From Corynebacterium glucuronolyticum (GTDB taxonomy: Bacteria; Actinomycetota; Actinomycetes; Mycobacteriales; Mycobacteriaceae), in NCBI GenBank assembly GCA_022772305.1, contig JALFAQ010000032.1, forward strand, positions 1 to 33,672: a stretch of DNA of 33,672 nt. The letters are read 5' to 3'. The notes under the pieces are model-generated. The model did not search any database. It was not told the DNA's origin and saw nothing but the letters and a program-made list of their open reading frames with translations. Positions within the stretch are counted from its first letter, which is position 1; the number at the start of each line of letters is the position of its first letter. A program made the translations under genes and the position numbers. This document shows positions 1-33,672 of the stretch, in pieces.

Positions 1-16
1 TAGAATTAGGCGCAGC

Positions 17-80
17 GGCCATCGTGGCTCATCCTTTCAAGGAAATCTAGCAGTTGATTTGACAGGTCCCACGATGGTCG
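17..80. repeat. Short inverted repeat
   Basis: GGCCATCGTGG near 18-28 is matched, with one mismatch, by the reverse complement of CCACGATGGTC near 69-79. The arms are about 11 bp with about 40 bp between them. It could be a degenerate transposon end or a hairpin. It lies just left of the 27-bp repeat copy at 117-143. Confidence 0.4.
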
Positions 81-116
81 CCCTACCTATAAACAGGGCC
101 ACCACCGCAGTAACTC

Positions 117-143
117 ATACACCACGCTACTGGACACAACCTT
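117..143 (+). repeat. Dispersed 27-bp direct repeat, copy 1
   Basis: This segment begins ATACACCAC and ends GGACACAACCTT. It matches 5707-5733 at 24 of 27 positions in the same orientation. The two copies bracket the acyltransferase gene and the IS21 element. They may be remnants of the same end of an insertion sequence; I cannot assign the family. Confidence 0.6.
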
Positions 144-1237
144 GAGAGACAGAAAACCGAGTCAACCTTGTACGGATCCGTGCATACACGATCTGGAATC
201 GACATTCATTGCGCTCCCGGACCTCCGCCCAGAAGCACGGTGGCGATGCGAGCATATGACCTGGGACAGGGATTTCACCGCGTACTCATCAGCCCATTCA
301 TCTCGGTCGACCGTAGACCATGAGCCCTCTTTGGATACCTTCGGACACCGCTTTATCCGGCGCATCTGTATCGTCTGGATCCGACGAAGGTAGCTCACAC
401 AGCGCCGACTGATTCTCCCGCACATAAGGATATCCTCTCGCGCACAAACTTTGGCAGTTCAAGTTCCGCTTCATTCATCCCACCGACAAAGAGCCACGGG
501 AGCTTCCCAGCAATTTCGAAATCCATTGCTGGCATATCCCTGATTTTCCGTCCCGCGTGTAACCAGACCGCCAGAGTACTTCTTTACCGGCGGACTGAGA
601 ACGAGAATTTAAAAATCTTGTCCGACTAGCTAGTGATACACAGTGTTCAACCGCACGAAAAACTAAAACCGCATTCGTGAATCGGTTCGTTTGACCCACA
701 TGAGAGGGGATCTACCTAATGAGGCTTTCAGTGCACTAAATAGGGCAAAAGACACCCAGATCGCATTGCTTCATTAATTTGCAGAGCTTTGTCCAAGTTT
801 GCACTCAAAGGGACTGCCCCAAAACGACGGGATGGAAAACCGTTACCTTAATAATCTCTAAGCAAGTCTCTACTGGCCCAGAATACAACGCCAACATAAA
901 ACTAGCTAGCAGCTGCTCACGATATCGGAGTAGTTGTCACTACGACATCACAATGAAAAGGACTACGGCGCGACATTTTCAAACAAAAACTATAAAACCC
1001 ACTCCACAGTTAATATCGGATTAAGACCTCGAAAATTTGAAAATACGTAATAGATTTCAATAGGTACCGTCTCGCTGTTTTTCAAAAGGGTAAGGTTTCC
1101 CCTAATTGGGCACTGCTGTTATTTAAAGAATCCGATCTGGCACTAGACTGTCAACTTAGTTGGGAGTACTAGACAGCATCCCCACTCTAGATTTGCAGGA
1201 AAGCTCAAGAAAACCTCGACGAAAGGATTAGTTTAAG

Positions 1238-2086
1238 ATGGATATCAATACAGACATGTCCGATCTGACCACCGAACAGGAGGTTGACCTCCTAACACTA
1301 GCTTTGTACGACCTTGACAGCAGACTCAAGAATCTGGAGTCGATTCCTTCGAAAACCTCGGGAGATGAGGGATTACCGGAAAGCGGAGAATTCGCTACCG
1401 AAGAGCCCGCACTGAAGCATTTGATTGAAATCGTCAATGAAGGTCCATGGTATACAGACCCTACTCGAGACACGAAATGCGGATGGGACCGGCTAGTCGA
1501 CCCCTGGATTGATATCATGCCTTTTATCGGCGAGAAAATCCCAAGTGCATACAGGATTTGGCAGTCCGGTAAACGGTATGCCGTTAATGGTGACATCGTG
1601 AACGCGGAACGTTGCGACCGACTCAACTACTTACTCCATAACAGTTATGTACCTCACAATTGTGACTTCCGGGGGGAGATAATATTTGCTTACGGAGGTA
1701 TCGGATGCATCATTCACAAAGACGCAACCGTCCACGCACATGTCACCATTGGCGCAAACGTAACCCTGGGAGGTCGCGGAAAAATCGGAAGGATTGATCC
1801 AGACACAGGAAAAAGAATGACTGTCCCCGAAATTGGGCCGCTAACAAATATAGGAGCTTGCGCGAATATCACAGGTGGAGTAACCATCGGCGCACTCAGT
1901 ATTGTTGCCCCAAATGCGGTAGTAACTAAGTCCTGCGAACCCGGCACAATCTTAGCTGGAGTGCCAGCAAAACCTCTGAAAGTTTTAACCATGGACACTG
2001 TTCTACGCTATAAGTACAGCTTCCTTGCAGCAAGAAAATGGAGCGATGAGCAATTCCTCAATTTCGCTTCCCAGCATCTAAGCTAA
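1238..2086 (+). CDS. Serine acetyltransferase-like hexapeptide acyltransferase
   Basis: This 282-aa protein belongs to the left-handed beta-helix acyltransferase superfamily, closest in look to serine O-acetyltransferases and to the acetyltransferases found in polysaccharide clusters. Residues about 10-37 form an acidic amphipathic helix, followed by a helical N-terminal half. The beta-helix covers about 146-250, with repeated [IV]-G-x-x hexapeptides, a H-K-D-A-T-V-H segment (160-166) carrying candidate active-site histidines, TLGGRGK (176-182), and the typical GVPAKPL exit motif (241-247). An AGGA-type ribosome binding site (GAAAGGA) sits 10 nt before the ATG. The donor is presumably acetyl-CoA; the acceptor cannot be read from the sequence. 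No cysteine synthase or sugar gene is adjacent, so an orphan cysE role and a surface-sugar role are both possible. Base composition is A+T-richer than the core genes to the right, which fits horizontal acquisition. Confidence 0.8.
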   Translation: MDINTDMSDLTTEQEVDLLTLALYDLDSRLKNLESIPSKTSGDEGLPESGEFATEEPALKHLIEIVNEGPWYTDPTRDTKCGWDRLVDPWIDIMPFIGEKIPSAYRIWQSGKRYAVNGDIVNAERCDRLNYLLHNSYVPHNCDFRGEIIFAYGGIGCIIHKDATVHAHVTIGANVTLGGRGKIGRIDPDTGKRMTVPEIGPLTNIGACANITGGVTIGALSIVAPNAVVTKSCEPGTILAGVPAKPLKVLTMDTVLRYKYSFLAARKWSDEQFLNFASQHLS

Positions 2087-2761
2087 AACTCCTTACATAC
2101 AGAAAATTTTCATTTCTAGTATATTCAACGGTCACCTCGTTTCGAGTGAATCTACTCCAGGCCAGAAAGGAAAACGTTTGAAAAGGATACAACACCGACA
2201 GGACCATGGTTTTTCACCCGGAACGATTCTTTGTTGCCGCTCAAGATTCGTCACAAGATGCAGCAGCTTGACTTCGGCTTAGCTTCATTTTCAGAGTCAC
2301 TCCCAAGCCATAACAGAGAGAAATGAAGGCATAACAACGCGTAGCCAGGGCTTCATCTCACCAAAAACTCTGTTTACCAGGAAACCGGATAACGCTCGCC
2401 GGCAAATGTTAGCAGAATTCCTCATTTCCGCCTGATTATTACGCTTGGAAGCGGTTGACAGAAGTCGGTGCTGATTGGAGTGCGAGACAAGTTTTAACCT
2501 GGCCCGAGGTGACTTTCTTAATCGCAAAATTCATAAAACCAGCCTATGAGATGTGAGCCCTTTCCCCACCATCGACACCGAAAAACCATCTAGAGCCCTC
2601 AAACACAGGTTATTCATGACGATCCCCGGCAGAGTTAGCTCCATTAATTCACAACCACCAATGCTGTCCAACAAAAATATTTTCAAAAGCTCCATCTCTT
2701 GTATTTTTTGCCAATAATCCGAAAACTACTATCGAATACCTACGAGGATTTGAGTAGCTAG
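2087..2761. other. Gene-free spacer between the acyltransferase and the IS21 end
   Basis: About 675 bp of A+T-richer DNA. A 76-codon minus-strand frame (2297-2527) starts at TTG, has no family resemblance and no clear ribosome binding site, so I do not call it. I see no transposase remnant here that would be the other half of the IS3 fragment at 5414-5548. Confidence 0.5.
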
Positions 2762-2782
2762 TGTGTAACGGAGTGCTTTTGA

Positions 2783-2855
2783 GTAGCGGTCGCGGGTTGG
2801 TCGGGTAACAGTTTGGGGGCTACCCGATAACGGTTTGGGGTGTATCGGGTAGCGG
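2783..2855 (+). repeat. IS21 left-end iterons, 22-bp period
   Basis: Four related heptamers occur at 22-bp intervals: GTAGCGG at 2783, GTAACAG at 2805, ATAACGG at 2827 and GTAGCGG at 2849. The 22-bp phase equals about two helical turns, as expected for multiple transposase binding sites on one DNA face. The right end shows the mirrored arrangement. Confidence 0.8.
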
Positions 2856-2870
2856 TGTTTTCCAGCGGGT

Positions 2871-3635
2871 TTATTGTTGCTGGATTCTGAGGTTAGGGCC
2901 GTTGAGTTCGATGGTTTCGGCTCCTCCGATGAGTCTGCCGAGGATCGATTCTGCTAGCACTGCATCACTGATGGATTTGTACCAGTCATGCGCCCCGAAC
3001 TGGCTTGTGACCAGTGTGGAGGCTGTTTGTTCTCGTGCAGCCAGCACGTTGAGGATGATGGATGCGGTGGTGGTGTTGATTTCTGTGGTTAAGAAATCAT
3101 CTAGCACCAGCAGATCCACGCGTTTCAGGTTTTTCAGCAGCTTGTAGCGCTGTTCCGATTCTTCACCCCAGATCGCTAGTTGTGCTTGCAGATCATCAAC
3201 GCGGGTGAACAGGGCACTGTAATTCTTCCTGCAGGCCTGGTTGATCAGCGCTTCCGCAAGGTAGGTCTTGCCAACACCGGTGGATCCGATGATGATGAGG
3301 TTGTTGCCTTTGTCGATCCACTGGCATTGCGCGATGCGTGAGATTAGTTCACGATTGATGTTGCGGTTTGGCAGGTAGCGTAGTTCCTCTATGCAGGCTT
3401 CTGGATGTGGTGTCTGGGAGGCTTTGAGTAGTTTTTGGGTTCTGCGTTCCTGTCCGGCCGTTACTTGTTGCAGCATGCAGTAGCGGATTTTGGCGGAGAA
3501 ACTCCACTGATCAAAATCAGGGTCGTTTGCAATATCGATGGCGGCTTTCCCAAAAGCAGTCATTCGCTGTTGAGTAAAAAGACCGAGGTCATCGTCGATG
3601 AGATGCTGGTCGAAGTCAGAGTAGCTCAGTGTCAT
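2871..3635 (-). CDS. istB: IS21 helper ATPase IstB
   Basis: This 254-aa AAA+ ATPase partners the IstA transposase during target selection and insertion. The Walker A motif GSTGVGKT is at residues 117-124 and Walker B LLVLDDF at 175-181, with the N-terminal helical domain before them. Length and layout fit IstB (about 250 aa). The ATG overlaps the istA stop by 4 nt (ATGA), so translational coupling is likely, and GGAG precedes the start by 5 nt. The reading frame is intact, with no sign of decay. Confidence 0.93.
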   Translation of the reverse strand: MTLSYSDFDQHLIDDDLGLFTQQRMTAFGKAAIDIANDPDFDQWSFSAKIRYCMLQQVTAGQERRTQKLLKASQTPHPEACIEELRYLPNRNINRELISRIAQCQWIDKGNNLIIIGSTGVGKTYLAEALINQACRKNYSALFTRVDDLQAQLAIWGEESEQRYKLLKNLKRVDLLVLDDFLTTEINTTTASIILNVLAAREQTASTLVTSQFGAHDWYKSISDAVLAESILGRLIGGAETIELNGPNLRIQQQ

Positions 3636-5260
3636 TTCGTCTCCTTTGGGGTAGGTAGGCTGAATGCTTCAGCGCCACGTAGATGCGCTGATGTGGCTTG
3701 CCGGTTGTTGGCAGGTGCCGGTGTGCGCGGGCTGGGGTCGGGTTTTGGTGGTGTGGTGGTTGGGCGTTGGCGTTGTTTTTCTCTCTCGATCGCCATCGTG
3801 TTTTTCACCGCTGTGTAGGTCACCGCCCGACGCCGGGTGGTATCCCCGACAAGTTCTCGGCATGCCGCTTCAAGGATGGGGGCGTTTTGTTGGGTTTTAC
3901 CCAGATCCAAAATGTTGCGGCAGGTTTTATACCCCTGCGCCTCAATGACATGACTGTCCAGCACACTGGTGATCACAGCAACAGTAGCGGGTCCGATTTT
4001 TCGTGCTTGACGTTCAAAAAACGCCCGTGACCACAGGTTGGTGTACTCCTGAAAATAGTCCGGCTGGTGATCCACATCAGTGACATACCGGCGCGTAGAC
4101 GCATGTGACAGTGTGTGGGAACACACCAGATCACCACCGATGAAAATGTCCATCTGCTTGCCACGGATACGCACATCAGCTGTTTTACCTGCATACCGAA
4201 AAGGAACTGAGTAGCGGACACGCTGATATTCCACGTGGAAATCACGTGCGACAACACGCTTCAACCACAGTGTTTTCTCCCAACGACGTGTAGGAAGCTT
4301 ATGCAGATACTGTTTCTCATCCGTATCGAAGACCTCCTGCCTGCTGGTGTTTCTCCGCCGAAACGGAGACCGCTGGTTAATGGCATCCACCAACTCTTGT
4401 ACCTGGCATTGACAATCATCCACGTCCACAAAACCCGTACCAGCCAACACAGCAATCACCTCCGTGGTGATCACCCTCACACAGGCCTCCACAGCACCTT
4501 TATCTCTAGGATGGCGTGCCCGTGCCGGCACTGCAGCAGTGTCGTACCACTGCAGAAACTCCTCGTAGGTTTTATTAACCTGCCTGGCGCGCGAAGAACC
4601 ATCGATACGATTCGATGCCGTAGATGCGTTATCTGGAACAACCAGATCAGGAACCCCACCGAAGTACTCGAAAGCCTGACGGTGACAATCCAGCCACGCA
4701 TCCATCTTCTCGTCTTCACACACAGCGGCAAACACCATCCCCGAATACGGTAACGTCGCCACAAACACATGCAGCACCACAGGCTTCGCGGATGCCGCAT
4801 CCACCAGCTTTAACCTGGTGCCAGCCCAATCCACCTGCATCACATGACCCGGCTCATGGTGAATCACAGCAACCAGATCCTCAGCCAACACATACTCGTT
4901 GACAAGTTCGCGAAACCGATCAAACCCATACAACCGTTTGCCTTCAGCAACCGGCTGGGAACAGTACGTCAGCCACAAGGATTTCAAACTGGGCTTCGAC
5001 ACAAAACTACGAGCCCTACAGATCGCCGCGAAGTCAGGAGTGACAAACTCCTCACTCACGCTACGACGACCATCCACAAACCATGAGGCAACATCCTCAT
5101 CCGACAGCTTGTCCACATCCGCTATGGTGAACACACCCCGGCGAGTAGCCTCTGCTTTCACACGCGCCACCGTCTGATGAGAACATCCCACTGCGGTAGC
5201 AATCTGACGATACGACCGCTGCCGCACCACCAGAGAAAGAATCTTCCGAAAATCAGTCAC
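3632..5260 (-). CDS. istA: IS21 DDE transposase IstA
   Basis: This 542-aa DDE transposase catalyses strand cleavage and transfer at the element ends. I chose the GTG at 5260 because TTGGAGG lies 8 nt upstream; the frame is open further up to 5308. An N-terminal helix-turn-helix (about residues 10-40, RSYRQIATAVGCSHQTVARV) is followed by the rve-type core: QVDWAG (D about 144), VPDNAS (D about 210) and KGAVEACVR (E about 258). The C-terminus is a Pro/Thr-rich basic tail. Full length and uninterrupted, so the element may still be active. Confidence 0.93.
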   Translation of the reverse strand: MTDFRKILSLVVRQRSYRQIATAVGCSHQTVARVKAEATRRGVFTIADVDKLSDEDVASWFVDGRRSVSEEFVTPDFAAICRARSFVSKPSLKSLWLTYCSQPVAEGKRLYGFDRFRELVNEYVLAEDLVAVIHHEPGHVMQVDWAGTRLKLVDAASAKPVVLHVFVATLPYSGMVFAAVCEDEKMDAWLDCHRQAFEYFGGVPDLVVPDNASTASNRIDGSSRARQVNKTYEEFLQWYDTAAVPARARHPRDKGAVEACVRVITTEVIAVLAGTGFVDVDDCQCQVQELVDAINQRSPFRRRNTSRQEVFDTDEKQYLHKLPTRRWEKTLWLKRVVARDFHVEYQRVRYSVPFRYAGKTADVRIRGKQMDIFIGGDLVCSHTLSHASTRRYVTDVDHQPDYFQEYTNLWSRAFFERQARKIGPATVAVITSVLDSHVIEAQGYKTCRNILDLGKTQQNAPILEAACRELVGDTTRRRAVTYTAVKNTMAIEREKQRQRPTTTPPKPDPSPRTPAPANNRQATSAHLRGAEAFSLPTPKETK

Positions 5261-5318
5261 GGAAAAGACCTCCAAAGTTAACACCAGCACCCTGTGTGCT
5301 GGATGCAAACAGTCTTAA

Positions 5319-5391
5319 CCGCTACCCGACCGACCCGCACCCGTTATCCGACCAACCCGCCCCCGTTATCCGACCAACCCGCCCCCGCTAC
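5319..5391 (-). repeat. IS21 right-end iterons, 22-bp period
   Basis: Read on the minus strand, the heptamers are GTAGCGG (5391-5385), ATAACGG (5369-5363), ATAACGG (5347-5341) and GTAGCGG (5325-5319), each 22 bp apart. The two inner plus-strand units, 5341-5362 and 5363-5384, are identical 22-mers. The arrangement mirrors the left end. Confidence 0.85.
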
Positions 5392-5413
5392 GCAAAACCA
5401 CGCCGTTACACCA

Positions 5414-5548
5414 CCGGCCAAGCAACGCCTCACCCACCCCACGATCACGAGCCACGCTCCCAATCGTGGTCTGTTAATCAATCACAATCGAGGCCACATC
5501 CCGCCGAAACTCCGGCGTATAGGACTTCCTCGTCTTCTTCACACTCAC
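5414..5548 (-). pseudogene. IS3-family OrfA fragment, disrupted
   Basis: Read from GTG at 5548 (GGAGG 5 nt upstream), the frame gives SVKKTRKSYTPEFRRD, the typical start of an IS3-type OrfA helix-turn-helix protein. An in-frame TAA follows at 5476-5474. The same frame then continues with TTIGSVARDRGVGEALLGRW, which reads as the rest of the helix-turn-helix (IgsVARdlGVgeslLgrWv). The fragment ends at the right boundary of the IS21 element. It is therefore a nonsense-mutated, truncated OrfA into which, or next to which, the IS21 copy inserted. The remaining OrfA/OrfB sequence is not found on the left flank. Confidence 0.75.
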
Positions 5549-5706
5549 CTGTCCTCCAACACCCCTCCCTGCCCGACAAACCAGCCTAATCAAGTGTCAA
5601 CAAACACAGAGTAACCCCAGCCCGAGCGTGTCAAGTTGTTTGTGTGTGGGGTTTGGTTACATCTATTTGTTGAAGTGGTCTGGGTAGGTGGACTTGCCCG
5701 CTACAG

Positions 5707-5733
5707 ATACACCACACTAGCGGACACAACCTT
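5707..5733 (+). repeat. Dispersed 27-bp direct repeat, copy 2
   Basis: Matches 117-143 with three mismatches, in the same orientation. It lies 14 bp beyond the stop codon of the surface-protein gene at 5747 and marks the approximate right limit of the accessory island. Confidence 0.6.
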
Positions 5734-5746
5734 CAGTAAGGGATAC

Positions 5747-7621
5747 TCAGCTCACATTCTTACGAGCGCGTAATCCCATTGTTATGAGCGCACCACCACA
5801 CACGAATGCCAGCATCCCAATGCCGCTTAAGAACCCTTGTGCCCACGAAGTCGGCACACCGGCTAACTTGTTGTCTACCGCCTGTCCAGCTGTTACCTGC
5901 GATGGTTGTTTACTAGCACGAGAAGTTGGAGAATGGTGCGACTGTTTTAAGGCTTCGTTGGCGGGCTTCATTCTTTCTCTAGATCCCCGCGCATTGGTGG
6001 CAGACTTTCCCGATGGAGCATAGTGATTACTTTGAGCACCTCCACTACCTTGCTGGGACGAAGCTTTGCTACCAACGCGAGAGCTGCTATCACCTTTACC
6101 ACTGCCGGCAAGACTCTCCCCTTGAGCGTCACCACTGCGGGAAGCTGCCCCTTCCTGCTTAGAGCTCGGGTTATTCTTTTGTGGAGAAATTGCCTGGTGC
6201 TTCACGGCTGATTGCTGGGCTTTTGGCACTTCAACTGGCCTGTTACCCATCGCCATTGAAGCCGGTGTGACAATGGCTCCTTCACCTCCTGTTCCCACAG
6301 CAAAGCTCACATCGATGCTTTGGTTCCATCCTTCGTCGGAGGTGAAAGTAAACACTGCTTTATACTCACCAGGCTCAGAGAACTTGAACTGGAAGTGCGT
6401 GTGCCCCTGGACATCACCGCCAAGATCGAGACGTTTTCGAAGAGTATTGTCCCCAGAGTCAAGAACCAGCTCATCGCTACCTAGCGCCGCAGGAAGTGAA
6501 ACTTCCATGCGCCCGGGACCTGAAAACTCGCCTATTCCAAGGTAACCGCTGGAATCGTAGTGGAAGCCTAGCCACGGTACGCCCTGCTTTTGGGAAAGCG
6601 GGATTACCAGACCAGGTACATCAACCACAAACGCTCCTGACGGATAATCCTTTTGTTCATCCACACGTATAAAGGGTGTTTGACCTCGATCAAAGTGTAG
6701 GTCCATGTGCCCTTGTTCTAACCGCACTTTCGTTGCTTCTGCAGTTCCGCCTGGTGTTGGTCCCATGTTATTCTCTGCCGAGCTTGATGTCGGATGAGTT
6801 TCCGGATGAGCACTGGGGGAATCATCAGATGATTCAGATACCTCACCACATTTTGTTGGCAGAGCCATCTCCGTCCGCTTCTCCACTGAATGGTTACCCG
6901 TATCATTGTTATCCGTCTGAGCGGTGGAATCTACACCTGAAACATCATCAGCAGTTGGTTCTCCAGATAAAGGCTCAACCTCGAAGGTTATCGGGGTCCA
7001 CTCAGAGGTTTTTCCTGTACAGGGGTCTACCACCCGAATATCCACAATGTGAGTGCCGGCCTCAACGAACACCCAGTTAACATGCATATGTCCAATGCCA
7101 TGACGGGTAAAAACACCGGTGTGAGCTGCGACCATGCCCACTCCATCTCCAGCTGAACCAGTCAAGAACGAATACCACTGTGTGCGACTATGTGGCCGGT
7201 ATTCAAAATCAAGGTCTGCTGGGTAGCGGGACTTATCCACGTATTCAGATGAAAAACCAGGCCACGGCAGATCCTGTTCTTGGTTTTGCGGCAACAGTGT
7301 GGCCACCGTGCCAGCAGGCGGGAAGAAATCTAATCCTTGTGCTTCTGCTGCCTCACTCCAATCCCTTCTTAGTTTTGCGCCCACAGATATGATTGTGTGC
7401 TGCGGATCCAGATCACCCTGCGTATCGGTATGAACGGTCACGCGCAGGCCACCGTCAGTATCAGTTACTGCTGCAATATCGATATGACCCTTGTCCAAAA
7501 TAGTGGATGGTTCTGCAGCCTCTGGCCCATCTGAGGTGGCGGCGACAGCGTAGCTTTCCCCACCCATAGTAAGGATAACAATGAGGCTCAGTACGGCGAA
7601 GATCTTTTTAAAAAAAGGCAT
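5747..7621 (-). CDS. Surface-anchored protein with two TIGR03769-type modules
   Basis: A 624-aa secreted protein. I chose the ATG at 7621 because GGAAGGA lies 11 nt upstream and a good Sec signal peptide then begins at residue 1 (FFKK, hydrophobic core 7-20, cleavage near AVA-A at 28); the frame is open up to 7657. Module 1 (about 45-217) starts GHIDIAAV and ends with HMHVNWVF and a beta-rich tail. Module 2 (about 304-443) starts GHMDLHF and has HTHFQFKF. Both fit the actinobacterial surface-anchored / choice-of-anchor M family. A Ser/Gly/Gln-rich stalk (444-590) leads to a C-terminal membrane helix (595-617) and a short basic tail; there is no LPxTG motif, so it is probably membrane-held rather than sortase-linked. 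It lies downstream of a related gene (8006-10492). Function is unknown; the family context suggests metal or ligand capture. Confidence 0.8.
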   Translation of the reverse strand: MPFFKKIFAVLSLIVILTMGGESYAVAATSDGPEAAEPSTILDKGHIDIAAVTDTDGGLRVTVHTDTQGDLDPQHTIISVGAKLRRDWSEAAEAQGLDFFPPAGTVATLLPQNQEQDLPWPGFSSEYVDKSRYPADLDFEYRPHSRTQWYSFLTGSAGDGVGMVAAHTGVFTRHGIGHMHVNWVFVEAGTHIVDIRVVDPCTGKTSEWTPITFEVEPLSGEPTADDVSGVDSTAQTDNNDTGNHSVEKRTEMALPTKCGEVSESSDDSPSAHPETHPTSSSAENNMGPTPGGTAEATKVRLEQGHMDLHFDRGQTPFIRVDEQKDYPSGAFVVDVPGLVIPLSQKQGVPWLGFHYDSSGYLGIGEFSGPGRMEVSLPAALGSDELVLDSGDNTLRKRLDLGGDVQGHTHFQFKFSEPGEYKAVFTFTSDEGWNQSIDVSFAVGTGGEGAIVTPASMAMGNRPVEVPKAQQSAVKHQAISPQKNNPSSKQEGAASRSGDAQGESLAGSGKGDSSSRVGSKASSQQGSGGAQSNHYAPSGKSATNARGSRERMKPANEALKQSHHSPTSRASKQPSQVTAGQAVDNKLAGVPTSWAQGFLSGIGMLAFVCGGALITMGLRARKNVS

Positions 7622-8005
7622 GAGCGAAAGATTCCTTCCAGTGAAGTTAACTGTCAAAGCTGACCGAGCGATAACTTAAAATGCCAAACGTGAGCTTTCA
7701 GCATTACTAAGGGTGCATACCTCCAGAAGCGTTCGAGACTCTGAGCACAACGCATTTCACAATTAAGAAAGGCCTGTACCCTTGAAGCCAACAAAACAAC
7801 CGCTTGAGGGGATTCTGTTTCATAGATACTTTTACACGAAAGCAGAGATGGCCATACTGAACGGAAGGCTGAGTAGAGTGACCTGCGTCTTAGGCCTAAA
7901 CGGGTTCCGGAGATACAACTCGCTGCGTAGAGACCAATCACCGTATAAAAACAGTTTTGCCCACGGGTCTCACCAATCATCTGCATTACCTCCGCATTAT
8001 CCTCG
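7622..8005. other. 384-bp spacer between the two surface-protein genes
   Basis: A 128-codon minus-strand frame spans most of the gap but overlaps both neighbours, has no protein-like family features and no good ribosome binding site, so I reject it. I see no clear terminator or operator. The length of the gap suggests the downstream gene may have its own promoter. Confidence 0.4.
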
Positions 8006-10492
8006 CTAACTGCCAAGAATCCGCTGAATTTGCTTGCCAAGCGGACCCGGAATCATGAGAAGGTGCTGCTGAAATGCAACAAAAACTCCGGCGACGATAC
8101 CGAGGATACCGACGATAGTCAGAGGGACAGCAATCTTCCAAGGTTCTATATCTCCTCCAGACCCCTGTGGTTGCTCTGTCGGACGGTCCGGGACAGGAAC
8201 ATCCTGCGGTTCAGGGGTTGCAGGTGAAACAGCTATACGCTTGGCTAACTCATCTCGGGCGGCGGTACCGATAGCGAAGGTCAGGATCTGCGGAGTAGTA
8301 GGTACCGGCTTGGTCACTCCGCCGTCTTGTTTGTCCGCAGTGAATTTCACCTCAAACTGATAGATTCCTGGCTTACTGAACCCCCAATTGAGGTGCTGGT
8401 GCCTGGCGAACCCTGTGTCTATGATTGCGTCGCCTTTCGCAGAGTTAAGTACTAGGGTCGCGGATCCCCCGAGCGTAGGGTTAGTCCATGCTCCCCACTG
8501 GGCTCCTTCTGGCACGCTAACCGGATTCACTTCAAAACGTACATCTCCAGAGAAGTCGGAATAATTCAGTCTTTGCGTGTCATAACCGGGCCAAACAATG
8601 TAACGGTTCTGGGTTTCTGGTAGGAGATAGAACTTGTCCGTTCCTAGAAAATCGAAGTCAGAACCGGTGAGATAGCGTGACCGTTTGATATGTGCGTTAT
8701 CGCCCACTCCCAGTGCGACCTGGTCAGGTGTACGCTCAACTGTGCTCTTCGCATACTCTCCAGTCTCGTCCTTAACAGTCACCCCCAATCCATCTCTTCC
8801 ACCAGTTGCAGTGATGTCCACGTGACCCGCATTTAATAGGTATTTGATTGTGCCGAGCTGGGGCGGGCGATTATTCCCTGTCTTTTTAGGCATATCCTGT
8901 TCAGATTCCCTGTTTGGCCTCGTGGTTTCCGTGGCCGGAGGCATATCCACAGTCTCTGTAGGTGTCGCAACCGTCGATGATTCTTCTGAGGAAGGTTTCT
9001 TGCCACTCGTTGTAGGAAGATAGTCATGAAGATGGATGCCCTCGGCAGACTTGAAGTCTTCGGTAAGAACCCTGTGATAGATTTTTTGCGGTTGGGCAGC
9101 ATATTCGGGGTGCGGCGAGAACTCAATGACCAAGCGATTACCATCTAGCAGTCCACCGTCGTAAGTGTCTACCTTTGCCTTGCCGTTCTCTACCAGGAGT
9201 TGGTTATAGTTTGCAGGGTCTTTGTCGCTTTCATTGGTGTACCACAGTGCGGTGAGAACACCACGCAGGTTGTTATCGTCTGCGGTGAACTCGAGGATGG
9301 AATAATCTTCATCGCGGGAGGATACCGAAAATTCAAATCCCGGCTCAGAAAGTACGCGTGCTGGGTCGTTGGTGGGTTCCTTTGCTGCAGGGAAGAAAGT
9401 ACGCAGATTTGTTCCATCTTGCCACGTTGTTGAGGATTCTTTTGTACTCTTGACTTCCCCAGGGTTGTAGGCGACGGGTGCGGAAATCCAGCGCGCTCCT
9501 TGTCCTGTTGGAGTGAACACAGCCTGGATTTGCGAAGCTCGAGGCCCAAGGAGTTCTGCCCAGGTAGCCTCGCCGTTTGTGACAGGAAGGTCAGTGAGGA
9601 AATAGCCGTCAATAAGCAGTGTGAGCGTTCCAGTGACATCAGAACCGGGCGCGTGGAAAGTAATGTCGGTGAGGTTTTCATCACCACTGCGGTCACGGCC
9701 GGTATGCGGTGCGAGAGAAAGAGTATATCCCGTGGTATCTCCTGTAGATGCAGCGGAGTAGCGATCCTTGAGGCTGGAAGTTGCTTGCTCTGCTGGCTTC
9801 TGCCCGCCAACTTGAACGGCGAGAACTTGTGGCTTACTTGCCACAAAGCGGCCATCATTGGTACGCGCACTGGCCCGATAGGTAAGCTCATAGCGACCTG
9901 GTTTAGTGAATGCTGTGTAATTATGGGTGTGCGATCCCTTTGTTAGCGGAGTAGATTTTGGAGCGTCATCAGTCGTCCCGAGCAGCAGATAGGGGGACTC
10001 CTCCACATCTTGGTAATTAAATAAGTGCATCTCTCCGGGGCCATCGACTGAGACAAGATCAAGGGAAGTGGTCCTCCCCCGAAAATCCTCGGAAGGCAGA
10101 CTCTCATCCGCGCCGAAGCCCCACCACACAGGATCCTTATTGCTGTCTGCTACCTGTGGAGTGGAATAAACGACATCGCCGGGCTTGCCCAACCAGTCAA
10201 AGCCAGTTTCCGGAAGCTCAAACTGGTAGGTGGGAATTGACTCTTTATTCCATCCTTTACCGACCCAAATAACGGAATCTTCGACAAGAGGAATGGGGCC
10301 TGTATTGGTACGGAGTTCAAAGGAGTTCGAACCTCCTGTGTAGAACACTTTCGGCGCATCTACGTGAGTACGAGTAGCAACAAATTTTCCATCGTCGGGA
10401 CCAGCGAAGACGGGAGCAGGTAGCAATGTAGCGGAAGCAATGAGCGCACCGATAGTGCACAGGGTGGTAGCGCGTACATAAACCAAGGACAC
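8006..10492 (-). CDS. Large surface-anchored protein with TIGR03769-type modules
   Basis: An 828-aa secreted protein starting at GTG, with GAAAGGA 10 nt upstream. The signal peptide covers residues 1-30 (cleavage after VFA). The first module (about 35-228) ends with SHTHNYTAF and a beta-rich KPGRYEL segment. A middle beta-rich region (about 245-490) has lower similarity. A Ser/Thr/Pro-rich stretch separates it from a final canonical module (about 550-745), which opens AGHVDITATGGRDGLGV and contains HQHLNWGF. A proline-rich spacer precedes a membrane helix (about 778-802) and a basic C-terminal tail; there is no LPxTG. In the closest known setting, C. diphtheriae, a large surface-anchored protein (CmrA) is among zinc-regulated genes. 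That parallel is my inference, supported by a Zur-like palindrome upstream. Confidence 0.8.
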   Translation of the reverse strand: MSLVYVRATTLCTIGALIASATLLPAPVFAGPDDGKFVATRTHVDAPKVFYTGGSNSFELRTNTGPIPLVEDSVIWVGKGWNKESIPTYQFELPETGFDWLGKPGDVVYSTPQVADSNKDPVWWGFGADESLPSEDFRGRTTSLDLVSVDGPGEMHLFNYQDVEESPYLLLGTTDDAPKSTPLTKGSHTHNYTAFTKPGRYELTYRASARTNDGRFVASKPQVLAVQVGGQKPAEQATSSLKDRYSAASTGDTTGYTLSLAPHTGRDRSGDENLTDITFHAPGSDVTGTLTLLIDGYFLTDLPVTNGEATWAELLGPRASQIQAVFTPTGQGARWISAPVAYNPGEVKSTKESSTTWQDGTNLRTFFPAAKEPTNDPARVLSEPGFEFSVSSRDEDYSILEFTADDNNLRGVLTALWYTNESDKDPANYNQLLVENGKAKVDTYDGGLLDGNRLVIEFSPHPEYAAQPQKIYHRVLTEDFKSAEGIHLHDYLPTTSGKKPSSEESSTVATPTETVDMPPATETTRPNRESEQDMPKKTGNNRPPQLGTIKYLLNAGHVDITATGGRDGLGVTVKDETGEYAKSTVERTPDQVALGVGDNAHIKRSRYLTGSDFDFLGTDKFYLLPETQNRYIVWPGYDTQRLNYSDFSGDVRFEVNPVSVPEGAQWGAWTNPTLGGSATLVLNSAKGDAIIDTGFARHQHLNWGFSKPGIYQFEVKFTADKQDGGVTKPVPTTPQILTFAIGTAARDELAKRIAVSPATPEPQDVPVPDRPTEQPQGSGGDIEPWKIAVPLTIVGILGIVAGVFVAFQQHLLMIPGPLGKQIQRILGS

Positions 10493-10535
10493 TTCTGAAA
10501 ATTCCTTTCAATAGACTTGAGAGTTTCAAGACTAT

Positions 10536-10550
10536 TGAAAATAATATTCA
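10536..10550 (-). promoter_or_regulatory. Zur/Fur-like operator over the surface-gene promoter
   Basis: The 15-mer TGAAAATAATATTCA is a near-perfect palindrome (TGAA and TTCA arms with an A/T centre), the pattern of actinobacterial Zur boxes. It lies 44-58 nt upstream of the GTG start. Read on the minus strand it contains TATTAT, a candidate -10 element, so binding would block transcription. The assignment to Zur rather than another Fur-family protein is inferred from the downstream gene type. Confidence 0.55.
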
Positions 10551-10571
10551 TTTCAAAGTCCACTCCGTAGG

Positions 10572-10592
10572 GTTACCTCACTTGGGGGTAAC
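10572..10592. promoter_or_regulatory. GTTACC-N9-GGTAAC inverted repeat
   Basis: Perfect 6-bp arms separated by 9 nt, about 80-100 nt upstream of the surface-protein start. It may bind a second regulator. It does not match the DtxR consensus well. Confidence 0.35.
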
Positions 10593-10785
10593 TATATGCG
10601 TCCGAGCTGGGAAAAAGATCTATCTAGACTGTGACGCCTTCCCCCTTTACCCTCCGTGCAACGGTGTAACACTATGAGTTCCACGGTACCCCCAGGACAA
10701 GGCCCTCTGCCATGTTCCGTATCCTCTCAAAAACAGGCAGGAACAAAACCCAGGACGATTCACACCCCCTCAATCGTTTTCCCGT

Positions 10786-11394
10786 TTAACTGTTCAACTC
10801 CTCGTAGCGTGACACTGCCACCTCCTTAGCAATGTTGAGACATAGGTCTTGCGGGAAACCCCTCCTAACCACGACTCCAACGAGTCGACGCAGAATCCTG
10901 TTATGTTCCTTCCGGTCAGCTGGAATCGTTTTGATGGAACGCGCTTTTTTTTCGATGAGAGTACGCACCATCGATTCCTCGTCCTCGTCGGTAATCTGCT
11001 CCAACGCGTGCGCCCGGATCTCCGCGTTCACACCTTTACATTTCAATTCTCTATCCAAAACCATCGCTGACTTACCGCGTCGAGCATGCCGCACGCGAAC
11101 CCATTCCTCAGCAAACAGGACATCGTCGACAAGCCCCGCCCTTTTCAGCTCTTCAACAACAGCAAGGACAACATCTCGGGGGAAATCCGCCTGCACAAGT
11201 CTCTCGGTGAGCTCATATGCCGAGCGCATTCGCGAGTCCAAGAGCATGAGAGCCCTCTCTCGGACAGGCTGAGCGGCAGACTCCGCAGCGGGATCGAAAA
11301 ACAAGGATGTATCCGACTTTTCCCATTCATCGATCGCACGGGAAAGGAGGGCGATCTTCTCTTCTTTAGTGGGTTTATGAGGGTTCTGAACCAT
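10786..11394 (-). CDS. recX: RecA regulatory protein RecX
   Basis: This 202-aa protein binds RecA filaments and limits their activity. The ATG at 11394 has GAAAGGA 9 nt upstream; the upstream in-frame GTG at 11421 lies in the terminator and is not preferred. The RecX three-helix repeats are visible: ALMLLDSRMRSAYELTERLVQADFP, LVDDVLFAEEWVRVRHARRG with the conserved D-x-x-F/Y-A-x-x-W-V-x-x-R core, and a C-terminal RRLVGVVVRRGFP repeat. It follows recA on the same strand, the standard order, but an intrinsic terminator lies between them, so recX is probably expressed by read-through at a lower level. Confidence 0.93.
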   Translation of the reverse strand: MVQNPHKPTKEEKIALLSRAIDEWEKSDTSLFFDPAAESAAQPVRERALMLLDSRMRSAYELTERLVQADFPRDVVLAVVEELKRAGLVDDVLFAEEWVRVRHARRGKSAMVLDRELKCKGVNAEIRAHALEQITDEDEESMVRTLIEKKARSIKTIPADRKEHNRILRRLVGVVVRRGFPQDLCLNIAKEVAVSRYEELNS

Positions 11395-11410
11395 GTCACT
11401 ACATCCTTTC

Positions 11411-11444
11411 AAATAAAACACACCCGCCGGTAGCGGCGAGTGTG
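11411..11444 (-). terminator. Intrinsic terminator/attenuator between recA and recX
   Basis: On the minus strand an 11-bp stem (arms 11444-11434 and 11429-11419, one G-T pair) with loop CTAC is followed by TTTTATTT. It starts 10 nt after the recA stop, and its T-tract runs into the recX ribosome binding site region. It would reduce recX transcription relative to recA. Confidence 0.8.
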
Positions 11445-11453
11445 CGCAGGAAG

Positions 11454-12629
11454 CTATTTTTCAGTGTCGTCCTCGGAGGTTTCCTCGTCAACATCGTCGA
11501 ACGAGTAGGCATCGTCATCAATATCGACGTTGGGAACCACATCAACGAGATCATCAGAGAGCTCATCGGTGTCTTCATCTTCCACCGCAGAGTACTTACC
11601 CACCTTAAGCTTGCGGAAAATCTTATCTTCAATCTCGTCGGCCAGCTCCGGATTGGACTTCAAGAACTGGCGGGACTTCTCTTTACCTTGGCCGAGCTGA
11701 TCCCCTTCGTAGGTAAACCAGGAACCGGACTTTATGACAATGCCGTTTTCCACGCCCAGATCGATGATGGAGGATTCGCGGGAAATGCCCTCACCGAACA
11801 TGATGTCGAACTCGGCGATCTTGAATGGCGGGGACACCTTGTTCTTTACGACCTTCAACTTAGTGCGGTTGCCGATCGCGTCGCCGCCATCCTTGAGCGT
11901 TTGGATGCGGCGAATATCACAGCGCACCGAGGCGTAGAACTTTAGCGCCTTACCGCCGGTCGTAGTCTCCGGCGAGCCGAACATGACACCGATCTTCTCT
12001 CGCAACTGGTTAATGAAGATTGCCGTCGTACCGGACTGGTACAGCGCACCGGTCATCTTGCGGAGTGCCTGGCTCATGAGGCGAGCTTGGAGGCCAACGT
12101 GGGAATCACCCATGTCGCCCTCGATTTCGGCCTTGGGTGTTAGTGCTGCCACCGAGTCGATGACGACCATGTCAATGGCACCGGAGCGAATGAGCATGTC
12201 GGCGATTTCCAACGCCTGCTCGCCGGTATCGGGCTGGGACACGAGCAGCTGGTCGGTGTCGACGCCGAGCTTCTTGGCGTACTCGGGGTCGAGGGCGTGC
12301 TCCGCGTCGATGAAGGCAGCGATTCCGCCGTCCTTCTGCGCCGACGCGATGGCGTGGAGGGCGACCGTCGTCTTACCGGACGATTCTGGCCCGTAGATCT
12401 CCACGATGCGACCACGCGGGAAACCACCGATGCCCAAGGCTACGTCGATGGCCGTGTTACCGGAGGAGATTGCAGCAATCGGCGGGTGCTTCTCCTCGCC
12501 AAGGCGCATGATTGAGCCCTTACCAAAGTCTTTCTCAATCTTCTTAAGGGCAGCATCCAGCGCCTTTTCACGGTCGCTCCCGCTGGATTTGGTTACTGAC
12601 TTCTTCGATGTCGTCGTTTTCCGTGCCAT
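11454..12629 (-). CDS. recA: Recombinase RecA
   Basis: A 391-aa RecA: ATP-dependent strand exchange in recombinational repair and co-protease for LexA. Walker A GPESSGKT is at residues 80-87, followed by the usual core including VVIDSVAAL (Walker B), [10 protein letters not shown] and [22 protein letters not shown] (L2). There is no intein, unlike M. tuberculosis RecA. The C-terminus (about 345-391) is a long acidic Asp/Glu tail, longer than in E. coli. AAGGAAAAGGAACTG precedes the ATG. A LexA-like box and -10 element lie about 220 nt upstream, indicating SOS control. Confidence 0.97.
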
Positions 12630-12714
12630 CAGTTCCTTTTCCTTAATTATCGTCTGTAAAAGAGTAACTCTCGAGTGCGTGCAGCCCGCGAGTCGCCGCG
12701 CCCTTCAAACGCGG

Positions 12715-12795
12715 CTACTTGTTAGACGGTCCAACCCGGGCAAAAGGATCCCGCGGGGGTAAAAATCTTTTTGCCACCATGGAATCAACGAGCAT
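12715..12795 (-). CDS. Possible 26-aa leader peptide in the recA 5' UTR
   Basis: Within the predicted recA leader an ATG at 12795 opens a 26-codon frame ending in TAG at 12717-12715. The peptide reads MLVDSMVAKRF then LPPRDPFARVGPSNK. AAGAGA lies 5-7 nt before the ATG as a weak ribosome binding site. It lies between the predicted transcription start (about 12843) and recA (12629). It could be chance or an upstream regulatory ORF; the Pro- and Arg-rich middle would be a natural pausing segment. Low confidence. Confidence 0.25.
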   Translation of the reverse strand: MLVDSMVAKRFLPPRDPFARVGPSNK

Positions 12796-12849
12796 GCCGT
12801 CTCTTTTCGCTTCCGTGCACACCGTACGCGATCGCTTGATCCGTAGAAC

Positions 12850-12872
12850 ACTATACCTGCACATCTGTTCGA
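12850..12872 (-). promoter_or_regulatory. recA promoter with LexA (SOS) box
   Basis: On the minus strand TCGAACAGATGTGCAG (12872-12857) matches the Gram-positive/actinobacterial SOS box core GAAC-N4-GTTC with one mismatch (GTGC). TATAGT, a good -10 element, follows at 12855-12850. LexA bound here would cover the -35/-10 spacer. The implied leader is about 215 nt. Confidence 0.7.
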
Positions 12873-12942
12873 AAAGCGTGCCCGCCTTGGCGTGGCGTGT
12901 ACAGGCGGGCCCCTACCGGCCCCAAAACACGAGTTTCACCTA

Positions 12943-13155
12943 TCAGGGCAGGTCTTTTGGCCCCCAACGGCGATCCTGCGGCACCTCAAAATCATCGCAC
13001 AGCTTCTCCCAAATATCCCGCACGTCCGTTTCGGTGTTCAAGAGGTTGGCCGCGGTGTCACCGAGACCGGAGATCTGGTGGTGATCGACGATGTAATGAC
13101 CACGGGACTCGCCAAACTCGTGGTGCACAAGCTCGTAGAAGTGGTTGAGACGCAT
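12943..13155 (-). CDS. DUF3046 family protein
   Basis: A 70-aa protein of unknown function. MRLNHFYELVHHEFGESRG at the N-terminus and the C-terminal IWEKLCDDFEVPQDRRWG are the conserved ends of DUF3046 (typically MRLseFw...FgevyA...W.alCdafdVPeerRWG). I start at the ATG giving MRL, as in the family; an in-frame ATG lies three codons upstream and another nine codons upstream. No clear ribosome binding site is seen, and TACTAT just upstream could be a -10 for a leaderless mRNA. In mycobacteria the homologue (Rv2738c) is likewise next to recA. Confidence 0.85.
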   Translation of the reverse strand: MRLNHFYELVHHEFGESRGHYIVDHHQISGLGDTAANLLNTETDVRDIWEKLCDDFEVPQDRRWGPKDLP

Positions 13156-13202
13156 ACCGCACATAGTACAGCGAACACTCATCGTGACGAGCCACCCGTA
13201 TC

Positions 13203-13216
13203 TTTCTCCGGAGAAA
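13203..13216. promoter_or_regulatory. Perfect 14-bp palindrome TTTCTCCGGAGAAA
   Basis: A perfect palindrome about 50 bp upstream of the DUF3046 start and 140 bp upstream of bioY, in the divergent promoter region. It may be an operator; no regulator is suggested by the sequence alone. Confidence 0.35.
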
Positions 13217-13332
13217 ACATCCCGTACCCCGCTATCCGCTCCTCCACTCACCTCCCCGTAGCACACCCCACCATGAGCACACTATCTTGCCGAGCAAGGG
13301 CAATTAACCCCGTTCATCTTTCTTAAACTACT

Positions 13333-13354
13333 TTCAATTGCTAAAGTAATTGAA
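13333..13354 (+). promoter_or_regulatory. bioY promoter with inverted-repeat operator
   Basis: TTCAATT (13333-13339) and AATTGAA (13348-13354) are perfect 7-bp inverted arms with an 8-nt spacer. The spacer contains TAAAGT, a candidate -10 element, which ends 9 nt before the GTG start, so the mRNA may be leaderless. A repressor bound here would occlude the promoter. Corynebacterial biotin genes are controlled by BioQ (TGAAC-N3-GTTAC). TGAAC is present at 13351-13355 but its partner is not, so the regulator is unclear. Confidence 0.5.
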
Positions 13355-13356
13355 CT

Positions 13357-13929
13357 GTGAACAATAACTCTTCTTTTGATGTACGCGACCTCGGCTACAT
13401 TGCCGTCTTCGCTGCTCTTATCTCCGTACTTGCCTTCGTCAGCGTCCCGGTTGGCGTTCTTGGCGTACCGATCGTTTTGCAGAATACCGCCGTTATCCTG
13501 GCCGGTATGGTTCTCGGTCCCAAGCGGGGATCCCTCTCGGTTATCCTGTGGCTGGTTGTCGGCCTCGTCCTCCCTGTGATTTCCGGCAAGACGCTTCTCA
13601 CTGCCATCGTCGGCCCAACTATCGGCTACCTCGTAGGCTACCTCATCGCCACCGCCATCGCTGGCTACATCGCCTACAAGGCTCCCCGCCAGCGTGGTGC
13701 CCTCATCGGCTACCTGGCCGTCGCCGGCGTCCTCGGCCTCCTCGTTGAATACGGTGCTGGCATCGTCGGCCTTATCTTCCGCGCAGGACTTGATTGGGGC
13801 ACGGCGTTTACCTCGCAGCTGGTATTCATCCCCACCGACCTCATCGAGGTTGTGTTCTGGATCGCCATCGCCGTGGCTGTGCACATGGCCTTCCCCGGCC
13901 TTCGTCCGCAGAAGATCATTACCGCCTAG
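13357..13929 (+). CDS. bioY: Biotin ECF transporter S component BioY
   Basis: A 190-aa integral membrane protein that binds biotin and, with the ecfA and ecfT products downstream, imports it. Six hydrophobic segments are visible. The family hallmarks are the segment VSVPVGVLGVPIVLQNTAVILAG (residues about 29-51) and PVISGKTLLTAIVGPTIGYLVGY. The start is GTG, with no ribosome binding site but a -10 box close upstream. The product is about the usual BioY length. It is the first gene of bioY-ecfA-ecfT, the BioYMN arrangement of corynebacteria. Confidence 0.93.
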   Translation: MNNNSSFDVRDLGYIAVFAALISVLAFVSVPVGVLGVPIVLQNTAVILAGMVLGPKRGSLSVILWLVVGLVLPVISGKTLLTAIVGPTIGYLVGYLIATAIAGYIAYKAPRQRGALIGYLAVAGVLGLLVEYGAGIVGLIFRAGLDWGTAFTSQLVFIPTDLIEVVFWIAIAVAVHMAFPGLRPQKIITA

Positions 13930-13954
13930 AATTCTCCAGCAGAGCCCGTGAGGG

Positions 13955-13994
13955 AAAGCCCCCAGTTGCCCGCCGCGGCATAGTTGGGGGCTTT
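13955..13994 (+). terminator. Hairpin between bioY and ecfA (attenuator-like)
   Basis: AAAGCCCCCA (13955-13964) pairs with TGGGGGCTTT (13985-13994) across a 20-nt loop, followed by TC rather than a long T run. It lies between bioY and the ATPase gene and could reduce transcription of the latter relative to the S component, or protect the bioY 3' end. Confidence 0.55.
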
Positions 13995-14040
13995 TCACCT
14001 GTTATCCGTCGCAATAAAGAGAGAAGAATCGGAACACATC

Positions 14041-14733
14041 GTGCCCACCATTGATTTTTCAGACGTGGAAGTCCGCTACGATAACCGCGTCGTCCTTCGC
14101 CCCATCAGCTGTAGCCTGACCGAAAGTCGCGTGGGAATTGTGGGCGCGAACGGATCCGGCAAGTCCACGTTCCTGCGCCTTATCAACGGACTGGGCACGC
14201 CCACCGCCGGCACTGTCAGCGTGGACGGACTGTCTGTCGCCGACCATGGAAAGCAGGTGCGGAAAAAGGTTGGCTTCATGTTCTCCGATGCGGAGAACCA
14301 GATCATTATGCCGACGGTAAAGGAGGACATTGGTTTTTCGCTCAAGAGATTCAAGTTGTCCGCGAAGGAGCGTGAAGCCCGTTCCCTCGCCATGTTAGAA
14401 CGCTACGGGCTAGCAAACCACGTGGATGACTCCCCTTACACACTCTCCGGCGGACAGAAACAGCTCCTAGCCTTGGCCTCCATTCTCATCATGGAGCCGT
14501 CCGTTATTCTCCTCGACGAGCCGACGACGTTGCTGGATCTGCGCAACCGTGTGCGTATCAAAAAGGAATTGGCCTGCCTTGACCAGCAGATTATTGTCGC
14601 AACGCACGATCTCAACCTCCTCGAGGGGTTCGATCGCGTTCTCTACATCGCCGACGGTGTCATTCGCGCTGACGGCTCGCCCGATGATGTTCTTCCCACC
14701 TACGTTTCGGAGATGACCGATGACGGTAACTAG
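14041..14733 (+). CDS. bioM: ECF transporter ATPase (BioM / EcfA)
   Basis: A 230-aa ABC ATPase energising biotin uptake. The GTG at 14041 is preferred (GGAA 8 nt upstream); the open frame continues upstream into the terminator-like hairpin at 13955-13994. Walker A GANGSGKST is at 35-43, Q-loop ENQ at 85-87, signature LSGGQ at 135-139, Walker B ILLDEP at 156-161 and the H-loop ATHDL at 187-191. The SDAENQ Q-loop context is typical of ECF/CbiO-type ATPases. Its 3' end overlaps the next gene by 14 nt. Confidence 0.92.
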   Translation: MPTIDFSDVEVRYDNRVVLRPISCSLTESRVGIVGANGSGKSTFLRLINGLGTPTAGTVSVDGLSVADHGKQVRKKVGFMFSDAENQIIMPTVKEDIGFSLKRFKLSAKEREARSLAMLERYGLANHVDDSPYTLSGGQKQLLALASILIMEPSVILLDEPTTLLDLRNRVRIKKELACLDQQIIVATHDLNLLEGFDRVLYIADGVIRADGSPDDVLPTYVSEMTDDGN

Positions 14734-15340
14734 GTTTATCCCGCTCGCCCTCTACGTCCCCGGGGATTCCCCTGTCCACCGCATGCCCGCTGGGTGGAAA
14801 ATGGTGGTTCTCCTGGCGTTCATTATCGCTTCGGCGCTTTTTGCCCCAACCCCCTGGCACGCATTGGCATGGCTCGTCCTCCCGCTCATCGCTTACGGGG
14901 TCGCACGCATCCACGTGGACGTGGCTATCGGACAAATCCTCACCCCCTTGCCCATCATCTTGTTCTTCGGTGCCTTCACGTGGTGGCAGCGTGGCTTCCC
15001 AGCGGCTCTCACCATGGTTCTCACCTTCACCGCAGCCATCGCTGCAGCTACTCTCCTCACCCTTACGACCACCATCGAGGAGCTTCTCGACGGCCTGGAG
15101 CGCTGGCTTGCTCCCCTGTCGCGGTTCGGGGTCAACCCCGAACTCGTTGCTCTCGCGATTTCGCTGACGATCCGACTTATTCCGCTTATCGCAATGAGTG
15201 CCGTACAGGTCCTCCAAGCTCGGAAGGCGCGTGGCGCCGACCATTCGCTCCTCGCCTTCGGCATTCCATTTATCGTCTCTGCCATTAGGCGGTCACAAGC
15301 TGTGGGCGATGCGCTTGTTGCCCGTGGCGTTGGTGACTAG
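14720..15340 (+). CDS. bioN: ECF transporter T component (BioN / EcfT)
   Basis: A 206-aa transmembrane coupling protein linking the ATPase to BioY. Hydrophobic segments lie at about 28-42, 47-66, 74-90, 97-118 and near the C-terminus. Two Ala-Arg motifs that contact the ATPase are visible: QARKARG (166-172) and ARGVG (201-205) at the extreme C-terminus. The ATG overlaps the ecfA end by 14 nt, implying translational coupling. It is shorter than many EcfT proteins (about 250-260 aa) but normal for BioN. Confidence 0.92.
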   Translation: MTVTRFIPLALYVPGDSPVHRMPAGWKMVVLLAFIIASALFAPTPWHALAWLVLPLIAYGVARIHVDVAIGQILTPLPIILFFGAFTWWQRGFPAALTMVLTFTAAIAAATLLTLTTTIEELLDGLERWLAPLSRFGVNPELVALAISLTIRLIPLIAMSAVQVLQARKARGADHSLLAFGIPFIVSAIRRSQAVGDALVARGVGD

Positions 15341-15348
15341 TTTCACTG

Positions 15349-15364
15349 CGCAAAAGGTTTTGCG
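15349..15364 (+). terminator. Small palindromic hairpin after the biotin operon
   Basis: CGCAAAA and TTTTGCG are perfect arms around GG, starting 9 nt after the bioN stop. The stem is only 7 bp and lacks a T run, so it is a weak candidate terminator. Confidence 0.35.
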
Positions 15365-15563
15365 GTGGTAAGACTTCGTTCTGTCCACCATGGTTTAGCG
15401 ACACCATGTGTTACCTTGCCATTTGGCCCCAAAACGCAATGGCCACACAAAGATACGACCTTCATCACCACCAGCCGGAGCCGAAAACCACCCCCGATCA
15501 GGGTAATGCGCCATGCAAATTCACAGCGTACGGACAAAGACACGGCTAATTCACAGCATTTCT

Positions 15564-15593
15564 TTGACAATCAGCAGGTTCTTCACCAAAATT
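15564..15593 (+). promoter_or_regulatory. Promoter of the small secreted protein gene
   Basis: TTGACA (15564-15569) is followed after 18 nt by AAAATT (15588-15593), which ends 6 nt before the ATG at 15600. This spacing predicts a leaderless transcript. Confidence 0.5.
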
Positions 15594-15599
15594 ACAAGT

Positions 15600-15959
15600 A
15601 TGAAAGAGATTCGCACACGACTGGGAGCGCTGCTAGTTAGTGTTGCACTCGGCTCGGGTGCGGTCATCGCCCCGGCTCCCGCAATGGCCAACACAGAGCC
15701 CGTTAAGATGTCAAGCGTCAATGATGCACGCATCATTGACTGCACGGAAGGGCCCGCACAGCGCGATAACGGCAGCCGGAAGTCCTACCTCACGGACTCC
15801 AGTCTCATTGACTTCTTCTTTGGGCTGACGACCAACGGGATTGTGACCGATGACAACGGTTGTAACGCCCATCCGGATAAAGTACAGCTGTCGATTATCA
15901 CCCCGGTTTTGGCAATCCTCGGGTTTGGCAACTGGCTGAAGAAGAAAGACATTATCTAG
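15600..15959 (+). CDS. Small secreted protein of unknown function
   Basis: A 119-aa protein I do not recognise. The ATG at 15600 gives a textbook Sec signal peptide: MKEIRTRLGALLVSVALGSG, then an Ala/Pro-rich stretch cleaved after AMA at residue 30. The frame is open upstream to 15513, but that extension would bury the signal peptide. The mature part (about 89 aa) has two cysteines (IIDC and DNGC), compatible with one disulfide, and ends with a hydrophobic segment (about VQLSIITPVLAILGFGNWL) followed by Lys-Lys-Lys-Asp-Ile-Ile, so it may stay in the membrane. It is flanked by its own promoter and terminator, making it a monocistronic gene. Confidence 0.7.
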   Translation: MKEIRTRLGALLVSVALGSGAVIAPAPAMANTEPVKMSSVNDARIIDCTEGPAQRDNGSRKSYLTDSSLIDFFFGLTTNGIVTDDNGCNAHPDKVQLSIITPVLAILGFGNWLKKKDII

Positions 15960-15978
15960 ACAAAGACAGTAGTTAGAT

Positions 15979-16006
15979 GGGGCGAGGCATGTACCTCTCC
16001 CCTTTT
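15979..16006 (+). terminator. Intrinsic terminator of the small secreted protein gene
   Basis: GGGG-C-GAGG (15979-15987) pairs with CCTC-T-CCCC (15994-16002), with one mismatch, followed by TTTTGTT. It begins 19 nt after the stop. Confidence 0.7.
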
Positions 16007-16112
16007 GTTATCCCCCAATACAGCAGAGCCACAGCAAAATGTGTGGCTACCGCTCCTTCTCGTCACCCCTCCCAGAGAAGAGCGTCCACAGCCTCATTAC
16101 CTCCCAATGACA

Positions 16113-16143
16113 AAACGCGAGACATTTCACATGCCTCGCGTTT
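16113..16143. terminator. Bidirectional terminator between convergent genes
   Basis: AAACGCGAG (16113-16121) and CTCGCGTTT (16135-16143) are perfect 9-bp arms. T-rich tracts follow on both strands (TTTGCTTTTTC on plus, TTTTGTCATT on minus). It lies between the small secreted protein gene (+) and pspA (-) and could serve both. Confidence 0.7.
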
Positions 16144-16198
16144 GCTTTTTCTTTCGAAGAAATGCACGTTTCAGAATCCAGTCGAATCTGGTTATTCC

Positions 16199-16993
16199 TT
16201 AGTTCTCCTGCGTGTCCTTCTTACCTTGCGTCAGCTGAGAAGCGCTAGAGCTACCGGAGCCGGACTCCAGCTCGCCCTTCATCTGCGCGCGGATCTCCTC
16301 CAACCTGCTGTGGCCGGCCAACTGGTAACCGGCAGACTCGACCTCTGCCATACGGTTCTGCACGGAGTTCTCAGCAAGTTCGGCCTTACCCAGTGCGTTA
16401 GCGTAGCGACGCTCAATCTTCTCGCGAACCTGGTCGAGGTTCGGGGTAGAGCCAGAGGCGGTAAGCGAGTTCATCGACTGGATGGACTCGGACACTTTCT
16501 CCTGCATCTTGGCCTGTTCGAGCTGGGAGAGAAGCTTGGTGCGCTCGTTGACCTTCTGCTGCAGCTGCATGGAGTTGCGCTCCACCGCCTGCTTGGCCTG
16601 TGCTGCCTGCTGTAGAGCCTGATCATGCATTGCCTTGAGGTCCTCGACCTCCTGCTCAGCGGTAACGAGCTGGGCTGCGAAAGCCTCGGCGGTGTTTTCG
16701 TATTCAACGGCCTTCTGCTCATCGCCAGCGGCGCGGGCTTTATCGGCGAGCTGCAGCGCCTGACGGGTATTGCCCTGGAGCTTCTCGATGTTGCTCAGGT
16801 TCCGGTTAAGCTTCATCTCCAGCTGGTGCTGGTTACCGATAACAGCGGCTGCCTGCTGGGAGAGCTCCTGGTGCTGGCGCTGCGCGTCCTCAATAGCCTG
16901 CTGAATCTGTACCTTGGGGTCAGCATTCTCCTCGATCTTGGAATCGAAGAGCGCCATGAAGTATTTCCACGCTTTCACAAAGGGGTTAGCCAT
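16199..16993 (-). CDS. pspA: Phage-shock protein A / IM30 (PspA)
   Basis: A 264-aa membrane-stress protein of the ESCRT-III-related PspA family, which coats and stabilises damaged inner membranes. Residues about 1-20 ([19 protein letters not shown]) form the amphipathic membrane-binding helix. Nearly all of 25-230 is predicted coiled coil rich in Gln, Ala and Glu. The C-terminus is Ser/Gln-rich and disordered. It follows clgR with a gap of 164 nt, as in M. tuberculosis (Rv2745c-Rv2744c), where ClgR activates pspA. The Rv2743c-type membrane partner is not present here. GAAAGG lies about 14 nt before the ATG. Confidence 0.93.
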
Positions 16994-17157
16994 TGGTGAG
17001 TTTCCAGCCTTTCGTTATCCACCGATGAGCACACGCTCAAACAATGTGGGGTTTAACGGTTAATATTGTCGGTTGTCTAGTTTAGCCTGTCGTCCCTGAC
17101 GTGGCAGCAGATACGAACGAAAAGGGGCACTATTCTTTTACACGTGCTTTCGCGCGC

Positions 17158-17517
17158 TTAAACGTGCTCCAGCTCCGCGGTGGCATCGACAAGCGCCATC
17201 GTACCCGCGGCCTCGATGAGGACATCGGCAACAGAGACTCCCAATGCACGGCAGACGGAGGCCAACAGTTCGGAGGAAACTTCCTTCCGCCCGCGCTCGA
17301 GTTCCGACAGGTAACCGGGAGAAACCCGGGCCAGATCGGCGAGCTGGCGCAAGGTGAGCTGATTATCCGCTCTGAACGCACGCAGCGCCGTACCGAGAGC
17401 CTCACGCAGGAGCATCTCCGGCGCACGCCTGTGGACCGGCTTTGTGGAGCCGTGGGGCGCGGAGTTGTGCGCCGTCGTTGCTAGATCTGTCTTCACGGGG
17501 GAAATTGTTGTTACCAT
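17158..17517 (-). CDS. clgR: Transcriptional regulator ClgR
   Basis: A 119-aa Xre-type helix-turn-helix regulator of protease (clpP/clpC) and envelope-stress genes. The helix-turn-helix is LTLRQLADLARVSPGYLSEL (about residues 54-73) followed by ERGRKEVSSELLASVCRALGV, the conserved ClgR core. An N-terminal extension of about 40 residues is less conserved. The ATG at 17517 is chosen; a GTG lies one codon upstream. It lies 48 nt downstream of cinA and upstream of pspA, the canonical pgsA-cinA-clgR-pspA order. Confidence 0.92.
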   Translation of the reverse strand: MVTTISPVKTDLATTAHNSAPHGSTKPVHRRAPEMLLREALGTALRAFRADNQLTLRQLADLARVSPGYLSELERGRKEVSSELLASVCRALGVSVADVLIEAAGTMALVDATAELEHV

Positions 17518-17565
17518 CACTTACTTCAACGGGTGGGGGCGGGATTTTGTTCCATCACCGTCCCG

Positions 17566-18129
17566 TTAATCTTCCTCCTTCGCTCCGTTCATGAGCTTCA
17601 CCAGTGTGAGCAGCTCTTCCAACGCTGCTTCAACGGATGCCCGACGGATTTCGTTGCGGTCACCATCAACGACGGCAACCGGGGTCTTCTCCCCCGGTAC
17701 GAGAATCCACCTGTGGTGGTGCTTGGGGTAGGCGCGGAGTGCAACGGCGTAGCCCTGTGGGTCGCACAGTCCGATCCACACCTCTCCAACCTCGTGGCCG
17801 TCCTGCTTCGTGGGACCCGCCACTCCTGTCAGGCTCACTCCCCAGTCTGCGTCGAGAAGCACCCGAACGGTGGCAGCCATCTGCTCGGCACATTCACGGG
17901 AGACAGGACCGACGGTGTCGAGCACCTCGGCATCTACTCCCAGCAGATCCCTCTTCACGTCTGTGGCGTAGCTGACCACACCACCGCGCAGACACGCGGA
18001 AGCCCCGGGGACCTCCGCCAGGGTGGCCGCTGCGAGACCAGCGGTCAAAGACTCAGCAAAGGCGACGGTCTGTCCGGACTCGGTAAGGATCCTCACGAGT
18101 TCGTGGGCAGCTGGGCAGTTCTCAGTCAC
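17566..18129 (-). CDS. cinA: CinA C-terminal domain protein (NMN amidohydrolase-like)
   Basis: A 187-aa stand-alone CinA C-terminal domain; family members (PncC) deamidate nicotinamide mononucleotide in NAD salvage. The conserved core is visible: AFAESLTAGLAAATLAEVPGAS, VSYATDVKRDLLGV, SRECAEQMA and TGVAGP (about residue 102-107). The N-terminal MoaB-like half of full CinA is absent, as in many actinobacteria. A C-terminal extension of about 25 residues follows the usual end. Its start lies 4 nt after the pgsA stop, so the two are co-transcribed. Confidence 0.9.
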   Translation of the reverse strand: MTENCPAAHELVRILTESGQTVAFAESLTAGLAAATLAEVPGASACLRGGVVSYATDVKRDLLGVDAEVLDTVGPVSRECAEQMAATVRVLLDADWGVSLTGVAGPTKQDGHEVGEVWIGLCDPQGYAVALRAYPKHHHRWILVPGEKTPVAVVDGDRNEIRRASVEAALEELLTLVKLMNGAKEED

Positions 18130-18133
18130 GGCA

Positions 18134-18718
18134 TCACTTCTCCTTCAAACGGCGCGCATCTACTAGGTACTGAATTCCGGTCACCACGGTCACCACAACG
18201 GCGGCGAGCATGACGATGAGGGAAGGAATATCCATCCATGAAGGCAAAGGTGCAAGGTACAGGCCGACGGCGATGGCTTGCAGGGTGGTCTTAATCTTTC
18301 CGCCCTTGGAGGCCGGTACGACTTCACCCTGGCGCAGCTTCACCATCCGCCAGAAGGTGATTCCCAACTCGCGGAAGACGATGACGACGGTGATCCACCA
18401 TGGCAATGAGCCGATGATGTTCAGCGTCACCAGCGCTGTAATCATGAGCGCTTTATCGGCGATGGGGTCGGCAATCTTGCCGAAGTCCGTGACAATGCCG
18501 CGAGCGCGAGCAATGTCTCCATCGAGCTTGTCTGTAATCATCGCAGCAACGAAGATCGCCAGTGCCCACCACATCCATGTGGTGTCCTCGCCACCCCCAC
18601 GCAACACGGCCCAGCCGAAGAAGGGCACAGCGATGATGCGTAACGTTGTCAACGCGTTGGGGAGGTTTACGTTTGACTGTTTCGGTGAGCCGGTCACCGT
18701 GTGCTCGGAAGAAGCCAC
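18134..18718 (-). CDS. pgsA: CDP-diacylglycerol-glycerol-3-phosphate 3-phosphatidyltransferase
   Basis: A 194-aa membrane enzyme making phosphatidylglycerophosphate, or a related CDP-alcohol transfer product. The CDP-alcohol phosphotransferase signature is complete: D63-x2-D66-G67-x2-A70-R71-x8-G80-x3-D84-x3-D88. Several hydrophobic segments lie at about 24-40, 50-62, 92-118 and 158-186. The GTG start has AAAGGTGG just upstream. The neighbourhood with cinA and clgR matches Rv2746c (pgsA3) of M. tuberculosis. The exact acceptor is assigned from family and context. Confidence 0.9.
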   Translation of the reverse strand: MASSEHTVTGSPKQSNVNLPNALTTLRIIAVPFFGWAVLRGGGEDTTWMWWALAIFVAAMITDKLDGDIARARGIVTDFGKIADPIADKALMITALVTLNIIGSLPWWITVVIVFRELGITFWRMVKLRQGEVVPASKGGKIKTTLQAIAVGLYLAPLPSWMDIPSLIVMLAAVVVTVVTGIQYLVDARRLKEK

Positions 18719-18758
18719 ACTACCACCTTTGACCTACGTATTAATTGGCCTTACTCAG

Positions 18759-18764
18759 TACACT
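18759..18764 (+). promoter_or_regulatory. Candidate -10 box of the YciI-like gene
   Basis: TACACT ends 7 nt before the ATG at 18772, suggesting transcription starts at or next to the start codon (leaderless). The pgsA GTG is only 53 nt away on the other strand, so divergent promoters share this gap. Confidence 0.4.
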
Positions 18765-18771
18765 TTATGCC

Positions 18772-19062
18772 ATGACGTACTTTGCTGTTTTCTACACCTA
18801 CATTAGTGATGCCGATGCTGTCTCGGCCGTTCGCCCCGAGCACCGCGAGTTTCTTGGAGGGCTGAAGGAGAAGGGAAACCTCGTCGGATCCGGCCCGCTC
18901 GTTGACACCGATCCCGGTGAGGCGCTCATTGTGCTCCAGCTCGATGCCGATGCGACCGTTGCTGATGCGGAGTCCGTCATGGATAACGACCCCTTCCACA
19001 AGAAGGACATGATTGCCTCGCGCTCCATCAAGGAATGGAACCCCGTCCTGCGCGTGTTCTAA
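18772..19062 (+). CDS. YciI-like protein
   Basis: A 96-aa ferredoxin-like fold protein of the YciI/muconolactone isomerase-like family; enzymatic role unknown. The ATG at 18772 gives MTYFAVFYTYI, the usual YciI start, in preference to the longer frame from 18745. The family features are visible: RPEHREFLGGLKEKGNLVGSGPL, with the conserved His (in PEHREFL) and the G-x-G-P-L segment, then a DPF motif (NDPFHKKDM). It stands alone on the plus strand between pgsA and terC. Confidence 0.85.
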   Translation: MTYFAVFYTYISDADAVSAVRPEHREFLGGLKEKGNLVGSGPLVDTDPGEALIVLQLDADATVADAESVMDNDPFHKKDMIASRSIKEWNPVLRVF

Positions 19063-19167
19063 CCGCGCCCCTGTGATCAGCGTCCGCCCCGTCGTGTAGC
19101 CTGGTGTCCTTTGCCGGGTGCCCCGGAAGTGGATTCTGGCGAGAAGGAAACACCCCAAGACAAAGCC

Positions 19168-19203
19168 GTGCCCCCTGGCTCCGTCTATGGAGCCAGGGGG
19201 CAC
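19168..19203. terminator. Perfect 15-bp hairpin between convergent genes
   Basis: Arms 19168-19182 and 19189-19203 (GTGCCCCCTGGCTCC and its exact complement) surround a 6-nt loop GTCTAT. It lies between the YciI-like gene (+) and terC (-). Neither strand has a strong T run after it (minus: GGCTTTGTCTT), so termination may rely on the very stable stem. The perfection of the stem is notable. Confidence 0.6.
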
Positions 19204-19279
19204 GTGTACGCGTATGCCCGCGTCCCCTTACACAAACCAGGTTATGGGCCGTGCGGGGCGACTGCCAGTTCTACGCAGG

Positions 19280-20365
19280 CTAATCGGTGGCGGTGGGCTT
19301 GCCCGTCGTGGACTGCTGCTGGCTGGCACCCCTGCCCTCGTCATCCGGGGTATGGGAGGCGGGGTTCCAGTCGGGCGCGACCGCCCCCTGCGCCTCGTCG
19401 CGTTTTGTCTTAATGACGGATGCGATGGCAGTGACAGCCAGCACGCCGACGATGACGAACAGGGAGGTAATGTTACCGATCTCCGGCACGGGGATGCCTT
19501 CACCACCGTTTATGAATGGCAAGTTGTTCTCGTGCAGTGCATGGAGCACGAGCTTGACACCAATGAACGCCAGGATGGTAGCCAGACCGTAAGGTAGGTA
19601 GACCAACCGCTCCAACAGGCCGTCGAGAAGGAAGAACATCTGCCGCAATCCCATGAGAGCGAACGCGTTCGCGGTGAACACAATGTAGGGCTCCTGGGTG
19701 AGGCCGAAGATAGCCGGAATGGAGTCGAAGGCAAACATTAGGTCAATGAAGCCGATGGAGATGAGCGCCAGCATGAGGGGCGTCACCATCTTCTTGCCGT
19801 TTTCCACCGTGAACAGCTTGTCGCGGTCGAAGTGGGAGGAGACGGGGATGACCTTGCGAGCTGTCTTCACCACGAACATGTCATCAATGTCGGTGTCATC
19901 TTCACCTTTGACCTCGTCCACAACGAGCTTTATCGCCGTGTAGAGCAGGAAGGCACCGAAGATGTAGAAAACCCAGCTCCATGCGTTAATCGCCGCGGCG
20001 CCGAGGAGAATAAATACCAGGCGCATCGCCAGCGCCATCGCAATACCAATGAGCAGCACCTTTTGCTGGTACGCACGGGGGATCTTAAAGGAGCCAATGA
20101 TGAGGGCGAAGATGAAGAGGTTGTCGATAGAAAGCGACAGCTCGGTGATATAGCCGTTAAAGAACTCAAGCGCGTGTTCGTGCGTCCAGTTAAACCACAG
20201 GAAGATGGTGAACAAGCCGGCAAGGCTCATGTAGAACGCCATCCAGCCACCGGCTTCCTTCATCGTCGGCTCGTGTGGGCTCTTCACGTGGGAGTAGAAA
20301 TCGAACGCGATGAATCCCAACAGCACCACGATCGTGATAATCCACGTAACTAGGTTAACTTCCAT
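19280..20365 (-). CDS. TerC family membrane protein (Mn efflux/metallation type)
   Basis: A 361-aa polytopic membrane protein of the TerC/Alx family; members export Mn2+ or supply metal to secreted enzymes. About nine hydrophobic segments are visible. The family motifs with acidic residues inside membranes are present: ELSLSIDNLFIFALI (about residues 75-89) and IGFIDLMFAFDSIPAIFGLTQEPYIVFTANAFALMGLRQMFFLL (about 205-248). The C-terminal 45 residues are a hydrophilic tail. The function is strongly supported by a yybP-ykoY-type Mn2+ riboswitch in the 5' leader. No homologous symbol is certain, so none is given. Confidence 0.92.
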   Translation of the reverse strand: MEVNLVTWIITIVVLLGFIAFDFYSHVKSPHEPTMKEAGGWMAFYMSLAGLFTIFLWFNWTHEHALEFFNGYITELSLSIDNLFIFALIIGSFKIPRAYQQKVLLIGIAMALAMRLVFILLGAAAINAWSWVFYIFGAFLLYTAIKLVVDEVKGEDDTDIDDMFVVKTARKVIPVSSHFDRDKLFTVENGKKMVTPLMLALISIGFIDLMFAFDSIPAIFGLTQEPYIVFTANAFALMGLRQMFFLLDGLLERLVYLPYGLATILAFIGVKLVLHALHENNLPFINGGEGIPVPEIGNITSLFVIVGVLAVTAIASVIKTKRDEAQGAVAPDWNPASHTPDDEGRGASQQQSTTGKPTATD

Positions 20366-20376
20366 AATATTTTTTT

Positions 20377-20507
20377 AGACCTCCGGCTAATACATTCTTA
20401 AACCTTGAGGTCTTACCCACCACGTCCGTGGCCGACGTGCCCGGATGCGCCACTGGATTGTGGTACACCGTGATGACGTTCACGCCGTTGCGGGTTACTC
20501 CCCTCGT
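20377..20507 (-). ncRNA. yybP-ykoY-type Mn2+ riboswitch in the terC leader
   Basis: Read on the minus strand, the leader has GAGGGGAGTAACCC (20505-20492) and, about 75 nt on, GGGTAAGACCTC (20418-20407). These are the two conserved halves of the yybP-ykoY aptamer (GGGGAGUA loop 1 and the [CU]AAGACC loop 3 strand) closed by P1 GAGG/CCUC. Internal hairpins such as CACGTC/GACGTG and CCAC/GTGG fill the middle. The P1 3' strand AGACCTC (20413-20407) is also complementary to GAGGTCT (20383-20377), which contains the ribosome binding site. Aptamer formation would therefore free the Shine-Dalgarno sequence, giving a translational ON switch with Mn2+. The distance from GGAGG to ATG is 14 nt, a little long. 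Confidence 0.85.
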
Positions 20508-20580
20508 CACAACTGTTACGACTTTAGCCGAACTTCCCTTCGTGCGCTAACGCTCCCCACGACGCATGCAATGGAAAAGG

Positions 20581-20606
20581 AAAACCGGCCAGCAATGTGC
20601 TGACCG
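20581..20606 (-). terminator. Intrinsic terminator downstream of ftsK
   Basis: On the minus strand CGGTCAGCA (20606-20598) pairs with TGCTGGCCG (20594-20586), one G-T pair, 3-nt loop, followed by GTTTTCCTTTTCC. It lies about 47 nt after the ftsK stop and just upstream of the terC leader. Confidence 0.75.
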
Positions 20607-20619
20607 ATTCTAACTTTTC

Positions 20620-20644
20620 CTCCATCGGTTCCACCCCGATGGAG
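20620..20644 (-). terminator. Hairpin just after the ftsK stop
   Basis: CTCCATCGG (20620-20628) and CCGATGGAG (20636-20644) are perfect 9-bp arms with a 7-nt loop. There is no T run, so it probably stabilises the ftsK 3' end or works together with the next hairpin. Confidence 0.5.
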
Positions 20645-20652
20645 CGTCTTTC

Positions 20653-23600
20653 CTAGAAAACTCCCTCCGTCGGGCGGGCGACTTCCACCTTCGTGGTGGA
20701 GCTGTCCTGGCCACCATCCACGACCTCGCCCTCGACGACATCGTCTTCTGCCACTTCCTTCGGTGCGGTCGCCGGGTCGGCTCCCTTGACCAACCAGATG
20801 ACTGTGTCAAGCTCCTCTGGCTTAACCAGCACGTCGCGGGCCTTACTGCCCACCGACGGACCAACGATCTCACGAGACTCCATGAGGTCCATGAGACGGC
20901 CTGCCTTAGCAAAGCCGATGCGCATCTTGCGTTGCAGCATGGAGGTGGAACCCAGCTGGGAAGTCACGACGAGGTTGATGGCCTCAATGAGGTCATCCAT
21001 GTCCTTCCCGATCTCCTCGTCGATAGCCTTCTTCTCCGGCTCCTTCTCCTCCGTCACGCCTTCCGCGTATTCGGGCTCTGCCTGTGTCTTGGCAGCATCA
21101 ACGACGGCCTGAATTTCCTCGTCGGTAACGAAAGCACCCTGGATACGGCGGGGACGACCGGCACCCTGTGGGATAAAGAGGCCGTCACCCATGCCGATGA
21201 GCTTTTCTGCACCGCCCTGGTCAAGGATGACGCGGGAGTCCGTCAGTGAACTCGTGGCAAAGGCCAGTCGGGACGGCACGTTGGTCTTAATCAGGCCGGT
21301 AACGACATCAACAGAGGGACGCTGCGTAGCGAGCACCAGGTGGATACCAGCAGCACGGGCCTTCTGGGTGATGCGAACGATGGAATCCTCGATTTCCTTC
21401 GGAGCAGTCATCATGAGGTCAGCCAACTCGTCCACGACGCAAACGATGGAGGGGTACGGACGGTACTCCCTCTCTGAACCTGCCGGAGCCTGGATTTCAC
21501 CGCTGAGGACCTTCTTGTTGTAGTCCTTGATGTGGCGCACACGTGCGGCCTTCATGTCCAGGTACCGCTGCTCCATCTCCTCTACAAGCCACTGCAGTGC
21601 AGCCGATGCCTTCTTTGGCTGGGTAATAATCGGCGTGATGAGATGGGGAATCCCTTCGTATGGAGTAAGCTCCACCATCTTCGGATCCACCAGGATAAGG
21701 CGCACCTGATCCGGGGTTGCCCGGGTCAAAATGGAGACCAACATCGAGTTCACGAACGCTGACTTACCGGAGCCGGTGGAACCGGCGACGAGCAAGTGCG
21801 GCATCTTCTGGATGGAGTGGCTCACGAAGTTGCCCTCGATGTCCTTACCCAAACCGATGAGCAAAGGATCATCGCTGCTTTGCACCTTGGGTGCGTTGAG
21901 GACATCGGAAAGTCGTACCATCTCACGGTCACTATTGGGCACCTCAATGCCCACAGCAGACTTGCCGGGAATTGGTGCCAGGAGACGGACATTGTCCGTC
22001 GCCACCGCATAGGCCAAATCCGCCTGCAGATTGGTGATCTTAGAAACCTTGACACCGGGAGCGAGCTCCACCTCGTAACGAGTCACTGTCGGTCCACGGG
22101 AGAAACCGGTGACCTGCGCGCCGACCTTGAATTCCCGGAACACCTCATCGATCGCCTCGATAATGCGATCGTTGGCTGCAGAGTGCTCCTTCGGAGGTTG
22201 CCCGGGCAGGAGCAGCTCTGTGGAGGGCACGTGATAGTTCGAGTGCGAGCTCGCCGTATCCATAGCGGGAGTATCGTCATCACCCTCGCCGTCGTGCGCG
22301 GCGGATTCAGCGACCGGTTCCTGTGCCCGCGGCGCGGGGGCAGGTGCTGGCGTCGTAGCTGCAGCTGCACGGGGAGCCGACTTCCCAGCGCCAGTGGGCA
22401 TCGGTACAGCGGCGGAACCGGCTGCATGGTCTGCGGATGGTTCCTCGGCATTGTTGTCTGCGGAATCGAATTCCAGGACACGCGTCTCGTTGCTGTTGTG
22501 GAGTTCGCGGGTAGGCTGCACCGCCGGCATAGCCGCAGTTTCCGGCCGTGCTGCGTCGGCTACTGCCCTGCCGCCGAGACGGGCTGCTGCATTCATACCC
22601 CGTTGCACGAGACCGTGTGCGCCCTCACGCGCGCCGCGCTCTGCACCGTAGGCTGCACCCGCTGCTCCTGCTGCAGCACCGGCTGCCGTTCCTACCGCCC
22701 GCGCAGCACCAGAGGAAAAGCTACCGGTGTTACTACCGGTGTTACCTCCGCGTGAAGTAGCGGAATTAGCGGACGAGCGACGAAAACGTCGCTGGCCACG
22801 CCCCGTGCGCGGACGCTCCGATGCAGGCGTGTGCTGCTGAGTACGAGGTCGGTCTTCGGCAATAGCATCGATATCTGCGGATGCGTTGCTGTACAGATCC
22901 TCGTCTGCGTCTTCCTCCCCGAAGGACCCAAACCCAAGGTAAGCGATAAGTTCAGTGACAAAATCCTTGACCGTCGTCCCCGTTGCCACGACAGCACCAT
23001 AGATCACCGCGAGGATGAGTAACGGAATGGCAATGTAGCGGGAGAAACCGACGGCAAGCGGTTGACCGATGATGAGACCGATGGCTCCACCTGCCTCGAT
23101 GCGGCCGGCCCAGTCTGCTGGCATGCCTGCAAAGATGTGCAGCATGGCCAGGACACAGGCAACGATAATGGTGCCACCAATGGCAATGTCCTTGCGTCGC
23201 GCGGGTTCCACGGACTTCCCCGTAAACAGGACCCACGCCAAAAAGACGAGGCAGACGGGAAGAATCCAGGACGCGGAGCCGATGACAGAACCCACGCCCA
23301 TGGAAATCCACTGACCAACTGGTCCCGCAATGCTAAACCACACGGCAGCGGCAAGGATGACAGCAAGGCCGATGAGGACGAGTGCGACTCCGTCGGTGTG
23401 AGCCGATGGTTCATCATGCCCACGGCGCACCTCTACTGCTGGACGCTGCGCCGTCTCGGGTACGGAAGAAGAAGTGTGTTCCCGTCGGCGCCGGTGGCGT
23501 ATAGGTTTTTCCTCTGGCTCCTCATGATTCGTCTCGTCGGTCACATTCTCGGCTTCGATGTCGAAGTCGTCCTCCTCATTCCAAAAACCATCATCATCGT

Positions 23601-23856
23601 CAAATTCTTCAGGATTCGGTTTGGAGCTCGTCAAAGAACGCCACAGCGCCCCCGATCCACGCGCCACCGCGCCGAACATTGTGCCTACTCCTTTGGCCGT
23701 CGCACGGGTGGCACTCCCGGTACGCTCCCCAGCTGTGTCCGCGGCACGGAAGGCCGAGGAGCGTGGGTGCGTGCGGGATTCACCGGCCGGTCTACGAGTG
23801 GACGGACCGGTTGCTGCCTTCTTTCTACGGCTTGCAGAGGAGTTACGCACAGTCAT
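20653..23856 (-). CDS. ftsK: DNA translocase FtsK
   Basis: A 1067-aa septal DNA translocase that clears and resolves chromosomes at division. I start at the ATG at 23856 ([13 protein letters not shown]); the frame is open to 23913. A basic, then acidic, disordered N-terminus (1-155) leads to four membrane helices (about 157-300). A long linker rich in Ala/Gly and Pro/Ala (300-535) follows, including a run rich in [16 protein letters not shown]. The RecA-like motor carries Walker [10 protein letters not shown] (about 691-699) and VDELADLMM. The C-terminal gamma winged helix reads [25 protein letters not shown], the KOPS-recognition domain. An acidic tail ends the protein. Neighbours match the Rv2748c region. 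Confidence 0.95.
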
Positions 23857-24191
23857 GTAAGTAACAATAACCCCTTTTGCCACATTTTCCACACAGGCAA
23901 CGCCGAGGGGCAACGATTCCCCTCACGCACACTCCCCTCCCCCAGCACTACCAACCGTGTGGCGTGAGAATACCCGGACCGTGTGCTGGCCCACAAATCC
24001 TGGACGGAAAGTACGTAACATTAGGTTTATTACGACACACACCGTCGCCAAGCTACAGGCATCTCGGAGTTGCGGGGAGCAGCAGCCCCAACGCGAAACC
24101 GCGTCAACGCTTGAGCGTTGACACGGTTTCCTACCTTGCGTTGATGCACCGAAGTCGACATAGGTTCCAGTAGAGCCGATGCCACGTGCTG
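23857..24191. other. Intergenic region upstream of ftsK
   Basis: About 335 bp between the TIGR03085-like gene and ftsK, both on the minus strand. It holds a long hairpin (24095-24130) and presumably the ftsK promoter. No gene is seen. Confidence 0.5.
24095..24130 (-). terminator. Long hairpin downstream of the TIGR03085-like gene
   Basis: GAAACCG (24095-24101) and GTCAACGC (24103-24110) pair with GCGTTGAC (24115-24122) and CGGTTTC (24124-24130), giving a 15-bp stem with one internal C-A mismatch and a TTGA loop. There is only a short T run, so this is a probable Rho-independent-like terminator about 60 nt after the stop. Confidence 0.55.
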
Positions 24192-24779
24192 CTACCGGGA
24201 GGTAACGAGCCCTCGATACACCTTGCGGCCGAAAGCCCACATGAAAATCTCCCCCACCGGGCCACTCACGCGCAGGACATTATCGCCCTTTTCTGCCACC
24301 CCGTGCTTATCCACTGCCACAAAACGCGGGAACCCCGTCGGCTCCACGACCACGGGCATGTTCTTGCCACGCAAGAGCCCCTTGGCCATCACTTTAAGGG
24401 AACCGTAAAGTTCCTTCTCCTCGGCTTCGTTGAGCTCTCGCGGGCCCTCCCACCCTGGCTGTGCACGTAGGACATCCTCGTGGTGAATAAAGTGCTCCGC
24501 CGTGTTCACACCAGCGGGCATCGGGAACCTCGGTCCCCTGGACCACTGTTTCACAACGGTTTCAAAACCACGGCTCGCTACCTCTTCCGATACCTCTTTG
24601 AGGCGGTCTTCCAAAAATGGAATAAACATCCCGGCGGCTGCGTCCAGGCGATTTTCACGTACCCACAGGTGGACGGCTAGATCGAGGGCAGTCCACCCCT
24701 CGCATAGAGTAGGCGCATCCGGCCCTACTTCAAGAAATGCTTCGGCTAGGCGGCGGCGTTCAACTTCGGCAAACTTCAC
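24192..24779 (-). CDS. TIGR03085 family metal-binding protein (DinB/MDMPI-like)
   Basis: A 195-aa protein of the actinobacterial TIGR03085 family, related to maleylpyruvate isomerase/DinB four-helix metal-binding folds; function unknown. LCEGWTALDLAVHLWVRENRLDAAAGM (about residues 25-51) contains the first conserved His, and NTAEHFIHHEDVLRAQPGW (about 92-110) holds the H-x-x-H-H-E metal-site segment. Length agrees with the family (about 200 aa). The start is GTG; AGTCTA (24787-24792; TAGACT on the minus strand) is a -10 box 7 nt upstream, suggesting a leaderless mRNA. Confidence 0.85.
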   Translation of the reverse strand: MKFAEVERRRLAEAFLEVGPDAPTLCEGWTALDLAVHLWVRENRLDAAAGMFIPFLEDRLKEVSEEVASRGFETVVKQWSRGPRFPMPAGVNTAEHFIHHEDVLRAQPGWEGPRELNEAEEKELYGSLKVMAKGLLRGKNMPVVVEPTGFPRFVAVDKHGVAEKGDNVLRVSGPVGEIFMWAFGRKVYRGLVTSR

Positions 24780-24786
24780 GCTAAAA

Positions 24787-24792
24787 AGTCTA
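24787..24792 (-). promoter_or_regulatory. Candidate -10 box of the TIGR03085-like gene
   Basis: TAGACT on the minus strand ends 7 nt before the GTG start, so transcription would begin at or next to the start codon. There is no Shine-Dalgarno sequence in the gap. Confidence 0.4.
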
Positions 24793-24938
24793 CATTCAAG
24801 ACATGAGCAGTGCAGAACGCTATAACACAGAAAGCACTCTCACCAGTTTTTAAAATTCGGCATTTCGTGCGCTTACTAGGTACCCCTATCTAGTCCCCGC
24901 GGTTCCCACCGGATCCGTCACCTACATGAAAAGGCAAA

Positions 24939-24969
24939 GAGGCCTCCCTCGCCTTCGCGAGGGGGCCTC
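24939..24969 (-). terminator. Intrinsic terminator of the dapB-thyX-dapA-rnj operon
   Basis: GAGGCC-T-CCCTCGC (24939-24952) pairs with GCGAGGG-GGCCTC (24957-24969) with one bulged base. On the minus strand it is followed by TTTGCCTTTTC. It lies 17 nt after the rnj stop. Confidence 0.8.
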
Positions 24970-24985
24970 CACACCTAAATTCTGA

Positions 24986-27007
24986 CTAGCGAGACTCGAC
25001 GGTCTGGGCGACGTCCTCGTCGTCTGGGCCTTCGTTCGGGCTGGCCATCTGCACAACCGTGGGAACAATCATCGGGCTGCGCTGCCACTTCTTCTCCGTG
25101 TACTTACGGATCCGACGGCGCAGCTGCTGAACCATACGGTACGTATCGTTTTCGCCCTCACCAGCGAGGTCGAGCATAATACTCTCCGCCAGCTCGGCAA
25201 TCTCCGGCATCATGGACTTCGCATCCTCCGAGAAACCGCGAGCCTGGACAGTCGGGCGCTCCAGCAGGCGACCGGAGCGGTTGTCGATGACTGCGGTCAG
25301 TGCAATGAGACCACTTTCACCGAGCTCCGTACGGTCAGCAAGCACGTGCTCGCCCACATCACCCATGGTCGTACCGTCAACGTACAGGTGGCCGATCGGA
25401 ATCTGGCCGACTACCTGCGCGCGACCGTCGACAAGATCGACAACCACACCGTTTTGAGCAAGGACGACGCGCTCCGGATCGACACCGGTGGAAATAGCGA
25501 GCTCCTTGTTCGCGCGGAGGTGACGCCACTCGCCGTGCACCGGCATGGCGTTAACCGGGCGCGCTGCGTTGTAGATGAACAGCAGCTCACCTGCGTACCC
25601 GTGACCGGACGTGTGGACGCGAGCATCGCGGGACGTAACAACGGTGGCACCAATCTGGGCCAGCATGTTAATGACACCAAACACAGCCTCTTCGTTGCCT
25701 GGAACGAGAGAGGAACTGAGGATAATGAGGTCACCGTCACGGACAGTAATCTGGCGGTGCTCACGACGAGCCATACGGGACAGGGCAGCCATTGGCTCGC
25801 CCTGCGTACCTGTGGTGATGAGCATGACCTTGTGAGGAGCCATCTTGGCTGCTTCATCCATCGTGACGAAAGTGCCACGAGGTGCTTGCAAGTAGCCAAG
25901 CTTCTGGGCGATGTCCATGTTGCGGATCATCGAGCGGCCGTTAAAGGCCACCTTGCGTCCTGCCGCCACAGCAGCATCGACGGCTGCCTGAACGCGGTAC
26001 ACGTTCGATGCGAAGGACGCAAGGATAACGCGCTGCTTTGCTCCCATGACAAGGCGCTTAATCGTCGGCGCGACATCTGCCTCCGAACCGGAGATACCCG
26101 GCGTGGTGGCGTTAGTGGAATCGCACATGAGGAGGTCGATACCCTCGTCGCCGAAGCGGGAAATCGCCGGCAAGTCGGTCGGGCGACCATCCGGAGGAGT
26201 CTGATCCAGCTTGATATCACCGGTGTGCAGAATCGTTCCGGCACCTGTCTTGAGCACGATGCCCAGGCAGTCCGGAATGGAGTGACCCACGTTGAAGAAA
26301 CGAATATTGAACGGCCCGCGTTCAACCTCGGACAGCTCGTTCACTTCAATTAACTTCGGGCGCTGGCGGTGCTCCTGGCACTTGGCGGAGATGAGTGCAC
26401 AGGTGAACTTCGATGCCAGGATGGGCAGATCCGGCCTGTGGCGAAGCAGGAACGGGATAGCGCCAATGTGATCCTCGTGCCCGTGGGTGATGACGAGCGC
26501 TTCCACCTCATCCAGTCGGTTCTCAATGTAGGAAAAATCAGGAAGGATGAGATCCACACCCGGCTCGCCGGAGCTCGGGAAAAGAACACCACAGTCGACC
26601 AGCAGCATCCGGTTCTTGTATTCGAACACGGTCATGTTGCGACCGATCTCGGAAATACCGCCGAGTGCGATAATGCGCAGACCGTTCTTGGGAGCCTTCG
26701 GGGGCTCGGGCAGGCGCTGCGTCAGATCCGCGCCCTGCATGGAGTGCACAACATTGCGACCGTATCGGTTCAAACGGCCACCGCGATTGTTGTTCTTCGA
26801 AGAACCGTTGCGGTTGGAGTTATTCCGGTTTGAATTCTTTTGATTGTTTGAATGAGCAGCCTTGCCGTTGCCACGATTCTTAGTATTGGTGGCGAGACGA
26901 CTGCTACTGCGCTTTTTAGGAGTCGATGAAGAATCGACGTTCGAAGGCGCGTCCGCGGTGTCTGATTTACGCTCCACGCGACGCCTCCGGTTGCGAGTTT
27001 CGGTCAT
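24986..27007 (-). CDS. rnj: Ribonuclease J
   Basis: A 673-aa metallo-beta-lactamase/beta-CASP ribonuclease with 5'-3' exo- and endonuclease activity in rRNA maturation and mRNA decay. The zinc motif HGHEDH is at residues 175-180, after LGGISEIGRNMTVFEY. The beta-CASP region and the C-terminal domain follow at normal length. The first about 100 residues are an Asn/Arg/Lys/Ser-rich disordered extension (NRNNSNRNGSSKNNN region), a feature of actinobacterial RNase J. It starts 2 nt after the dapA stop and is the last gene of the operon, the same dapA-rnj order as Rv2753c-Rv2752c. Confidence 0.95.
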   Translation of the reverse strand: MTETRNRRRRVERKSDTADAPSNVDSSSTPKKRSSSRLATNTKNRGNGKAAHSNNQKNSNRNNSNRNGSSKNNNRGGRLNRYGRNVVHSMQGADLTQRLPEPPKAPKNGLRIIALGGISEIGRNMTVFEYKNRMLLVDCGVLFPSSGEPGVDLILPDFSYIENRLDEVEALVITHGHEDHIGAIPFLLRHRPDLPILASKFTCALISAKCQEHRQRPKLIEVNELSEVERGPFNIRFFNVGHSIPDCLGIVLKTGAGTILHTGDIKLDQTPPDGRPTDLPAISRFGDEGIDLLMCDSTNATTPGISGSEADVAPTIKRLVMGAKQRVILASFASNVYRVQAAVDAAVAAGRKVAFNGRSMIRNMDIAQKLGYLQAPRGTFVTMDEAAKMAPHKVMLITTGTQGEPMAALSRMARREHRQITVRDGDLIILSSSLVPGNEEAVFGVINMLAQIGATVVTSRDARVHTSGHGYAGELLFIYNAARPVNAMPVHGEWRHLRANKELAISTGVDPERVVLAQNGVVVDLVDGRAQVVGQIPIGHLYVDGTTMGDVGEHVLADRTELGESGLIALTAVIDNRSGRLLERPTVQARGFSEDAKSMMPEIAELAESIMLDLAGEGENDTYRMVQQLRRRIRKYTEKKWQRSPMIVPTVVQMASPNEGPDDEDVAQTVESR

Positions 27008-27009
27008 TG

Positions 27010-28667
<1,658 letters not shown>

Positions 28668-28670
28668 GGC

Positions 28671-29492
<822 letters not shown>

Positions 29493-29566
29493 TCCTGCGT
29501 TTCCACGCCTGAGCGTGGCACCACTAGTGCCGCTTTTACAAGCAGCACGTGACTAGTAGGCGCGAA

Positions 29567-31804
29567 TTAGTGGCCATCGACCGGGATGAGGGAGATCTTC
29601 CCGCGGTTGTCGATATCCGCGATTTCGACCTCTATCTTTTCACCAACGTTGATGACATCCTCAACCTTCTCGATGCGCTTCTTGCCACCGAGCTTGGAGA
29701 TGTGAATGAGACCATCGCGGCCAGGGAGGATGGAGACGAAGGCACCGAAGTTAGCGATCTTCACCACGGTGCCGAGGAAGCGCTCTCCTACCTTCGGCAT
29801 CTGCGGGTTAGCAACGGCGTTGATCTTCTCAATCGCAGCTTCGGCAGCAGCGCCACTCGTGGCGGAGACGTACACGGTGCCATCTTCCTCGATGGACACG
29901 TCTGCACCGGTCTCCTCGGTGATGGCGTTGATGTTCTTGCCCTTCGGTCCGATGACCTCACCGATCTTGGACACTGGCACCTTGATGGAGGTGATACGCG
30001 GTGCGTAGTCGCTCATATCGTCCGGCTCCTCGATGACCTGAGCCATCGTGTCCAGGATCTCCTGGCGTGCCTCGTGGGCCTGCTGGAGAGCAGCAGCGAG
30101 AACATTGGACGGAATGCCGTCCAGCTTGGTATCCAGCTGCAGGGCGGTAACGATCTCGGACGTACCGGCAACCTTGAAGTCCATGTCGCCGAAAGCATCC
30201 TCAGCACCGAGGATGTCGGTCAGTGCCGTGTAGTGCATCTTGCCGTCGATCTTGTCGGAGACAAGACCCATGGCGATGCCGGCGACCGGTGCCTTCAGAG
30301 GAACGCCTGCGTTGAGCAGGGACAGGGTGGATGCACAGACAGAGCCCATCGAGGTGGAGCCGTTGGAGCCAAGTGCCTCAGAAACCTGGCGGATGGCGTA
30401 CGGGAAGTCCTCCTTGGACGGGATGACCGGGAGCAGGGCGCGCTCAGCAAGCGCACCGTGGCCAATTTCGCGGCGCTTCGGGGAGCCGACGCGACCGGTC
30501 TCGCCGGTGGAGTACGGCGGGAAGTTGTAGTGGTGGATGTAGCGCTTGGAGGTCACAGGCGACAGGGAGTCGATCTGCTGCTCCATCTTCAGCATGTCGA
30601 GGGTGGTGACGCCAAGGATCTGGGTCTCGCCACGCTCGAACAGGGCGGAGCCGTGTGCGCGCGGAACAAGCTCAACTTCTACGGAGAGGTCACGGATCTG
30701 CTTAACATCGCGGCCGTCGATGCGGAAGCCCTCGGTGAGGATGCGGTGACGCACGATCTCCTTGGTCACGGCGTTGTACGCTGCGCGGATCTTCTTCTCT
30801 GCGGTCTCGTCCTCTTCCTCAAACTTGGGAAGAAGCTTTTCGACGACCTGGTCCATGTGCTCGGCGGTCGCGGTGTCGCGCTCCTGCTTGCCGGGGATGG
30901 ACATGATATCGCCGATCTTCTTGGAAGCGCTCTTGCGCACTGCGTCCAGAATCTCGTCGGTGTAGTCCGGGAAAACCGGGAATTCCTTCTTGTCCTTGGC
31001 AGCAAGCTTGGACAGCTGATCCTGTGCCCGGCAGAGGGTATCGATGAACGGCTTGGCTGCCTCGAGACCCTCGGCAACTACAGACTCGGTCGGTGCGGGC
31101 GCACCGTCTGCAACGCGCTCGATGACGCTGGCGGTCGCACCAGCCTCGACCATCATGATGGCGACATCGTTCTTCTTGCCCTTCTTCACGCGACGGCCGG
31201 CAACGACCATCTCGAAAAGTGCTGCTTCGTGCTGCTCGTAGTTGGGGAAGGCAACCCACTGGCCGTCTTTGTGATCCTCATCTGCGATGAGGGCCATTCG
31301 GACACCGCCGACGGCCCCGGAAACCGGCAGGCCAGACAGCTGCGTTGCTGCGGAGGCCGCGTTGATAGCGACGACATCGTAGAACTCATTTGTGTCAACG
31401 CTCATGACGGTGATAACGCACTGAACCTCGTTGCGCAGACCCTTCTGGAACGTAGGGCGCAGCGGGCGGTCAATGAGACGACACGCGAGAATTGCGTCGG
31501 TGGAGGGGCGACCTTCACGGCGGAAAAAAGAACCGGGGATCGTGCCCTTGGCGTACATGCGCTCTTCCACGTCTACGGTGAGCGGGAAAAAGTCGAAGCC
31601 CTCACGGGGCTGGTTGCTGGCTGTCGTGGTGGCCAACATCATTGTGTCTTCGTCGAGGTAGGCGGTGACGGAACCGTCTGCCTGGCGGGCTAGCTGACCG
31701 GTCTCAAACCGGATGGTGCGGGTGCCAAAGTCACCGTTATCAATGGTGGCTGTGGCTTCAAAGGTGCCGACCTCTTCGTCGACAAAAGTCTGTACATCGT
31801 TCAT
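29567..31804 (-). CDS. pnp: Polyribonucleotide nucleotidyltransferase (PNPase / GpsI)
   Basis: A 745-aa phosphorolytic 3'-5' exoribonuclease; in actinobacteria also described as guanosine pentaphosphate synthetase (GpsI). The ATG at 31804 has GAGGAG 10 nt upstream; a GTG four codons earlier overlaps that site. Two RNase PH domains (about 20-250 and 330-560), separated by a helical linker, are followed by a KH domain ([20 protein letters not shown]) and an S1 domain ([31 protein letters not shown]). It is transcribed divergently from the guaB1-type gene. rpsO, usually next to pnp, is not in the upstream gap. Confidence 0.96.
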
Positions 31805-32036
31805 GTACGAGTTCACTCCTCGTATCCTAAATCCTCTCGGGCAATCGTCGGTGCTGCCCTCATAAATCTTTTCTGGTATCTAGACCTCGCACTAGTTTAG
31901 CAGGCAATTTGCACCGGCGTTAGCAGGGGCGCAAAACCGAACCAGCAAGGCTGCGATTCCACCTTCTGTTCCTCCCACTGCATCACCACCTGTGCCACTA
32001 ACCAGCCCCCACCACATCACCTATCCAGGCACCCAT

Positions 32037-33513
<1,477 letters not shown>

Positions 33514-33570
33514 CCACTTACTACCCGCTGGATTATTTCTCGATCTCCCACCACAGGGGAGGTATCTCGG

Positions 33571-33672
33571 TTAGAAACAACTCGGTCTACCCACCTCCCA
33601 GAACCGATCATGTTCTGCAGAGCGTGTGTCAACTACGTCGACTTCCATTTTCGCCCACAGCATCCTGCGCTG
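33571..33672 (-). CDS. Possible 3' end of a minus-strand gene cut by the window
   Basis: From the right edge a minus-strand frame is open for 33 codons to TAA at 33573-33571, ending with DTRSAEHDRFWEVGRPSCF. It reads as plausible protein but matches no family I recognise. It would be convergent with the guaB1-type gene. A weak CTCCC/GGGAG hairpin lies just downstream. It could be chance. Confidence 0.3.
   Translation of the reverse strand, partial: QRRMLWAKMEVDVVDTRSAEHDRFWEVGRPSCF

Follow-up and report, generated by a model that had tools for sequence, protein, structure and literature searches.

The terC gene in a stretch of Corynebacterium glucuronolyticum DNA (the window, 33,672 nt) is preceded by a leader that the original prediction took for a yybP-ykoY-type Mn2+ riboswitch acting on translation. 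Does the leader belong to this family, and how would it control terC? We consider it highly probable that the terC leader (20506-20377, minus strand) belongs to the yybP-ykoY family of Mn2+ riboswitches and that one of its strands is exchanged between the closing helix P1 and an arm carrying the Shine-Dalgarno (SD) sequence, with Mn2+ predicted to free the ribosome binding site (RBS) and turn on TerC. The parts of the locus are as follows.

19280-20365, minus strand: terC, 361 amino acids, ATG at 20365; the product matches TerC (PF03741) with a Pfam score of 171.7 bits against a cut-off of 27.8
23913-20653, minus strand: ftsK, the upstream neighbour of terC
20581-20611, minus strand: terminator-like hairpin between ftsK and terC, behind ftsK
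20521-20526, minus strand: TAAAGT, probable -10 element of the terC promoter, starting 20 nt before the first position of covariance model R1 (described below)
20502-20505, minus strand: GAGG, 5' strand of P1, closing on CCTC at 20410-20407
20496-20501, minus strand: GGAGUA, 5' strand of L1, invariant in alignments A1 and A2 (described below)
20492-20495, minus strand: ACCC, 5' strand of P2, partner of GGGU at 20418-20415
20481-20487, minus strand: CGGCGUG, 5' strand of P3, partner of CACGUCG at 20439-20433
20468-20478, minus strand: CGUCAUCACGG, core of L3 and other half of the metal site; CGUCANCACGG in A1 and CGUCA..ACG in E. coli alx
20450-20463, minus strand: apical hairpin above L3, CCAC/GUGG, variable among relatives
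20433-20439, minus strand: CACGUCG, 3' strand of P3, from the fold of the window with the canonical aptamer enforced
20420-20431, minus strand: P4 hairpin, CCAC/GUGG, covarying at five of its six pairs
20415-20418, minus strand: GGGU, 3' strand of P2, pairing with ACCC of the 5' strand
20407-20414, minus strand: switching strand, composed of AAGA (3' L1) and CCUC (3' P1), partner of either 20505-20502 or the SD arm
20377-20384, minus strand: GGAGGUCU, SD arm of the sequestering hairpin, containing the SD sequence GGAGG (20384-20380)

From ftsK towards terC the minus strand reads GAGGGGAGUAACCC ... CGGCGUGAACGUCAUCACGG ... GGGUAAGACCUC ... GGAGGUCU ... AUG. The spacing of 14 nt between SD and ATG is long, yet lies inside the range of the genus. 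A TANNNT motif starting 10-30 nt upstream of P1 was found in 120/120 genus leaders, compared to 30/480 control windows. Transcription of terC probably begins shortly before P1, at a promoter of its own.

In the yybP-ykoY family, the metal is held by L1 and L3, as seen in crystal structures. All strings named in the original prediction are present on the minus strand: GGGGAGTA at 20503-20496, GTAAGACC at 20416-20409, GAGG at 20505-20502 and CCTC at 20410-20407. The first two had been presented as the conserved halves of the aptamer. This description holds for GGGGAGTA, the L1 half. We rejected it for GTAAGACC, which is the 3' strand of L1 and P1 (E. coli alx and mntP have GAGACC there); it is CGUCAUCACGG in L3 that completes the metal site. 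In RNA letters, the halves originally named read GGGGAGUA and GUAAGACC; they form the 5' and 3' sides of L1 and P1. The window combines GGGGAGUA in L1 (20503-20496) with CGUCA in L3 (20478-20468). The A-U pair 20495-20415 in P2 is a double change relative to the C-G pair of most relatives. Two features count against the assignment: P1 has 4 bp where most relatives have 5, and P3 beside L3 is weak, with two G-C pairs and A.G mismatches.

To compare the leader with its relatives, we used an alignment (A1) of 40 out of 120 leaders, picked to be diverse from the 92 leaders no longer than 178 nt. Removal of L113 (misaligned) and L070 gave alignment A2, of which the 38 leaders were used. The covariance model R1 was built from 38 Corynebacterium terC leaders, including that of the window and excluding the E. 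coli leaders. R1 matched the window at 20406-20506 with 61.8 bits (E 9.6e-13), a score obtained by construction, the window's leader being a row of the model. Independent matches were obtained in E. coli, to the alx leader with 42.4 bits (E 2.8e-9) and to the mntP leader with 23.0 bits (E 1.4e-4), in both cases with the same order of strands. The idea of a class unrelated to yybP-ykoY was dropped at this point. Among the 11 loci in the phylum found by the Rfam model RF00080, R1 recognised five at E up to 0.01, including L140 (28.3 bits) and L149 (36.7 bits). A model built without them thereby recognises alx and mntP, which are known from experiment, as well as the RF00080-positive L140. A further R1 match at 24071-24103 of the window, with 14.0 bits (E 0.44), was put down to chance. 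The L3 motif CGUCANCACGG is invariant, but for N, across all 40 leaders in A1. The likeness between the window and alx extends to details, with GGGGAGUAAC and CGUCAU.ACG in both; L3 of alx reads CGUCAUUACG.

The helices are supported by covariation. Over the 38 aptamers, 95.2% of pair cells were standard and 14 of the 26 pairs changed on both sides; none of 500 shuffles reached any of the five measures used. By helix, covariation was observed at 8/11 pairs of P3 and 5/6 pairs of P4. P1 is near-constant in the genus, with a double change at 0/5 pairs, leaving support thin for this helix. When 60 family and class sequences were analyzed in an alignment fitted to R1, 20/26 pairs covaried, and the second pair of P1 was GC in 49 and AU in 11 sequences of this fitted alignment. 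This comparison recovers a layout in which P1 closes the structure and P3 bears L3; canonical P3 is absent from the ligand-free minimum-energy fold of the window alone, in which a local hairpin occupies the L3 region. With these results, the assignment of the leader to the yybP-ykoY family, as originally proposed, stands: P1-P4, L1 and L3 are conserved and covarying, and a model made from genus leaders recognises both E. coli genes.

Could the leader contain nothing but a hairpin that sequesters the SD, for example a thermometer, and no ligand-binding aptamer? The sequestering hairpin is indeed stable by itself, with a median of -16.9 kcal/mol over 120 leaders. We find this explanation scarcely credible, given that the whole upstream aptamer covaries and that R1 recognises the E. 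coli leaders. It is also conceivable that the leader has the yybP-ykoY fold but responds chiefly to something else, for instance pH, as reported for alx, or another divalent metal. The available sections of one study describe a response of the alx riboswitch to alkaline shock as well (PMC9603457), and the detailed likeness of the window to alx in GGGGAGUAAC and CGUCAU.ACG would fit such a sensor. Conservation of both L1 and L3, and the identity of the downstream genes as TerC, GDT1 and Na_Ca_ex transporters, argue for Mn2+ instead and make a different main signal very unlikely.

The original prediction had counted a sub-threshold score of RF00080 against itself, and the score is indeed sub-threshold. 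With Rfam 15, RF00080 gave no match at the terC leader of the window even at E up to 10, no match at the site in 16 genus loci scanned and no match in the whole genome at E up to 0.001. Its gathering score was reached in 0/121 genus genomes; weak matches (E up to 1) occurred in 18/121, by coordinates none of them at the terC leader. R1, run on six of these weak-match loci, produced a single match (L127, 14 bits, E 0.43). In E. coli, too, the leaders of mntP and alx (L291:667-771 and L292:1377-1499) scored below the gathering threshold of RF00080. Because it misses these known members, its failure at this site is uninformative, and we no longer treat its silence as evidence against membership. 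The structure line printed for RF00080 has no P1 pairing, and its consensus contains CGUCAACA in L3. On 14 further R1-positive loci, RF00080 found one (L205, 32.8 bits, below cut-off). On a class sample drawn as for R1, it matched 7/246 genomes at E up to 0.001, with none over the cut-off, and only L140 of the 11 RF00080-found loci in the phylum (L140-L150) exceeded its cut-off. With an older Rfam release, RF00080 was reported at C. glutamicum cg2157 (terC) with 49.13 bits (PMC3890552, available section), and a single call was reported for each of two genomes of C. pseudotuberculosis, with 40.90 and 49.16 bits, the genes being unnamed in the available parts of these reports (PMC3917459, PMC3890534). 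Thus, RF00080 of Rfam 15 is blind to most of the actinobacterial branch, and annotations resting on it would miss this branch.

How would such an aptamer control terC? The strand CCUC (20410-20407) has two possible partners: GAGG of P1 (20505-20502) or, as part of AGACCUC, the sequence GAGGUCU at 20383-20377. As originally stated, AGACCTC (20413-20407) is the exact complement of GAGGTCT (20383-20377), and the two pairings are mutually exclusive, both consuming CCTC. GAGGTCT shares bases with the SD sequence GGAGG (20384-20380). The alternative pairing buries the SD and excludes the closing helix of the aptamer. The best ligand-free folds of the window had energies of -50.1 kcal/mol with P1 and -56.5 kcal/mol with the sequestering hairpin. 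Enforcing the canonical aptamer left the gap unchanged (-47.4 kcal/mol with P1 versus -53.8 kcal/mol sequestered). The computed preference for the sequestered state in the absence of ligand is ~6.4 kcal/mol; the seven pairs of the SD arm then have predicted probabilities of 0.92-1.0, and the SD is paired except for its first G. The anatomy of the aptamer (P1, L1, P2, P3 with L3, and P4), its covariation among relatives, its homology to alx and mntP and the exclusive pairings are features established by sequence and computation.

In 120/120 genus leaders, the 3' strand of P1 folded onto the SD arm, compared to 78/2400 shuffled arms. This control flatters the result, since a GGAGG-like motif had served to delimit the arms. 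In a fairer control, the SD and the P1 strand were kept; the next four bases were all paired in 110/120 leaders, compared to 1.8% of 12000 shuffled loops. In the window, two of these next four bases are paired without a bulge, and the stem is extended on the other side instead (AGA/UCU).

These pairings suggest the following sequence of events. In the ligand-free state, CCUC of the P1 3' strand would be held by the SD arm, with the RBS of terC buried. Mn2+ would dock L1 against L3 and in this way stabilise P1. The stabilised P1 would then strip CCUC off the SD arm, allowing ribosomes to load and TerC to be made. By its family, TerC is likely a Mn2+ exporter.

The same Mn2+ riboswitch might instead regulate transcription, either with the SD hairpin acting as a terminator or through Rho in the untranslated leader, ribosome access being secondary. 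A run of at least four T within 9 nt after the SD hairpin was found in 31/120 genus leaders (for example L003, L025, L042 and L047), and L025 scores as terminator-like; an SD hairpin with such a run could double as an intrinsic terminator. There is also precedent in the accessible text of two papers, which place E. coli mntP under control of Rho plus riboswitch (PMC11647493) and describe a transcriptional Mn riboswitch in which a terminator and the P1.1 switch helix compete with each other (PMC11087558). In contrast, the hairpin of the window is followed by TCTAAAAAAATA and not by a T-run, and its terC leader contains no terminator-like site, as the original prediction had also noted. Moreover, the SD lies inside the hairpin in 120/120 genus leaders, whether or not a T-run follows. 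We therefore regard regulation by transcription as unlikely. Note that an A-rich tract takes the place of the T-run in the window and in genome G097.

The element is widespread in the genus. A TerC match was present in 120/121 genus genomes, and GGGGAGYA in 120/121 genus terC leaders (120 genomes, one of which contributed two copies). The sole terC leader in the genus without the element is L120, which belongs to the second TerC paralogue of G058. R1 matched 117/121 genus genomes; of the four that it missed, the motif is nevertheless present in G013, G056 and G077. In G078 (77% complete), the terC match behind leader L121 (R1 75.4 bits) is in five pieces, as would be seen with a disrupted gene or a low-quality assembly. 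R1 reached 150/201 genomes of the family at E up to 0.01 and 152/246 genomes of the class at E up to 0.001 (63/104 genera), the genes being read for the 20 best loci of the class matches. Two class genomes, G720 and G755, have five R1 matches each. In 79/79 loci searched by tblastn, a TerC, GDT1 or Na_Ca_ex protein adjoined the R1 match; these represent 75 distinct places (four were refetched), include 8 Corynebacterium terC loci and were analyzed with Pfam in 4 cases. The element of the window likewise lies in the 5' leader of a gene of cation-export type, terC (PF03741).

Outside the genus we analyzed 100 further matches, 85 of type A and 15 of type B, split by the GGGGAGTAG string; 40 of these matches were short (L231-L270; 36 of type A), with the gene identity of these loci unread. 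At least four of the five bases of the P1 3' strand could pair downstream in 73/85 type A leaders and in 10/15 of type B, which fits the SD-arm scheme more poorly. The core of the P1 3' strand is changed in 9/85 type A leaders. In these, the P1 5' strand is changed in 9/9 and an exact downstream complement is present in 8/9. Of these eight, two also hold GAGG-bearing leaders, and by genus they amount to about three lineages. Counter-cases outside the genus are L199, L203 and L215, in which the P1 5' strand is GAAGG while the P1 3' strand and the SD are unchanged. Among the 76 unchanged type A leaders, four (L185, L186, L190 and L235) have no GAGG within 60 nt. Together with the one strand common to P1 and the SD hairpin in 120/120 genus leaders, the joint strand changes in 9/85 leaders bear out the translational platform that had been proposed.

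Two side observations concern other genes. In G090 and G117, a second copy of the element (L216 and L217), of GGGGAGUAGC type, precedes a gene for an Na_Ca_ex exchanger. In the GDT1 leaders L183, L189, L192, L201 and L209, the P1 3' strand CCUUCGGCC can, by eye, pair with GGCCGGAGGAAGG. The GGAGG of GGCCGGAGGAAGG could pair with a later CCUCC that masks the SD close to the start, and may thereby form a relay.

A broader proposal is plausible, although somewhat more apt to fail than to hold. Actinobacteria may possess a large and mostly unlisted branch of Mn2+ riboswitches in which the P1 5' strand copies the SD; the three-way match would be kept by joint changes across genera, and the Corynebacterium hairpin would drift between a terminator combined with an SD lock and, in the lineage of the window, a pure SD lock. 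Published work already covers the family, its translational role in E. coli and a prediction at Corynebacterium terC. What is new is that R1 matches 152/246 class genomes, compared to 0/246 over the cut-off with RF00080 in a sample drawn the same way; a study of the alternative pairing or the spread of the actinobacterial branch was not found in the open-licence literature searched, which was covered in part. The prediction places a likely Mn2+ exporter of Corynebacterium and, judged by homology, of many further actinobacteria under direct RNA control, and the exact strands for mutation are now named.

How does the element compare with known systems? It shares with yybP-ykoY (RF00080, 'Manganese') the GGGGAGUA motif in L1, CGUCA in L3, the P1-P4 layout and the position before a TerC gene. 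It differs in its L3 (CGUCAUCACGG), in the 3' strand of L1 (AAGACC versus GAGACC) and in its P1, which has just 4 bp. E. coli alx and mntP, both annotated as Mn2+ exporter genes, are matched by R1 with the same strand order, whereas the sequence outside L1 and L3 is different; this comparison covers the aptamers and not the expression platforms. The accessible part of one report places mntP under a translational Mn riboswitch (PMC11647493).

The original prediction had presented a translational Mn switch in an actinobacterium as a contrast to designs elsewhere. It is not the first: at C. glutamicum terC (cg2157), a yybP-ykoY element had already been predicted by Rfam, the authors' fold showed the RBS (partly) sequestered, and the 5'-UTR had been mapped by RNA-seq to 2,043,151-2,042,955 (PMC3890552, available section). 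That section consists of a table entry and a fold, and does not contain an alternative pairing, a comparison or a Mn2+ test. The closest mechanistic likeness is to the transcriptional yybP-ykoY riboswitches with P1.1, in which, according to the available sections of PMC11087558, an overlapping downstream hairpin likewise competes for the P1 strand. There the hairpin is a terminator, whereas the hairpin of the window carries no T-run and buries the SD.
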